This document shows positions 1 through 64,000 of a stretch of DNA of 64,000 bases, piece after piece. The notes beneath the pieces were generated by a model, which did no database searches, was not told the origin of the DNA, and saw only the letters and a program-made list of their open reading frames with translations. The stretch lies in contig CACDIC010000002.1 of assembly GCA_902552805.1 (NCBI GenBank), positions 62,001 to 126,000 of the forward strand, read 5' to 3'. Both the position numbers and the translations under genes were made by a program. How positions within the stretch are numbered: the stretch's first letter is position 1; the number at the start of each line of letters is the position of its first letter. The stretch is from an uncultured Pelagibacteraceae bacterium (GTDB lineage: Bacteria; Pseudomonadota; Alphaproteobacteria; Pelagibacterales; Pelagibacteraceae).

Positions 1-686
1 AACAATTTAGGCAAACCTCCTCGAGAAGTATTTTGCCATACTTTAGACCGGTACGATAAATAATTACTTTTTTTCTTCTCAACTATGGATGAATTAGCGA
101 ATAAAGCAATTGAAATAGGTACCAGAGAATTAACTATCTTAAATTTTTTTTTAAAATCTTCTTCCGAACAGTAATCTAAATTTAACTGCGTTCCACAGGT
201 TCGGTACATCATATCAAGACTTAATTCTCCCCCTAAAGGCATATCTCTTGTCATGAGTTTGTATCTTTTTTTAGGGTTATTGGGGATCTCATCTAATTTT
301 GATATTGGATCAAAACCTGCACTTACGATTTTAATGTTAAGTTTTTTTGTGACCTGTTTTAACTCAAATAAGTAATCATAAGACTCTGCACACGCTTCAT
401 GAATATTAGTAAGTTTATCACCAGATAATTCAATTTGATTACCTGGTTCAAGAGTAATGTTTTTACCACCCTTATTTAAACCAATAATATTTCTGTTTTC
501 TAATACAGGATTCCATCCAAATTCAAGTAGAGCCGAGCACATCTCCTTTATTTTTTGATAATCAATTCTCTTATTATTTTGACTATCAAATAGAAATTTC
601 TCATGTTCGATACCAATTTTAAATTCTTTTTTATTTTTAATTCCAGACTTGAAATATTCAATTATTTGCTCTTTTTTTGTAATCAT
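1..686 (-). CDS. gshA: Glutamate-cysteine ligase, plant/alphaproteobacterial type (3' end cut by window)
   Basis: Catalyses the ATP-dependent joining of glutamate and cysteine, the first step of glutathione synthesis, in the cytosol. The visible 228 residues start MITKKEQIIEYF and contain the family signature ITLEPGNQIELSG, preceded by a segment with EFGWNPV, and later MTRDMPLGGELSLDMMYRTCGTQ cut here to its core GGELSLDMMYRTCG. These match the GCS2-like ligases of plants and alphaproteobacteria rather than the E. coli GshA type. The C-terminal half lies outside the window. The gene follows the HD-domain gene by 15 nt on the same strand, so it is probably the last part of a cvpA-purF-HD-gshA transcript. 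An EgtA-like role (gamma-glutamylcysteine for ergothioneine) is a less likely alternative. Confidence 0.88.
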   Translation of the reverse strand, partial: MITKKEQIIEYFKSGIKNKKEFKIGIEHEKFLFDSQNNKRIDYQKIKEMCSALLEFGWNPVLENRNIIGLNKGGKNITLEPGNQIELSGDKLTNIHEACAESYDYLFELKQVTKKLNIKIVSAGFDPISKLDEIPNNPKKRYKLMTRDMPLGGELSLDMMYRTCGTQLNLDYCSEEDFKKKFKIVNSLVPISIALFANSSIVEKKKSNYLSYRSKVWQNTSRGGLPKL

Positions 687-701
687 TAGTAGTATTTTTT
701 T

Positions 702-1268
702 TTAATTTTTCGTTAGAGAAGAATATGGTTTTCTAGAAAAAATTTTTTTTACAATTGGTTTGAAAAATTCCAATGGTAAAGACTCATATTTAGGATCAAA
801 AGAATTTTGATCATATTTTTCGCAGAAATCTATTGTATCTTGATAATATTTGTGATCTTTATATTTATCTCTTCTGTTCTTATCACCACCTAAATGATGC
901 GCATAATAATACATTTGAAATTCGCCATGCTTTTCTACTATCCAATGAGTTTTTTCTGATACATAGGGCTTTAAAATTGAGGCAGCATACTCAGAATGAT
1001 TCATTGGCGCCAATTCATCACCGATATCGTGCAACAGACAAGCTACAACCATCTCTTCACTTTCACCATTTCTATGAGCTCTCGTAGCACTTTGAAGTGA
1101 GTGCTCAAGCCTTGATACCTGATAACCTTCCAAGGTTTCATTTAATCCAGACATAAATTTTAATATTCTATCAGCAGTTTTACTAGCAAAATCTTTTTCA
1201 TGTTTATCTAAAAAAAGATAATCCTCTTTAGTTCCATTTTTCATTTCAGTAAAACTTACTTTTTTCAT
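702..1268 (-). CDS. HD-domain protein related to the PhnZ diiron oxygenases
   Basis: A 188-residue HD-fold protein. Visible metal-ligand candidates are His56 (in RLEHSLQ), His80-Asp81 (LLHDIG), His91, His114 (EKHGEF) and Asp153. Their order and spacing fit the mixed-valent diiron oxygenase branch that includes PhnZ, which cleaves 2-amino-1-hydroxyethylphosphonate, and more distantly myo-inositol oxygenase. From memory of PhnZ, its Tyr24 and Glu27 align with Leu46 and Tyr49 here, so the substrate-displaced Tyr ligand is not in the same place. The substrate is therefore unknown; it could be another phosphonate or a different small molecule, or the protein could be a true phosphohydrolase. The gene abuts purF with no gap and precedes gshA. 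Confidence 0.8.
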   Translation of the reverse strand: MKKVSFTEMKNGTKEDYLFLDKHEKDFASKTADRILKFMSGLNETLEGYQVSRLEHSLQSATRAHRNGESEEMVVACLLHDIGDELAPMNHSEYAASILKPYVSEKTHWIVEKHGEFQMYYYAHHLGGDKNRRDKYKDHKYYQDTIDFCEKYDQNSFDPKYESLPLEFFKPIVKKIFSRKPYSSLTKN

Positions 1269-2750
1269 TTAATTGTTAGATGCAGTATTTAATAATGATA
1301 ATTGTGTGATTTTACTATCACCAAGTTCATCGATAGGTTTGACAGGATAATCTCCAGTAAAATAATGATCAGTTAATTCAGGATAAGTCTCATTTCTTTT
1401 ATCAAAACCAATTGCCCGATACATTCCATTCACTGACAAAAATTTCAATGATTTTGCACCTATGTACTCACAGATTTCTGAGTTACTTTTATTAGCAGCA
1501 AGTAATTCTTTTTTAGTTGGCGTATCAACTCCATAAAAATCAGGAAATTTTATTTCTGGACAGGCAATTCTAACATGAACTTCTTTTGCGCCAGCATCAT
1601 ATAGCATTTTAACTATCTTATGGGATGTGGTGCCTCTTACTAGTGAGTCATCTACTAAAATTATTTTTTTGCCTTGAATTGTTGATTGATTGGCATTTAA
1701 TTTTAATTTAACACCTAAACTTCTGATCTTCTGACTTGGTTCAATGAAAGTTCTTCCGACATAATGATTTCTGACTAAACCAAGCTCAAATTTTACGTTC
1801 AGGGATTGTGCAAAACCTAAAGCGGCTGCATTTCCAGAATCTGGTACTGGCACAACAATATCAGCATTTATATCATTTTCTTTTGCAAGTTCTGAGCCAA
1901 GATTTTTTCTATGTTCATACGCAGTTTTTCCATCAAGCATGCTATCTGGTCTTGCAAAATAAATATACTCAAAAACACAAGGTCTAACTTTTCTTGGTGG
2001 AAATGGTTTAATACTTTTCAATTCATTATTTTCGATTAAAACTATCTCCCCATTTTCAACTTCTCGTATGAATTTTGCACCAATTATATCTAAAGCACAT
2101 GTTTCAGATGCTAGAACATAACTGTTCTTTAATTTTCCAATCACTAAAGGTCTGATACCAAAAGGATCTCTAACACCTACTAATGAAGTTTGAGTTAACA
2201 TTACTAAAGCATATCCACCTTGTATTTGAAAAATTGCATCAACAATTTTATCTATTGTTTTTGCCCGTTTTGACTTAGCAATTAATTGAACTATTGTTTC
2301 TGTATCAGATGTTGTGTAGAAAATTGCACCCTCATCAACTAATTTTTTTCTCAAAGAAATAGAATTGGTTAAATTTCCGTTGTGAGCTACACCAATCCCT
2401 CCAGCATTAGTATCAGCAAAGAAAGGCTGAATATTCCTCAGAGTATTTTCACCTGTTGTGCTATATCTATTATGACCAATAGCATAATCTCCTTGAAGCT
2501 TTTTTAATATTTTCTCTTTATTAAAATTATCGCCAACCAGACCAAATCTTTTTTCAGAAAAATATTGTTTGCCATCAAAGGATACGATGCCACATCCTTC
2601 CTGACCTCTATGTTGAAGGGCATGAAGTCCTAGGGCAGTTAGTGCAGAAGCATCCTTGGCATTACTTATTCCAAATATACCACACTCCTCCTTGAGCTTA
2701 GGATCAAATACTTTCAATTTTCTCTTTAGATTTTTGATATGTTTTTTCAT
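1269..2750 (-). CDS. purF: Amidophosphoribosyltransferase
   Basis: Makes 5-phosphoribosylamine from PRPP and glutamine, the first committed step of purine synthesis. The N-terminal glutamine amidohydrolase domain begins with the catalytic Cys23 in KEECGIFGI; the 22 residues before it would be a propeptide removed to free the Cys. The phosphoribosyltransferase domain carries the PRPP motif IILVDDSLVRGTTS. The start is an ATG lying 47 nt inside cvpA; a TTG at 2717 would give an 11-residue propeptide, so the exact start is uncertain. The C-terminal cysteines that bind a 4Fe-4S cluster in the Bacillus enzyme are not all present (KFPDFYGVDTP has Asp where Cys is common), so a cluster is unlikely. 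The cvpA-purF order is classical. Confidence 0.97.
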   Translation of the reverse strand: MKKHIKNLKRKLKVFDPKLKEECGIFGISNAKDASALTALGLHALQHRGQEGCGIVSFDGKQYFSEKRFGLVGDNFNKEKILKKLQGDYAIGHNRYSTTGENTLRNIQPFFADTNAGGIGVAHNGNLTNSISLRKKLVDEGAIFYTTSDTETIVQLIAKSKRAKTIDKIVDAIFQIQGGYALVMLTQTSLVGVRDPFGIRPLVIGKLKNSYVLASETCALDIIGAKFIREVENGEIVLIENNELKSIKPFPPRKVRPCVFEYIYFARPDSMLDGKTAYEHRKNLGSELAKENDINADIVVPVPDSGNAAALGFAQSLNVKFELGLVRNHYVGRTFIEPSQKIRSLGVKLKLNANQSTIQGKKIILVDDSLVRGTTSHKIVKMLYDAGAKEVHVRIACPEIKFPDFYGVDTPTKKELLAANKSNSEICEYIGAKSLKFLSVNGMYRAIGFDKRNETYPELTDHYFTGDYPVKPIDELGDSKITQLSLLNTASNN

Positions 2751-3249
2751 CAGGAAATTTTTCTAGTAAATAATTACTACCTTTTTCTAAATATGGAAAG
2801 ATTAATGATTTATCTAAATTTACTGGCCATTTATCGTGATTATATACAATGTGTACACCCGAGAAGATACATACAGAGATAATATAAGCTTTGATAAATC
2901 CAAAAAAGAATCCAAACATTGTATCTAAACTTCCAAGACCAGTGAATCGGACAGCTTTCTTGATACCTCTGCTAATCATCAAAATTAAAAATATAACGAT
3001 TACAAATATTGTAATGCCTAAAACTATATCTAGAATGTACTCGTTATCAATTGTGCCCTTCAAATAAGGTTTTGCCCTAGGGAATATTATCAATGTAATT
3101 ATGTAGGCTATAAACCATCTAGCCATTGAGATAATACTTAAAACAAAACCTCTTCTGTAACATCCAATTAATGTAAAAATTGTAAATATTAAATATACAA
3201 TGTCTATAAAATTTGTAGTTTTATAAAAATCTACAACAAAATCTTGCAT
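2704..3249 (-). CDS. cvpA: CvpA family inner-membrane protein
   Basis: A 181-residue integral membrane protein of the colicin V production family. Four hydrophobic segments are visible, at roughly residues 14-32, 42-57, 69-92 and 110-128, with RRGFVLSI after the first, as is typical of the family. The molecular role is not settled; family members are linked to purine operon expression, envelope stress and septation. It lies directly upstream of purF and overlaps it by 47 nt, which suggests translational coupling. It is separated by 4 nt from the RND exporter gene upstream. Confidence 0.9.
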   Translation of the reverse strand: MQDFVVDFYKTTNFIDIVYLIFTIFTLIGCYRRGFVLSIISMARWFIAYIITLIIFPRAKPYLKGTIDNEYILDIVLGITIFVIVIFLILMISRGIKKAVRFTGLGSLDTMFGFFFGFIKAYIISVCIFSGVHIVYNHDKWPVNLDKSLIFPYLEKGSNYLLEKFPDEKTYQKSKEKIESI

Positions 3250-3253
3250 CTAG

Positions 3254-5641
3254 TTATTTATTAAATGGTTTGATCAATAATATTAAAGAAGGAAGTAACG
3301 TTAAAACTAAGACCATAGCTAATAACATTGCTAGTCCAGTAAAAATACCAAAATAGATTGTGGGTATAAATTTTGATAAAACTAATATAGAAAATCCAAA
3401 AACGATTGTTATAGAGGTATTTAAAATAGCTCTACCAACTGTGGAATGGCATAAAATTAGCGTTTTATTATAATCTTTCGAGGTACTAAATTCCTCCTTA
3501 AATCTATAAATATAATGAATACTATTATCAACAGCTATTCCAATTGTAATTGCTGCTATTGTGATTGTCATCATATCCAATGGAATACCAAGCAAGCCTA
3601 TTATTCCTAATATAAAAAAAGCTGCTATAAAATTTGGAACTACACCAATTAGAGAAAGTTTAATATTTTTGAAAAGAATTACGAACATCCCAAATATTCC
3701 TATCATCACTAAACCTAATGTTAGTATTTGGGATTTAAAAAGACTTTGAAGTAAATTATTAAATAAAATTAAAACACCACCAAGTTTGAACTCACTTTCT
3801 TTTAAACCCAATTCATTTTTCAAATCATAATTAATCTTTTTTATGAGATCGTTTCTCCTTAAATTTTCTTGAGAGTCAATAATCCTTAGATTAATTCTAG
3901 CCTCATTATCTTTTATGGAAATATATGGATCAATTATTTCAGTCTTAATACTTTCAGGGATTTTGGTGTAAAGAACACCCATTTCTAATGTTCCCAAAGG
4001 CTTATTGTTATTGAGCATTGTTGCTACATCGATTATCGATGAAAAGGATAAAACTTTTCCAACCTGAGGTAAATCATCTAGATAGTTATGGACAGAGGAA
4101 ATTTTATCTATTTTATCTTTGGTGAACCAATATTTATCATCATTTTCATTTTCTTCATCACCCCAATCTTCAAAATCATCTTCGTCATCTATTTTCTCAA
4201 CTTCTTTTTTTGGAAACTTTAAAATTACTTCAAGTGGAGTTGTTCCACCTAATTTTTCATCTATAAGTTTCATTCCTTTATAAATTTCAGTTTTTTTGCT
4301 AAAATAATTTATAAAACTATTTTCAACTTCAAGCTTACTGATGCCCATTAAACTAAGAATGATAACTAAAACAGTTAAGGTAAAAATTGTATTGTGATTA
4401 TTTAAAGAAATTTTTGCAAAGAAAGAAGTAATTTTTGACTCTTCTTGTTTTTTTAAAAATATCTTCTCTTCTGGCATAAAATTTATTAGAGATGGAAGTA
4501 AAGTAAACGTAATAATAAATGATGTAATTAAACCTAAAGTCATCATCCAACCAAAATCGATAATTGGTTTTATTTCACTGAAGATTAAAGACAAAAAAGC
4601 GATAATAGTTGTTAAAGCAGTATATAAAATTGGCCAAAACATTTTATTAGTTGTTAAAGTAATAAGCTCAATAATTTTTTTATTAGGATATATTTCTTTA
4701 ATTTGTAAAAATCTTGTGCTCATATGAATATTCATTGCCATTGTTAAAATTAACATTAATGCAATGAAGTTTGACGAAATAACTGTAACTTTCCACCCTA
4801 GTAGCCCAAGCAAGCCTGTCATAATTATTACTGAAAAAAAACAACTACTTATCGGAACAATAATCCAAATTAGTTTTCTAAATACAAACCACAATGTAGC
4901 AATAATAAATAGTAAAACACCTAATCCAAAAACTACTATATCACTTTTAATAAATGTCATCATATCGTCAGCAATCATTGGAATTCCACCTAAATTTATT
5001 TTTCCAATATTGTTGTAACTTTTAATGACATTTCTAATTTCAAGAATATTTTGATGATTTTGTTTTTTAATTAAGTTTTTATGAGCTTCAATCTCCTCTT
5101 TTGTTTTATTAGAAATATTTTCTATTGGTTTTTGATTTTTGATATTAACTATGATCCCGGAGGTTTTCCCATCTTCACTAATAACAAAATTTCTAAATAC
5201 GGGGCTGCTTAAAATCTCATTAAATCCTCTTTCTTTATCAATATCTTCGTCTTTTAAAGTCTTAAAATTTTCTAATCTCTCTTGCAAAGGTGCATCTGAA
5301 TTATTTAATAAAGGAATATCTAAAAGTGTAATAACACTATGAACCCAGTTTAAACTTTGAATTTTATATTTTAAACTAAGAAGGTTATTTATAGAAACAT
5401 CAGAGATCATTTCCTCGTAAGGGGTATAAGTAAGAATTAAAAATTCTTTTGACCCATACCTGTTTGTTATTTCTTTTAGATATTTAAGGTCTGGATCTCC
5501 TTCGATTAGCAATGTTTCTGACGAAGCGTCTAATTTAAAATCCTTAGAATAATAGCCAAAAGTAAATAAGGCGATAAATAAAAATACCAATATCACCCTT
5601 GGATTTTTAAGAATTAAATTTTGATAAAATTGGGCAATCAT
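3254..5641 (-). CDS. RND-superfamily transporter, MMPL/HAE3-like
   Basis: A 795-residue membrane protein with the duplicated RND layout: one N-terminal transmembrane helix, a large periplasmic loop (about residues 35-230), five or six helices (about 235-395), a second lone helix near 420, a second loop (about 440-640) and a final helix bundle. The second loop contains a very acidic run (about residues 481-502, DNA 4136-4200) rich in Asp and Glu. These proteins move hopanoids, lipids or other hydrophobic compounds using the proton gradient; the cargo cannot be read from the sequence. It sits between dnaB and cvpA, 21 nt from dnaB, so it may be co-transcribed with either. Confidence 0.85.
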   Translation of the reverse strand: MIAQFYQNLILKNPRVILVFLFIALFTFGYYSKDFKLDASSETLLIEGDPDLKYLKEITNRYGSKEFLILTYTPYEEMISDVSINNLLSLKYKIQSLNWVHSVITLLDIPLLNNSDAPLQERLENFKTLKDEDIDKERGFNEILSSPVFRNFVISEDGKTSGIIVNIKNQKPIENISNKTKEEIEAHKNLIKKQNHQNILEIRNVIKSYNNIGKINLGGIPMIADDMMTFIKSDIVVFGLGVLLFIIATLWFVFRKLIWIIVPISSCFFSVIIMTGLLGLLGWKVTVISSNFIALMLILTMAMNIHMSTRFLQIKEIYPNKKIIELITLTTNKMFWPILYTALTTIIAFLSLIFSEIKPIIDFGWMMTLGLITSFIITFTLLPSLINFMPEEKIFLKKQEESKITSFFAKISLNNHNTIFTLTVLVIILSLMGISKLEVENSFINYFSKKTEIYKGMKLIDEKLGGTTPLEVILKFPKKEVEKIDDEDDFEDWGDEENENDDKYWFTKDKIDKISSVHNYLDDLPQVGKVLSFSSIIDVATMLNNNKPLGTLEMGVLYTKIPESIKTEIIDPYISIKDNEARINLRIIDSQENLRRNDLIKKINYDLKNELGLKESEFKLGGVLILFNNLLQSLFKSQILTLGLVMIGIFGMFVILFKNIKLSLIGVVPNFIAAFFILGIIGLLGIPLDMMTITIAAITIGIAVDNSIHYIYRFKEEFSTSKDYNKTLILCHSTVGRAILNTSITIVFGFSILVLSKFIPTIYFGIFTGLAMLLAMVLVLTLLPSLILLIKPFNK

Positions 5642-5662
5642 CTCACCCTTTTATATTGGAAT

Positions 5663-7081
5663 TTAGTTAATTTGAGTATCTTTAAATTTAGTAAACATTG
5701 CCTCAAACTCTAAGAATACATTTCCAGTTGGACCATGTCTTTGTTTACCAATAATTAATTCTGCCAGATTAGATACTTCATTCATCTTTGCTTGCCATTC
5801 AGCATGCTCTACAGTTGCTGGTTTTGGTTCTTTATTCTCTAAATAATAAGACTCTCTGAAAACAAACATTACCACATCAGCATCTTGTTCTATTGAACCT
5901 GATTCTCTCAGATCAGATAATTGTGGTTTTTTATTATCTCTTTGCTCAACTTGTCTTGATAATTGTGAAAGAGCAACTACAGGTATTGATAATTCTTTAG
6001 CGATCGCTTTTAAACCTTGAGTAATTTCTGATACTTCTTGAACTCTTCCATCTTTATAATTTAAAGTTCCCCTCATCAACTGAATGTAATCAACAATAAT
6101 CATATCAAGACCATGAGTTCTTTTAATTCTTCTTGCTCTATTACTCATAGATGCAATAGTTATCGCTGGTGTTTCGTCAATATAAAGTGGAAGTTCAGAT
6201 ATATTTTTTGAAGTCTCCATAAATTTTTCAAATTGTTCATTTGAAATTTTACCTCGTCTAATATCATTTGATTTAATTCTAGATTGTTCTGCTAAAATTC
6301 TTGTAGATAACTGTTCAGATGACATTTCTAATGAAAAAAAAGCAATAGATGATTTTTTGCCACTTTCTTGTAGTTTTTGAGCTGCATTAAAAGCGATGTT
6401 AGTAGCTAGCGCTGTTTTTCCCATTCCAGGTCTTCCCGCAATTATAATTAAATCAGATTTGTGTAAACCTCCTAATCTATCATCTAAATCCCTAAGTCCA
6501 GTTGGTACCCCAACAATACCCTCGTCATTTTTAAAAGCAGCTGAGGCCATATCAATTGTATCTTTTAGTGCTTTATCAAATTTAATAAAAGAGGAGCTAA
6601 AAGATCCTTTTTCGGCTAATTTGAATAATTCTTTTTCTGAATTTTCAATTATTTGTTGCCCACTTGTGTTAAGTTCACCTAACTTAGCATCATCGATAGT
6701 TTGTTCAGAAATCTTTATAAGCTCTCTTCTTACAAACATATCATATATAATTTTTGAATATTCAACTGCTTGTCTTAAAGAGGTTGAAAATTTTGTAATT
6801 TTTACCAAATATTCTGGTACATTTAACTCATCTTTTTCATCTTCAAAATAATTTTTTAAAGTAATAGGATTGGCTAACAATCCTTTGTAAATTAAATTTT
6901 CTATTGCTACAAAAATCTTTTGATGCATTGGGTCATAAAAGTTATTATTTTTTATGATAATATTGATTTCATCAAAAATTTCATTTGAAACAAGTATAGA
7001 ACCAATTACTGCCTGTTCAGCTTCAATATTATTTGGTAATTCTTTGAATTTATCTTTAACAATTGTTAAATTTTTTTCCAC
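5663..7081 (-). CDS. dnaB: Replicative DNA helicase DnaB
   Basis: The hexameric 5'-3' helicase of the replication fork. The 472 residues show the N-terminal DnaB helical domain (IEAEQAVIGSIL near residue 20) and a RecA-like motor domain with Walker A GRPGMGKTALA (about residue 215), Walker B MIIVDYIQLM and the LSQLSRQVEQR motif. No intein interrupts the Walker A region. The start is GTG at 7081; an in-frame stop lies two codons upstream, so no longer version is possible. It ends the rpsF-rpsR-rplI-dnaB series that is common in bacteria, 67 nt after rplI. Confidence 0.98.
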   Translation of the reverse strand: MEKNLTIVKDKFKELPNNIEAEQAVIGSILVSNEIFDEINIIIKNNNFYDPMHQKIFVAIENLIYKGLLANPITLKNYFEDEKDELNVPEYLVKITKFSTSLRQAVEYSKIIYDMFVRRELIKISEQTIDDAKLGELNTSGQQIIENSEKELFKLAEKGSFSSSFIKFDKALKDTIDMASAAFKNDEGIVGVPTGLRDLDDRLGGLHKSDLIIIAGRPGMGKTALATNIAFNAAQKLQESGKKSSIAFFSLEMSSEQLSTRILAEQSRIKSNDIRRGKISNEQFEKFMETSKNISELPLYIDETPAITIASMSNRARRIKRTHGLDMIIVDYIQLMRGTLNYKDGRVQEVSEITQGLKAIAKELSIPVVALSQLSRQVEQRDNKKPQLSDLRESGSIEQDADVVMFVFRESYYLENKEPKPATVEHAEWQAKMNEVSNLAELIIGKQRHGPTGNVFLEFEAMFTKFKDTQIN

Positions 7082-7148
7082 AATTTAATTTATATTAATT
7101 CAATTTCTAAATAAATTTTAAAAATTGATTGGGGAGAAGATTGTATAA

Positions 7149-7607
7149 TTATTGGATAGTCTCAGCTGACTCAACTATAATTTGTATATCTGCATCAATT
7201 TCTGAGTGTAAAGTTATCTTAATTTTAAATCTTCCAAGAGATTTAATTTCTTTGATCGGTTGTATCATCGACGGTGTAATATCTAAGTTTTCTTTTTCTT
7301 TAATAAGTTTAGAAATTTCTGTTGGTTTGACAGATCCATATAATTCTTTATTTTCAGTGCTCAGTTTTTTTATTTGGAATTCTTTTTTATTAATTTTTTC
7401 TGCTATTTTTTTTGCTATCTGTTTTTTTTCGTTATCTTTTTTGGATAATTGAGTTTTAATCTTTTCAACTTGATTTATATTTTCTTTTGAAGCGTATAAT
7501 GCCTTTTTATTAGCAATAAGAAAATTTCTAGCATAACCTCTTTTGACATCTATAATTTCACCTATAGATCCAATTTTTTTTATATTTTCTAAAAGAATTA
7601 CTTTCAT
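7149..7607 (-). CDS. rplI: Large-subunit ribosomal protein L9
   Basis: A 152-residue L9 that binds 23S rRNA. The N-terminal domain begins MKVILLENIKKIGSIGEIIDV with the conserved GYARNFL at residues 25-31, then comes a long charged helix (about 40-78) and a C-terminal domain with GSVKPTEI. Length is normal for the family. Its ATG follows the rpsR stop codon with no gap, so translation of the two is probably coupled. Confidence 0.98.
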   Translation of the reverse strand: MKVILLENIKKIGSIGEIIDVKRGYARNFLIANKKALYASKENINQVEKIKTQLSKKDNEKKQIAKKIAEKINKKEFQIKKLSTENKELYGSVKPTEISKLIKEKENLDITPSMIQPIKEIKSLGRFKIKITLHSEIDADIQIIVESAETIQ

Positions 7608-7880
7608 TTATAGTAAGGCTAAGTTTCTTGCTCTTTTAATTGATAGTGATAATTCCCTTTGTTTTTTTTGGCTAACATTTGTTATTCTTGATGGTAATAT
7701 TTTACCATTTTCTGAGACATACCTTTTTAATAACTTTATGTTTTTATAATCAATCTTTGGAGCACCTTTAGATGATAGTGGGCAATTTTTTTTAAATCTA
7801 TATTTATTTGGCTGGAAAATACTTAGTTTTGCAAAATTACTTTGTTTACTTTTTTTATTTCCACTTTGTCTTTTAGGCAT
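7608..7880 (-). CDS. rpsR: Small-subunit ribosomal protein S18
   Basis: A 90-residue S18, with the diagnostic core [35 protein letters not shown] shown here by [18 protein letters not shown] and by [21 protein letters not shown]18 forms a heterodimer with S6 on the central 16S rRNA domain. It lies 2 nt after rpsF and directly before rplI. The N-terminus is basic and low-complexity ([13 protein letters not shown]), which is common in this family. Confidence 0.98.
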
Positions 7881-7882
7881 GA

Positions 7883-8236
7883 TTAATTTTTTGGATTATC
7901 CTTTTTTTCGTTTTCATCTTTTTTTGAAAAAAAATTAGTTTCAAGATCAAATTCCTTAACCTTTATTGTTAAATATCTTAGCAATTTTTTGTCAATGGCC
8001 TCGTTTTTCTCTAATTCATTAATTACATTACTTTTACCCTTAAACTTGAAGTGGATATAACTTCCTTTTTTATTTTTCTTAATTAAATAAGATAGATTCA
8101 TCAAACCCCAGTTTTCTGTTTTTATTATCTCACCTTTATTTTTCTCAATAATACTAGAATATTTTTCAGTGAGTTGTTTTATTTCACTTGGAGAAGTGTC
8201 TTGTCTTGTTATAATAGTATGCTCGTATAAATTCAT
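7883..8236 (-). CDS. rpsF: Small-subunit ribosomal protein S6
   Basis: A 117-residue S6 starting [16 protein letters not shown], with the conserved [20 protein letters not shown] segment shortened here to [16 protein letters not shown], and ending in a charged, Asn/Lys-rich tail. It is the first gene of the rpsF-rpsR-rplI-dnaB series. The 87 nt upstream, shared with the divergent fabD, must hold its promoter. I looked for the S6:S18-binding leader known from other bacteria and could not recognise one. Confidence 0.97.
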
Positions 8237-8323
8237 TTAAGTTCTTTGATAAAAAGTGAGGATATACTATTATAAATCTTTAATTACAATAGCAAAAAAA
8301 ATAGAGAAAATAGGTTTTTTTAT

Positions 8324-9250
8324 ATGTTTTCAATAGTATTTCCAGGCCAAGGTTCACAGACAATTGGAATGGGAAAAGATTTTTTTGAAAAATATGATTT
8401 GGTGAAAGATTTATTTAAAGAAGCTGATGATTCATTAGGGATTAGTTTGTCAAAAATAATTTTACAAGGACCAAAAGATGAACTGGATCTTACTATAAAT
8501 ACACAACCAGCAATATTTTTAATAAGCTACGCAATTTTTCAAGTAATGAAGAAAGAATTTGAAATTAATCTTGATAGAGCAAAATATTTTGCTGGTCATT
8601 CATTAGGAGAGTACTCTGCTTTGTCGACAGCTAATTATTTAAATTTTTCAGATACTATTAAACTTCTTAAAATTAGAGGCGATGCTATGCAAAATGCTGT
8701 GCCTAATGGAGAGGGGGGCATGTTAGCCGTTCTAGGTTCAAAAGTTCAAATTATCGAAAAAATTTTAAATGAAAATAGTAATGAATTTATGGTACAAATC
8801 GCTAATGATAATTCTGAAGGTCAAATTGTTTTAAGTGGAAAAATTGTGGATTTGGAAAAATTAGTACAAGTTTTAAAATCTAAAAATATAAAAAATATTA
8901 AATTACCAGTCAGCGCACCATTTCATTGTAAACTTATGAATAATGCAACAGAAGTAATGAAAAAAGAGATTGAAAAAGTAATTTTTCAAGAGTCAAAAAT
9001 CAAATTAATCTCTAACGTAACAGCAAAAGAAATGTCGAATAAGGAAGAATTAAAAATGTTATTAATTGATCAAATAGAGAATAGAGTAAGGTGGAGAGAA
9101 AGTGTAATTAACATGATCAATAATGGTGTAGATCATTTTATAGAGATTGGACCTGGAAAAGTGTTATCAGGATTAATTAAAAGAATAGATAAGAACGTTA
9201 AAATTAATACAATAAATAATGAGAGTGATATAAAAGATTTGAAACTATGA
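8324..9250 (+). CDS. fabD: Malonyl-CoA:ACP transacylase
   Basis: Transfers malonyl groups from CoA to acyl carrier protein, supplying fatty-acid elongation. The 308 residues start with the family signature FPGQGSQTIGMGKDF and carry the active-site GHSLGEYSA serine and the catalytic-His region SAPFHCKLM. The final motif IEIGPGKVLSGLIKRI is also typical. The stop overlaps the fabG start by 4 nt (ATGA), and acpP follows, so the three form one operon for type II fatty-acid synthesis. Confidence 0.97.
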   Translation: MFSIVFPGQGSQTIGMGKDFFEKYDLVKDLFKEADDSLGISLSKIILQGPKDELDLTINTQPAIFLISYAIFQVMKKEFEINLDRAKYFAGHSLGEYSALSTANYLNFSDTIKLLKIRGDAMQNAVPNGEGGMLAVLGSKVQIIEKILNENSNEFMVQIANDNSEGQIVLSGKIVDLEKLVQVLKSKNIKNIKLPVSAPFHCKLMNNATEVMKKEIEKVIFQESKIKLISNVTAKEMSNKEELKMLLIDQIENRVRWRESVINMINNGVDHFIEIGPGKVLSGLIKRIDKNVKINTINNESDIKDLKL

Positions 9251-9984
9251 ATAGTTTGAAAAATAAAAATATTATAGTAACAGGAGCTTCTGGAGGTATC
9301 GGAAACTCAATTGTAAAAAAATTAACTGAATTTGACGCTAATATATTGGCAACTGGAACAAAAGTTGAGAAATTAGAGGAATTAAAATCAAAATTTAAAA
9401 ATATCAAAATTTTAAGTTTTAATATTTCTCAAAGTGAAAAAATTGAGGAATTTATTGATAATGCAACAACTCAACTAGGGGGGAGTCTTGATTGTATCGT
9501 CAATAACGCAGGATTAACACAGGATAATTTGGCAATTCGTATGAGTTTAGAGGAGTGGAAAAAAGTAATAGATATAAATTTAACATCTACTTTCCTTTTG
9601 AGTAAATTTGCTATCAAGAAGATGTTAAAAAATAAATCAGGAAAAATTGTAAATATTACATCTGTTGTTGGGCATACTGGGAATTTGGGTCAAGCTAACT
9701 ATACAGCATCTAAAGCAGGTATAGTTGCAATGTCTAAAAGTTTGGCAATAGAATATGCAAAAAAAAATATCAATGTAAATTGTATTTCTCCTGGATTTAT
9801 AAAAACTGCTATGACAGATAAGTTAGATGAAAAATTTAAAGAATTAATTATATCTAAAATACCTTCTGCAAGATTAGGAGATCCAACAGATATTGCTAAT
9901 GCAGTTATTTTTTTAGCCTCAGATCATTCAAATTACATTAATGGTGAAACAATTCACGTTAATGGAGGCATGTATATGGCTTGA
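9247..9984 (+). CDS. fabG: 3-oxoacyl-ACP reductase
   Basis: NADPH-dependent reduction of beta-ketoacyl-ACP in fatty-acid elongation. A 245-residue short-chain dehydrogenase with the nucleotide-binding TGASGGIG near the N-terminus, NNAG, and the catalytic Ser-Tyr-Lys set (ITSVVG, then YTASK). It ends with the FabG-like INGETIHVNGGMYMA. It overlaps fabD by 4 nt. Position between fabD and acpP supports FabG rather than a general short-chain dehydrogenase. Confidence 0.96.
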   Translation: MNSLKNKNIIVTGASGGIGNSIVKKLTEFDANILATGTKVEKLEELKSKFKNIKILSFNISQSEKIEEFIDNATTQLGGSLDCIVNNAGLTQDNLAIRMSLEEWKKVIDINLTSTFLLSKFAIKKMLKNKSGKIVNITSVVGHTGNLGQANYTASKAGIVAMSKSLAIEYAKKNINVNCISPGFIKTAMTDKLDEKFKELIISKIPSARLGDPTDIANAVIFLASDHSNYINGETIHVNGGMYMA

Positions 9985-10008
9985 CAAACTATGTTTTTAA
10001 ACTAATAA
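9981..10008 (+). promoter_or_regulatory. Possible acpP promoter
   Basis: A perfect TTGACA (9981-9986) overlaps the fabG stop codon. A weak AT-rich -10 candidate, TAATAA (10003-10008), follows after 16 nt. The sequence shows only the -35 match clearly; a separate promoter for acpP is an inference that would fit the high demand for acyl carrier protein. Confidence 0.35.
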
Positions 10009-10032
10009 GAATTTATATAACAAAGGATCAAA

Positions 10033-10272
10033 ATGTCAGAAGATGTTTCAAGTAAAGTAAAAAAAATAGTTGCTGATCACTTAGGTATTGATGAAGCTAA
10101 AGTAACAGAAGAGTCAAGTTTTATAGATGATTTAGGAGCAGATAGTTTAGATACAGTTGAGCTAGTTATGGCTTTTGAGGAAGAATTTGGTTCCGAGATT
10201 TCTGATAGCGAAGCTGAAAAAATTTTAACAGTTGGTGATGCTGTAAAATTTATCGAAGGAAAAGCAAATTAA
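10033..10272 (+). CDS. acpP: Acyl carrier protein
   Basis: A 79-residue acidic carrier protein. The serine in [11 protein letters not shown] receives 4'-phosphopantetheine and carries growing acyl chains for fatty acids and lipid A. An AAGGATC ribosome-binding site lies just upstream of the ATG. It is the third gene after fabD and fabG. In most alphaproteobacteria fabF comes next, but here gmk starts 7 nt after the acpP stop. Confidence 0.98.
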
Positions 10273-10279
10273 TTTTTAA

Positions 10280-10912
10280 ATGCCCTTAAATAACGATGGG
10301 GTAATGATAATTTTATCTTCTCCGTCTGGAGCAGGGAAGACAACATTAGTAAATTTACTATCAAAAATAGATAGTTTTGAAATTTCTATTTCCCACACAA
10401 CTAGAAAGCCAAGACCCAATGAGGTTCCTAATAAGGATTATTTTTTTGTAAATGAAGTTGAATTTCAGAGGCTAATAAAAAATCAAGAGTTTTTAGAATA
10501 CGCAAAAGTCTTTAATAATTTTTACGGCTCAACTAGAACACCAGTCATAAATAATTTAAATAATGGGAAAAACGTGCTTTTTGATATTGATTGGCAGGGT
10601 GCTGATCAAATTAAAAATAAAAAACTAGATTATAAATTGATAACTTTTTTTATACTTCCCCCAAGTAGAGAGGTATTATTTGAAAGATTATCCAATAGAG
10701 ACATGAAAGATAAATTAATAGCTGATGAAAGAATGAAACAATTTGAACATGATGTATTACATTGGATAAATTATGATTATGTTGTTATTAACAACAATTT
10801 AGAAGAATGTTATGAAAAAATTTACAATTTAATTCAAGCTGAGGTAAAAGATGGTTCAAAAGATTATGACAAAGACTTTATTAGGAGTCATATAGAAAAA
10901 CTTACATCATAA
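10280..10912 (+). CDS. gmk: Guanylate kinase
   Basis: Phosphorylates GMP to GDP with ATP. The 210 residues contain the P-loop [11 protein letters not shown], the GMP-binding [11 protein letters not shown] and the DIDWQGADQ segment. The ATG at 10280 gives the usual short leader before the P-loop; a second ATG at 10304, behind a GATGGGG stretch, is an alternative start. It follows acpP by 7 nt and overlaps the convergent rsmA by 6 nt. Confidence 0.96.
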
Positions 10913-11689
10913 TTTTTCGTATTCTCTAGTCAATTCATAATAAATCTCTTTTTCCAAATTATGAGGTCTTAGATTTAAATCAATCTGAAGATTTTTAAGT
11001 ATATGAATATTATCTTTAAATAATATATTGAATGGTTTTTTTAACTTCTTTCTTCTTTGATTGAAAAATATCCTAGTTATTTTCTCTAAGCTTTTTGGAT
11101 CTTTAAATTTATAAAAAATCTTTTTTGGTTTGAATAATAATAATGAGCTATCAACTTTAGGTTTAGGAAAAAAACTAGATGATTTTACATCACAAATTTT
11201 ATCTATATTCAATTTCCAATTTGCTAATATTGAGAGTCTGCCATATTTAGAAGAATTAAATTTAGAGATAATTCTATCAGCAACTTCCTTTTGAAACATA
11301 AGAATTAAAAAATCAAACCAAAAATTTTTATCGTTTAAATTGAGTATCCATTTAGCTAATATTTCGGTTGAAATGTTATAAGGTAAATTCCCAAAAACAA
11401 TTAGTTTTTCTTCATAAAGATTTTTTTCATCAATTTTTAAAATATCATCGTTTATAATTATAATTTTATCCTCAAACTTTTTTTTTAAAAAGATAGCTAG
11501 CTTTTTATCTTTCTCAACAACAAATAATTTTTTTGGGCCACTTTTAAGAATATAAGAGGTTAAATTTCCTGTACCTGGACCAATTTCAAGAATAGTTTTA
11601 TTCTTAATATTTATAATCGAAACAATTTTTTCTAATATATTTTCATCTATTAAAAAATTTTGACCTAAACTTTTTTTTGGTTTGATCAC
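10907..11689 (-). CDS. rsmA: 16S rRNA dimethyladenosine transferase (KsgA)
   Basis: Dimethylates two adjacent adenosines near the 3' end of 16S rRNA during small-subunit assembly. The 260 residues begin [11 protein letters not shown], then show the SAM-binding [11 protein letters not shown] and the catalytic NLPYNIST motif. The sequence is unusually Lys-rich, as are its minus-strand neighbours. It overlaps the pdxA stop by 4 nt and is the last gene of the lptF-lptG-lptD-surA-pdxA-rsmA run. Confidence 0.96.
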
Positions 11690-12654
11690 TTTTTAAAGTC
11701 TAAAAATGTTAATGCTCTTATCAAACTCAAAGGATTAGATTTATTTTTTCCAATCATTTTTTCATTAGGGCCATGGTCAGGAGAAATTCTTAAGAATGGA
11801 AGCCCTAATGTAATATTTATTGCATCATACTCGAATAAAGTTTTTATTGGTGTTAAAACCTGATCGTGATACATACCCAAAATCACATTATATTTTTGTC
11901 TATTTTTTTTTAAAAAAATTGTATCTGCCGCAAATGGTCCAAATATTTTATAATTAGATTTAATTAAAGAGTTTATTGAAGGTCTTATAATTTTTTCGTC
12001 TTCATTATATTTATCAACACTTTCACAATGTGGATTTAAACCCGTAAGGGCTATCAGAGGCTTCTGATAAAAATATTTCCTATAAAATTTATCAATTAGT
12101 TTAACTTTATTTTTAATTGATTTTTTATTGATCTTTTTTGGCACTTTTTTTATTGGTACATGAGTTGTTAAAGGGCAGACTGAAAGATTTTTATTATAAA
12201 TAAGCATAGCAAAATTTTTAGTTTTCGTTTTGTGTGCTAAATATTCTGTTATGCCTAGATATTTTTTATTTAAAAAAAATTTTTTTGAGATAGGACCATT
12301 AATAAACTTATTTGTTATTTTTTGGCTAAGAATTTTAAGCGCAATATCAAATGATTTCTCAATATAATTATTAGATTTATTTGAAATAATATCAAATGCC
12401 TTCTTTTGATTGATATCAACATTAATTAAATTAATTTTTTTATTGTCAAAACTATATTTTTTCAATTGCAAAAAATCGACTAGTCTTATTTTCATCTTAA
12501 TATTTAATTTTTTCATTTGAAGACTAATCAACTTTTGTGAAGCAATAATAACAATAGGACTTTTGTATTTTTTATATTTCAATGATTTAAAAAAAATTTC
12601 TGAAAAAATACTATTTGGTTCTCCAGCAACAATAATTATAGGTTTATAATTCAT
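11686..12654 (-). CDS. pdxA: 4-hydroxythreonine-4-phosphate dehydrogenase
   Basis: Oxidises and decarboxylates 4-phosphohydroxy-threonine in pyridoxal 5'-phosphate synthesis (the DXP-dependent route). The 322 residues show the metal-binding histidines in THVPI and YHDQVLTP, plus GLNPHCES and ISPDHGPN. The start MNYKPIIIVAGEPNSI is typical. It overlaps surA upstream by 11 nt and rsmA downstream by 4 nt, in the conserved surA-pdxA-rsmA order. Confidence 0.95.
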   Translation of the reverse strand: MNYKPIIIVAGEPNSIFSEIFFKSLKYKKYKSPIVIIASQKLISLQMKKLNIKMKIRLVDFLQLKKYSFDNKKINLINVDINQKKAFDIISNKSNNYIEKSFDIALKILSQKITNKFINGPISKKFFLNKKYLGITEYLAHKTKTKNFAMLIYNKNLSVCPLTTHVPIKKVPKKINKKSIKNKVKLIDKFYRKYFYQKPLIALTGLNPHCESVDKYNEDEKIIRPSINSLIKSNYKIFGPFAADTIFLKKNRQKYNVILGMYHDQVLTPIKTLFEYDAINITLGLPFLRISPDHGPNEKMIGKNKSNPLSLIRALTFLDFKK

Positions 12655-13588
12655 AAATTATTAAATCTTTTTTTAATTTGTTAAAATACATACTGGAAAA
12701 TTGATTAAGTTGGTTATTTGTTTTAAATTTTATGACCTCTTCTATTTTTTCAGCTAAATTAAATTTTGATTCGTATTCTTTTGTGTCTTCAATTTTAATA
12801 ATCATAAAGCCGGATGATGTTCTTATAGGTTCAGAAAATTCTCCAGGGGGTAATTTTGAAATAATTTTTTTAATATTTTGATTTAAATTATCTTCTTTGA
12901 TCCATCCAATAAGTCCACCATTAGATGCGGTATCGGAATTACTATGTATAAGTGCAGTTTTTTTAAATCCTATATCTTTAATATCAAACAGAATTTTTTC
13001 GTATTTATTTTTAAAATCTTTTTTTTCATTTACATTAAAAGTTATTTCCGAAAGTAAAAATTCTCTTTGACGCTCTTTTTGGGGATTTTGTAATATTTCA
13101 TTTTTTATCTTTTCTTTGTCAATTATTACTTGTTTATTAAACTTTTTAAAAATTAGATCATTCCATATTAATTCAATATAAAGTTTTTCTTTTATATGTC
13201 CTATATTTAAGTTATTTTTTCTTAAATAATTTTCAAAATTTTCAATAGTATTAATAGTTATCTTTGGATATTTATTTTTAATGAATAATAGTAAAAATTT
13301 ATCATCAACTTTTAAATTTTTTACAAAATTTAATATTTCGGTCTTTTTAATTTTATCTCTTAAGATCGAATTTTTTGATACTTCAAATAATTCTGATTCA
13401 TTCAAATTATTTATTTCAGGATTAAATATTTTTAAGAATCTTGTTTCCTCGTAAATATCAATTGTAGTAATAATTTCATTATTTACTTTAAATAAGATCT
13501 TATTTTCAAAAGAAAATGAATTTTCAATATAAAAAAAATTTATTAATAAAATAACAAATAAAACTTTAAATTTTTTTGCTAAGTTCAT
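12644..13588 (-). CDS. surA: SurA-like periplasmic peptidyl-prolyl isomerase
   Basis: An outer-membrane-protein chaperone. The 314 residues have an N-terminal signal segment (FKVLFVILLINFFYI), a SurA N-terminal helical domain, and one parvulin domain near the C-terminus with GGLIGWIKE and LPPGEFSEPIRTSSGFMIIKI (core GEFSEPIRTSSG). E. coli SurA has two parvulin domains; one is usual in alphaproteobacteria. I chose the ATG at 13588, 4 nt after the lptD stop; the longer frame starts with TTG inside lptD. Confidence 0.88.
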   Translation of the reverse strand: MNLAKKFKVLFVILLINFFYIENSFSFENKILFKVNNEIITTIDIYEETRFLKIFNPEINNLNESELFEVSKNSILRDKIKKTEILNFVKNLKVDDKFLLLFIKNKYPKITINTIENFENYLRKNNLNIGHIKEKLYIELIWNDLIFKKFNKQVIIDKEKIKNEILQNPQKERQREFLLSEITFNVNEKKDFKNKYEKILFDIKDIGFKKTALIHSNSDTASNGGLIGWIKEDNLNQNIKKIISKLPPGEFSEPIRTSSGFMIIKIEDTKEYESKFNLAEKIEEVIKFKTNNQLNQFSSMYFNKLKKDLIIYEL

Positions 13589-13592
13589 TTTG

Positions 13593-16019
13593 TTAATTTG
13601 CAAATTTTTGTTCAACTGAAGTTAATGGAACTAATTTTAAGCTTAACATGAAGTCTTCAGTTGGCTCTAAGTCTCTATCTTTATAATATGTTTTGTTGTA
13701 TTTAATACCCGCAACTAAACAATCATTTTTATATTCATAAATTAGATCATAATACTCAGTAAGATCTATTTCTTTATTATCTCTTGTTCTAAATGTAATA
13801 AAGTTTTGTTTATCAAAATTAAAAGTTGTAACATTTTCTAAAATATTTGTGCTTCCAATAACTCCCTCTTCTTCAATATAATTAAATGTTGTCGTAAAAT
13901 TGTTTTTTGAAATGGTAGTTCCAAATGAGCTATATTGAATTTCATCCAAATCATGATTGATGGAAAATTCATAATTTAAATTTATATTATTATTTAAATT
14001 ATTTGTAAGTTTACCAAAATAGTTTGAGTTTTTTTTATCAAGCGTACTATTAGAAGGGATATTATTGTTTGGTTTTGTTCTTATAACTTTACCTAGTTTT
14101 AGCTCGAAGTATTTATTTATATTATCTATCCTCTCTTTTTTGTAATCTAATCCTAGTGTTAAATTTTGTCCTGGCTCTAGTGCATCTGTCAAACCTAATC
14201 TATTTATATTGAATATATTTTCGCTATTTATTTGTCTTTTTTCATTTTTGTATCCTTTCATATCTGAAGGATTTATTCTTAAGGATAATTTTGGATTTAA
14301 ATAGTTTACAAAATTTCCATTAATATTTACGAGTGGAAAGCTTGATGATACCTCAAAAATGTTCATAAATTTAACATGTGGACTAGAGTCATATTCAATG
14401 TTGTTTTTACCAGCAGTAATTGTATTTTTTAGATAATAGTTAAAATTGTTTTTAAACCCATTTTTAGAAAAAAAATCAAAACTTTGGATATTTAAATTAT
14501 TAATCATTCTTGATCTGAGACTGTTTGTATCTTTTAAAATATTATCACCTTGTGAAAAAAAATTAAATGAGGCTAAATTATTATTATAAAAGTTTTTTGA
14601 GAAATCATAATAAGGTAATACATATTGATAACGATCACTATTTTGTTTAGAGAGATTTTCATAAGCAGTGAAACCGGTATTTAATGTAAATTTTTCATTC
14701 TCTAAATTTAAATCTATTTCAGAGGTTAAGGTATCAAAATTATCTGGCTTAAGATCAGTATTTACTATATTTGTATCAAAGACCTTAAGATAAGTATCAC
14801 TATTTACTTTCTGAAATGAAATGTTAATCGAACTATCAATAAAATTTTCGTAATCCAAATTTATTTGAAAGTTAGAAAATACATGAGTTAAAGTATTTTC
14901 TTTTTTTGTTTTTTTTGATTTATAGCCATCTACAATATTAAAGTCAGTTATAAAATATGAATTCTTATTCTTTTGTCTATACTCATTTTGAAACATAAAA
15001 ATATTTTTATCAAAAATTGTTGGCTTAAAAGTAATATCTTTATTATCAGATAATGCGAAAAAATATGGTATTTGAATTGATGAACCGAGCACATTCGAGT
15101 TATTAATATGAGGAACTAAAAAACCTGTTTGCCTTTTTACTGTCGGTCCTGGGTGAAAAAATTTTGGAAAATATAAAATAGGAAAATCATATACTTTTAC
15201 CAAAGCATTATTATAAAATATTTGTTTTTTATTTTCATCGTAAGTAATCTTCTCAGCTTGAATAGACCATGGTGGACATTTGTCATTTTTTTTACAGCTT
15301 GTAAATACACCCTTGTTAATTGTTGTAATTCCATTTTTTTTTGTTGAAGATACACCCTTAAATCTAGGATCATTATTTTTATTACCAAATATATCTTTTT
15401 TAAAATCAATATTAATATCTTGAGCAACATAATTTTGGTTTTTGATGTTTAAAACAGCACTTTTAAAAAAATATTTATCACTAAAGGGCTGATTGTATTT
15501 TGTATTAACAAAAATATTTTCACCTTTTAAGACTTCTTCATTTAAAGAATAGCTAAATTTTCCTAATTCATATCTTGTTTGATTAATATTATCTAAAATT
15601 GTTGCACCCATATCTGAACTAATAATCATATTATCTCTAAGAATAGTTATACTCTCAGTATTAAATCTATAATTAGCGTCAAAAACAGCCTCTACTTTTC
15701 CTTCAAGTACAATTTTTTCCTCACTTTTGAAGTATAAAATATTTTGTGCTGAAAAATTATAATTATTAAGTTTATCTTTAACAACTATGTTACCATTAGC
15801 TTTAAGTGTGTTTTTTATTTTATCGAACTCAAATTTATCTGCTTCAATTATGATTCCATCATTTGTATTTATTGTTCCTCTGTTTTTACCAACTATAATA
15901 TTACCATCTTCTAAAATTTCTATTTCTGTTACATCAAAACTTATTTGATCATTACTTTGCACATGAAAAATTATTAAATTAAAGATTAATAAGAAAAATA
16001 TTATAGTTTTATTTATCAT
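13593..16019 (-). CDS. lptD: LPS-assembly protein LptD
   Basis: The outer-membrane beta-barrel that inserts lipopolysaccharide into the outer leaflet. The 808 residues have a signal peptide (IIFFLLIFNLIIFHVQS), an OstA/LptA-like domain (about residues 25-200, with GRNKGTI-like turns and ANGNIVVKD), then a long barrel with many alternating aromatic strands and the PILYFPKFFHPGPTVKRQTG segment (core PKFFHPGPTVKRQTG) that is strongly conserved in LptD. It follows lptG and precedes surA, the standard order. Confidence 0.93.
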   Translation of the reverse strand: MINKTIIFFLLIFNLIIFHVQSNDQISFDVTEIEILEDGNIIVGKNRGTINTNDGIIIEADKFEFDKIKNTLKANGNIVVKDKLNNYNFSAQNILYFKSEEKIVLEGKVEAVFDANYRFNTESITILRDNMIISSDMGATILDNINQTRYELGKFSYSLNEEVLKGENIFVNTKYNQPFSDKYFFKSAVLNIKNQNYVAQDINIDFKKDIFGNKNNDPRFKGVSSTKKNGITTINKGVFTSCKKNDKCPPWSIQAEKITYDENKKQIFYNNALVKVYDFPILYFPKFFHPGPTVKRQTGFLVPHINNSNVLGSSIQIPYFFALSDNKDITFKPTIFDKNIFMFQNEYRQKNKNSYFITDFNIVDGYKSKKTKKENTLTHVFSNFQINLDYENFIDSSINISFQKVNSDTYLKVFDTNIVNTDLKPDNFDTLTSEIDLNLENEKFTLNTGFTAYENLSKQNSDRYQYVLPYYDFSKNFYNNNLASFNFFSQGDNILKDTNSLRSRMINNLNIQSFDFFSKNGFKNNFNYYLKNTITAGKNNIEYDSSPHVKFMNIFEVSSSFPLVNINGNFVNYLNPKLSLRINPSDMKGYKNEKRQINSENIFNINRLGLTDALEPGQNLTLGLDYKKERIDNINKYFELKLGKVIRTKPNNNIPSNSTLDKKNSNYFGKLTNNLNNNINLNYEFSINHDLDEIQYSSFGTTISKNNFTTTFNYIEEEGVIGSTNILENVTTFNFDKQNFITFRTRDNKEIDLTEYYDLIYEYKNDCLVAGIKYNKTYYKDRDLEPTEDFMLSLKLVPLTSVEQKFAN

Positions 16020-17082
16020 TTATATTTTTAATTAATAAAGCATTAATTATTGTAAGAATAATTAAAGGAATAAAAACAGAGCTTACAACATTTACTTTTT
16101 CTGTAGTTCCTAAGATATAAAAAAAGTTATTGATGTAATAAATTATTACAGACAAAAAAAGCCCAATTATCACTTTAAGACTTTTACTTTTAAAAGTTTT
16201 GGTATTCATCATAATAATCGCAGAAAAAATAAACATCAAAATAAAATAAAAAGGAAATGAAATTAGCTTAAAAAGTTGAAGATCTATTTCTGTTAAAGAA
16301 TAATTAAGTTTTTTATAGTTTTTTCTCATTTCAATGAGCTCAATAAAAGATAAAGAAGACATATTTGAAAATAAATTTTGTATCAATTTATAATCAAAAT
16401 TAGTTTTGAATTTTAATTTTTCAATTATCTCTTTATTATTTTGAACATAAATTTCTGCATCATTTATTATCCATTCTTTATTTGTTATATCGACCTTTTG
16501 ACTTTTAATATTTCTTATAATCTCAAAATTTTTGTCAAATTCTGAGATATAAGTATTGATAAGTTCATTATTATTAAATGAGCTTGCATTTATCATTAGT
16601 ATTTTTTCATTATATATATCTTTAATCCATAAACCATTATTAGTTATCACAGCAAGATATTTCTTATCATCAGTATAATTAGATTTTAATCCTAAATATA
16701 AATTTTTAAGATTCGAGGATAAATTATAAAAAATAGAAATTATTAAAATACCAATAAAAAAAGTTGTAGTAGCTAAAATTGAAAATATTTTTGAATTTTT
16801 AAGTCCAGAGTATTTAAAGATATTAATCTCATTATCTGTAAAAAGAGTATTAAAAAAGAATTGAGTTGATATTAAAAAAATGAATGGAAACATTTCAAAA
16901 ACAAAAATTGGTGTATTTATAAGTGATAAATATAGCGGAAAATAAGTTTTAACATCTGTTTGTTTAAAAAATTCTAGCTCTGTAAGAAGATTTAGTACGT
17001 ATATTAAACAAAAAAAAATAAAAAAAACATTTAAAAAAGAAATTATATAAGTTTGCACTAAAAATTTTGTATATGTATTCAT
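16009..17082 (-). CDS. lptG: LPS export permease LptG
   Basis: One of the two inner-membrane permeases of the Lpt bridge that extracts LPS from the inner membrane, powered by LptB. The 357 residues show an N-terminal pair of membrane helices, a periplasmic beta-jellyroll-like middle (about residues 130-250) and three C-terminal helices. The start overlaps lptF by 4 nt (ATGA) and the end overlaps lptD by 11 nt. Assignment as LptG rather than LptF rests on gene order and is an inference. Confidence 0.9.
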   Translation of the reverse strand: MNTYTKFLVQTYIISFLNVFFIFFCLIYVLNLLTELEFFKQTDVKTYFPLYLSLINTPIFVFEMFPFIFLISTQFFFNTLFTDNEINIFKYSGLKNSKIFSILATTTFFIGILIISIFYNLSSNLKNLYLGLKSNYTDDKKYLAVITNNGLWIKDIYNEKILMINASSFNNNELINTYISEFDKNFEIIRNIKSQKVDITNKEWIINDAEIYVQNNKEIIEKLKFKTNFDYKLIQNLFSNMSSLSFIELIEMRKNYKKLNYSLTEIDLQLFKLISFPFYFILMFIFSAIIMMNTKTFKSKSLKVIIGLFLSVIIYYINNFFYILGTTEKVNVVSSVFIPLIILTIINALLIKNINDK

Positions 17083-18215
17083 TCTTGAAAATTTTCATTT
17101 TTAAATCTAATAAAATAATTTAAGTAAATACTTACTACTAAAATTATTGGTATCATAAAAAATTTGATATTTTTTACTAAATCTTGATTTATCAATCTAA
17201 TCGTCATTTCTGATAGAATAATTGTACTAAAACCAATTAAGAAAATTATCATTCTGTATCTTGAGTAATTGATATTTTCTTTAGATTTAAATATTAACAT
17301 TAATGAAATAAGTATTAATACAGGAATATATAATGGAATTATAATTCGTTTATATAATTCTTTTATTATATTTTCTACATTATCTTTTCTACAATTTTCC
17401 ACTTCGAAATTTTTATCAATTTTAAGTAAATTTAAATTCATTAAGTTGTGATAACATTTTACAAGATCTAATGTAGCTACTTCTTGAGTTTTTTTATAAG
17501 TCGTCGTGTTATCTTCGAAATTACTTAAGTTAAAATCTGTCTTTTTAAATTTAAAGTTAGTTATCTTATCATTGATTACACTGATTGTTTCTCCAAAATT
17601 TAATTCTAAAAATTGGTTTTTACCAATTTGTTTAAATTTCCCTTCTTTTGCAAAAGTTATTTGAAAATTATCTCCAGTCCCTTTTTTGAGATAAATTTCT
17701 TTTAAATTTCCCGACTCATCTTTAGAGTTACTATAAATTGTTAAACCCTTGACAGCATCATTAAATATCCGCGGTTTGATAAAATTTTCTAAATAGTTTA
17801 TTGATGAAGCTCGTAGGAAAGATCTAGCTAAGTCCTGACTTTTTGGAACAACTATAGATGTTAAAAAAATTTGAAATAGCATTATAAATAATGAAAATTT
17901 TACAAAAAAATTTATAAGTTCGATTTTGTTGACACCAAAATTCCAAAAAATTATTAATTCATTTTTTAATTCATATTTTCCAACAACATATATAAAACTT
18001 AAAAATAAAATGAATGGTATTAGTTTGCTTATTACTTTTGGAAAATTTAATAAAGAAAAATTTAAATAAACTAAATAATTTCTGCCATCTTCAACAATGA
18101 TATCTAGGAAGTTCACAGCTTGAAATACCCATATGATAATTCCTGAGGAAAAAAGGGTTATGAGAAAAAAAACCAGACAATCAGATAGTAGCTTTCTAAA
18201 TAATATTTTTTTCAT
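17079..18215 (-). CDS. lptF: LPS export permease LptF
   Basis: The partner permease of LptG in the LptB2FG transporter. The 378 residues have the same layout: helices near the N-terminus (FLITLFSSGIIIWVFQAVNF), a GKYELKNELIIFWNFGV segment typical of YjgP/YjgQ proteins that contacts LptB, a periplasmic domain, and a C-terminal helix group. It is the first gene of the envelope operon and is transcribed away from pepA across an 82-nt AT-rich gap. Confidence 0.9.
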   Translation of the reverse strand: MKKILFRKLLSDCLVFFLITLFSSGIIIWVFQAVNFLDIIVEDGRNYLVYLNFSLLNFPKVISKLIPFILFLSFIYVVGKYELKNELIIFWNFGVNKIELINFFVKFSLFIMLFQIFLTSIVVPKSQDLARSFLRASSINYLENFIKPRIFNDAVKGLTIYSNSKDESGNLKEIYLKKGTGDNFQITFAKEGKFKQIGKNQFLELNFGETISVINDKITNFKFKKTDFNLSNFEDNTTTYKKTQEVATLDLVKCYHNLMNLNLLKIDKNFEVENCRKDNVENIIKELYKRIIIPLYIPVLILISLMLIFKSKENINYSRYRMIIFLIGFSTIILSEMTIRLINQDLVKNIKFFMIPIILVVSIYLNYFIRFKNENFQE

Positions 18216-18297
18216 TGAAATCTATCAAAATATATTTATATATTTTCAACTATTAGTTTACAATTTAAATACAACTCAAAGTACATATATATAAAAA

Positions 18298-19767
18298 ATG
18301 TCAATAAAAATAAGCATCAAAAATAGTTTAAACCAAAAATCAGTAAAAAATCATGTTTTTTTTACCGATAAAAATTTTAAAATAAATGAACTCAGTAAAC
18401 TTCCAATATCTAAATTTTCTAGTTTTATAAATCAGTCACTTAGCTCAAATGAGTTAGGTGATAAGAATTTTTTATCATTCGATATAAATGCTTCACAAAA
18501 AGTTATTTTGATAAAAATTAAAGATAATCAATCTCCATTTGACATTGAAAAAATTGGTGCTGAATTTTATGTGTATTTAAAATCAAATTTGTATTTAAAA
18601 ACAACTTTTTATGAACAAAATATAAGGAACACTTTTCCTAAAAATAAATTCTTTTTTGATCAATTTGCACAAGGCCTTCAATTAAAATCATATGAATTCA
18701 ATAAATATAAATCTAAAAGTAAAGAAAAAAAATTTGATATAGAGGTCTTAAATAAAAACAAAGCTTTTCAATTCAATAGAAATAAGAAGTATAGATCTTT
18801 AATTGAGGGTACAAATTTAACAAAAGATCTCGTTTCAGAGCCAGGAAATATTCTTCATCCAGATGAATATGCAAAAAGATTATTACAGCTCAGAAAATTT
18901 GGTCTTAAAATAAACGTATTTGACAAAAAGAAATTAAAAAAGCTAGGTATGAATGCACTTCTAGGTGTAGGACAAGGTAGTATTAGAGGGTCTTATCTTA
19001 TTACTTTAGAGTGGGAAGGTTCAAGATCAAAAAAGAAACCTTTGGCATTTGTTGGAAAAGGAGTTTGTTTTGATACCGGTGGTATTTCTCTTAAGCCGGC
19101 AAAATTTATGGAAGATATGACTTATGATATGGCTGGTTCTGCCGTTGTTGTAGGTTTAATGAAAAATCTTGCGCTAAGAAAAGCAAAAATAAATGCCGTT
19201 GGAGTTGTGGGTCTTGTTGAAAATATGCCCGGCGGTAATGCTCAAAGACCTGGTGATATAGTGAAATCTTACAGTGGTAAGACAATCGAGGTTTTGAATA
19301 CAGATGCTGAGGGAAGATTAGTTTTAGCTGATGCACTTACATATACAGAAAAAAAATATAAGCCTGAATTTATTGTTGATTTAGCAACTTTAACAGGAGC
19401 AATTATAGTTTCTTTGGGTTCCGAATTTGCGGGTCTTTTTTCAAATAATGATAAGTTGTCCAAACAATTGTTTGATGCGGGTCAAAAAGTTGGAGAGAGA
19501 GTATGGAGAATGCCACTTGATAGAAATTATGACAAATTAATTAATTCTAAAAATGCTGATGTGCAAAATATTAATTATGTTGGAGGGGCTGGCTCAACTA
19601 CTGCAGCTCAATTTTTACAGAGGTTCATTCTCAATAAAACTCCTTGGGCACATTTAGATATTGCAGGTATGGCATTTTCAAAATATGGGGGTGCTTTAAA
19701 CTCTGAGGGTGCAACTGGATTTGGAGTTAGATTGTTAAATCAATTAATTGAAGATTATTATGAGTAA
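18298..19767 (+). CDS. pepA: Leucyl aminopeptidase, M17 family
   Basis: A two-metal cytosolic aminopeptidase that removes N-terminal residues. The 489 residues comprise a divergent N-terminal domain and a C-terminal catalytic domain with GKGVCFDTGGISLKP, MAGSAVV and the signature NTDAEGRLVLADAL holding metal ligands. In many proteobacteria holC (DNA polymerase III chi) follows pepA; here ndk starts inside the last codons instead. It is divergent from lptF. Confidence 0.96.
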   Translation: MSIKISIKNSLNQKSVKNHVFFTDKNFKINELSKLPISKFSSFINQSLSSNELGDKNFLSFDINASQKVILIKIKDNQSPFDIEKIGAEFYVYLKSNLYLKTTFYEQNIRNTFPKNKFFFDQFAQGLQLKSYEFNKYKSKSKEKKFDIEVLNKNKAFQFNRNKKYRSLIEGTNLTKDLVSEPGNILHPDEYAKRLLQLRKFGLKINVFDKKKLKKLGMNALLGVGQGSIRGSYLITLEWEGSRSKKKPLAFVGKGVCFDTGGISLKPAKFMEDMTYDMAGSAVVVGLMKNLALRKAKINAVGVVGLVENMPGGNAQRPGDIVKSYSGKTIEVLNTDAEGRLVLADALTYTEKKYKPEFIVDLATLTGAIIVSLGSEFAGLFSNNDKLSKQLFDAGQKVGERVWRMPLDRNYDKLINSKNADVQNINYVGGAGSTTAAQFLQRFILNKTPWAHLDIAGMAFSKYGGALNSEGATGFGVRLLNQLIEDYYE

Positions 19768-20170
19768 AACTGAACAAACTTTATCAATTATAAAACCAGA
19801 TGCAGTAGAAAGAAACCTGGATAATGAAATTAAACAAATGTTTATAAAAAATGGATTTAATATATTTAAAGAAAAAAAAATTCAGATAGAAAAATCAGAG
19901 GCTGAAAAATTTTATAAAGTTCATGAGACAAAACCATTTTATAATGACTTATGTTCATATCTTTCATCAGGCCCAATAATTGCAATGATACTTGAGAAAG
20001 AGAATGCTGTGGCTGACAATAGAAAATTAATGGGAGCAACTAACCCAAACGATGCAGAGGAAGGAACAATCCGGAAAAAATATGGAATTTCAATAGATAA
20101 AAATTCAGTACATGGTTCTGATAGTGTTGAAAATGCAATAATTGAAATTGATTTTTTCTTTAAAGACTAG
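19760..20170 (+). CDS. ndk: Nucleoside diphosphate kinase
   Basis: Balances nucleoside triphosphate pools by phosphate transfer through an active-site histidine, visible in NSVHGSDS. The 136 residues start MSKTEQTLSIIKPDAVER, the usual N-terminus. The longer frame begins with a TTG at 19748 within pepA; the ATG at 19760, which overlaps the pepA stop by 8 nt, fits the family length better. It ends 11 nt inside the convergent purN. Confidence 0.97.
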   Translation: MSKTEQTLSIIKPDAVERNLDNEIKQMFIKNGFNIFKEKKIQIEKSEAEKFYKVHETKPFYNDLCSYLSSGPIIAMILEKENAVADNRKLMGATNPNDAEEGTIRKKYGISIDKNSVHGSDSVENAIIEIDFFFKD

Positions 20171-20744
20171 CAAATATCTTGCTTATAGCTCTTGGATATA
20201 AAATATGTTCATGTTTTAATATTTTCTTTTGAAGAGATAAGGGTGTTTCTTTTTTAGATAATTTAACTTTTTTTTGAAGAATTATTTTTCCTGAGTCAAG
20301 CTTTGAGTTTACTAAATGCACTGTACATCCTGAATATTTTTCTTTGTTTTGAATTGCTCTATAGTGTGTGTTTAATCCTTTGTATTTTGGCAACAAAGAA
20401 GGGTGTATATTCAAAATTTTTCCTTTAAACTTTTTTATAAAATCCTTAGATAAAATTTTCATAAACCCCGCAAGACATATTAGTTTAATATCATTTGACT
20501 TTAGGTCTTTTAATATTTTTTTTTCTGTGATTTTTTTTTGATCATAATTATAAACTTTTTTTTTAATCTTATATAGTTTTGAAAATTTAAGTCCTTTTGC
20601 TTTTACATTATTCGAAATGATTAAATTTACTTCAATTGGAGAAACTTTTTTTAAAGAATATTTAATTAGATTTTTTAAATTACTTCCTGTACCAGAAATA
20701 AAAACCGCAGTTTTTATTTTTTTAGGACCAATTAATTTTACCAT
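20160..20744 (-). CDS. purN: Phosphoribosylglycinamide formyltransferase
   Basis: Adds a formyl group from 10-formyl-tetrahydrofolate to GAR in purine synthesis. The 194 residues have AVFISGTGSNLKNLI near the N-terminus, the catalytic ILNIHPSLLPKYKG and CTVHLVNSKLDSGKII. It overlaps the 3' end of purM by 23 nt, which suggests coupled translation, and overlaps convergent ndk by 11 nt. Confidence 0.96.
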   Translation of the reverse strand: MVKLIGPKKIKTAVFISGTGSNLKNLIKYSLKKVSPIEVNLIISNNVKAKGLKFSKLYKIKKKVYNYDQKKITEKKILKDLKSNDIKLICLAGFMKILSKDFIKKFKGKILNIHPSLLPKYKGLNTHYRAIQNKEKYSGCTVHLVNSKLDSGKIILQKKVKLSKKETPLSLQKKILKHEHILYPRAISKIFASL

Positions 20745-21750
20745 TCAATTTTATTTTTTTTGAATTTTTTGATATTTTGCCAATCACATATGGCTTATAA
20801 TCTTTAGAAAAATATTTATCAATTTTTCTTAAATTTTTTGGACTAATAATTAAACAAAAACCAACGCCACAATTAAAAGTTTTTAACATTTCGAAGTCAT
20901 TTACATCATTTTTTTTTAACCATTTAAATATTCTAAGAGGTTTTATCTTTCCCAAATCAATTTCTGCACAAAGATTATTCGGGATAACTCTTCTGATGTT
21001 GTCTGGTAAACCTCCACCGGTAATATTTGCACAACTATTTATTAGTTTTTTATTAATGAGACTTAAAATTTCTTTAACGTAAATCTTTGTTGGTTTTAGT
21101 AACTCTTTTTTTAAAAAAATATTTTTATTAATCATTATATTTTTTCTTTTAATAATATTTCTAACTAATGAGTAACCATTTGAATGTAAGCCACTTGATG
21201 GAATAGCTAAAATAAGGTTATTTTCTTTAACATTATTTTTGTTTAAAATTTTTTTTTGTTCAACTAATCCAACTGCAAAACCAGCAATATCAAATTTATT
21301 TTTTTCATATGTACCGGGCATTTCAGCTGTTTCACCACCAACCAAATCACAACCAGATATATTACACCCTTTAACAATTCCTTTTATGATTGATTTTAGT
21401 TTTGGTAAATTAATTTTGTTTATCGAAATATAATCTAAGAAAAAAAAGGGTGTTGCACCTTGAACTATCAAATCATTTACACTCATCGCAACTAAATCGA
21501 TACCAATAGTATCAAATTTTTTTAAAAGATTTGCTATTTCTATTTTGGTACCAACCCCATCAGTGCATGCTACAATTTTTGGATTTTTTAAATTGTTGGG
21601 AATGTTTGTTATAGAACCAAAACTACCTATATTATTTAACTTTTTTTTGCCCTTTTTTTTTGATGAAATAGAAGATATGAACTTTATAAACTTATCTGCA
21701 GCCTTAATATCAACTCCACTTTTTTTGTATGTTAATAGATTTTTATTCAT
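20722..21750 (-). CDS. purM: Phosphoribosylformylglycinamidine cyclo-ligase
   Basis: Closes the imidazole ring of AIR with ATP. The 342 residues show TDGVGTKIEIA, the conserved LVGGETAEMPGTY and ITGGGLPDNI motifs. The start MNKNLLTYKKSGVDI is typical. The gap to the divergent DUF2066 gene is only 11 nt, so the purM promoter must lie inside that gene. The purM-purN pair divergent from DUF2066-hda is a common alphaproteobacterial arrangement. Confidence 0.96.
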   Translation of the reverse strand: MNKNLLTYKKSGVDIKAADKFIKFISSISSKKKGKKKLNNIGSFGSITNIPNNLKNPKIVACTDGVGTKIEIANLLKKFDTIGIDLVAMSVNDLIVQGATPFFFLDYISINKINLPKLKSIIKGIVKGCNISGCDLVGGETAEMPGTYEKNKFDIAGFAVGLVEQKKILNKNNVKENNLILAIPSSGLHSNGYSLVRNIIKRKNIMINKNIFLKKELLKPTKIYVKEILSLINKKLINSCANITGGGLPDNIRRVIPNNLCAEIDLGKIKPLRIFKWLKKNDVNDFEMLKTFNCGVGFCLIISPKNLRKIDKYFSKDYKPYVIGKISKNSKKIKLNGKINWS

Positions 21751-21761
21751 TATTATAAAGT

Positions 21762-22838
21762 ATGATAATTAGATTTAAAAATTTTTCATATTTTTTATAT
21801 ATTTTTTTTTCATTTCTATCTTTAAATATATTTTTTTTTTCCACAGATAAAGTTGAGGCAAAATCTTTCGATGTAAATAATATTGAAATTTCAAAGCCGT
21901 TTGAAATAAATTTTGATAAAAACAAGGTTATAGATGATGGCTTTATTAAAGCTTTTTCTAGATTAATCTCAACTATTACAATTTCTTCAGATCAAGAAAA
22001 AATTAAAGGAATAAAATTAGCTGAGATAAAAGGAATGATAGAGTCTTTTACCGTAAAAGAGGAAAAGTTTATTGATGAGACTTATTATGTAAATTTGGGT
22101 GTCGCTTTTAATAAAAAAAAAATTTTCAATTACTTAGAAAATAAAAATGTGTTCCCATCAGTTCCAAATAAAAAAAAATTCTTATTGTTTCCAATTATAA
22201 TAGAGGAAAAAAATGACAATTTAATAGCCTTTTCAGAAAATAACCTATTTAACAATTGGAATAAGAATAATAAAAAATCACATCTTCTCGAGTATCTTTT
22301 GCCAACCGAAGATCTAGAGGATTTAAATCTCATAAAAAAAAATTACGAGACAATTGAAAAATATAACTTTGAGGAGATTACTAGGAAATATAATTTAGAC
22401 GACTCAATTGTAACTTTAGTTTTTAAAAATAATAATAATGTAAGAATTTTATCAAGAATAACAATCGAGGACAAAGTAGTTTTAAAAAACCTTTCCTTTT
22501 CTGACATAAATTTCGATGATGAAGATGATATTACAAATTTAATAGATAAATTAAAAATAATTTACGAAGATCATTGGAAAATTTTCAATAGAATTAATAC
22601 CTCAATTAAACTGCCAATATTTGTCAAATTAGACTCTGATAACAATTTGAAAGTTTCAAATTTTGAAAAAATATTGAATGAAATAAATTTAGTATATGAT
22701 TATTTTGTTTTAAAATTTGATAAAAACCATATCTATTATCAAATTATTTTTAATGGTACCCCAAATATATTTTTAAAATTAATGAAAGATAAAAATTTTG
22801 TTTTTAGCACTCAGAATAAGACATGGATTTTACAATGA
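21762..22838 (+). CDS. DUF2066 domain-containing exported protein
   Basis: A 358-residue protein of unknown function. It has an N-terminal hydrophobic signal (FSYFLYIFFSFLSLNIFFF) followed by a DUF2066-like region that begins near residue 45 with a stretch containing AFSRLISTITISSD. It is translated into hda through a 4-nt ATGA overlap. Its position between purM (divergent) and hda is conserved in alphaproteobacteria, which is the main support for the family call. No catalytic motif is visible. Confidence 0.75.
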   Translation: MIIRFKNFSYFLYIFFSFLSLNIFFFSTDKVEAKSFDVNNIEISKPFEINFDKNKVIDDGFIKAFSRLISTITISSDQEKIKGIKLAEIKGMIESFTVKEEKFIDETYYVNLGVAFNKKKIFNYLENKNVFPSVPNKKKFLLFPIIIEEKNDNLIAFSENNLFNNWNKNNKKSHLLEYLLPTEDLEDLNLIKKNYETIEKYNFEEITRKYNLDDSIVTLVFKNNNNVRILSRITIEDKVVLKNLSFSDINFDDEDDITNLIDKLKIIYEDHWKIFNRINTSIKLPIFVKLDSDNNLKVSNFEKILNEINLVYDYFVLKFDKNHIYYQIIFNGTPNIFLKLMKDKNFVFSTQNKTWILQ

Positions 22839-23497
22839 AAGATATAGATCAAGAAATTATCAAGTTTAATTATGATGGTAATTTTAAAGAAGATGATTTT
22901 TACGTATCAAAAAGTAATAAGCAAATATTTGATTTATTAAACAAATGGCCTAAATGGGAAAAAAATTTTCTCAATATTAGTGGTGAAAAATTTTCAGGAA
23001 AGACACATTTAATTAATATTTTTTTAAAAAAACATCAAGGAATTAAAATTGAAGCTAGTTTATTATGTGATAATGATTTTAAGAAAATAAAAATCTTCCA
23101 AAATATTATTTTAGAAAATGTATCTGAAAAGATAAATGAAAATTTATTTTTTACTCTGTGTAATATAGTTGAACAAGATAACAAATATTTAATAGTTACC
23201 TCTGAAAGTTCTATTGTAAATATTGATTTTAAGTTGAATGATTTAAAATCAAGATCAAAAAATTTTTTACTTCAAAATATTGATAAACCTGATGATGAAC
23301 TTTTATTCGCTCTAATTTTAAAAAATTTATCTGATCGTCAAATATCAATAGATAAAAAATTAATTGACTATATTGTTAAAAGAATTGATAGATCATATGG
23401 AAAAATAGTTGATTTTATATATAAAATCGACGAAGTAAGTTTAAAAAAAAAAAGATCTATAAATTTAAGTACAATTAAAGAGGTATTGGGAGAATAA
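22835..23497 (+). CDS. hda: Hda/DnaA-like regulator of replication initiation
   Basis: A 220-residue AAA+ protein resembling DnaA without its DNA-binding domain. It has DDFYVSKSNKQIFDLL and KWPKWEKNFLNISGEKFSGKTHLI, whose P-loop is GEKFSGKT. Hda acts with the sliding clamp to stimulate ATP hydrolysis by DnaA. The ATG at 22835 overlaps the DUF2066 stop (ATGA); an in-frame ATG at 22823 would add four residues. No clear clamp-binding motif could be picked out at the N-terminus. Confidence 0.82.
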   Translation: MKDIDQEIIKFNYDGNFKEDDFYVSKSNKQIFDLLNKWPKWEKNFLNISGEKFSGKTHLINIFLKKHQGIKIEASLLCDNDFKKIKIFQNIILENVSEKINENLFFTLCNIVEQDNKYLIVTSESSIVNIDFKLNDLKSRSKNFLLQNIDKPDDELLFALILKNLSDRQISIDKKLIDYIVKRIDRSYGKIVDFIYKIDEVSLKKKRSINLSTIKEVLGE

Positions 23498-25276
23498 TTG
23501 AATAAATACAGAAGTCATAATTGTAACGAACTTAGAAAAAAAAATGTTGGGAGTAATATTTTACTTTCAGGTTGGATTAATAAGAAGCGTGATCATGGAA
23601 ATCTCTTATTTTTAGATTTACGTGATAACTATGGCATAACACAATGTATAATAGATAAAGGAAATAAAAACTTTAAAGAATTAGAAAAATTACAACTTGA
23701 AACAGTTATTAATGTAGAGGGTAAAGTAGTTGATAGATCAACTGATACAATCAATAAAGAGATAGAAACAGGAGAGATTGAAGTCATTATCGAAAATTTT
23801 GATATTTTAGGTAAGTGCAAAGAATTGCCGATGCCTGTTTTTAGTGACCAAGAATATTCTGAAGAAATCAGATTAAAATATAGATATTTAGATTTAAGAA
23901 GAAAAAAAATTCATGAAAATATTATTTTGAGATCAAAAGTTATTTCTTTTATCAGAAATGAAATGAATAAATTTGGTTTTTTAGAGTTCCAAACACCAAT
24001 ATTAACTTCATCAAGTCCTGAAGGAGCAAGAGATTTTCTTGTGCCAAGTAGATTGAATCCAGGTAAGTTTTATGCTTTGCCGCAGGCACCTCAACAATTT
24101 AAGCAACTCATAATGGTTTCAGGCTTTGATAAATATTTTCAAATCGCCCCATGTTTTAGAGATGAAGACGCTCGTGCTGATCGAAGTCCAGGAGAGTTTT
24201 ATCAATTAGATTTAGAAATGTCTTTTGTTGAGCAAGAGGATATCTTTAAAGTCGTTGAACAATTATTAGTTAACACCTTTAAAAAATTTTCAAAAAAAAA
24301 AATTATAACAGAAAAGTTTCCAAGAATTACTTATAAAGATGCCCTATTAAAGTATGGAAGTGATAAACCTGATCTTCGAAATCCACTGATAATTGAGGAT
24401 ATAACAGAAACTTTTACAAGAGAGGATGTATCATTTGATATCTTTAAAAAACTTGTCAAGTCTGGCTCAAATGTAAGATGTATTGTTACTCAGAATACGA
24501 AAGATAAACCAAGAAGCTTTTTTGATAATATTGATAGATGGGCCAAAGATGAGGGAGCTTCTGGTCTAGCTTATTTCACTATTGAAAATGGGATTTCTGC
24601 AAAAGGACCAGTGGGTAAATTTTTTTCAAAAGAATCTTTAGATGAAATCATGAAAAAAACAGGTGCAAAAGTTGGAGATAGTATATTTATGGCATGTAGT
24701 AAAAAAAAGGATTTAGAGCGAATAACTAGTTTAGCTAGAGATAAAATTGCAAGAGACTTAAATTTAATAGATGATAAAATTTTTGCATTTTGTTGGATAG
24801 TTGATTATCCAATGTTTGAAAAAAACGATCAAACAAATAAAATTGAATTTAGTCATAATCCTTTTTCGATGCCGCAAGGAGATATTAAAAAACTTAATTT
24901 TGAAAAACCTTTGGATATGTTAGCCTATCAGTACGATATAGTATGTAACGGGATTGAACTTTCATCTGGTGCTATAAGAAATCATATTCCTGAACTTATG
25001 TATAAATTATTTGCTATTGCTGGATATGATAAAAAACAAGTTGATGAAAAGTTTAGTGGTATGATTAACGCTTTAAGTTATGGCGCACCACCACATGGAG
25101 GAATTGCACCAGGAATTGACAGAATAATAATGCTTTTGGCTAATGAAAAAAATATAAGAGAAGTCACAATGTTTCCCATGAACCAAAATGCACAAGATTT
25201 AATGATGAATGCTCCGTCATCAATAGACGAAAATCAATTAAAGGAACTAAATCTAGCTCTTAAAATTAAGAAATAG
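23498..25276 (+). CDS. aspS: Aspartyl-tRNA synthetase
   Basis: Charges tRNA-Asp. The 592 residues follow the bacterial plan: N-terminal anticodon-binding OB fold (LSGWINKKRDHGNLLFLDLRD, core GWINKKRDHGNLLFLDLR), class II motif 2 (FRDEDARADRSPGEFYQLD, core FRDEDARADR), the bacterial GAD insert, and motif 3 (GAPPHGGIAPGIDRI). The start is TTG directly after the hda stop; no in-frame ATG occurs nearby. Whether it also charges tRNA-Asn cannot be told here. Confidence 0.97.
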   Translation: MNKYRSHNCNELRKKNVGSNILLSGWINKKRDHGNLLFLDLRDNYGITQCIIDKGNKNFKELEKLQLETVINVEGKVVDRSTDTINKEIETGEIEVIIENFDILGKCKELPMPVFSDQEYSEEIRLKYRYLDLRRKKIHENIILRSKVISFIRNEMNKFGFLEFQTPILTSSSPEGARDFLVPSRLNPGKFYALPQAPQQFKQLIMVSGFDKYFQIAPCFRDEDARADRSPGEFYQLDLEMSFVEQEDIFKVVEQLLVNTFKKFSKKKIITEKFPRITYKDALLKYGSDKPDLRNPLIIEDITETFTREDVSFDIFKKLVKSGSNVRCIVTQNTKDKPRSFFDNIDRWAKDEGASGLAYFTIENGISAKGPVGKFFSKESLDEIMKKTGAKVGDSIFMACSKKKDLERITSLARDKIARDLNLIDDKIFAFCWIVDYPMFEKNDQTNKIEFSHNPFSMPQGDIKKLNFEKPLDMLAYQYDIVCNGIELSSGAIRNHIPELMYKLFAIAGYDKKQVDEKFSGMINALSYGAPPHGGIAPGIDRIIMLLANEKNIREVTMFPMNQNAQDLMMNAPSSIDENQLKELNLALKIKK

Positions 25277-25277
25277 A

Positions 25278-26099
25278 TTATTTTTTACCTTTAAGGTTTA
25301 TCTTCACATCTGATAAGTCTACTAGATTCTTTTTATAGTTGTTTCTTACAAAACCTTTGCTAGTAATATCTTTAACTATTTTCAAAAGTTGATTTTGATC
25401 ATCTGAATTTTTTTCATCAATATTAGAAAGTTCTGAACTACCAATTGATGGAGTATGTGCTAAATCTTCCCTATTTTGATAAGAAATTGCTAATTCTCTA
25501 AAAATATAGTCTAGAATTGATGTTGCGGTCAAAATTCTATCATTCCCGTGAACTTTACCAGAAGGTTCAAATTTTGTTCCAACAAAAGCACTTATAAATT
25601 CATCCAGTGGAACTCCATATTGTAGACCTAAAGATACTGCTATAGCAAAATTGTTCATTAGAGCTTTAACTAACTCACCCTCTTTGCTTGTATCAATAAA
25701 AATTTCTCCAATTTTTCCATCTTCATATTCACCAGTGTGTAAATAAACTTTATGATCACCAATAGTCGCTTTTTGGATGTAGCCTTTTCTTCTATCTGGC
25801 ATACTAAATCTTTTTCCTGATTTTTCTGAATTATTATTTGAATTGATTATATTTTCTAAATTTTTTGATGATGATTGATTATTAGTGGCTACAACATCAA
25901 TTTTCTTATTTTCAATAATTTTTTTATTATTTGGATCTAAGCTTTTGGTTTTTCTATTATCAAGTTTTACGTCCAGTACTTCAAATTTACCATCGTCACG
26001 TTTTTCCAAATTTTTAAGCTCAGCTTCATTAATGTCATCTAAATAATGATTTACTTTAAAAGTACAAGTGTAATATGTTTCAACTAAATATTTTGCCAT
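25278..26099 (-). CDS. Stand-alone NrdJ C-terminal (TSCPD-like) domain protein
   Basis: A 273-residue protein. Residues about 102-216 closely match the C-terminal part of B12-dependent class II ribonucleotide reductase, including [50 protein letters not shown] and [19 protein letters not shown]. The catalytic reductase barrel is absent, and so are the C-terminal redox cysteines; the only cysteine seen is in YYTCTFKV. The N-terminal 55 residues look like a separate small domain, followed by an Asn/Ser-rich linker (about 56-100). Function unknown; a regulatory or repurposed role is an inference. It is convergent with aspS (1-nt gap). Confidence 0.8.
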
Positions 26100-26214
26100 T
26101 TAACCTCAGTTTTTTAAAATTAATTTGAATAATGAATCAATTAATTTATATACAAAAACAAATTTTAGTCTAATTTTATTTATACAATTTGAAATTGAAA
26201 ATAAAAATTTTATT

Positions 26215-26580
26215 ATGTTGACATTTATAAAGAAAATTTTCACGTGGTGGAATCGAGACACTTTTGGAACTAGAATAAAAACAATTCTATTTGGTAAATT
26301 AAAAGGGACAGATCATTTAGGAAATAAATATTACGAGTCCAAAAATGGAAAAAGATGGGTGATCTATGCTGCTGAAATTGATGCATCAAAAATACCTGTT
26401 GAGTGGTATTCTTGGATACATTTCACTCATAATAAAATAGAAAATAATCATGAGCTAAAAAAATATGATTGGCAGAAACCTCATCAAGAGAATTTAACTG
26501 GCACAGACTCAGCTTATTATCCAAATAAAAATAAAGATGCTATTCAAAAAAAATATAAGTCTTGGAAAAACAAAACTTAG
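26215..26580 (+). CDS. NDUFA12-family complex I accessory subunit
   Basis: A 121-residue homologue of the NADH:ubiquinone oxidoreductase 17.2-kDa accessory subunit, which alphaproteobacteria share with mitochondria. Visible family features are WWNRDTFGTRIKT, GTDHLGNKYYES, RWVIYAAEIDASKIPVEW and the final HQENLTGTDSAYYP. I chose the ATG at 26215; the longer frame adds 30 residues that do not fit the family. It overlaps the DUF2155 gene by 44 nt. Confidence 0.92.
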   Translation: MLTFIKKIFTWWNRDTFGTRIKTILFGKLKGTDHLGNKYYESKNGKRWVIYAAEIDASKIPVEWYSWIHFTHNKIENNHELKKYDWQKPHQENLTGTDSAYYPNKNKDAIQKKYKSWKNKT

Positions 26581-26935
26581 TTTAACTATATTTCTATTTT
26601 TTATTTTTTCCTCTTCTGCATATTCAGAGCAAAATTTGGAAGGTAGTTCTACTTATATAAAGATTTTAGATAAGATTTCTTCAAAAAATATTTTGGTAAA
26701 ACTTAAAAATGGAGAAGTAAAAAGACATAAAGATCTTCTTATTAGAAGTATGAAGTGTAAAAACTCCGAATTTGATGATAATCCAGAAATTACAGCTTAT
26801 ATTCAAGTAAGAGATCTAACAAATCGAGATAAAGATGATGTATTTGTTTTTAATGGCTGGATGTTTTCATCAAGTCCATCAATTACTCCATTTGATCACC
26901 CTGTATATGATATATGGTTAATTAGCTGTGATTAA
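26537..26935 (+). CDS. DUF2155 domain-containing exported protein
   Basis: A 132-residue protein with a signal peptide (LSLTIFLFFIFSSSAYS) and a mature part that includes VKLKNGEV, MKCKNSEFDDNPE, VFNGWMFSSSPSITPFDHPVYDIWLI (core GWMFSSSPSITPFDHPVYD) and a terminal Cys. This matches DUF2155, which usually follows the NDUFA12 gene in alphaproteobacteria. The function is not known. The stop codon is shared with convergent accC in one TTAA. Confidence 0.85.
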   Translation: MLFKKNISLGKTKLSLTIFLFFIFSSSAYSEQNLEGSSTYIKILDKISSKNILVKLKNGEVKRHKDLLIRSMKCKNSEFDDNPEITAYIQVRDLTNRDKDDVFVFNGWMFSSSPSITPFDHPVYDIWLISCD

Positions 26936-28269
26936 ACAATCTTTTCTTTATCAAGCCAACTTACGTTAAAGTCAGAATTAATAAATTTTTGATGATTTAA
27001 AAGTTTTTTATGTAAAGGAATTGTTGTTGTAATGCCTTCAATAACAAATTCATCCAATGATCTATTCATTCTTTGTATTGCCTCACCTCTATTTCTACCA
27101 TGACAAATTAATTTACAAATCATACTGTCATAATAGGGAGTTACTTTATAACCTTGAAAAATTGCTCCATCTACTCTCGTTCTAAAACCTGATGGTTGAT
27201 GACACATACCAATAGTACCTGGTGATGGCTGGAAATTTTTTTCAGGATCTTCAGCATTTATTCTACATTCAATGGCATGCCCTCTAGGATTTATATCTGA
27301 TTGTTTAAGAGCTGTTTCACCAGTAAATGCAATCCATATTTGTTCTTTAATTATATCTATCCCTGTAACCATCTCGGTTACAGGATGCTCGACCTGAACT
27401 CTTGTATTCATTTCTAAAAAATAAAATTTTCCATCTTCATATATGAATTCTACTGTGCCAGCTCCTTGATAACCAATTTTTCTAACCATATTTACAGTTT
27501 TATTAAATAAATCTTTTCTTATTTCGTCATTTAAAACAGGGCTTGGAGTTTCTTCAATTAGTTTTTGATGTCTTCTCTGAACAGAACAATCTCTTTCATG
27601 TAAGTGAATTGTTGCATTTTTTCCAGCTAAAATTTGAACTTCAATATGCCTTGGATTTTGAAAAAATTTCTCGATATAAACCTCATCATTACCAAAATAT
27701 TTGTTTGCCTCTGATTTTGCTGTAGAGAACAGCATATCAAAATCTTCCTCTTTTTGAACAATTTTCATACCCTTACCTCCTCCACCTCCAGAGGCTTTAA
27801 TTAAAACTGGGAAACCAATTTTTTTACACAACTCTTTTGCTGCAGCCACATCTTGAACACCACCCTCAGATCCTTCTATAACTGGTAATCCATTTTCTTT
27901 TGCAATTTTTTTTGCTTGAATTTTATCTCCCATCATTTCTATATGTTTTGCGGAAGCACCAATAAATTTGATTTTATTTTCTTCAAGTATCTTTGCGAAG
28001 TTTGCATTTTCAGATAAAAAACCATAACCAGGATGGACTGCTTCAGCATTAGTCAAATCTATGGCTGATAAAAGTGCAGGAATATTTAAATAACTATTAG
28101 CCGGTTGATGAGAGCCTATACAAACACTTTCATCTGCTAATTTAACATGCATACTTTCTCTATCTACGTCAGAATGAACAGCAACAGTTGAGATCCCCCA
28201 TTCTTTACAGGCTCTGATAATTCTAACTGCAATTTCCCCGCGATTTGCAATCAAAATTTTTTTAAACAT
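26932..28269 (-). CDS. accC: Acetyl-CoA carboxylase, biotin carboxylase subunit
   Basis: Carboxylates the biotin on AccB with bicarbonate and ATP, the first half-reaction of malonyl-CoA formation. The 445 residues begin MFKKILIANRGEIAVRIIRA, have the ATP-grasp glycine loop KASGGGGGKGMKIV, and the catalytic MNTRVQVEHPVTE. Its start overlaps the accB stop by 1 nt. aroQ-accB-accC is a common gene order. Confidence 0.98.
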   Translation of the reverse strand: MFKKILIANRGEIAVRIIRACKEWGISTVAVHSDVDRESMHVKLADESVCIGSHQPANSYLNIPALLSAIDLTNAEAVHPGYGFLSENANFAKILEENKIKFIGASAKHIEMMGDKIQAKKIAKENGLPVIEGSEGGVQDVAAAKELCKKIGFPVLIKASGGGGGKGMKIVQKEEDFDMLFSTAKSEANKYFGNDEVYIEKFFQNPRHIEVQILAGKNATIHLHERDCSVQRRHQKLIEETPSPVLNDEIRKDLFNKTVNMVRKIGYQGAGTVEFIYEDGKFYFLEMNTRVQVEHPVTEMVTGIDIIKEQIWIAFTGETALKQSDINPRGHAIECRINAEDPEKNFQPSPGTIGMCHQPSGFRTRVDGAIFQGYKVTPYYDSMICKLICHGRNRGEAIQRMNRSLDEFVIEGITTTIPLHKKLLNHQKFINSDFNVSWLDKEKIV

Positions 28270-28700
28270 TATTCTAGAATGATAAGGGTTTGACCAAACT
28301 CAACAGGTTGACCATCAGCTACAAGTATATTTTTTACTATTCCATCAGAACTCGAGGGCACGTGGTTCATAGTTTTCATAGCCTCTACAATCATAACAGT
28401 ATCACCTTTTTTTATTTTCTTTCCAACCTCTACGAATTTTTTAGCACCAGGTTCAGGTGCATGGTAAGCAGTACCAATAATTGGTGATGTAACTTCAATT
28501 CCAGATATTTTATTTTGATTTTCTATATTTTTATTTGAGCTTATTTCTTTTGATAATGTTTGATTTGTTTGATTGTTAATTGAAATATTATTTTTTGAGA
28601 CTTTTATTTTGGTATCTTTTTCAGTGTACTCTAGTTCCGTAAGATTAAATTCATCTAAATAATCACTTAACTCTTTTATTATTTTTTTATCTATTTTCAT
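28269..28700 (-). CDS. accB: Biotin carboxyl carrier protein
   Basis: A 143-residue carrier. The biotinyl domain at the C-terminus has the attachment lysine in VEAMKTMNHV, the alphaproteobacterial variant of the usual EAMKLMN. The N-terminal half has a short helical segment and an Asn/Ser-rich linker (about residues 35-65). It overlaps aroQ by 14 nt and accC by 1 nt. Confidence 0.96.
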   Translation of the reverse strand: MKIDKKIIKELSDYLDEFNLTELEYTEKDTKIKVSKNNISINNQTNQTLSKEISSNKNIENQNKISGIEVTSPIIGTAYHAPEPGAKKFVEVGKKIKKGDTVMIVEAMKTMNHVPSSSDGIVKNILVADGQPVEFGQTLIILE

Positions 28701-29136
28701 TTTGAATTAGCTTTTGCATTGAAATTATGGCTAAAATATAACCATCGGCATTTAGGCCAAATATTCCACCAGTAACCACATCACTTATTAAAGATTTTTT
28801 TCTAAATTCTTCGCGTTTATAGATATTTGAAATATGTACTTCAATAATAGGTTTTTTAAAAATTTCTAAAGCATCTCTAATTGCAATTGAGGTGTGAGTA
28901 AATGCAGCAGCATTAATAATCATCCCATCAAATTTTTCTCTAGCATTTTGTATTATATTAACCAATTCCCCCTCTACATTTGATTGTGCAAATTCAGCGG
29001 AAATTCCTAATTCTTTTGATTTCGTGAAGCATTCTTCTTTAAGTTTGTCAAAAGTGATTGATCCATATTGTGATTGTTCTCTTTCACCTAATAGATTAAT
29101 ATTTGGACCATTAATAATAATTATTTTATTATTCAT
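28687..29136 (-). CDS. aroQ: 3-dehydroquinate dehydratase, type II
   Basis: Dehydrates 3-dehydroquinate in the shikimate pathway. The 149 residues contain INGPNINLLGEREQSQYG with the active-site Tyr, NAAAFTHTSIAIRDAL, EVHISNIYKREEFR and ISDVVTGGIFGLNADGY. It is divergent from thiS across only 16 nt. Confidence 0.96.
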   Translation of the reverse strand: MNNKIIIINGPNINLLGEREQSQYGSITFDKLKEECFTKSKELGISAEFAQSNVEGELVNIIQNAREKFDGMIINAAAFTHTSIAIRDALEIFKKPIIEVHISNIYKREEFRKKSLISDVVTGGIFGLNADGYILAIISMQKLIQNENR

Positions 29137-29152
29137 TCAGCTTTTATATACG

Positions 29153-29365
29153 ATGAAAAAAAAAATAAAAATAAAATTAAATGGAAAATTGAAATCTATT
29201 AATTATAATTCAACATTATTCAATATTGTTCAAAAAAACAAAATTCCATTAACAAAAGTAGCTATTGAATTGAATCAAGAAATAGTGGATAAAAAAAAAA
29301 TAAAAAGCATCAACCTTAAAAATAATGATAAAATAGAAATAGTTCATTTCATTGGAGGTGGTTAA
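29153..29365 (+). CDS. thiS: Sulfur carrier protein ThiS
   Basis: A 70-residue ubiquitin-like carrier whose C-terminal glycine is thiocarboxylated to give sulfur for the thiamine thiazole ring. It ends in the required Gly run (FIGGG). The ATG at 29153 is used; the longer open frame runs back through aroQ on the other strand and does not fit the family. The GGAGGTGGT that codes for these glycines also serves as a Shine-Dalgarno for thiG. Confidence 0.9.
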
Positions 29366-29367
29366 AA

Positions 29368-30141
29368 TTGAAAAAAGACAAATTTATTATTTCAAAGAAA
29401 AATTTTAGCTCTAGACTTATAGTAGGAACAGGTAAGTATAAAAGTATGCAGGAGTGTGCTAAAGCAATCAATTTATCTGGAGCCGAAATAATAACAGTTG
29501 CTGTTCGAAGAGTAAATATTACTGATAAAAAAAAACCATTGCTAATGGATTATATTGATCCTAAAAAAATTACCTACCTCCCTAACACTGCTGGGTGTTT
29601 TAATTCAAAAGAAGCATTAAGAACTCTAAGATTAGCAAGAGAGATAGGTGGGTGGAAATTAGTTAAACTAGAAGTTTTAGGAGATAAAAAAAACTTGTTT
29701 CCAGAGATGATTGAGACACTTAAATCAACTGAGATATTAACGAAGGAGGGATTTAAAGTGATGGTCTATTGTAATGACGATCCTTTAATGGCAAAAAGAT
29801 TGGAGAATGTAGGAGCGTGTGCAATTATGCCTCTAGCTGCTCCAATAGGTTCGGGTTTAGGCATTATCAATAAAATAAATATTAGAATAATGAGGAAGCA
29901 AACAAAATTACCATTAATTATTGATGCCGGATTAGGCCAAGCTTCAGATGCCGCTATCGCTATGGAATTAGGCTGTGATGGGGTTTTAGTTAATACTGCT
30001 ATTGCAAAAGCAAAAAAACCATTTCAAATGGCTTTAGCATTTAAGAATGCAGTTATTGCTGGTCGTCAATCGTACTTGTCTGGCAGAATAAAAAAAACAT
30101 TTTACGGAAATGCATCTTCTCCAAAGGCAGGAATTATCTAG
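29368..30141 (+). CDS. thiG: Thiazole synthase
   Basis: Forms the thiazole phosphate of thiamine from DXP, a glycine-derived imine and ThiS-thiocarboxylate. The 257-residue TIM barrel shows [12 protein letters not shown], the Schiff-base lysine in [27 protein letters not shown] and [13 protein letters not shown]. The start is TTG behind the GGAGGTGGT site at the end of thiS. The stop lies 8 nt inside the convergent rne gene. Other thiamine genes are not in the window. Confidence 0.96.
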
Positions 30142-31909
30142 CTTTCTTAAAAAATTTTTTTTTTCTAAAAGTTTTCTTTTTATATTTCTTTTTATCTTTT
30201 AATTCAATAACGTTATTAACTTTTTGCTCTTCAAGATTTTTTAATTTTTCGAAATGTTCAATAAGCTCTATAGTTTTCTTAGATTTATTTTTAATATCAA
30301 TAATATACTCAGGAATTATCAAACTATTATCAGATATTATATCAATTTTCATTTTATTCTTTTTTTCAAAGTATGTAAGATCTTCAATAAAATTTTCTTT
30401 CAGAAAATCTGAAATTTTTTTACAAACCTTTAAATCTACAAACTTAGCTTTATTTATGACTGCTTTTAATTCAACTAATTTAAGAATTTTCAGCGCAAAA
30501 GACTCATCTGTTAGTTTGATATTCCATTTAACTGCACTTTCTCTTAATCTCTGTCGAGACATTTCTAAAAGACCAAAATTCGATATTCTTCCAATTTGGA
30601 TTCTTGCTCGATCAGACCTACACTTTTCTTTTAGTCTTCTTTCTACTAATCTTCGATTATTGTAACTAAGCATGTCAATAAAATCTATAATGATAAGTCC
30701 TGATAAATCTCTAATCTTTATTTGTCTTGCTATTTCATCTGCTGCTTCAAGATTTGTATCTAAAGCAGTACTCTCTACATTCTTCTGTTTTATTGAACTT
30801 CCAGAATTAATATCAATGGATACCAGGGCCTCTGTAGGATTAATTACCAAGTAACCACCTGAGTTTAATTTTAATTCACTTTCAAATATTTGATTTAATT
30901 TCTGTTCAATTCCCTCTTCAATAAATAAAGGTTTTTTTCCTCTGTATTTTTTTATCTTTCTTACATGAGAAGGCATCATCATTTTCATAAAATTTTGAGC
31001 TTTTTTATAACCTTCATTACCCTCAATAATTATATTTTTTGTATTTTCATCATACATATCTCTTAAAGTTCTTTTAATTATTTCACTTTCTTGATGAATT
31101 AATGAAGGCGCTATAGAGCTTAAAGCATTTTCTTTAATTTGATTCCAATTATTAATAAGTGTATTTAAATCATGATTAATTTCATTTTTAGTTTTGTTGC
31201 TTCCAGCGGTTCTTACTATAAGTCCCATTTCTTTTGGGATTTCAATTTCATTTAAAATACTTCTTATTTTTTTTCGATCTGCAGGATTAAAAATTTTTCT
31301 CGAAATTCCTCCTCCTTTAGGTGTGTTAGGCATTAAAACTATATATTTGCCTGCAATAGAAATAAATGTACTCAATGCAGCACCTTTTTGTCCACGCTCA
31401 TCTTTTATCACCTGAACTAAAATCACTTGGTTTGGTTTGATTACTTCTTGGATTTTATATCTTTTAAATTTAAACTTACTTTCAAATTTCTTTTCTTTTT
31501 CATCTTCAAAATTTTCTTTATCATCAGGATTTTTTTTTTCTATTGGATCTTCAATTTCTAATTTTCCCTCAGCCAGACTCTCTTCATCTTTGGCTTCAAC
31601 TTTTTTTGATAATTCCTCTCGAACTCGCTCTTCTTCCTCTTTAATCTTTTCTAAATCACTTTGAGGTATTTGGTAATAATCAGACTGAATATCGTTGAAA
31701 GATAAAAAGCCATGTCTTTCCCTTCCAAAGTCGACAAAAGCAGCTTGTAAAGATGGTTCTATGCGGCTTACTTTGCCTAAATAAATATTATTTTTAATTA
31801 GATTATTTTTTATGCCCTCATACTCATAATCTTCAATTTTATCACCTGACTTGAGCACAATTCTAATTTCATTAGGATGCGATGCATCAATATATAAATT
31901 TTTTTCCAT
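30134..31909 (-). CDS. rne: Ribonuclease E/G family endoribonuclease without zinc-link cysteines
   Basis: An mRNA-decay and rRNA-processing endonuclease of 591 residues. It has the N-terminal S1 domain with an acidic insertion (about residues 80-140), a 5' sensor/RNase H-like region, and the catalytic Asp motifs [10 protein letters not shown] and LIIIDFIDM, followed by [18 protein letters not shown]. The CPxCxG zinc link expected right after this last motif is missing. The C-terminal tail is short and basic, so a full degradosome scaffold is not evident. The ATG at 31909 fits the family; a longer frame begins 69 nt upstream. Confidence 0.93.
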
Positions 31910-31987
31910 AACATTTTTTTTGATTGTTTCATAAATTATTAAAATTTTGTTTTTATTCTTATGCCTTATCTTTAACAAATTCCCATA

Positions 31988-31993
31988 TATAAT
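31988..31993 (+). promoter_or_regulatory. Likely -10 element for mrcA
   Basis: A consensus TATAAT lies 9 nt before the mrcA ATG at 32003. Transcription starting 6-8 nt downstream would leave a leader of about 2-4 nt, too short for a ribosome-binding site, and none is visible. The -35 region is weak. Confidence 0.4.
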
Positions 31994-32002
31994 GGAAACA
32001 AA

Positions 32003-34339
32003 ATGAACAAGATAATCAAGAATTTATTTATTGGTTTTATTAGTTTTTCACTAATTTCATCAATAATTGTTTTAAGCATTTTATGGAATTTTTCTAATAA
32101 TATACCTGATTATAAATTTTTGAAAAATTACAAACCTCCAGTTTCAAGTAAAGTTTACTCTGGTAATGGTGATTTAGTTGCAGATTTTTCAAAAGAAAAG
32201 AGAATATTTGTACCATATGGATCAATCCCTCAAAATGTAATTAACGCTTTCTTGTCAGCTGAAGACAAAAATTTTTTTTCCCACCCAGGAGTTGATGCTA
32301 AAGGTGTTTTGCGAGCAATTATAAATAATATTAAAAATGTTCTTACTTCTAAAAGATTAGAAGGAGCCTCAACAATAACTCAACAAGTAGCAAAAAATTT
32401 TCTTTTGACAAATGAAGTCAGTTTAAATAGGAAAATTAAAGAGGCTATATTGGCATTTAGAATTGAGAGAGCATTATCAAAAGAAAGAATACTTGAGCTG
32501 TACTTAAATCAAATTTATCTTGGTAGTGGGGCCTATGGTGTTGCTGCTGCTAGTTTAGAATATTTTGATAAATCACTTAAAGAACTTAGTTACGAAGAAG
32601 CAGCTCTGTTGGCAGCACTTCCTAAAGCGCCCAGTAAATATAACCCATATAGAAATATTGAATTGGCAAAATTTAGAAGAGATTTAGTTTTAAAAAATAT
32701 ATTAGACAATAATTTCATCACAAAAAAAGAATATCAAGATTTAAAGAAACAAAATATTCAATTGAAAAAAACTAAAAGAGTTTATTTAGAAGATGCGCAA
32801 TACTATATTGAAGATGTAAGAAAAAATATTATTGAAATTCTATCATATGAAAAAGTTTATAATCAAGGTTTTTATATAAATACCCCAATTAATTTAGAAT
32901 TACAAAAAATAGCAACAGACTCTCTAAGAAATGGATTAATAAAATATGATCAACGTAAAGGTTGGCGTGGTCCACTGTTAAATAAACAATATTCCAAAAA
33001 TTGGTCAAAAGGTTTAGAAAAATATAACTTAGAAAATTCTATAGATTGGAAAATTGCAATAATAACAAAAATTTCTAAATTTTCCCTTGAAATAGAAACA
33101 AAAAATAAAATCAAAGGAGTTATTGATTATAATAATGCCTCTTGGGTTAAAAAGGAATTTAATAATCTTTTTAGAAAGGGAGACATAGTCTATGTTGAGC
33201 ATATTAAAAAAAATAAGTTCAGCTTAAAACAATTACCAAAAATAAATGGTGGTATAGTTGTGATGGATCCATATACTGGGAGGGTTGTTGCTTTGAGTGG
33301 TGGATTTAGTTTTAAAAATAGTGAGTTTAATAGAGCCTCACAGGCTTTACGGCAACCAGGTTCAGCATTCAAACCATTTGTTTATGCTTTAGCTCTTGAA
33401 AATAATTATACGCCTTCCTCATTAGTTCTAGATGCACCAATAGTTTTAGATCAAGGATCTGATTTAAAAATGTGGAAACCAGAAAATTATGGAAAAAAAT
33501 TCTATGGACCATCAACTTTGAGAATTGGTTTAGAGAAATCGCGAAATTTAATGACAGTAAGAATTGCACAGAACCTAGGCGTAGACAAAGTTGCTAAATT
33601 TTCTAAAAATCTTGGCATTTATGAAAATCCTGATCAGCTTTTATCAATTTCTCTCGGTTCTGCTGAAACGACTTTATTAAAACTTACTTCAGCTTACTCA
33701 GCTTTTGTAAATGGTGGAAAATTAGTTTCACCAATTTTAATAGATCGTGTTCAAGATAGTGAAGGAAACACAATTTTAAATAATGAAAATAGATCATGCT
33801 TAAATTGTGATAAACTTTCATATACCGGCAAAGACTTTCCTGATGTAGGAAATAATTTTAAACAAGTATTTTCTCCTCAAACAGCTTACCAAATTACCTC
33901 TTTACTAGAAGGTGTCGTAAAAAGAGGAACAGGAAAAAAACTAAGAGATTTAAATTTGAATCTTGCGGGCAAAACAGGAACAACTAATAAAAACACTGAC
34001 GCATGGTTTATTGGGTTCACCTCAAATTACGTTATTGGAGTTTATGTAGGAATGGATAATCCTCAACCCCTAGGTAAATTTGAAACTGGTTCAAAAACAG
34101 CATTACCAATTTTTAGGGAATTTATCGAATCAGCTATTAAAAAATCTGACGCTCGACCATTTAAAGTTGCTGACGGAATTACAATGATGGTAGTTGACCC
34201 GACGACAGGTCAAAAAGCAAAATTTTCATCTAAAGATACAATTTTAGAAGCATATAAAAGCAATAACGTTATTGATGGCAAAGTACTATATTCAAATAAT
34301 AATAGATTAGATACGAATAATATATTAAAGTTTTACTAA
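32003..34339 (+). CDS. mrcA: Penicillin-binding protein 1A
   Basis: A bifunctional peptidoglycan synthase of 778 residues anchored by an N-terminal helix (LFIGFISFSLISSIIVLSIL). The glycosyltransferase domain (about residues 55-230) has AEDKNFFSHPGVD, GASTITQQVAKN and LYLNQIYLG. The transpeptidase domain has the SxxK serine in GSAFKPF, the SRN triad in EKSRNLMTV and KTGTTN. An OB-like insert lies between the two. It is divergent from rne, and its stop overlaps the prfB start by 1 nt (TAATG). Confidence 0.96.
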   Translation: MNKIIKNLFIGFISFSLISSIIVLSILWNFSNNIPDYKFLKNYKPPVSSKVYSGNGDLVADFSKEKRIFVPYGSIPQNVINAFLSAEDKNFFSHPGVDAKGVLRAIINNIKNVLTSKRLEGASTITQQVAKNFLLTNEVSLNRKIKEAILAFRIERALSKERILELYLNQIYLGSGAYGVAAASLEYFDKSLKELSYEEAALLAALPKAPSKYNPYRNIELAKFRRDLVLKNILDNNFITKKEYQDLKKQNIQLKKTKRVYLEDAQYYIEDVRKNIIEILSYEKVYNQGFYINTPINLELQKIATDSLRNGLIKYDQRKGWRGPLLNKQYSKNWSKGLEKYNLENSIDWKIAIITKISKFSLEIETKNKIKGVIDYNNASWVKKEFNNLFRKGDIVYVEHIKKNKFSLKQLPKINGGIVVMDPYTGRVVALSGGFSFKNSEFNRASQALRQPGSAFKPFVYALALENNYTPSSLVLDAPIVLDQGSDLKMWKPENYGKKFYGPSTLRIGLEKSRNLMTVRIAQNLGVDKVAKFSKNLGIYENPDQLLSISLGSAETTLLKLTSAYSAFVNGGKLVSPILIDRVQDSEGNTILNNENRSCLNCDKLSYTGKDFPDVGNNFKQVFSPQTAYQITSLLEGVVKRGTGKKLRDLNLNLAGKTGTTNKNTDAWFIGFTSNYVIGVYVGMDNPQPLGKFETGSKTALPIFREFIESAIKKSDARPFKVADGITMMVVDPTTGQKAKFSSKDTILEAYKSNNVIDGKVLYSNNNRLDTNNILKFY

Positions 34340-35431
34340 TGGATCATAAATATACAGATTACAAAAAAGAGATAGAAAAAATAAATCAAAGAGTTAAGGA
34401 GTATCTTTGATAAAAATAAGATAGATTTAAAATTACAAAGTCACAACAAAACAATTCTTAAACCTGATTTTTGGCAGGATAAGTCTAACTCAAAAAAAAT
34501 ACTTAAGGAAAAAAAATTGTATGAAGATTTGGTTGTTTCTTACAAAAGTTCTTTAAACCAACTTAAAGATCTAAGCGATTTGTATGAACTCGCCATAGAA
34601 GAAAATAATACAAACGTACAAAATGAAGTTTTAGAAAATATTAAGAATTTGAGAAAATTAGCAAAAAAAAATGAAATTAGTTGTTTTTTATCAAATGAGA
34701 CAGACTCTTTTGATTGTTATATTGAAATTCATGCTGGCGCAGGAGGAACTGAGAGCCAAGATTGGGCAGATATGTTGAGGAGAATGTATCTAAAATGGTC
34801 TGACAATAAAAATTTTAAGTCAACATTGATAAGTGAACACAAAGGTGATGAGGCAGGCATAAAATCCTCAACAATTAAAATTGAAGGTGATTATGTATTT
34901 GGTTGGTTAAAAAAAGAGTCTGGAATCCACAGATTAGTAAGAATTTCACCATTTGATTCAGGTGCAAGACGTCATACTAGTTTTGCAAGTATTTGGGTTT
35001 ATCCAGTAGTGGACGAAAATATTAATATTGAAATTCAAGACAAAGATTTAAGAATAGATACCTATCGATCTAGTGGTGCTGGTGGTCAACATGTTAATAC
35101 AACTGATAGTGCAGTTAGAATAACACATTTACCATCTAAAATTGTGGTTCAATGTCAAAATGAAAGATCACAACATAAAAATAAAGAAACATGCATGAAT
35201 ATGCTTAGAGCAAGACTATATGATTTTGAGATAAAAAAAAAAGAAAAAGAAAGTGAAAATACAGAGTCATCAAAATCTGAAATAGGTTGGGGACATCAAA
35301 TAAGATCTTATATTTTACAACCATATAGATTAGTAAAAGATAATAGGTCAAACTTTGAAAGTTCTAACCCAGATAAGATTTTAGATGGGGAAATTGATGA
35401 ATTTTTAGAACAATCACTGTATCAAACATAA
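34339..35431 (+). CDS. prfB: Peptide chain release factor 2, made by programmed +1 frameshift
   Basis: Releases finished proteins at UGA and UAA. The ATG at 34339 opens a 23-codon frame ending in CTT then TGA at 34408-34410; a +1 shift at that point continues into the long frame, giving about 363 residues (join 34339-34407 and 34409-35431), the normal RF2 length. The long frame carries the SPF anticodon-like tripeptide (RISPFDSGARRHTS) and the catalytic GGQ (SGAGGQHVNTT). An in-frame ATG at 34517 would lose the N-terminal domain and is not the true start. It overlaps both neighbours by 1 nt. Confidence 0.95.
34396..34411 (+). promoter_or_regulatory. RF2 autoregulatory frameshift site
   Basis: The order is AAGGAG (34396-34401), TAT, CTT (34405-34407), TGA (34408-34410), then T. 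This is the classical prfB layout: an internal Shine-Dalgarno with a 3-nt spacer, a slippery CUU and an in-frame UGA. When RF2 is scarce, termination at UGA is slow and the ribosome slips to UUU, then reads GAU (Asp). Confidence 0.93.
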
Positions 35432-37617
35432 TGAAAATATTTCTTAAATTTTTTATAACTATATTATTATTAATATTTATTACTTTAACGTACCTAAGTA
35501 TTTTTGGTGTTAAAACTGATAAATTTAATAATCAAATAACAGAAAAAATTCGAAAATTTGATAAAAATTTAGAAGTTGAATTAAAAGAAATCAAATTAAT
35601 TCTAGATCCATTTCAATTGAAACTTCAAGCAAAAACAATTGGTACAAATTTAATAAATCAAAGCAAAAAAATAGAAATTGAAAATATTAAAACACAACTT
35701 TCGTTAAAGTCCTTAATAAAAGATAAGTTTTCAATTGAAAATTTAGAGATTTCATCAAAATCTCTTGAGTTAAAAAACTTAATTTCTTTTTTGAGATCAT
35801 TTCAAAATACTCCTGAACTTTTCATAATGGAAAAAGCCATTAAAAAAGGATATTTGATTGCTGATATAAAGTTAGAATTTGATTCAAATGGAAATATTAA
35901 GAGTAATTATGAGATTAATGGTATTGTAAAAGATGTTGAATTAAATGTATTAAAAAAATATGATCTACAAAAATTAGACTTTATTTTTAATTATAGTAGA
36001 AATAATTTTTTAGTTAAAGATTTTAACTTTAAATTTGATAAAATAAAAATTTCCTCAGAAAAAGTATCAATAAAAAAAAAGAACGATGATTTTTTTGTAG
36101 ATGGTACCTTCGCGCACAAAAAGTCTGATTTAGATAAAAGAAATATAGATTTATTAGTCAAACCATTTTTACCAAATTTTGAAATAGAAAAAATATCATT
36201 AACTTCCAATAATAATTTTTCTTTTGAACTACAAAAAGGATTTAAATTTAAAAATTTCAAAATTAACTCAGAAATATTACTTCATGAATTAATAATACCT
36301 AATAATTTGAAATTAAAAAGATTTTTTCCTAAACAAAAAAAAACAATTTCTCTTTTAGACCAAAAAATAAAATTACAATATGAAAAGAATAATTTTACTA
36401 TTGAGGGAAATGGAAACCTACTATATCAAGTTAACAATGATGATATAGATTATTTTTTTTCAAATAAGAATAAAACTAAAAACTTTGAAATAATTTTAAG
36501 AATAAAAAATAACCCTTTTAATTTTGATTATTTAAATTACCAAAAAAAGGAGAAAAATGAAATTTTCTTAAATTTCAAAGGGTCTCAGAATATAAATAAC
36601 GAATTAGTAATAAAATCTTTTAATCTAAATGAGGATAAAAATTTTATTAAAATAAAAAATTTAGTCTTAAATGAAAAACTTCAAATTTCTGAATTAGATG
36701 AGGTAGATTTAGATTATCTTGATCGAGATAGACAAAAAAATTCAATAAGATTAAAAAAAAATAAAAAAAAATATTATTTAACTGGGTCTAGTTTTAACGC
36801 CGATAATTTTATTGAGAACTTATTATCAAATGATGATGAAGGTTCAAAAATCATAGATATAAATAGTAATTTGAAAATTGATATTGAAAAAATTTTTTTA
36901 GACAATGAGTATTATTTAACAGATTTTAAAGGAAATATTTTAATTAAAAATAATGAAATACAAAAAGCCAATCTAATAGGAAGTTTTTCAAAAAATAAAA
37001 AACTTAAATTCACAATTAATAGTGTTGATAATAATAAAATCACCACTTTGTTTGTTGATGAGGCAAAACCTTTTGTAAAAAGATATAAATTTATAAAGGG
37101 TTTCGAAGAGGGATCACTCGATTTTTTTAGTTCAAAAAAATCAAAAAAATCTGTCTCGCAAATAAAAATTTATGATTTCAAATTAAATGAGCTACCTATA
37201 TTGACAAAAATTCTTACTCTGGCATCCTTACAAGGTATTGCAGATATCTTATCTGGAGAAGGAATACGTTTCACAGAATTTGAGATGAACTTTAAGAATG
37301 AGGGTAATTTGATGACCATTGAAGAGATTTATGCAATTGGCCCAGCAATATCTATTTTAATGGAGGGCTATGTTGAAAAAAACAAATTGATTAGTTTAAA
37401 GGGCACATTAGTGCCAGCCACAACAATTAATAATTTTATTGGTTCATTACCTGTACTAGGTGAAATACTAGTTGGAAAAAAAACTGGTGAGGGAGTATTT
37501 GGAGTAAGTTTTAAGATCAAAGGTCCTCCAAAAAATTTAAAAACTTCAGTAAATCCTGTCAAAACTTTAACACCTAGATTTATTACAAGAACATTGGAAA
37601 AAATTAAAAAGAATTAA
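35431..37617 (+). CDS. AsmA-like/YhdP-type envelope protein
   Basis: A 728-residue protein with one N-terminal membrane helix (FFITILLLIFITLTYLSIFG) and a long periplasmic region rich in beta-strand repeats. It ends with a conserved AsmA-like C-terminal segment: LKGTLVPATTINNFIGSLPVLG and FGVSFKIKGPPKNLKTSVNP (both shown only in core). Such proteins are proposed to carry phospholipids between the two membranes. It overlaps prfB by 1 nt, and its stop shares a TTAA with convergent tyrS. The exact family branch is uncertain. Confidence 0.8.
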   Translation: MKIFLKFFITILLLIFITLTYLSIFGVKTDKFNNQITEKIRKFDKNLEVELKEIKLILDPFQLKLQAKTIGTNLINQSKKIEIENIKTQLSLKSLIKDKFSIENLEISSKSLELKNLISFLRSFQNTPELFIMEKAIKKGYLIADIKLEFDSNGNIKSNYEINGIVKDVELNVLKKYDLQKLDFIFNYSRNNFLVKDFNFKFDKIKISSEKVSIKKKNDDFFVDGTFAHKKSDLDKRNIDLLVKPFLPNFEIEKISLTSNNNFSFELQKGFKFKNFKINSEILLHELIIPNNLKLKRFFPKQKKTISLLDQKIKLQYEKNNFTIEGNGNLLYQVNNDDIDYFFSNKNKTKNFEIILRIKNNPFNFDYLNYQKKEKNEIFLNFKGSQNINNELVIKSFNLNEDKNFIKIKNLVLNEKLQISELDEVDLDYLDRDRQKNSIRLKKNKKKYYLTGSSFNADNFIENLLSNDDEGSKIIDINSNLKIDIEKIFLDNEYYLTDFKGNILIKNNEIQKANLIGSFSKNKKLKFTINSVDNNKITTLFVDEAKPFVKRYKFIKGFEEGSLDFFSSKKSKKSVSQIKIYDFKLNELPILTKILTLASLQGIADILSGEGIRFTEFEMNFKNEGNLMTIEEIYAIGPAISILMEGYVEKNKLISLKGTLVPATTINNFIGSLPVLGEILVGKKTGEGVFGVSFKIKGPPKNLKTSVNPVKTLTPRFITRTLEKIKKN

Positions 37618-38843
37618 CTTAACACAATTTTTAAATGTCTTTTTTTTCCCACAGAAAGTTTTAAATAATTTTGTCTGAATAATTCATAAGAAATAATCAG
37701 ATTTTCTTGAGATATAATTTCATCATTCAGTTTTATTGCCTTTCCTTTAATAAGACGTCTGATTTCACTCTTTGAATTTTCTAGTTTAGATAAGATTACG
37801 AGATCTATAATATTCATTTTATTTTCAATATCAGTTTTCTTAATTTTGACTGAAGGTAAATTTGAACTTAGTGAAGTTCCTGAGAACGCTTCTTTTGCTG
37901 CTTGCTCTGAACTTTTAGCAGCTTTTAAACCATGAAGCATAGAAGTTGTCTCGTTAGCTAACCTAATTTTAAGTTTATTGATGTCTTCATCCTTAATTTT
38001 GTCAATTTCTTTAATATCTAAATCTGTAAACATTTTTAAAAATTTTATTACATCTCTGTCATCAATATTTCTCCAAAATTGCCAATAGTCATATGATGAT
38101 AATAATTTTTCATCTAACCAAATAGCACCTGACTCAGTTTTGCCCATTTTTGCTCCTGAGGATAATGTAATGAGAGGGGTAGTTAAACCATAAGCTTGTT
38201 TACTAGAATATCTTTTAATAAGTTCTGTTCCATTTATAATGTTTCCCCATTGATCAGAGCCTCCTATTTGTAAGGAACAATTCTCTTTTTTATTTAGCTC
38301 TAAAAAATCATAAGCTTGCAAAATCATATAATTAAATTCCATATAACTTAAAGATTGTTCTCTATCCAATCTAGTTTTTACACTTTCGAATGTAAGCATT
38401 TTATTAATTGTAAAATGTTTACCTATTTCTCTTAAAAATGAAATATAATTTAAATTTTTAAGCCAGGAATAATTATTTACAAAAATAGGTTTTGTTTTTG
38501 GATCGTTATTATTTAAAAATTTTTTTAATATTTTTTCAATGTTTTTTGTATTTTTATCTATTTCTTTTTCAGTTAAAATTTTCCTTGTTTTGTCTTTACC
38601 TGAAGGATCTCCAATTCTGGTAGTTCCTCCACCTAATAAGACAATCGGTCTGTGCCCATATTTTTGAAGAAGTCTGAGACACATGATTTGAAGTAAGCTT
38701 CCAACATGAAGACTCTCAGCGGTACAATCAAAACCTATGTAACCTTTAATTTTTTCTTTATTTATTAATTTAGATAATTCATTTTCATTCGTGCATTGAT
38801 AAAAGTAACCTCTATCTTTAAATTCTTTTAAAAATTTATCCAT
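37614..38843 (-). CDS. tyrS: Tyrosyl-tRNA synthetase
   Basis: Charges tRNA-Tyr. The 409 residues show the class I HIGH-equivalent LHVGSLLQI, the tyrosine-binding LQIGGSDQWGNI and the KMSKS-equivalent AKMGKTESG, with a C-terminal S4-like domain (SEIRRLIKGKAIKLND). The ATG at 38843 is used; a longer frame begins with TTG 18 nt upstream. The stop codon shares a TTAA with the AsmA-like gene. Confidence 0.97.
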   Translation of the reverse strand: MDKFLKEFKDRGYFYQCTNENELSKLINKEKIKGYIGFDCTAESLHVGSLLQIMCLRLLQKYGHRPIVLLGGGTTRIGDPSGKDKTRKILTEKEIDKNTKNIEKILKKFLNNNDPKTKPIFVNNYSWLKNLNYISFLREIGKHFTINKMLTFESVKTRLDREQSLSYMEFNYMILQAYDFLELNKKENCSLQIGGSDQWGNIINGTELIKRYSSKQAYGLTTPLITLSSGAKMGKTESGAIWLDEKLLSSYDYWQFWRNIDDRDVIKFLKMFTDLDIKEIDKIKDEDINKLKIRLANETTSMLHGLKAAKSSEQAAKEAFSGTSLSSNLPSVKIKKTDIENKMNIIDLVILSKLENSKSEIRRLIKGKAIKLNDEIISQENLIISYELFRQNYLKLSVGKKRHLKIVLS

Positions 38844-38890
38844 AAGTCTATAGTTCCACAATATACATTATTTAATAAAAAAAAATAAGA

Positions 38891-40036
38891 ATGGATAAGA
38901 TTTATACAGCAATGGGTTTAATGAGTGGTACCTCATTAGATGGAGTAGATGTATCCATAATTAGGTCAGATGGTAATTATGAATTTTCAATATTAATTGA
39001 TAAATACTTTCAATATGATGATGAATTAACTCAAAAAATACTTAAAATAAGGAATAAAATCTTAAGTCCAGATGATTTAACCAAATATCAAGTTGAAATC
39101 AAAGATTTAGAAAGAGAGATAACTTTATTTCATTTTAAGGCTGTTAATAAATGCCTTGAACTATCAAAATCTGATGTTGATTTAATTGGTTTTCATGGTC
39201 AAACAATATTTCATGCTCCAGAAAAAAAAATTACAAAACAATTGGGTGACGGATTGCTACTATCTCAATTAACGAAAAAAAAAGTTATTTATAATTTTAG
39301 ACAAAATGATTTAGAAAATGGGGGGCAGGGTGCTCCTCTAGCGCCAATCTTTCATAATGTTCTAGCTAATGAATTAAATAAAAAATTTAATTTAGGTTTT
39401 CCAATGAATATTCTTAATATTGGAGGTATTTCTAATGTTACCTCTACAATAGAATATAATAATTTGGGTTTTGAAGAAAAAATTTATGCCTGTGATATTG
39501 GACCTGGCAATTGTTTGATAGACGAATGGATGAGAAAAAATTCAAAAAAAAGATATGACAAAGAAGGTTTAGTAGCAAGATCTGGAAAAACAGACAAATT
39601 AATTTTAAATCAGGCTTTGGACAATTTTACTGAAAAATCTAATTTTGAAAAATCTTTAGATATTAAAAATTTTGATATTTTTTTTGCAAAAGGACTTTCA
39701 TTAGAGGATGGTGCTGCAACCATTACTGAATTTACTGCTAAATTAATTTCCAATGGAATGAATTTTATTCACAATAAGAATAATTCTCACAAAAGTAATT
39801 GGTTAGTATGTGGGGGAGGAAGAAAAAATAAATATCTCTTAGAAAGTATAAAAAGTAATTTTAATGATATAAATCTTGACTCAATTGATCAATATGAATT
39901 AAACGGAGACTTCATCGAGTCCCAAGCTTTTGCTTTTTTAGCGATAAGATCAATAAAAGGTATTCCTATTTCATTTCCAAATACAACTAGATGTAAAAAA
40001 TCGCTTACTGGTGGAGTTTTAGTTGAGAATTTTTAA
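38891..40036 (+). CDS. anmK: Anhydro-N-acetylmuramic acid kinase
   Basis: Phosphorylates and opens 1,6-anhydro-MurNAc released during cell-wall turnover, for recycling. The 381 residues start with GLMSGTSLDGVDVS and contain IGFHGQTIFHAPE, NIGGISNVT, DIGPGNCLIDEWM and WLVCGGGRKN, all typical of the family. The 47-nt gap to divergent tyrS holds the promoters of both. The stop shares a TTAA with the hydrolase gene. Confidence 0.95.
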   Translation: MDKIYTAMGLMSGTSLDGVDVSIIRSDGNYEFSILIDKYFQYDDELTQKILKIRNKILSPDDLTKYQVEIKDLEREITLFHFKAVNKCLELSKSDVDLIGFHGQTIFHAPEKKITKQLGDGLLLSQLTKKKVIYNFRQNDLENGGQGAPLAPIFHNVLANELNKKFNLGFPMNILNIGGISNVTSTIEYNNLGFEEKIYACDIGPGNCLIDEWMRKNSKKRYDKEGLVARSGKTDKLILNQALDNFTEKSNFEKSLDIKNFDIFFAKGLSLEDGAATITEFTAKLISNGMNFIHNKNNSHKSNWLVCGGGRKNKYLLESIKSNFNDINLDSIDQYELNGDFIESQAFAFLAIRSIKGIPISFPNTTRCKKSLTGGVLVENF

Positions 40037-40689
40037 TACAAAGCTATTTCTTTTTTTATGTATTTATCAAGAGATTTTGAAAGGGCGTTCTCATTTTTTG
40101 AAAAAAAATGATTTGCTTCTGAAATTGACTGAAATTCAACTTTGATACCTTTTTGCGCACTTAATCTTTTGTTTAGTTCATTGATGTGTTCAACAGGTAC
40201 CAATTCATCTTTTTTTCCATAAATCATTATCCCAGAGGTTGGACACGGAGACAAAAATGAAAAATCATAAACATTTGGTTGGGGAGAGATTGCGACAAAT
40301 CTATTTATCTCTGGTCTCCTCATTAAAAGTTGCATAGCAATCAATGACCCAAAAGAAAAACCTGAAACCCAACACTGAGAATTATCAAAATTTTCTCTCT
40401 CTAACCAATCAAGAGCAGCTGCAGCATCTGCTAATTCACCTTGGCCATTGTCAAATTCTCCATCACTCTTTCCTACACCTCTAAAATTTACTCTACAAAC
40501 TGAAAAATCATTTTCCATAAAAGTATGAAAAGTTTCTACAACAACTTTATTATTCATTGTCCCTCCATACTGAGGGTGTGGTTGTAAAACTAAAGCTATT
40601 GGTGAAGTATTTTTTTTACTCTTATAATATTTGGCTTCAAGTCTACCTGCAGGTCCTGGAATAAATATTTCTAATATTTTATTTTCCAT
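40033..40689 (-). CDS. Alpha/beta hydrolase
   Basis: A 218-residue cytosolic alpha/beta hydrolase. The nucleophile elbow is GFSFGS (Ser), the oxyanion region QPHPQYGGTMNNKVV, the acid Asp in GKKDELVP and the His in EANHFF. The GVGKSDGEFDNGQGE segment places it near the small COG2945-like hydrolases. The substrate is unknown. It is transcribed away from iscR across 134 nt, and ends on a shared TTAA with anmK. Confidence 0.85.
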   Translation of the reverse strand: MENKILEIFIPGPAGRLEAKYYKSKKNTSPIALVLQPHPQYGGTMNNKVVVETFHTFMENDFSVCRVNFRGVGKSDGEFDNGQGELADAAAALDWLERENFDNSQCWVSGFSFGSLIAMQLLMRRPEINRFVAISPQPNVYDFSFLSPCPTSGIMIYGKKDELVPVEHINELNKRLSAQKGIKVEFQSISEANHFFSKNENALSKSLDKYIKKEIALY

Positions 40690-40771
40690 AATTGTTATTG
40701 ATTATTATTCTCAAAAAAAAATTAGGTTTATCACAACTGCGTGACAAAATGTTAGCTTTTTTTTACTCACG

Positions 40772-40804
40772 ATACTTGACTATTTTGGTCAGGTTTATAT
40801 ATAC
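40772..40804 (+). promoter_or_regulatory. iscR-suf promoter with type 1 IscR box
   Basis: The 25-nt stretch 40772-40796 agrees with the E. coli type 1 IscR consensus (ATASYYGACTRwwwYAGTCRRSTAT, recalled) at all but two positions. It contains the inverted halves TTGACT and GGTCAGG. It overlaps a -35 TTGACT (40776-40781), which is followed 16 nt later by TATATA (40798-40803). The ATG of iscR is 20 nt further on behind AAGGA. Holo-IscR binding would block RNA polymerase, giving negative feedback. Confidence 0.78.
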
Positions 40805-40823
40805 CCCTGTAAAATAAGGAATT

Positions 40824-41249
40824 ATGAGACTTACTTCTAAAGGCAGATATGCGGTAATGGCTTTAGTGGATCTGGCTAGATTTGATGGAATTAATCCAGT
40901 TTCTCTAAGGGATATATCTTTAAGACAAGGCATTTCGTTAGATTATTTAGAACAAATTTTTTCAAAATTAAGAAAAAAAGAAATTGTTCAAAGCGTTAGA
41001 GGAACTCAAGGTGGATATATTTTAAATAGGAAAGCTAAAGAAATAAAATTAACAAATATTTTTGATGCAGTAGATGAAAAAGTAAAAACTGTCCAATGTA
41101 AAAAAGAGTCAAAAAAAGGGTGCAATGGTAAATCTACAAAATGTTTAACTCACAATCTTTGGGATGAACTTGAAACTCACATCAATAATTTTTTTGATAA
41201 AAAAAGTTTAGACGACTTAGTAAAAGAAAACTTTGAAAGAAGATTATAA
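40824..41249 (+). CDS. iscR: Rrf2-family Fe-S regulator IscR
   Basis: A 141-residue winged-helix repressor. The DNA-binding N-terminus starts [18 protein letters not shown] and has [20 protein letters not shown] (core [13 protein letters not shown]) and VRGTQGGY. The three cysteines of [17 protein letters not shown] plus the following THNLW His region match the 2Fe-2S ligand loop of IscR. It heads the suf operon, 1 nt before sufB, and has its own binding site upstream. Confidence 0.95.
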
Positions 41250-41250
41250 A

Positions 41251-42693
41251 ATGGATACTAGAGAAAAAAATATAGAAAATTTAAAAGATTATAAATACGG
41301 TTTTACAACTGATATTGAAAATATTAAAGCACCAAAAGGTCTAAATGAAAATGTAATTAAGTTTATTTCAAATATTAAAAAAGAACCTAAATGGATGTTA
41401 GATTTTAGATTAAAAGCATTTGAAAGATTTAAGCTTCTCAAAGAACCTGACTGGCAAAAACCTAAGTATCCTAAAATTGATTATCAAGATTTATATTATT
41501 ATTCGGCTCCTAAAAGCATGAAGGATAAACCTAAGAGTTTAGATGAATTAGATCCTAAACTTTTAGAAACTTATAATAAATTAGGAATCCCTCTTCAAGA
41601 GCAAGCAAGATTAAATGGAATAGCTGTAGATGCGGTATTTGATTCTGTTTCAGTAGCTACAACATTTAAAGGTGAATTAACAAAACATGGAATCATTTTT
41701 TGTTCAATGTCCGAAGCAATACAAAAACATCCTGATTTAGTAAAAAAATATTTAGGAACAGTAATTCCAACAACAGATCATTTTTTTGCGACATTAAACT
41801 CTGCAGTTTTTACCGATGGGTCATTTGTTTATATTCCTGAAGGTGTAAAGTGTCCAATGGAGCTCTCGACGTATTTCAGAATTAACGCATCAGAAACTGG
41901 TCAATTTGAAAGAACTTTAATCATTGCTGATAAAGGAAGTTACGTGAGTTATTTAGAGGGATGTACAGCACCGATGAGAGATGAAAATCAATTACATGCT
42001 GCTAACGTTGAACTAATAGCTCTTGATGATGCAGAGATTAAATATTCAACTGTTCAAAACTGGTACCCGGGAGATGAAAATGGAAAAGGGGGAATTTATA
42101 ATTTTGTAACTAAAAGAGGACTATGTAAGGGAAAAAATTCTAAGATTTCTTGGACACAGGTAGAGACAGGTTCTGCTATAACTTGGAAATACCCTAGTTG
42201 TATTTTAAAGGGTGATAACTCAATTGGAGAATTTTATTCAATAGCAATTACAAATAATCATCAAAAAGCAGATACTGGGACAAAGATGATCCACCTTGGT
42301 AAAAATACTAAAAGTAAAATAATTTCCAAAGGTATTAGTGCTGGATTTTCTGATATGACCTATAGAGGATTAGTAGATATAAATTCAAAAGCAAAAAATT
42401 CTAGTAACTATACTCAATGTGACTCTCTTTTAATGGGAAATAAATGTGGAGCACACACTGTTCCGTACATAAAGAATAAAAATTTTGACTCAAATGTTGC
42501 TCATGAAGCAACAACGTCAAAAATAAGTGAAGAACAATTGCACTATTGTCAACAAAGAGGATTAAATCCTGAGGAAGCTGTTGGGTTAATCGTTAATGGA
42601 TTTTGCAAAGAGGTTCTTCAGCAATTACCAATGGAGTTTGCTGTAGAGGCACAAAAACTTGTCGGAATTAGTCTTGAAGGGAGCGTGGGTTAA
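41251..42693 (+). CDS. sufB: Fe-S assembly scaffold SufB
   Basis: Core scaffold subunit of SufBCD that builds Fe-S clusters. The 480 residues contain [19 protein letters not shown] (core [13 protein letters not shown]), the EGCTAP motif, a beta-helix core, and the C-terminal [20 protein letters not shown] (core [13 protein letters not shown]). The ATG at 41251 is chosen over a TTG 18 nt upstream inside iscR. Its stop overlaps the sufC start by 1 nt (TAATG). Confidence 0.97.
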
Positions 42694-43427
42694 TGCTGAA
42701 AATTAATAACTTAAACGCAAATGTTGAAAATAAGTCAATTTTAAAAGGATTTTCACTAAATATAAACCCAGGTGAAGTTCATGCAATAATGGGTCCTAAT
42801 GGCTCTGGAAAAAGTACTTTATCTAATATTTTATCGGGAAAAAAAGGTTACGAAGTATCTGGAGAAATATTATTTGAAAATAAAAATTTATTTGAACTTG
42901 AAACTGAGGAAAGAGCGCACAAAGGTATATTTTTAGCTTTCCAATACCCTTTAGAAATTCCTGGAGTAAATACTAATATTTTTTTAAAGACTTCTCTAAA
43001 TGCAATTAGAAAAGCTCGTGGACAAAAAGAACTTGATGCTATCGAGTTTTTAAAACTCGTAAAAGAAAAAGCTAAGGAACTTAAATTTGATGAAGAAAAA
43101 CTTAATAGGCAATTAAATGTAGGCTTCTCTGGTGGAGAAAAAAAGAAAAATGAAATTCTACAAATGTCAATGCTGGCGCCAAAACTTTCAATTTTAGATG
43201 AAACAGACTCAGGTTTGGATATAGATGCTCTAAAAATAGTTGCAGATGGTGTAAACACATTAAGGAATAATGAAAATTCTTTTTTAATCATTACTCATTA
43301 TCAAAGACTATTAGATTATATTAAGCCAGATTTCGTTCATGTTTTAATGAATGGAAGAATTATTAAATCAGGTGGACCTGAACTTGCAGAAGAATTAGAA
43401 AAAAAAGGATATGAGAGTTTTAATTAG
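42693..43427 (+). CDS. sufC: SUF system ATPase SufC
   Basis: The ABC-type ATPase that drives SufBCD rearrangement. The 244 residues have Walker A GPNGSGKSTL, the signature FSGGEKKKNEI and Walker B LSILDETDSGLDID, the last being specific for SufC. It lies between sufB (1-nt overlap) and sufD (no gap). Confidence 0.98.
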   Translation: MLKINNLNANVENKSILKGFSLNINPGEVHAIMGPNGSGKSTLSNILSGKKGYEVSGEILFENKNLFELETEERAHKGIFLAFQYPLEIPGVNTNIFLKTSLNAIRKARGQKELDAIEFLKLVKEKAKELKFDEEKLNRQLNVGFSGGEKKKNEILQMSMLAPKLSILDETDSGLDIDALKIVADGVNTLRNNENSFLIITHYQRLLDYIKPDFVHVLMNGRIIKSGGPELAEELEKKGYESFN

Positions 43428-44675
43428 ATGAAAGAACAATTAAAAATAGATTTTAACAAAATTCAAGAAGTTTCTAATTTTTCTAATAGAGATATTGAGA
43501 TAAAAAAGTCTTACTTAAATAAATTTATTGAAAATGGTTTCCCAAATAGAAAACAAGAAAATTGGAAGTTTTTAGATATAAATCAAATTATTAGTAATAA
43601 TATTTCAGATTTAAGCTTTTATAATGATTATTCAATTGAAAATAAGATTGATCCATCAATTTTTATTGATGATTTAGAACATAATAAAATTATTTTTATT
43701 AACGGAAGAGTTGAAAAAATTGACTTTACTTATGAGGATAAAAAACAGATTGAAATAATTGAGGACTCTTACACAATTGATAAGTCTGAAAACAACAATT
43801 CATTAATTGATTTGAATATTGCATTAAGCAATAAACATTTTAAAATTTTAATTAAAAAAGACTACTCATTAAAAAAACCTTTAATCATTTATCATTTGTC
43901 CAATGAGAAAATGAAATCAAAGAATATTAATTTAAGGTTAGATTTTGAGCTTGAACAAAACAGCTCACTAAAATTAATAGATTTCTTCAGTGATAATAGT
44001 GAAAAAAATTTTATGAATATTTTTTACAATTTTAATTTGGATAGAGATGCGATTCTTAAAAATTATAAAATTGATAAGTCGTTGAATAAAAATCTAAAAT
44101 ATTCATTTAATAATATAGATCAAAAACAAAATAGTATTTCTGAAACTTTTGTTTTTTCTGCAGGTTCAGATTATTTCAAAAATGAGATAAATTGTAATCT
44201 AGAAGGCGAATATTCTTCAGCATTTATAAATGGTATTTTTTCGTTAGATGATAATAAACAGCACGAAATAAGAACTACTATAAATCATTTGGTTGAAAAT
44301 ACAAAAAGCTATCAGTTAATTAAGAGTGTGCTTGGAAAAAATACAAAGTCTGCTTATCAAGGAAGAATATATGTAGACTCAAAGGCACAGAAAACAGATG
44401 GATATCAATTAAGTAAAGCAATTTTGTTAGACGAAACCTCAGAGTTTAACGCAAAACCTGAATTAGAAATTTATGCTGATGATGTCAAATGTTCTCATGG
44501 ATCAGCATCTGGTAGTCTTGATGATAATTCAATTTTTTATTTAATGTCTAGAGGACTAAATTATAAACAAGCTAAAGGACTATTAATAAATGGTTTTTTG
44601 CTTGATGTAATCGAAAAGATTACTGACGCTGAAATTAAAGATTTATTAAAAAAAATGATTGGTTTAAAAAAATGA
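43428..44675 (+). CDS. sufD: SUF complex subunit SufD
   Basis: Partner of SufB in the SufBC2D scaffold. The 415 residues have a less conserved N-terminal helical part (ENGFPNRKQENWKF) and a C-terminal beta-helix with KSAYQGRIYVDSKAQKTDGYQ (core SAYQGRIYVDSKAQ), the His in DVKCSHGSASG and YLMSRGLN, all typical of SufD. It abuts sufC and overlaps sufS by 4 nt. Confidence 0.96.
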   Translation: MKEQLKIDFNKIQEVSNFSNRDIEIKKSYLNKFIENGFPNRKQENWKFLDINQIISNNISDLSFYNDYSIENKIDPSIFIDDLEHNKIIFINGRVEKIDFTYEDKKQIEIIEDSYTIDKSENNNSLIDLNIALSNKHFKILIKKDYSLKKPLIIYHLSNEKMKSKNINLRLDFELEQNSSLKLIDFFSDNSEKNFMNIFYNFNLDRDAILKNYKIDKSLNKNLKYSFNNIDQKQNSISETFVFSAGSDYFKNEINCNLEGEYSSAFINGIFSLDDNKQHEIRTTINHLVENTKSYQLIKSVLGKNTKSAYQGRIYVDSKAQKTDGYQLSKAILLDETSEFNAKPELEIYADDVKCSHGSASGSLDDNSIFYLMSRGLNYKQAKGLLINGFLLDVIEKITDAEIKDLLKKMIGLKK

Positions 44676-45892
44676 ACATAGATAATATTAAAAAAGAGTT
44701 TCCTATTTTTGATGAAAAGATACAAAACAATGATCTAGTTTATTTGGACAGTGCTAATTCTTCTCAAAAACCTAAAGTTGTTATTGATAGAATAAACGAA
44801 TTCTATACTAAAGAATTTTCAAATGTGGGCAGAAGTATTCATTATTTGGCAGTGGCAGCTACAAATTTATACGAAAATACACGATCTTCTGTCCAAAAAT
44901 ATATTAATGCAAAAGATAAAAATGAGATTGTATTTACTAAGGGTGCAACTGAAGCCCTCAATTTAGTTGCTAATACACTTGGCCAAAAGTATTTGAATGA
45001 AGGTGACGAAATTTTACTCACTGAGTTAGAGCATCATTCAAATTATGTACCATGGCACTATTTGAGAAAATCAAAAAATATAAAGATTAATTTTGCTGAA
45101 ATAAATGAAGAGGGAGAAATTCCAATTGAAAATATTGAAAAAAAAATTACGCCAAAAACAAAGGTGATTGCCATTAATCATCTATCGAATGTCACTGGCG
45201 CAATCCTACCAATCAAAGAGATTACTGAGCTTGCACACGCAAAAGATATAATTGTTGTTGTAGACGGATGTCAAGGTGCACCACATTTGAAACTTGATGT
45301 GCAAGATCTGGACTGTGATTTTTATGCAATTTCTTGTCATAAAATGTATGGACCGACTGGACTTGGAATTTTGTATGGAAAAAAAAAATGGCTTGAAGAA
45401 TTACCACCTTATCAAGGTGGTGGTGGAATGATTAAAGAAGTTAAAAAAGATCGTATTACTTATGGTGATCTTCCAAATAAGTATGAAGCAGGCACTATGG
45501 CCACTGCACAGGTGATAGCTTTTGATAAGTCTATCAAATTTTTAGAAAGTATTGGAATTGAAAATATAATTAAACATGAAAAAGAATTAATAGAATATGG
45601 TCAAGAAATTTTAAAAAAGAATAATTCAGTAAAAATAATTGGCAATCCAAAAAATAAAGGCGGTGTAATATCGTTCACGATTGAAGGGGTACATCCACAT
45701 GACATCGCGACAATACTTGACGAAGATGGTGTAGCTATTAGAGCTGGACACCATTGCTGTCAAATTTTACACGACAAACTCGAGATTCCTGCTAGTGCAA
45801 GAGCATCAGTAGGTGTCTATAATACTAAAAGTGATTTTGATCAATTAAATGAGTCTATAAACAAATGTAAAAAAATTTTTGATTTAAAATGA
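44672..45892 (+). CDS. sufS: Cysteine desulfurase SufS
   Basis: A PLP enzyme that removes sulfur from cysteine for cluster assembly. The 406 residues start FPIFDEKIQNNDLVYLDSANSSQKP (core VYLDSANSSQKP), bind PLP through the Lys in SCHKMYGPTG, and carry the persulfide Cys in AGHHCCQ. It overlaps sufD and sufU by 4 nt each, so the four proteins are probably made together. Confidence 0.97.
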   Translation: MNIDNIKKEFPIFDEKIQNNDLVYLDSANSSQKPKVVIDRINEFYTKEFSNVGRSIHYLAVAATNLYENTRSSVQKYINAKDKNEIVFTKGATEALNLVANTLGQKYLNEGDEILLTELEHHSNYVPWHYLRKSKNIKINFAEINEEGEIPIENIEKKITPKTKVIAINHLSNVTGAILPIKEITELAHAKDIIVVVDGCQGAPHLKLDVQDLDCDFYAISCHKMYGPTGLGILYGKKKWLEELPPYQGGGGMIKEVKKDRITYGDLPNKYEAGTMATAQVIAFDKSIKFLESIGIENIIKHEKELIEYGQEILKKNNSVKIIGNPKNKGGVISFTIEGVHPHDIATILDEDGVAIRAGHHCCQILHDKLEIPASARASVGVYNTKSDFDQLNESINKCKKIFDLK

Positions 45893-46353
45893 ATTTAAAA
45901 GAATTATATCAAGAAATAATTTTAGAACATGGAAAAAATCCAAGGAATTTGAGGAAGACTGAGAATTTTAATAAAGATGCTAAAGGGAATAATCCTTTAT
46001 GTGGGGATAATGTCCATGTTTATTTAAAACTGAATAATCAAAGAAAAGTTGAAGATATTTCTTTTGAAGGAAGTGGTTGCGCAATATCAATGGCCTCAGC
46101 TTCAATAATGACAGATTTGATTAAAGGCAAAAGTGACAATGAAGCAAAGGAGATCATAGATGATTTTCTTGGAATGATAAAAGAAAATCCTGAATTAAAA
46201 TCTTCGATTTTAGAGGAGGATGATAAAACAAAACTAATGTGTTTATCGGGAGTAAAACAATATCCTATGAGAGTAAAATGTGCTACTTTATCATGGCATA
46301 CTTTGATTTCTGCAATGGAAGATGATGGAAAGCAAGTGAGTACAGAAGATTGA
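45889..46353 (+). CDS. sufU: SufU-type sulfur acceptor/scaffold
   Basis: A 154-residue IscU-fold protein with the three conserved cysteines of the SufU branch, in NPLCGDN, GSGCAIS and RVKCATLSWHT, and with the SufU-like insertion of about 20 residues before the last one. SufU usually accepts sulfur from SufS in place of SufE. It overlaps sufS by 4 nt. No sufE is present in this operon. Confidence 0.93.
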   Translation: MNLKELYQEIILEHGKNPRNLRKTENFNKDAKGNNPLCGDNVHVYLKLNNQRKVEDISFEGSGCAISMASASIMTDLIKGKSDNEAKEIIDDFLGMIKENPELKSSILEEDDKTKLMCLSGVKQYPMRVKCATLSWHTLISAMEDDGKQVSTED

Positions 46354-46357
46354 TATT

Positions 46358-46654
46358 ATGGAAATAAAAGAAAAAATTATAAATGAAATTAGAAAAATTT
46401 ATGATCCTGAGTTACCCGTTAATATTTATGAACTTGGTTTAATTTATGATATTCAGGTAAAAGGAAAAAAAGCTGAAATTAAAATGACCTTAACTACACC
46501 AAATTGTCCTGTTGCAGAGAGTTTACCAAAAGAAGTTAAAGAAGGAGCTATGCAAGTTGAGGAAATTAATGATGTTGATCTTCAACTAGTTTGGGACCCA
46601 CCTTGGAATAAAGATATGATGTCAGATGCTGCTAAGTTGGAGTTAAATTTATAA
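46358..46654 (+). CDS. sufT: SufT-like DUF59 (MIP18) protein
   Basis: A 98-residue single-domain DUF59 protein: IYDPELPVNIYELGLIY, TLTTPNCP with the conserved Cys, and VWDPPWNKDMMSDAAK. Such proteins assist Fe-S cluster maturation or delivery in suf operons. It lies 4 nt after sufU and overlaps the A-type carrier gene by 1 nt. Confidence 0.92.
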   Translation: MEIKEKIINEIRKIYDPELPVNIYELGLIYDIQVKGKKAEIKMTLTTPNCPVAESLPKEVKEGAMQVEEINDVDLQLVWDPPWNKDMMSDAAKLELNL

Positions 46655-46989
46655 TGAGTCCTGTAATTAAACTAAGTGAAAATGCAGCAAATAGAATTAA
46701 AGAAATCATGTCAAGTGCTGAAAAAGATGCTTTAGGAGTGAGAGTTTCAGTTAAATCTGGAGGATGCGCAGGCATGTCATATGTAATGGAATATTCTAAA
46801 GAACTTAATCCGAATGATGAGGTAATTGAGGACAAGGGAGTTAAGGTTTTTATAGATTCTGCTGCAGTGATGTATTTACTAGGTACTGAAATGGATTACA
46901 AAAAAGAGGATTTTACCTCAACTTTTGTGTTCAATAATCCCAATGAAACAGAGAGATGTGGTTGCGGGGAGTCTTTTAAAGTAGAATAA
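46654..46989 (+). CDS. sufA: A-type Fe-S carrier (SufA/IscA/ErpA family)
   Basis: A 111-residue carrier with the three ligand cysteines in SGGCAGMSY and RCGCGES. It transfers clusters from the SufBCD scaffold to target proteins. It is the last gene of the iscR-suf operon. Sequence alone does not separate SufA from ErpA or IscA; the operon position favours SufA. Confidence 0.93.
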   Translation: MSPVIKLSENAANRIKEIMSSAEKDALGVRVSVKSGGCAGMSYVMEYSKELNPNDEVIEDKGVKVFIDSAAVMYLLGTEMDYKKEDFTSTFVFNNPNETERCGCGESFKVE

Positions 46990-47020
46990 AATTTAGTATC
47001 CCATAAGTTGCATAGCTGAA

Positions 47021-47049
47021 TTGCTTAAAATGCATATCTAGTATATAAT
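47021..47049 (+). promoter_or_regulatory. Promoter of the small 56-residue gene
   Basis: TTGCTT (47021-47026) and TATAAT (47044-47049) are separated by exactly 17 nt. Only 6 nt separate the -10 element from the ATG at 47056, so transcription would begin at or within 2 nt of the start codon. Confidence 0.7.
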
Positions 47050-47055
47050 CATTAT

Positions 47056-47226
47056 ATGAACGTTTTTGAATTTAGAAATTTATTAGCGTCTGAAGACAGA
47101 AAAGAAAAAAGAAAAAGCCTTCAAAGATCTTTAATTAAATCTGTTGAAACAGGAGCTAATGGAACTCAAGATTACGTTGTTAAAAAAGGTCCTGGCAAAA
47201 ATAAGATTGCCACTACTAGACAATAA
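47056..47226 (+). CDS. Small basic hypothetical protein (56 residues)
   Basis: The frame starts MNVFEFRNLLASEDRKEKRK and ends KKGPGKNKIATTRQ. It is highly charged and basic, with no membrane segment, signal peptide or cysteine. I do not recognise the family. Support for a real gene: a good promoter directly upstream, full use of the space between sufA and glnA, and a stop codon 3 nt before the convergent glnA stop. No ribosome-binding site precedes the ATG, which fits a leaderless mRNA. Confidence 0.65.
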   Translation: MNVFEFRNLLASEDRKEKRKSLQRSLIKSVETGANGTQDYVVKKGPGKNKIATTRQ

Positions 47227-47229
47227 TTT

Positions 47230-48636
47230 TTAACAACTATAATACATATCGAACTCTATTGGGTGTGGTGTGTGTTCGAAATTATGTATTTCCTCAAATT
47301 TTAAAGCAATGTAAGCATCTATCTGATCATCAGTGAAAACGTTACCTTGTTTTAAAAAATCTCTGTCCTTATCCAAACTTTCCATTGCCTCTCTTAATGA
47401 GCCACAAACAGTAGGTATTTTTTTTACTTCATTTTCAGATAAAGCATAAAGATCTTTATCGAAAGATTTACCAGGATCAATTTTATTCTTTATACCATCT
47501 AGTCCAGCCATAAGCATTGCTGCAAAAGTTAAGTATGGGTTTCCAGCTGCATCACCAAATCTAATTTCACATCTCGCAGCCTTTTTACTTAAAGTAATAG
47601 GGATCCTACATGAAGCTGACCTGTTTCTCGCTGAGTACGCTAATAACACTGGGGCTTCAAATCCCGGGATCAATCTTTTGTAACTATTGGTTGTTGCGTT
47701 TGAAAAAGCGTTTATAGCTTTTGCATGTTTTAAAATTCCACCAATATAGTGTAAAGCTAAATCTGATAAGCCAGCATATTTATCTCCTGAAAATAATGCT
47801 GTATTTCCTTTCCAAATTGATTGGTGCACGTGCATACCTGATCCATTATCACCTTTTACTGGTTTAGGCATAAAAGTTGCAGTTTTTCCAAATGAATGTG
47901 AAACCATATGAACCGCATACTTATATAATTGCAAGTTATCTGCTTGATCAACTAAAGTTCCAAAATACATTCCAAGTTCATGCTGACTTGGAGCAACTTC
48001 ATGGTGATGTTTCTCAACTTTAATACCCATGTCTTTCATTGCTTTTAAATACTCACTTCTCATATCTTGTGCACTATCAACAGGAGGAACTGGGAAGTAA
48101 CCACCTTTGATACCAGGTCTGTGTCCCATGTTTCCGTTTTCATATTTTTTTCCAGTGTTGTAAGGGCCTTCAGTACTATCAATTTTGAAGCCAGTTTCAT
48201 TCATGTCATTTTTAAATCTTACATCATCGAATACAAAAAATTCAGCTTCTGGACCAAAAAATGCTTTGTCACCAATTCCAGATTTTTTTAAATATGCCTC
48301 AGCTTTTTTTGCTGTTCCTCGAGGATCTCTTTCGTAAGGATCTTTTTTTATTGCATCCAAAATATCACAAAAAATGTTTAATGTATTATGAGACGTAAAC
48401 GGATCAACCACAGTTCTGCTTAAATCAGGCTTTAAAATCATGTCAGATTCATTAATAGCTTTCCAACCTGCAATTGAGGAGCCATCAAAGAAAATTCCAT
48501 CGTTTAACATATCTTCGTCAACTACTTTAGTATCCATCGTGACGTGTTGGAGTTTGCCTCTAGGGTCAGTGAATCTTAGATCAACGTAATCAATCTCTTT
48601 GTCTTTTATAACTTTTAATACATTCTTAGCGCTCAT
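47230..48636 (-). CDS. glnA: Glutamine synthetase, type I
   Basis: Makes glutamine from glutamate, ammonia and ATP. The 468 residues show [33 protein letters not shown], the ammonia-channel GSGMHVHQS and the catalytic domain with [10 protein letters not shown] tyrosine in DKDLYAL sits at the usual adenylylation site. The ATG at 48636 is preceded by AGAGGAG and gives the family length; the longer frame adds 25 residues. The 140 nt upstream, shared with ybaK, is the longest gap in the window, and I recognised no NtrC site or riboswitch in it. Confidence 0.97.
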
Positions 48637-48776
48637 ATATCTCCTCTGTAATTCAGTGGGTTGTGATACCAAATAAAGACTGATAAATAATCCTCTTTTA
48701 CTTAATAACACCTATGCATTTTTTACATAAGTGTATAACTTAAAGACTAAAAATACTAACAATTCAGAGTTGAATA

Positions 48777-49256
48777 ATGACATTACTTGATAAAGAACCA
48801 GTTCAAAGGGTTGGTAAGATTATTAAAGAATTTGATCAAAATTTAAGTGTAAGTGTTTTAGAAACTTCAGCTAGAACTGCTCTAGAAGCCGCATCTTCTT
48901 TAGGATGTGAGGTCGGAGCTATAGTTAAAAGCTTACTTTTTAAAACAGATAATAAGTTTAGTTTATTTTTGGTTGCTGGAGATAAGAAAGCTTCCTTAAA
49001 AAAAATTAAAAAGAATATTAAATTTAATGATGTTTCGATGGCTACTGCTGAAGATGTAAAAAAAATTACTGGTTTTACAATTGGTGGCGTTTCACCGGTA
49101 GGTCATTTAGAAAATGTTGATATTTATATAGACAATTCCTTACATAGGTTTGATTTTTTGTTTGCAGCCGCAGGTCATCCAAATTGTATATTTAAAATCA
49201 ATTTCTCAGATTTAAAGAAAATTACAAAAGGGACAATTGAAGATATTACTGAATGA
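48777..49256 (+). CDS. YbaK/EbsC-type aminoacyl-tRNA deacylase
   Basis: A 159-residue protein of the YbaK family that hydrolyses mischarged tRNAs such as Cys- or Ala-tRNA-Pro. Visible features are ARTALEAASSLGCEVGAIVKSLLF (core LGCEVGAIVKSLLF) with the catalytic Lys, FTIGGVSPVGH and the AAGHPNCIFKI end. It is translated into the EamA transporter gene by a 4-nt overlap. The precise substrate is not clear. Confidence 0.9.
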   Translation: MTLLDKEPVQRVGKIIKEFDQNLSVSVLETSARTALEAASSLGCEVGAIVKSLLFKTDNKFSLFLVAGDKKASLKKIKKNIKFNDVSMATAEDVKKITGFTIGGVSPVGHLENVDIYIDNSLHRFDFLFAAAGHPNCIFKINFSDLKKITKGTIEDITE

Positions 49257-50152
49257 GACAGCCAAAACTATTAGATTATCTTTTATTAATTTTGTTAGCC
49301 TTAATATGGGCATCAGCTTTTTTTAATATCAAAATTGCAACATATTCATTTGGACCAATTACCATCGCATTTTTAAGAGTGTTTTTTGGAGCAATACCAG
49401 TTTTGTTGCTTTGTTATTATAAAAAGATAAAGATCGAAGCTTTTTCAAAAGATTGGTATTGGTTCGCAATGATAGGATTTATAAATCTAGTAGCTCCTTT
49501 TTTTTTAATTGCGTACGGAGTACAATCAGTTCAAAGTAATTTGGCTGCGATATTGATGTCAACTACACCATTAAGTTCAACTGTGCTCGGTCATTTTTAT
49601 ACAAAGAATGAGAAATTCAATTTTATCAAAACAATAGGAATCTTAATTGGTTTTTCTGGAATACTTTACTTATTTTCTGATAATATTTTGATTAATGAAA
49701 ATAATTTTTTTTCCGCAATACTAATTCTTTTAGGCTCAACTTGTTATGTAATAGGTGGTGTTCTAACCTTAAAAATTAGTAAGAAAAAAAATGAAAATGT
49801 AACTGGCTCAATACTGGTTTGGGCAGTTTTGATTTTGATACCTATTGTAAGTATTGTTGAACAACCATGGAATGTCTCGCCTAGGTTAGATTCTACAATA
49901 TCCGTGATATATCTTGGCTTAGTTTCTACTGGAATTGCATGGTTATTGAGATTTAGAATTTTAGTTAATAATGGACTGATATTTCAGTCACAAGTTTCAT
50001 ATTTAATTCCAATTTTTGGAACTATCTTGAGTTATATTTTCCTGAAGGAATTGATCACTTTTAAAGTTTTGATATCTCTCATTGCAGTATCAGTAGGAAT
50101 TTATTTTGTGAGAAAAGCAGACAATAAAATTAGTGAAATTAAGCTCGATTAA
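49253..50152 (+). CDS. EamA/DMT-family transporter
   Basis: A 299-residue inner-membrane protein with about ten helices in two EamA repeats (about residues 8-138 and 150-290). The first repeat holds LALIWASAFFNIKIA and the second ends SYLIPIFGTILSYIFLKE. This superfamily includes metabolite exporters and importers; the substrate cannot be read. It overlaps ybaK by 4 nt. Confidence 0.88.
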   Translation: MRQPKLLDYLLLILLALIWASAFFNIKIATYSFGPITIAFLRVFFGAIPVLLLCYYKKIKIEAFSKDWYWFAMIGFINLVAPFFLIAYGVQSVQSNLAAILMSTTPLSSTVLGHFYTKNEKFNFIKTIGILIGFSGILYLFSDNILINENNFFSAILILLGSTCYVIGGVLTLKISKKKNENVTGSILVWAVLILIPIVSIVEQPWNVSPRLDSTISVIYLGLVSTGIAWLLRFRILVNNGLIFQSQVSYLIPIFGTILSYIFLKELITFKVLISLIAVSVGIYFVRKADNKISEIKLD

Positions 50153-50244
50153 TACAATTCTTAGTTGAAAACGTTATTGACCCATTTACATCATTCCCAA
50201 AAAGGTCTTTAATTAATTTATATAAATAATAAGAGGAGAAAAAA

Positions 50245-51789
50245 ATGAGTGCAGAAGCAATGAAAGTGTCATCTGTATTAGATACTTCTCATTTAAAGGT
50301 TAAATTTCCGTTCAAAGCAAAATACGGAAACTACATTAATGGAAAATTTGTAGAACCAAAATCAGGCAAGTATTTTGATAATGTAAGCCCGATCTCAAAT
50401 GAGAAAATCTGTTCAGTTGCGCGATCAGACGAAAAAGACGTAGAAGCAGCATTAGATGCGGCTCACGCAGCCTTCCCGGAGTGGGGAAAAACAGACATCA
50501 CAACAAGATCAAACATATTATATAAGATCGCTGATGTTTTAGAAAAAAATCTAAACTTACTAGCAACAGCTGAATGTTTAGATAATGGAAAGCCAATAAG
50601 AGAATGTATGGCAGCAGATTTGCCTTTGGTTGTTGATCATTGGAGATATTTTGCTGGTGTAATAAGAGCAGAAGAGGGATCAATTGCAGAAATTAGCAAT
50701 TCTCAATACTCTTACAACATACCTGAACCTTTAGGAGTAGTTGGTCAAATAGTTCCTTGGAACTTCCCATTACTTATGGCTACATGGAAACTAGCACCAG
50801 CTCTTGCAGCGGGTAACTGTTCAGTTTTAAAACCAGCTGAACAAACGCCAGCATCCATAATGGTAATGATGGAACTTATTGGGGATTTATTACCTCCAGG
50901 AGTTGTCAACATTGTTAGTGGTTTTGGATTAGAGGCAGGTAAACCTTTAGCATCATCAAAAAGAGTTGCTAAAGTTGCATTTACTGGTGAAACAACAACA
51001 GGAAGATTGATAATGCAGTATGCTGCACAAAACATAATTCCGATAACTTTGGAATTAGGTGGAAAATCTCCAAACATTTTCTTTGAGGATATCATGGATA
51101 AAGATGATGATTTCTTCGATAAATGTATTGAAGGTTTCGTTATGTTCAATCTTAACCAAGGTGAGGTTTGTACTTGTCCGAGTAGAGCTTTAGTTCAAGA
51201 GTCGATCTATGATAAATTCATGGAAAGAGCTATAGCTAGAACAAAAGCTGTTGTTCAAGACAACCCTTTAAAAATGGAAACCATGATTGGAGCACAAGCT
51301 TCCGTAGAACAAATGGAGAAGATTAAATCTTATCTTGATCTAGGGAAAAAAGAAGGTGCGAAAGTCCTAACAGGAGGAAGTGTTGCAAAACTTAACAGTG
51401 GATTGGAAAAAGGTAATTACATTCAACCAACTGTTTTTGAAGCAAAAAATGATATGAGAATATCTCAAGAAGAAATCTTCGGGCCTGTTGTGTCTGTAAT
51501 TAAATTTAAAGATGAAGCAGAGGCATTAAAAATTGCCAATGATACTCTTTATGGTTTAGGTGCAGCTGTTTGGACTAGAAATGGTAATATTGCCTACAGA
51601 ATGGGTAGAGCAATACAAGCAGGGATAGTATGGACTAATTGTTATCATGCATACCCAGCTCACTCACCATTTGGTGGATACAAACAATCTGGAGTTGGCA
51701 GAGAAACTCACAAAATGATGCTTAATCATTACAGACAGAATAAGAATCTTCATGTTTCTTACGCTGAGAAAAAATTAGGCTTCTTTTAA
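50245..51789 (+). CDS. NAD-dependent aldehyde dehydrogenase, ExaC/AldB-like
   Basis: Oxidises an aldehyde to an acid. The 514 residues carry [21 protein letters not shown] (core [13 protein letters not shown]), the cofactor-binding FTGETTTGR, the general base [11 protein letters not shown] and the catalytic Cys region [18 protein letters not shown] precedes the ATG. The close link to a DUF779 gene is typical for the ExaC/acetaldehyde dehydrogenase group, so a short aldehyde such as acetaldehyde is a reasonable guess. The 92 nt upstream hold no recognisable riboswitch. Confidence 0.92.
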
Positions 51790-51804
51790 TCAAATAATAT
51801 ATAC

Positions 51805-51831
51805 TGGTCCATGATTCGATATCATGGGCCA
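51805..51831 (+). other. Hairpin just before the DUF779 start
   Basis: TGGTCCATGAT (51805-51815) pairs with ATCATGGGCCA (51821-51831) over 11 bp with one G-U pair and a 5-nt loop. No T-run follows, so it is not a normal intrinsic terminator; 10 nt downstream is the ATG of the DUF779 gene. It could stabilise the aldehyde dehydrogenase mRNA or control access to the next start. Confidence 0.7.
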
Positions 51832-51841
51832 GAGAAAAAAT

Positions 51842-52195
51842 ATGAAAGTATCTGCAACACATTCGGCACTAAGTTTATTATCTGAACTTAAAGAAAAATA
51901 TGGTGAAAAATTAATGTTTCATCAATCAGGTGGATGTTGTGATGGGAGTGCTCCTATGTGTTTCCAAGAGGGTGAATTTCCATTGGGAGACAATGATATT
52001 AAACTTGGAGAAATAGGTGGTGTTCCATTCTATATGAATGGTGATCAATATGAAAAATGGAAACATACTGATCTTACAATAGATGCCGTAAAAGGAATTG
52101 GTGGAATGTTTTCATTAGATAATGGAACTGGAAGAAGATTTTTAACTAAATCTGAAATATGTCTCGTAGTGGATAACGATAATCCAAATCATTAA
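51842..52195 (+). CDS. DUF779 domain-containing protein
   Basis: A 117-residue protein with the Cys-rich turn QSGGCCDGSAPMC, GEIGGVPFYM and GMFSLDNGTGRRF, matching DUF779. These proteins commonly sit beside ExaC-type aldehyde dehydrogenases, as here, but their role is not known; the cysteines suggest metal binding or redox activity. The ATG at 51842 is chosen; a start at 51824 would lie within the hairpin. Confidence 0.88.
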   Translation: MKVSATHSALSLLSELKEKYGEKLMFHQSGGCCDGSAPMCFQEGEFPLGDNDIKLGEIGGVPFYMNGDQYEKWKHTDLTIDAVKGIGGMFSLDNGTGRRFLTKSEICLVVDNDNPNH

Positions 52196-52209
52196 ATTTT
52201 TATTTTACA

Positions 52210-52680
52210 ATGCCGATTTTTTTAAGTTCACAAAAAATTGTGAAAGATTGGATTGATTATAACAATCATATGAATGTTTCTTATTATCTTTTGATCTTTG
52301 ATAAATATGGGGCAGATATATTGAATGACACCTTTAAAATGGGCGAGCATTCAGCGAGGACTACTGGAAAAAGCACAATGATTGTTGAGTCTCATATTAC
52401 CTATAATCAAGAACTAAAGATGAATGACGAAGTAGATGTAAATCTAGTTTTTTTTGATCACGATAAAAAAAGGTTGCAATATAAGATGGAAATGATCCAT
52501 AAGCAAAAGCAATATTTAGCATCAACAATTGAAGTCCTAGCATTATATGTTGATTTAAATACTCGAAAAGTCTCAGAATTCGAAGGAGATAAATTAGAAA
52601 TTATGGAAAATTATATTAAAAACAATAAAGAAAAGTTTGATAATACAAATCTTAAGTTTTCTTCTAAATTGAAAAAGTAA
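52210..52680 (+). CDS. Hotdog-fold thioesterase
   Basis: A 156-residue protein of the 4-hydroxybenzoyl-CoA thioesterase type: DWIDYNNHMNVSYYLLIFDKYG (core DYNNHMNVSYY) with the Asp and His of the active region, then ESHITYNQELKMNDEV. It probably hydrolyses an acyl- or betainyl-CoA; the substrate is not known. It lies 14 nt after the DUF779 gene and is followed by a hairpin. Confidence 0.85.
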   Translation: MPIFLSSQKIVKDWIDYNNHMNVSYYLLIFDKYGADILNDTFKMGEHSARTTGKSTMIVESHITYNQELKMNDEVDVNLVFFDHDKKRLQYKMEMIHKQKQYLASTIEVLALYVDLNTRKVSEFEGDKLEIMENYIKNNKEKFDNTNLKFSSKLKK

Positions 52681-52686
52681 ATAAAT

Positions 52687-52714
52687 TTACTTCCAGCCCG
52701 CGTACTGGAAGTAA
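52687..52714. terminator. Hairpin between convergent thioesterase and GYD genes
   Basis: TTACTTCCAG (52687-52696) and CTGGAAGTAA (52705-52714) form a perfect 10-bp stem with an 8-nt loop. It lies in the only convergent junction of the window that has spare DNA. T-tracts on either side are weak, so termination may be only partial. Confidence 0.65.
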
Positions 52715-52722
52715 TAATCTAT

Positions 52723-53049
52723 TTATTGTCCTGGCGCTTTGTATGCACCTGATGCAACTTCACTTGCTTTAACAGTAGCTTTATTAAAATCAATAGCTTC
52801 TAACATTGTTAAATTTTTAACTGCTCCTGATGCTTCTACTACAAGTTTTACTGCCGCAAAGTCTTCAAACGTTGTAAGTTCATTTACAACTATAAAGTCA
52901 TATGGACCTCTAACTATATCCATACTATGCATTGTTCCACCCATAGCTTTTGTTAATTGTTCAACTACTGCTTTTCTATCACTTTTAGGATCTTTTAAAA
53001 AACCTTGAAAAGCTTTTTCAGTGTAGTTTCCCATTATATATGCCTTCAT
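52723..53049 (-). CDS. GYD domain-containing protein
   Basis: A 108-residue protein starting MKAYIMGNYTEKAFQGFLKD, with RGPYDFIVVNELTTFEDFAAVKL (core GPYDFIVVNELTTFED) and a GAVKNLTMLEA end. It belongs to the small ferredoxin-like GYD family, whose function is not known. An AAAGGAG site precedes the ATG. It lies downstream of the ABC transporter genes by 69 nt on the same strand, so it may be co-transcribed. Confidence 0.85.
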   Translation of the reverse strand: MKAYIMGNYTEKAFQGFLKDPKSDRKAVVEQLTKAMGGTMHSMDIVRGPYDFIVVNELTTFEDFAAVKLVVEASGAVKNLTMLEAIDFNKATVKASEVASGAYKAPGQ

Positions 53050-53118
53050 ATGTTACTCCTTTCTTTATTTTAAAAAATATTACAGCAAAATTTATGTATG
53101 TAGAAGTGATATATTTGT

Positions 53119-53913
53119 CTAATTATTTTCTATTCGGTCCATTTCTTTAAGTTCGACTTCTAACTTATCTAATTCCTCACCACCTGCCATCATGCTTAAA
53201 AGTTTTTCTCTAGATATATCTTTTTTTTGAAATGTTCCCATACTTTTTCCTCGATTTAAAACTGTAAAACTATTTCCAACAGGATAAGCATGATGAACGT
53301 TGTGTGTTATTAAAATTACAGCTAAACCTTGCGATGCTGCTTTAACAATATATTTCAGGACCATTGAAGCCTGATGTACACCTAATGCTGACGTTGGTTC
53401 ATCTAATACTAAAACTTTTGCTCCAAAATAAATTGCTCTAGAAATAGCGAGACATTGTCTTTCACCTCCAGACATCGTACCGACAGCTTGTGATGGGTCT
53501 CTCACATCGATACCTATTTGTCCCATTCTTTCTGCAGCTATAGTGTTTGCTTTTTCAATATCAAAAGTTTTGAAAAAAGGTAAACCTTTTTGTGGCTCTC
53601 TACCCATAAAAAAATTTCTAGTTACACTCATAAGAGAAACTAATGCTAAATCTTGATAAACAGTACCTATCCCAATATCCAAAGCATCTCGTGGTGAGTC
53701 AAAAACTATTTTTTGATCCTCAAAAATAATTTCACCTTCATCAGGTTTATGAACGCCTGCTAAAGTTTTTATCAAAGTAGATTTTCCAGCTCCATTGTCA
53801 CCAAGTAAGCACATTATTTCGCCTTTTTTAAGTTTCATAGTGACATCTTTCAAAGCAATCACTTTACCAAAAAATTTACTTATATTATTGAATTGAACTA
53901 AATATTCAGACAT
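53119..53913 (-). CDS. Single-domain ATPase of a CUT2-type sugar/cyclitol ABC importer
   Basis: The energising subunit. The 264 residues have Walker [12 protein letters not shown], the signature [11 protein letters not shown] and Walker [12 protein letters not shown], then the H-loop THNVHHAY. Most CUT2 importers (RbsA, XylG, IatA) use a fused two-domain ATPase of about 500 residues; this one has a single domain, like FrcA. The ATG at 53913 overlaps the permease stop by 1 nt; a GTG at 53916 is possible. Confidence 0.93.
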
Positions 53914-55040
53914 CACTTAGTCTCCGTAACTTTTTTTCTAATATAATTATTGAATACTACTGCAATTAACATCATTGCACCTAAAAAAACCTTAAACCAA
54001 TCAGTATCAACATCTGTATAAAAAATTCCCATTGATACAGTGCCAAAAATAATAGCACCCAATGCTGCTCCGATGGCAGAGCCATAACCTCCAGTCAAAA
54101 GACAACCGCCAACCACGGCAGCTGCTATTGCTTCCAATTCTTTTAAAGTTCCTCTCATAGTATCTGCAGAACCTGCATCTAAAACTTGAATACAAGCAAA
54201 TATTGTCGATGCTACAGCTGTTCCAATAAATAGACTTATTTTTACTCTTCCAACAGGTACACCAACATTTGTAGCACCAACTTTATCTCCACCTGATGCA
54301 AATATCCAATTTCCATATCTAGTTTTCATAAGTATCCAAGTTGCAAATAATGTAAGAGCAATAAACCATATTACTGATGGTGGAATACCTGTGGCTAATG
54401 GTGAACCGTCAGTTCTCAGTGCAATTAATTTCATCGATCCTAGCCATGTGAATAACCATTGAAAAGTATCTGTTGCAAACAACCAAGCAATTGGATCATC
54501 CTCTATTAAAACTCTTAATCCTGGTACTTGAGTTCTTCCTGTAATTAATCTTGTAATAGCCAAAGTTGCCCCTCTTAAAATGAACAACATTGCTAGAGTT
54601 ACTATGAAGGATGGAAGACCAGTTTTTACTACCATTATACCATTGAAATAACCAATTAGTACTGCCATAGCAAAAGCAAAAATAATACTCGTCCATAAAG
54701 GCCAGCCCCAATAAATTGCAGGTATAGCGATACAGATTCCTGCAAAACCAATCATTGAACCAATTGATAAATCAAACTCTCCACCGATCATTAACATTGC
54801 AGCAGCAATAGCAATAATTCCTAAATTAGCTGAAACATCTAAAAAATTTAATGTCCCATAAGCGCTAAACATTCCGGTGTCACCAGCAACTATTCCAAAA
54901 AAAATAAAAACTAAAATTGAGCCACCCAAAGCTCCAAGTTCTGGTCTGTTTAATAAAACTCTAAGAGGTGAAATTTTTTTAAGTCTTTCATCTTGTCCAC
55001 TATCTTTTTTAGATTGAATACTCTCTGATTTTACAGACAT
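53913..55040 (-). CDS. Permease of a CUT2-type sugar/cyclitol ABC importer
   Basis: A 375-residue inner-membrane permease of the ribose/inositol (BPD_transp_2) family. Typical segments are [23 protein letters not shown] (core [18 protein letters not shown]), a middle [16 protein letters not shown] and the end [19 protein letters not shown]. An insert of about 60 residues (roughly 170-230) between the halves carries two extra Trp-rich stretches. It is flanked by the binding-protein gene, separated by a terminator, and by the ATPase gene. Confidence 0.93.
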
Positions 55041-55071
55041 ATAAAAATTATAATTTAAAGATGATTAAAAA

Positions 55072-55101
55072 AAAGGCCTGACTAATATTAGTCAGGCCTT
55101 T
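55072..55101 (-). terminator. Strong intrinsic terminator inside the ABC operon
   Basis: A perfect 30-bp inverted repeat, with AAAGGCCTGACTAAT at 55072-55086 and its complement at 55087-55101. Read on the minus strand, the stem is followed by a run of eight T's. It sits directly after the binding-protein stop codon and 31 nt before the permease start. Confidence 0.9.
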
Positions 55102-55112
55102 AATTCATATTT

Positions 55113-56036
55113 TTATCTATAACCTTGAGCTGCCCATTTAATTACTTTAGACGCATTGTCAGGAGTAACAAACCCAGGTCCAGTCATTACTACACCTGCT
55201 GGCATTGTTCCCCATCTCATATATTGTCCAAAGATAGCTATTGGTAAATATCCTTGTAGATATTGCTGTTGGTCAATTAAAAACTCTACCTTTCCTGCAG
55301 CAGCAGCTTTTAACATATTTGGAGACATATCAAATGTTCCTAATCTTACAGAACCAACTTTTCCAGCTGACTCAAGTGCTTTCAAAGCTGCTTCACCAGA
55401 CAATCCAGCACCTAAAGTTAGAATAGTGTCATAGCCACCACCTAATTTTGCAGCAACAGCCTTTTGAATTTCTGTTGGGTCATTTGATGTACCTAAAATA
55501 TCAACAGATCCACCAAAACCTTTTTTGAAACCAGCACATCTTCTATCAAGTGCAACGTTTCCTACCTCATGGTTAACACATAATGCTTTTTTTCCACCAG
55601 CGGCTTTCATTTTTTGTCCACCACCTACACCTGCTTCAAACTCAGTTTGTCCAACGTGTGCACTAATTCCTAAAGATGCATAATCATCAGAACCAGAGTT
55701 CATTGATATTACAGGAATACCAGCAGCAATCGCAGCTTTAACTGATTTTCCTAAAGCAGCAGCATCCGGTAATGTTATCACAATACCTTTCGGTTTTTGT
55801 GATACAGCATTATCAATTAATTTTGCCATTTCTACCATGTCAAAAGTAGCTGGTGCTGTGTATTTGCAAGACACTCCCATGTCTTTACATCCAGCATCAA
55901 CTCCATTTTTAGCAACTGACCAGAAAGGATCGTTTGCTTGACCATGAGAAACCACAATTATATCTACAGCTAAAGCAGATACAGACATCATTGCCCATGC
56001 AGCTAAAGCTAATATAAAGTTTTTTATTGTTTTCAT
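55113..56036 (-). CDS. Periplasmic sugar/cyclitol-binding protein
   Basis: Substrate receptor of the importer. The 307 residues have a signal peptide (FILALAAWAMMSVSALA, cleavage after ALA) and a type I periplasmic-binding fold: DIIVVSHGQANDPFW, PKGIVITLPDAAAL, GIPVISMNSGSDD and a NHEVGN turn. It belongs to the ribose/inositol-binding group. The iol genes next to it suggest myo-inositol or a close relative. AAGGGGA precedes the ATG. Confidence 0.92.
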   Translation of the reverse strand: MKTIKNFILALAAWAMMSVSALAVDIIVVSHGQANDPFWSVAKNGVDAGCKDMGVSCKYTAPATFDMVEMAKLIDNAVSQKPKGIVITLPDAAALGKSVKAAIAAGIPVISMNSGSDDYASLGISAHVGQTEFEAGVGGGQKMKAAGGKKALCVNHEVGNVALDRRCAGFKKGFGGSVDILGTSNDPTEIQKAVAAKLGGGYDTILTLGAGLSGEAALKALESAGKVGSVRLGTFDMSPNMLKAAAAGKVEFLIDQQQYLQGYLPIAIFGQYMRWGTMPAGVVMTGPGFVTPDNASKVIKWAAQGYR

Positions 56037-56051
56037 TATTCCCCTTTTATT

Positions 56052-56063
56052 AAAGTTAACTTT
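56052..56063. promoter_or_regulatory. Palindrome upstream of the binding-protein gene
   Basis: AAAGTTAACTTT is a perfect 12-bp palindrome located 16-27 nt upstream of the ATG, next to the ribosome-binding site. It may be an operator for a LacI/RpiR/GntR-type regulator, but AT-rich palindromes of this size also arise by chance. Confidence 0.25.
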
Positions 56064-56137
56064 TAAAAATAAAATCTAATCAAAATATTATTTAGTTGTA
56101 AAGCAGACAGGTTGTATTCTACTTAGGGTTGATTCAA

Positions 56138-57139
56138 TTAAAGATTAAGTTTTTCAAACTTTTTTGATCGTAAAGATTTTTGAGCTGCATTCGCAATTAT
56201 TAGAGCTTTTCTTCCCTCTTCGAATCCTGCAAGAGGTTGAATTTTCTTTCTTATATATTTCGCAAAATCCTTTAGTTGATTTTTATATGCATCTTTATAC
56301 CTCTCAATAAAAAAATTAAGCAAAGGAGATTTGTTCGAAGTTGATTGTGCAGAATATAAAGATGTCTCGTTTTGTCTTTTATTTTCTGAAATTAACATAC
56401 CTTTTGATCCAAATAATTCTATTCTTTGATCATAACCGAAACTACAGTGTCTGGAATTAGTTATTATGCACTGAACACCAGCTCTAGATCTAATTATGGT
56501 AGATGCTAATTCAAAATCTTTTATTTTATCAAATCTTTTGTCTGATATGTTGCTACCAGAAGCTATTATTTTTACAGGCTCATCATTACCAAGGTAGAAT
56601 CTAACAAGATCAAAATCATGGATCATCATATCTCTAAAAATACCACCAGATTCTTTTAGATATTTCATAGTTGGTGGGGCAGGATCACGACTAGTGATAA
56701 TAATTTTTTCTAATTTACCTATTTTTCCACTAAGTAATTGTTTTCTTAAATTATTGTGTGTTGGATCATATCGTCTATTAAAACCTAATTGTATTTTTGG
56801 ATTTAATTTATTAATTTTTTTTTTACAGGACTCAATTTTTTTAATACTTAAATCCAGTGGTTTTTCACAAAAGATAATTTTTCTATTTTTAACACCATCT
56901 AAAATAAATCTAATATGTGTCGATGTTGTTGAGGCAATAAAAACAGCTTTTATATTTTTGTCTTTATAAGCTACAGATGGATTGTTAATAGCTTTTGTTT
57001 TTAATGTTTTTGAATATTTTTTTGATAATTTTTGTTCAATGTCATAAATATATTTAAGATTAAAATCTTTACTACGCATTAAATTTTTTCCATGCATAAT
57101 ACCAATTCTACCAAGTCCAAATAAAGCTATATCAATCAT
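56138..57139 (-). CDS. iolG: myo-Inositol 2-dehydrogenase-like Gfo/Idh/MocA oxidoreductase
   Basis: Oxidises myo-inositol to 2-keto-myo-inositol with NAD. The 333 residues have an N-terminal Rossmann fold (ALFGLGRIGIMHGKNL), the EKPLDL motif with the catalytic Lys, and the substrate domain with GFNRRYDP and SGGIFRDMMIHDFDLVRFYLG (core GGIFRDMMIHDFDL). The last motif is typical of inositol dehydrogenases. It is divergent from iolE across 44 nt and lies upstream of the ABC genes on the same strand. Confidence 0.87.
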   Translation of the reverse strand: MIDIALFGLGRIGIMHGKNLMRSKDFNLKYIYDIEQKLSKKYSKTLKTKAINNPSVAYKDKNIKAVFIASTTSTHIRFILDGVKNRKIIFCEKPLDLSIKKIESCKKKINKLNPKIQLGFNRRYDPTHNNLRKQLLSGKIGKLEKIIITSRDPAPPTMKYLKESGGIFRDMMIHDFDLVRFYLGNDEPVKIIASGSNISDKRFDKIKDFELASTIIRSRAGVQCIITNSRHCSFGYDQRIELFGSKGMLISENKRQNETSLYSAQSTSNKSPLLNFFIERYKDAYKNQLKDFAKYIRKKIQPLAGFEEGRKALIIANAAQKSLRSKKFEKLNL

Positions 57140-57183
57140 TTAAAATTTGTATTAAAATAATAACTTAACTAAAAAAATTTCTT

Positions 57184-58086
57184 ATGTCAGTAAAATTAGG
57201 AGTTGCACCCATTGCATGGAGTAATGATGACATGCCTGAGTTAGGTGGTGAAACTACATTAGAACAATGTTTAAAAGAAGCCAATGAAGCAGGCTATATA
57301 GGCATAGAGTCTGGTGGAAAATTTCCAAAGAAATCTTCTGAATTAATTCCAAAATTAGATCAATTTAATCTTAAACTTTGCTCAGGATGGTATGGCGCAA
57401 ATCTAAGAAAAAATTCTGTTGAGGAAGAAAAAAAATCCATTCAAGAACAACTAAATTTATTTAAAGATTGTAATGCACCTTGTATAGTTTTCGCAGAAGT
57501 TTCTGGCTCTATACAAGGAGACCCTAACAGAAAATTATCAACTAGGCCTCAAATGGAAAAGGATGAATGGCAGAAGTTTTGTGAAAAAATTTCTGAACTA
57601 GGAAAATATTTAGAGGATGAAGGAATGCCATTGGCATATCACCATCATATGGGAACAGTAATTGAAACTCAAAAAGATACTGAAAGACTTATTGAAAATA
57701 CCCATGAAAGTGTAAAATTAACACTAGATACAGGACATATGTTATTTGCCAAAGGGGACTCAAAATCCATATTACAAAATTATCATGAAAGAATTTTGCA
57801 CGTCCATTGTAAAGATATAAGAAAACAAGTTCTTGAAAAATCTTTAAAAGAGGATTTAAGTTTTAGAGGTGCTTTTTTAGAGGGTGCTTTTACAGTACCA
57901 GGGGATGGTTGTATTGATTATCAACCTTTATTTAATGTGTTAAAAAATAATAATTACTCAGGATGGTTAGTAGTTGAGGCAGAGCAGGATCCAGCAAAAG
58001 CAAATCCGTTAGAGTATGCAAAAATTGGTTATAAATATCTTACAGATACATTAAAAAAATCTGAAATTGAAATTTATAAAAATTGA
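57184..58086 (+). CDS. iolE: 2-keto-myo-inositol (inosose) dehydratase
   Basis: Dehydrates 2-keto-myo-inositol to a trihydroxycyclohexanedione, step two of inositol breakdown. The 300-residue TIM barrel begins LGVAPIAWSNDDMPELGG, a clear IolE signature, and has the metal-binding AYHHHMGTVIE, TLDTGHM, HVHCKDI and a final VVEAEQDPAKANP. It abuts the convergent pilin-like gene with no gap. Confidence 0.94.
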   Translation: MSVKLGVAPIAWSNDDMPELGGETTLEQCLKEANEAGYIGIESGGKFPKKSSELIPKLDQFNLKLCSGWYGANLRKNSVEEEKKSIQEQLNLFKDCNAPCIVFAEVSGSIQGDPNRKLSTRPQMEKDEWQKFCEKISELGKYLEDEGMPLAYHHHMGTVIETQKDTERLIENTHESVKLTLDTGHMLFAKGDSKSILQNYHERILHVHCKDIRKQVLEKSLKEDLSFRGAFLEGAFTVPGDGCIDYQPLFNVLKNNNYSGWLVVEAEQDPAKANPLEYAKIGYKYLTDTLKKSEIEIYKN

Positions 58087-58587
58087 TTATCTATAGAGTG
58101 AAGTAAGTTCATTATTTCCAGCGGCAACACATGGAGATTTAAAACAAGTACCCACAACCCATTCAGAACCAGGATCAGGTAAAAAACTTGATGACATCAC
58201 AAATATAACACCCATCTCAACTGATTGCCCCGCTCTACCTTCCGCTTTAATTCTAGGATCAGGATCAGTTTTTACTTTAGTATCCTCTGAAAAAGGATTC
58301 TCTATATTAAGATTTTTGTTTATATAATTCACAACTTTAGATGAAGACCATTCGTCATTGCAGGGGTCACCCCAAACAGTCAATTTACCTTCATCATTGT
58401 TCCCACAATTATTTATTTCTCCATTAATAAAATCAACTACTTTCTTATGATTTTCTTTAACTAAGTTAGCTTTTGCTTCAACGGCGGGTCTTGTACTTGC
58501 AGTCCAGATCAACATACCAACCACATATACCAACGATAACAACACTAATACTTCTAATAGTCCAAAATTTTTGAAATTTATTCGCAT
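58087..58587 (-). CDS. Type IV pilin-like protein of unknown role
   Basis: A 166-residue protein. A short polar start (MRINFKN) is followed by FGLLEVLVLLSLVYVVGML, which resembles the pilin N-terminal helix: if Phe8 is residue +1, Glu12 is the conserved +5 Glu. The residue at -1 would be Asn instead of the usual Gly. An amphipathic helix (about 31-60) follows, then a globular part with cysteines at 61, 76, 148 and 153, which could form two disulfides. I do not recognise the exact family. It lies among inositol genes and is 2 nt downstream of the hydroxyacid dehydrogenase gene. Confidence 0.6.
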   Translation of the reverse strand: MRINFKNFGLLEVLVLLSLVYVVGMLIWTASTRPAVEAKANLVKENHKKVVDFINGEINNCGNNDEGKLTVWGDPCNDEWSSSKVVNYINKNLNIENPFSEDTKVKTDPDPRIKAEGRAGQSVEMGVIFVMSSSFLPDPGSEWVVGTCFKSPCVAAGNNELTSLYR

Positions 58588-58589
58588 AA

Positions 58590-59555
58590 TTAAAATTTAA
58601 TAATTTTTGATTTGTCTAATTTTTTTTCAAAAAAATCAATTATATTTTGTATTGTTTCTTTTCCCATTCTTATCATGCATTCCTCAGTAAATGCAGCTGT
58701 ATGAGGACTTAAAAAAACTTTATTGTTTTTTAGCAAAGGATTATCCTCTTTAGGTGGTTCTGTCTCAAAAACATCTAAACCTGCACCAAATATAAGACTT
58801 TCATTTAATGCTTTATCTAAGTCATTCTCATTAATCATCCCTCCTCTTGCAGCATTTATTATTATACAATTTTTCCTCATTGTTTTAAGTAGATCATAAT
58901 TAATAATATTTTTTGTTTTCTCGTTAAGAGGCATATGTAAAGAAATGGCATCCATAGATTTTACTGCTTCTGTAAGATCCTCAACTTTTTTTCCACCCAA
59001 TCCCTCAATAATATCTTTTGAAACAAATGGATCATAAACAAAAACATTCATTTCAAATCCTTTGCATCTTCTGATTAAAGATTGACCTATTCTTCCAAAT
59101 CCAGCAATTAAAATATTTTTTTTCCAAAGTTCAATTGTTTTTGGAAGTTTGTTTCTATTAGAAAAATTTCCTGTTTTAACAGCTTCATCATACATGTTTT
59201 TTCTTTTCGATATATTGAGTAACATAAACATAACATGTTCTGCCACCGCAACAGCATTTGCTGTAGCCGTAATTGCTAAGGTGATATTTTTTTCTTTAGA
59301 AGACTTGAGGTCAATATTGTCGTACCCAACGCCGTGGCGAGATATAATTTTAAGTTTTTTTGATATATTAATTAATTCATTAGATAAATTTGCTGTTCTA
59401 ATTGACAAACCATCACACTCCAAAATTTTTTGTTTAATATTCTTGTCATCTATATTTTCAACAATCTCATAATCATAATTTGGGTTATTCTTTATAAGAT
59501 CTATCCCCGCTCTATGAATAGCTTGAATTATTAAAATTTTTTTTTTATCTGACAC
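58590..59555 (-). CDS. D-isomer-specific 2-hydroxyacid dehydrogenase
   Basis: Reduces or oxidises a 2-keto/2-hydroxy acid with NAD(P). The 321 residues have the catalytic Arg in SRHGVGYDNID, the Rossmann GFGRIGQS, the Glu in VFETEPP and the His in SPHTAAFTEE. The family includes phosphoglycerate and hydroxypyruvate/glyoxylate reductases. Its placement beside an HpaI aldolase and an aldehyde dehydrogenase suggests a role in sugar-acid breakdown. It is 6 nt from the aldolase gene. Confidence 0.9.
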   Translation of the reverse strand: MSDKKKILIIQAIHRAGIDLIKNNPNYDYEIVENIDDKNIKQKILECDGLSIRTANLSNELINISKKLKIISRHGVGYDNIDLKSSKEKNITLAITATANAVAVAEHVMFMLLNISKRKNMYDEAVKTGNFSNRNKLPKTIELWKKNILIAGFGRIGQSLIRRCKGFEMNVFVYDPFVSKDIIEGLGGKKVEDLTEAVKSMDAISLHMPLNEKTKNIINYDLLKTMRKNCIIINAARGGMINENDLDKALNESLIFGAGLDVFETEPPKEDNPLLKNNKVFLSPHTAAFTEECMIRMGKETIQNIIDFFEKKLDKSKIIKF

Positions 59556-59561
59556 TTAAAT

Positions 59562-60353
59562 TTAGTAAGCTTTAGAGTCTTCTTTTGATTTAGTTGATTT
59601 TAATTTAGATACAGCATCTTTTGCACCTGCACTCATATACCTTTGATCGGATCCTATAGTTACTAAATTAAATCCTAGATTAAGCATTTTCTTAGCATAC
59701 TCTGGAGTAGCATTATGTATACCCGCGAAAATTTTATTTTTTTTTGCATGTTCTAAGATTTTCAAAATCTTTTCATAAGTTGGGCTTCCTTCAGGATTAT
59801 CAAAAGCAGGTTTTTGACCTATAGCCAGACTTAAATCAGCAGGTCCAATGTAAATTCCATCTATTCCAGGTGTACTCATAATTTCATCTAATTTATCCAA
59901 GGCCTCTTTTGTCTCTATCATTGCCATTTTTAAAATCTCATCATTTGCAAAATCTCCATAATCTAAACCCCCATAAATTAATCCTCTAATTGGTCCAAAA
60001 CTTCTATACCCTTTAGGGGGATACATGCATGCTTGAACAAATTTTTCTGCTTCAGATTTGTTACTCACCATTGGACAAATTATACCGTAGCATCCAGCAT
60101 CTAAAATTTTCATTATTTGTCCTGGCTCATTCCAATTTACTCTTGCTAAAGGAGTAACATCCGTAGATGAAATTGATTGCAGCATTTGTAATGCATTTGG
60201 ATAATCTATAACACCATGTTGCATATCAATTGTAAGCGAGTCCCAACCTTGATGAGACATTACTTCCGCTGAAAAAGAGCTAGGAATTTGTAACCAGCCA
60301 TTAATTATTTGCTCACCATCTTTCATCATCTTTTTTATTTTATTTGGTCTCAT
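59562..60353 (-). CDS. HpcH/HpaI-type class II aldolase
   Basis: A metal-dependent aldolase that splits 2-keto-3-deoxy or 4-hydroxy-2-keto acids into pyruvate or a relative plus an aldehyde. The 263 residues show WLQIPSSFSAEVMSHQGWDSL (core GWDSLTIDMQHG), the CPMVSNKSEAE region, GYRSFGP and GIYIGPADLSLAIG. It lies 1 nt after the aldehyde dehydrogenase gene and 6 nt before the hydroxyacid dehydrogenase gene. The physiological substrate is not known. Confidence 0.9.
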   Translation of the reverse strand: MRPNKIKKMMKDGEQIINGWLQIPSSFSAEVMSHQGWDSLTIDMQHGVIDYPNALQMLQSISSTDVTPLARVNWNEPGQIMKILDAGCYGIICPMVSNKSEAEKFVQACMYPPKGYRSFGPIRGLIYGGLDYGDFANDEILKMAMIETKEALDKLDEIMSTPGIDGIYIGPADLSLAIGQKPAFDNPEGSPTYEKILKILEHAKKNKIFAGIHNATPEYAKKMLNLGFNLVTIGSDQRYMSAGAKDAVSKLKSTKSKEDSKAY

Positions 60354-60354
60354 T

Positions 60355-61797
60355 TTAAGATTTCAAACCAAGGTGAGTGTACTTTATATTAAGATAATCT
60401 TTAATTGCCATTGAACCACCTTCACGTCCATATCCAGTTTGTTTAATTCCGCCAAAAGGTGCTTCGGCTATCGCAACTGCAGGGGTATTTACCGCAACAG
60501 TACCGGTTTCCATTAATTCTGAAGCTCTGTGAGCTTTATCCATAGAATTTGTATAAATATAACTACATAATCCTAAGTCATTATTATTAGCTCTTTCAAC
60601 TACTTCATCAAAAGTTTTAAATGACAACATTGGAACTAAAGGACCAAATGGTTCTTGTTTCATTATTGTGAAATTGTCCTTTACATTATCAAAAACTGTT
60701 GGCTCATAAAAATAGCCTTTGTTAAAACCTTGAGGTCTTTTTCCACCCAGTAAAACTTTTGCTCCTTCCTTTTTAGTTGTTTCAACTAATTCTTCGATTT
60801 CTCCTAATCTTTTTGCAGTTGTTAGAGGACCTAATTGAACTCCCTCATCTAAACCATTTCCAATTTTTAATTTTTTTGTTCTTTCAATAAACGCATTAAT
60901 GAATTCGTCTTTTTTATTTTCTTGTATATAAAATCTGTTAGGTGAAATACAAACTTGACCATTATTTCTAAATTTTGCAGTAATTGCCATATCTGCAACT
61001 TTATTTATATCAACATCATCAAAAACTATAAAAGGTGAGTGTCCACTAAGCTCCATTGTGACTCTTTGAACTTTGTCTGCGGCCTTTTTTAAGATTAATT
61101 TACCTACTCTTGTTGATCCAGTAATTGAAACCTTTTTAATAATATCAGACTCTAACAACTCATTTGAAATACTTTCAGGATCTCCTGATAATAAGTTTAC
61201 AACTCCAGGAGGGACTCCTGCTTCTTTACAAATATCTACTAACTCCATTACTGTTCCTGGAGTAATTACATCAGGCTTACAAATTACTGAACATCCGGCA
61301 GCTAATGCTGTTGAAATTTTTCTTGCTGCTAGAATTAAAGGAAAATTCCATGGCACTAAAGCTGCTACAACTCCAACTGGCTGATAATAAACATGAACTC
61401 TCGTACCTGGAAATCGACTTTCGACTGTTTGTCCATAAATTCTTTTTGTTTCTTCAGCATTCCACTCAAAAATATCAGCAGCCCCACCAGTTTCGCCAAT
61501 TCCCTCTGCTAAAGGTTTTCCAACTTCAATCGTTAACCATTTTGCTAAAACATCTTGTTTTTTTCTTAAAAGATCAGCAATTTTTCTAATAATATATGAT
61601 CTCTGCCAAGGTAAAGTGTTTTTCCAAACTTCCAAACCTTTCTCTGCAGATTTAAGAGCTTTTTGAACATCTGCTGAAGACGCTTTAGACGCCTGGCCAA
61701 TAATTTCTTCCGTAGCAGGATTTATAACATCGTAAGTTTCTTTTTTTTCCGCTTGTTGCCACTTACCATCAATGAACTGCCCAAATTTACTATACAT
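60355..61797 (-). CDS. Succinate-semialdehyde-type aldehyde dehydrogenase
   Basis: The 480 residues include PWNFPLILAARKISTALAAG (core PWNFPLILAARK), KVSITGSTRVGK, MELSGHSPFIVFDD and the catalytic Cys in NNGQVCISPNR, typical of GabD-like enzymes. It is not the CoA-dependent methylmalonate-semialdehyde type (IolA). The usual ELGG motif reads ELSG. The ATG at 61797 fits the family; the longer frame adds 37 residues. It heads the ALDH-aldolase-dehydrogenase run and is divergent from iolD across 54 nt. Confidence 0.9.
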   Translation of the reverse strand: MYSKFGQFIDGKWQQAEKKETYDVINPATEEIIGQASKASSADVQKALKSAEKGLEVWKNTLPWQRSYIIRKIADLLRKKQDVLAKWLTIEVGKPLAEGIGETGGAADIFEWNAEETKRIYGQTVESRFPGTRVHVYYQPVGVVAALVPWNFPLILAARKISTALAAGCSVICKPDVITPGTVMELVDICKEAGVPPGVVNLLSGDPESISNELLESDIIKKVSITGSTRVGKLILKKAADKVQRVTMELSGHSPFIVFDDVDINKVADMAITAKFRNNGQVCISPNRFYIQENKKDEFINAFIERTKKLKIGNGLDEGVQLGPLTTAKRLGEIEELVETTKKEGAKVLLGGKRPQGFNKGYFYEPTVFDNVKDNFTIMKQEPFGPLVPMLSFKTFDEVVERANNNDLGLCSYIYTNSMDKAHRASELMETGTVAVNTPAVAIAEAPFGGIKQTGYGREGGSMAIKDYLNIKYTHLGLKS

Positions 61798-61851
61798 AAT
61801 TTTTATTTTATGGTTAATTAAGCGAAATTTTAAGAGAATATATCTACAATT

Positions 61852-63696
61852 ATGAAAAAAATAAAGCTTACATGTGCTCATGCAATCGTAAAGTTCCTGA
61901 CTTCTCAAAAAATTCTTATCGATGGTAAAAAAGAACCTTTATTCGCTGGTGCTTTTGGAATATTTGGTCATGGTAATGTAGCTTGTTTAGGACAAGCTTT
62001 AGAGGAAAATAAAGATAAACTTCCAACTTATAGAGGTCATCATGAGCAAAACATGGCTTTAACAGGAATTGCTTACGCTAGAGCAAAAAGAAGAAAACAA
62101 GTATTTGTAGCAACAAGTTCTGTAGGTCCTGGTTCTACAAATATGGTAACAGCTGCAGCAGTTGCAATGAGTAATAGACTGCCAATTTTATTTCTTCCGG
62201 GCGATACTTACGCAAACAGGATGCCTGATCCAGTTTTACAACAAGTAGAACATTTTAATAATCCAGGAATTACTCAAAATGATGCTTTTAAACCGGTTAC
62301 AAAATATTTTGATAGAATAACTAGACCAGAACAAATTTTACAAACATTTCCCCAAGCTGTTCAAGTTTTGCTAGACCCAGCTGATTGTGGTCCAGTATGC
62401 ATATCTTTATGTCAGGATATACAAGGAGAAATTTTTGAGTATCCTGAGGATTTTTTTAAAGAAAAAATCCATAATATACGAAGACCAAGACCTGATGATT
62501 TTCAAATTAAAGAAGCAGCTGAAAAAATAAAAAAATCAAAAAATCCAATCATAATTTCTGGTGGAGGTGTTTTTTACTCTGATGCAATGGAGGAACTTTC
62601 TACTTTTGCAGTTAAACACAATATACCTGTAACACAAACTGTAATGGGTTATTCTTCTATGAAAAGAGATCATTCTCATTTTTTAGGACCTATTGGAGGT
62701 TTAGGAGGAAAAGCAGCAAACAACTTTGCAAAAAAAACTGATTTAGCGATTGCTATTGGAACTAAGTTAGGAGATTTCACAACTGGGTCATGGTCCAATT
62801 TTGAAAATCCAAATTTTTCACTAGTATCAATTAATGTTGCAAGATTTGATGCTAGTAAGCATATGGCACAATCAATTATTGGAGATGCAAAAGTTTCTTT
62901 AAACGAACTATCACAAGCTTTAGGTGATTGGAAAGCATCCGAGGAATGGCATAAAAAATCCAGAGATGAACTTAAATCTTGGAATGAATATGTTGATAAA
63001 GAAAGTGGACCAACTAATCAAAAACTCCCAAGTTATGCTCATGCAGTTGGTGCAATTTATAGAAACTCTGATCCAAGTGATATCGCTGTCACTGCAGCTG
63101 GAGGTTTGGTAGGTGAAGTTGTTCAAATTTGGAGACCAAGAGAACTTAATACTCATGAAACAGAGTGGGGTTTTAGTTGTATGAGTTATGAAATTTCTGG
63201 AGCTTTAGGAATTAAAATGGCCAATCCAAACAAAGAAGTTATCACCTTTGTAGGTGATGGATCATATTTACTTTATAATTCAGATATATATTCATCTGTA
63301 ATAACTAATAATAAACTAATTGTAATTGTCTGTGATAATGGTGGTCACGCTGTCATTAATAGACTTCAATTATTTAAAGGTGGAAAAGAATTTAATTGTT
63401 TGTTTGAGAGTTCAAATGTTTCAAATTTAGTAAAAGTAAATTTTGCAAAACATGCAGAAAGTATGGGGGCAAAGTCTGAAGAGGTAAGTTCTATCAGTGA
63501 ATTAGAGGAAGCTTTCAAAAGAGCTAAGAAATCAAAAGTGACTTACGTTATTTCAATTAAAACTCATTCGTATCAATGGCTTGAAGGATCAGCTTATTGG
63601 GAAAGTCCAACTTTAGAAATTCCCAAAACCAAAGAAAACGAAAAAGCTCTAAAATTACACAAAGAAGGTAAAGCAAAACAAAGACAGGGAGTATAA
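61852..63696 (+). CDS. iolD: 3D-(3,5/4)-trihydroxycyclohexane-1,2-dione hydrolase
   Basis: A thiamine-diphosphate enzyme that opens the cyclohexanedione ring to 5-deoxyglucuronic acid, step three of inositol breakdown. The 614 residues have IolD-typical FGIFGHGNVACLGQAL, the catalytic Glu in YRGHHEQNMALTG, LPGDTYANRMPDPVLQQ, and the cofactor-binding FVGDGSYLLYNSDIYSS with CDNGGH. It is followed 5 nt later by a Gfo/Idh gene. Confidence 0.96.
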   Translation: MKKIKLTCAHAIVKFLTSQKILIDGKKEPLFAGAFGIFGHGNVACLGQALEENKDKLPTYRGHHEQNMALTGIAYARAKRRKQVFVATSSVGPGSTNMVTAAAVAMSNRLPILFLPGDTYANRMPDPVLQQVEHFNNPGITQNDAFKPVTKYFDRITRPEQILQTFPQAVQVLLDPADCGPVCISLCQDIQGEIFEYPEDFFKEKIHNIRRPRPDDFQIKEAAEKIKKSKNPIIISGGGVFYSDAMEELSTFAVKHNIPVTQTVMGYSSMKRDHSHFLGPIGGLGGKAANNFAKKTDLAIAIGTKLGDFTTGSWSNFENPNFSLVSINVARFDASKHMAQSIIGDAKVSLNELSQALGDWKASEEWHKKSRDELKSWNEYVDKESGPTNQKLPSYAHAVGAIYRNSDPSDIAVTAAGGLVGEVVQIWRPRELNTHETEWGFSCMSYEISGALGIKMANPNKEVITFVGDGSYLLYNSDIYSSVITNNKLIVIVCDNGGHAVINRLQLFKGGKEFNCLFESSNVSNLVKVNFAKHAESMGAKSEEVSSISELEEAFKRAKKSKVTYVISIKTHSYQWLEGSAYWESPTLEIPKTKENEKALKLHKEGKAKQRQGV

Positions 63697-63701
63697 CCCT
63701 A

Positions 63702-64000
63702 ATGGGCAAAGTATTTAAAGTTGGCTTAATTGGTTGTGGTCATATCGCAGAAACATATTTCAGAGCTCACAAATATTTCAAAAATTTTGAAATAATTAAA
63801 TGTGCAGATGTAAAAGAAAAAGCAGCTAAGAAATGTGCTAAAATTTATAAAATTAAAGCAGTTTCGGTAAGTAATTTACTTAAAGATAAACAGGTTGAAA
63901 TAATTTTAAATCTAACCCCTCCAAAAGTTCATTACCAAATTGCAAAAAAGTCTTTGTTAAATGGAAAACATGTATACTCAGAAAAACCACTAGCAATTAA
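63702..64000 (+). CDS. Gfo/Idh/MocA oxidoreductase (3' end cut by window)
   Basis: The visible 99 residues start MGKVFKVGLIGCGHIAETYF, a Rossmann dinucleotide fold, and reach the family EKP motif (HVYSEKPLA) at the window edge. The protein is a second inositol-dehydrogenase-like enzyme in the locus, perhaps for scyllo- or D-chiro-inositol or another polyol; the substrate domain is not visible. It follows iolD by 5 nt. Confidence 0.85.
   Translation, partial: MGKVFKVGLIGCGHIAETYFRAHKYFKNFEIIKCADVKEKAAKKCAKIYKIKAVSVSNLLKDKQVEIILNLTPPKVHYQIAKKSLLNGKHVYSEKPLAI

Follow-up and report, generated by a model that had tools for sequence, protein, structure and literature searches.

A type IV pilin paralogue of Pelagibacteraceae that lacks a prepilin-peptidase site and is probably retained as an uncleaved membrane-anchored protein

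Introduction

The stretch of Pelagibacteraceae DNA analysed here (the window, 64,000 nt) carries, within an inositol locus, a small open reading frame whose product begins like a type IV prepilin but has Asn where the leader of a prepilin ends in Gly. The sequence-only reading of this DNA offered two accounts of such a protein: a membrane-anchored surface protein that is never processed, or a pilin cut by a peptidase that accepts Asn. Literature searches, with most subscription journals outside their reach, returned no description of this protein family. We asked what kind of protein the gene encodes, whether the family has kept a processing site and the machinery that would act on it, and which neighbour the gene is tied to.

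Results

A small gene behind a metabolic gene run

The open reading frame (58087-58587, minus strand; stop codon 58087-58089) encodes a pilin-derived protein of 166 aa with the N-terminus MRINFKN followed directly by FGLLEVLVLLSLVYVVGMLIW. The translation bore out the Asn at -1, the Glu at +5 and the four cysteines (residues 61, 76, 148 and 153) noted in the sequence-only reading. Residues 1-7 (58567..58587) form a short basic tail, predicted to be cytosolic from the positive-inside rule, and end with Asn7 (codon 58567-58569) at the -1 position. A predicted membrane helix spans residues 8-29 (58501..58566), with a hydropathy maximum of 2.5 over 19 residues starting at residue 9, and includes Glu12 (codon 58552-58554), the counterpart of Glu5 of pilins. 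Residues 30-166 (58090..58500) make up a pilin-like ectodomain that contains all four cysteines and closes with a segment (residues 140-166, 58090..58170) that is near-invariant across 131 distinct proteins, GSEWxxGTCxKSPCVAAGNNELxSxYR.

The frame begins 2 nt past the stop of the upstream gene, which ends at 58590 on the same strand, so that its description as lying 2 nt downstream of a metabolic gene was correct. Its own stop abuts that of the convergent iolE at 58086 (myo-inosose-2 dehydratase, 57184..58086, plus strand; 415 bits against a cut-off of 290). Along the minus strand the gene order is an aldehyde dehydrogenase (60355..61860; best model SSADH, 483 bits, under its cut-off of 646), an HpaI/GarL-type aldolase (59562..60353; HpaI model, 163 bits, under its cut-off of 369), a 2-hydroxyacid dehydrogenase family gene (58590..59555; best model PGDH, 265 bits, under its cut-off of 454) and then the pilin-derived frame. 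Nearby are iolG (inositol 2-dehydrogenase, 56138..57139, minus strand; 357 bits against 355), iolD (61852..63696, plus strand; 805 bits against 715) and a sugar/inositol-type ABC substrate-binding protein (55113..56036, minus strand; rhizopine SBP model, 316 bits, under its cut-off of 420). NCBIfam cut-offs were thus exceeded by iolE, iolG and iolD, and no listed NCBIfam model reached its cut-off for the dehydrogenase, the aldolase, the aldehyde dehydrogenase or the substrate-binding protein. By these sequence matches, the inositol locus around the frame is real. A promoter and terminator scan gave 45 promoter-like sites (30.3 expected) and three terminator-like sites (3.1 expected). Measured in 2-kb steps, G+C in the window drops to 0.21 at 12001-14000 and to 0.20 at 16001-18000, against 0.22-0.37 elsewhere.

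A conserved family under purifying selection in Pelagibacteraceae

Orthologues were identified in 106/297 Pelagibacteraceae genomes (E <= 9.5e-60). A match at E <= 1e-3 was present in 136 genomes; the 30 weak ones (best E 8.9e-10 or worse) were left out as orthologues, and those that were read proved to be ordinary pilins. A sample of the order gave matches at 1e-8 in 83/297 genomes, all but G348 (family f2) in the family of the window, and the weak matches fetched (G348, G254 and the second match of G004) were ordinary pilins in 3/3 cases. In the class sample 2/385 genomes matched (E <= 1e-10), that of the window and a second from its genus. Viral contigs yielded 31 pattern matches, none of which codes for a relative, and plasmids gave no match. 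Within the searches made, the family therefore appears only in Pelagibacteraceae (SAR11).

Residue counts below refer to 186 loci, namely the 106 orthologues and the best 80 of 165 contig loci; the contig and genome collections come from separate releases of the same taxonomy and very likely share members, which makes the 131 distinct proteins the fairer count. Selection was estimated by NG86 in 12 pairs. In 12/12 pairs dN was well below dS, with dN/dS of about 0.04-0.16, and dS exceeded 1 (saturated) in seven of them. Four of these pairs joined genomes with neither PF01478 (prepilin peptidase) nor PF00482 (PilC) detected and gave about 0.06-0.15 (L139/L146, ~0.06; L133/L137, ~0.08; L141/L148, ~0.11; L134/L136, ~0.15). 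The spread of orthologues through the family and a dN far below dS in every pair confirmed, at the level of sequence comparison, that the frame is a real gene under purifying selection and not a chance product. SAR11 genomes are strongly streamlined, which makes a conserved but useless gene unlikely.

One divergent relative was found in G376 (183 aa, L256:3916-4467, minus strand; E 4.7e-42), where it adjoins an aldehyde dehydrogenase. Its N-terminus, KEYDFIE, places Glu at -1 and keeps Glu5, and Gly+2 is lost.

The constant neighbour is a 2-hydroxyacid dehydrogenase

The dehydrogenase was found in 106/106 orthologue genomes (E <= 1e-80). Neighbours were counted in 130 of the 186 loci, the remaining 56 having been fetched as short stretches. 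In 129/130 the gene immediately upstream, in the same orientation, is the dehydrogenase, and its gap to the pilin relative is -8 to +2 nt in 129/130. One locus (L056) is the sole one of the 130 in which the match to the dehydrogenase breaks off early, at residue 264 of 321, and represents either a pseudogene or a sequencing error. The reverse dependence does not hold: 33/139 genomes have the dehydrogenase without a pilin relative, so the enzyme seemingly does not depend on it. Among 18 such dehydrogenase-only loci that were fetched, 11 have a convergent iolE within ~85 nt and seven have another gene next.

We also considered the iol genes as the fixed partner and rejected them. No iolE lies downstream in 6/130 loci, and some lineages keep the pair apart from iol. 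Five of the six (L133, L134, L136, L137 and L138) extend ~3 kb or more downstream with no match to the iol proteins of the window; the contig of the sixth (L145) runs out after ~0.7 kb. The placement within an inositol locus thus stands for the window, but at least these five loci break any constant link to iol, and on sequence and gene order it is the 2-hydroxyacid dehydrogenase that is the constant neighbour. Such a fixed order may reflect inertia in streamlined genomes rather than function.

Homology to SAR11 type IV pilins

A search of the window's own genome returned a pilin as the sole other match (29% identity over residues 4-81, E 0.002), and in profile-profile comparison the orthologue family matched 57 SAR11 pilins. 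When the helix was cut off and the ectodomain only (from residue 36 on) was compared with these 57 pilins by hhalign, the score was 92.4 (E 2e-17, for a single comparison); 60 column-shuffled controls averaged 10.1 and peaked at 19.4. The alignment register was then scored without the N-terminal motif, on mature residues 31-54 only, past the membrane span. Offset 0 was best in 54/57 pilins, which identifies Asn7 as the -1 site. The window protein shares a Cys at mature position 54 with 52/57 pilins, and a C-terminal TC-x-x-x-x-C pattern is common to the orthologues and the SAR11 pilins in the profile alignment. These sequence comparisons showed homology to SAR11 type IV pilins in both the globular domain and the helix, in support of the pilin or pseudopilin resemblance first proposed.

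No Pfam family matched the window protein at E <= 10, N_methyl (PF07963) had no match at the locus, and the best hit of a PDB sequence profile search (E 0.11) was unrelated. An NCBIfam match to PRK15216 (E 0.0025) reached 17 bits where the cut-off is 452, and was dismissed. A quick tree with long branches split 18 orthologues and the G376 paralogue from the 57 pilins by a branch with support of 99, with the orthologues alone supported at 66; the G376 protein, on a long branch, grouped with the orthologues and not with the pilins.

The closest likeness is to the SAR11 type IV major pilins (L100:14284-14811 in the own genome, and relatives), which share a gap-free register from -1 to Cys54, Glu5, the long N-terminal helix and, in the profile, NP(F/Y) and the C-terminal TC....C, as well as NH at 39-40 in 24/57. 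Differences of setting and sequence stand beside these. The major pilin pair of the own genome sits in a pilus locus and several relatives sit in tandem arrays, whereas the window protein is encoded behind the dehydrogenase; and the C-terminal 27 residues, the most conserved part of the window protein family, align with a C-terminal Cys loop that is variable in the SAR11 major pilins. This conservation points, on sequence grounds, to a fixed binding partner.

The tandem arrays themselves hold different pilin genes, eight in ~6 kb in G348 (L257:71-5923), with others in L153, L151 and L154, and suggest a rapidly varying pilin cassette. Beside the pilin genes of the own genome, an ammonium-transporter domain seems to be fused with a phosphatase domain of SpoIIE/RsbU type (L100:15371-17533), near STAS-like and anti-sigma-kinase-like genes (L100:13116-14134); both were named by reading.

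Structure prediction was of low confidence. AlphaFold2 gave a mean pLDDT of 50.1 and pTM of 0.45 for the full length (31-row alignment) and 52.5 and 0.59 for the ectodomain (29-row alignment), both alignments being shallow, with 84-99% identity. The full-length model, at that pLDDT, has a helix at 8-59, a short helix and strands near 127-131 and 144-148; such a model is compatible with a pilin and is not evidence for one. Foldseek with both low-confidence models returned chance matches only, and VIA-align with the low-confidence model (pLDDT near 50) found nothing among 58 chains.

The processing site is absent across the family

A type IV pilin carries a class III signal peptide: a short hydrophilic leader that ends in Gly (Ala in some), a hydrophobic tract of ~21 residues and Glu5. 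The window protein has the leader, the tract with Glu at +5 and the homologous globular domain, but not the terminal Gly. Across the 186 loci the -1 residue is N in 175, K in eight, D in two and S in one; G or A occurs in 0/186 loci and in none of the 131 distinct proteins. By comparison, a scan of 15 loci gave 52 FTLIELLVVVAI pilins, which have G (36) or A (16) at this position. The 16 with Ala are otherwise typical SAR11 pilins (L151, L152, L154, L157 and L162). Glu5 is present in 186/186 loci.

According to the review PMC4471445, outside archaea the leader invariably ends in Gly; processing depends absolutely on this Gly and can dispense with Glu5. The minor pilins of the own genome (FimT/PilV/PilW/PilX type; L099:7127-10431) share a membrane helix with a hydrophobic tract, but their genes belong to the pilus locus and each of the four leaders, as read, ends in G, and the window protein has neither feature. 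One of them, the PilX-like protein (L099:9736-10431), keeps Gly-1 and lacks Glu5, the reverse of what the window protein shows.

Pilus machinery is present in the own genome and undetected in most relatives

The window itself contains no prepilin peptidase, T2SSE ATPase or N-methyl pilin over cut-off, in line with the remark that no pilus genes are near; a pilus locus does exist elsewhere in the genome. The search for pilD and pilB that had been proposed found a prepilin peptidase (PF01478), two T2SSE ATPases and five N-methyl proteins over cut-off, all on contig C6 and none on the contig of the window. From sequence and gene order, further C6 frames were read as a secretin, PilB, PilC and two pilins, and others were named by reading as PilT, FimT/PilV/PilW/PilX-like minor pilins, a PilY1-like protein and PilM/N/O/P-like proteins. 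Pili and pilA induction are reported for starved, dark-grown HTCC1062 in PMC3090418, and pilin genes of the same strain appear in the hypervariable-region tables of PMC2217521.

Family-wide the picture differs. PF01478 was detected in 70/297 and PF00482 in 71/297 family genomes. Among the 106 orthologue genomes, 25 have both, three PF01478 only, one PF00482 only and 77 neither, so that a prepilin peptidase was detected in 28/106 and went undetected in 78/106. Many genomes are 60-90% complete assemblies, and part of the absent machinery is missing data. The distribution is uneven: in the genus of the window the peptidase was found in 23/30 orthologue genomes, and in genera g2-g4 in 5/76, where completeness would predict ~62 for a universal gene. 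Eighteen orthologue genomes that are >=90% complete have neither PF01478 nor PF00482 detected. No T2SSE match over cut-off was found in these 18 (13 had sub-cut-off matches of 17-21 bits), and no N-methyl pilin over cut-off either; the single match among the 19 genomes searched was in G134, outside the 18, which has no detected peptidase yet has pilins and part of PilC. One genome (G003), a single contig that is 99% complete, has no detected peptidase and an orthologue that is 98% identical.

Discussion

A pilin paralogue that is probably uncleaved

Taken together, these data make it probable that the protein is a type IV pilin paralogue that lost its prepilin-peptidase site and was exapted as a permanently uncleaved membrane-anchored protein. 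The unprocessed membrane anchor is thereby favoured over the other account first offered, on the strength of the N, K, D or S at -1 and the many orthologue genomes in which no peptidase was detected.

An uncleaved, membrane-locked pilin might still act on the pilus, by seeding, capping or restraining its assembly through Glu5. The pilus genes of the own genome, the retained Glu5 and the exact pilin register would fit such a subunit. The gene is kept, however, with dN/dS near 0.1, in lineages with no detected pilus genes, so acting on the pilus cannot be its general role, and we regard this explanation as improbable.

Processing by an Asn-tolerant SAR11 prepilin peptidase, which would let a genuine minor pilin join type IV pili, is quite unlikely. 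The own genome does hold the peptidase, both ATPases, the N-methyl proteins and, as read, PilC, a secretin and other pilus proteins, and the invariance of Glu5 would suit a filament subunit. Tolerance of Asn would have to extend to K, D and S, with G and A never used; the gene sits behind a dehydrogenase in all but one of the loci examined for neighbours; and orthologues are kept in genomes with no detected peptidase or PilC, the 99% complete single contig included, so an Asn-tolerant peptidase cannot explain the family.

That the pilin likeness is convergent, in a simple signal-anchor protein, is very unlikely. A basic tail before an N-in membrane helix would give much the same look in any protein, and Pfam gave no match; but the ectodomain alone matches SAR11 pilins far above the 60 shuffles, and it shares Cys54 and the C-terminal TC-x-x-x-x-C with them. 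Least tenable is a shifted cut after Gly+2 to give the new N-terminus LLE: Gly+2 is present in 186/186 loci, but it is kept where no prepilin peptidase was detected, is followed by Pro in 50/106 orthologue genomes and is missing from the divergent G376 relative, and Glu would fall at +3, contrary to the register common with real pilins.

A possible mode of action

For the uncleaved pilin paralogue, the basic tail and the positive-inside rule suggest that the Sec pathway would insert the protein N-in/C-out with a single inner-membrane span. The basic tail of 6-10 residues would stay cytosolic and the pilin head, with its disulphides, would face the periplasm; a place at the inner membrane, on its periplasmic face, is a simpler reading than one at the cell surface. 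Presumably never cleaved or methylated, the protein would not be extractable into a filament by the standard route, and no polymerisation by that route is expected. Glu5, at the cytosolic membrane border, might be kept for helix-helix contact or for seating the helix, which is a guess. Equally a guess, the near-invariant C-terminal segment might bind a fixed periplasmic ligand or partner tied to the hydroxyacid or polyol chemistry of the dehydrogenase. A receptor or accessory unit for the substrate of the dehydrogenase is the role that we would guess first, while giving it a rather low chance. The fuller proposal, that uncleaved subunits associate through the Glu5 helix and that the C-terminal loop forms, in the periplasm, a receptor or accessory unit for the compound on which the co-translated dehydrogenase acts, is more doubtful still.

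Significance

Annotation of these genes could say either hypothetical or pilin, and "pilin" would wrongly imply pili in cells that have none. Filament assembly and N-methylation are the usual explanation for Glu5. In this family the residue never varies in the absence of a cleavage site and is kept without detected filament machinery, and another role for Glu5 thereby becomes testable.
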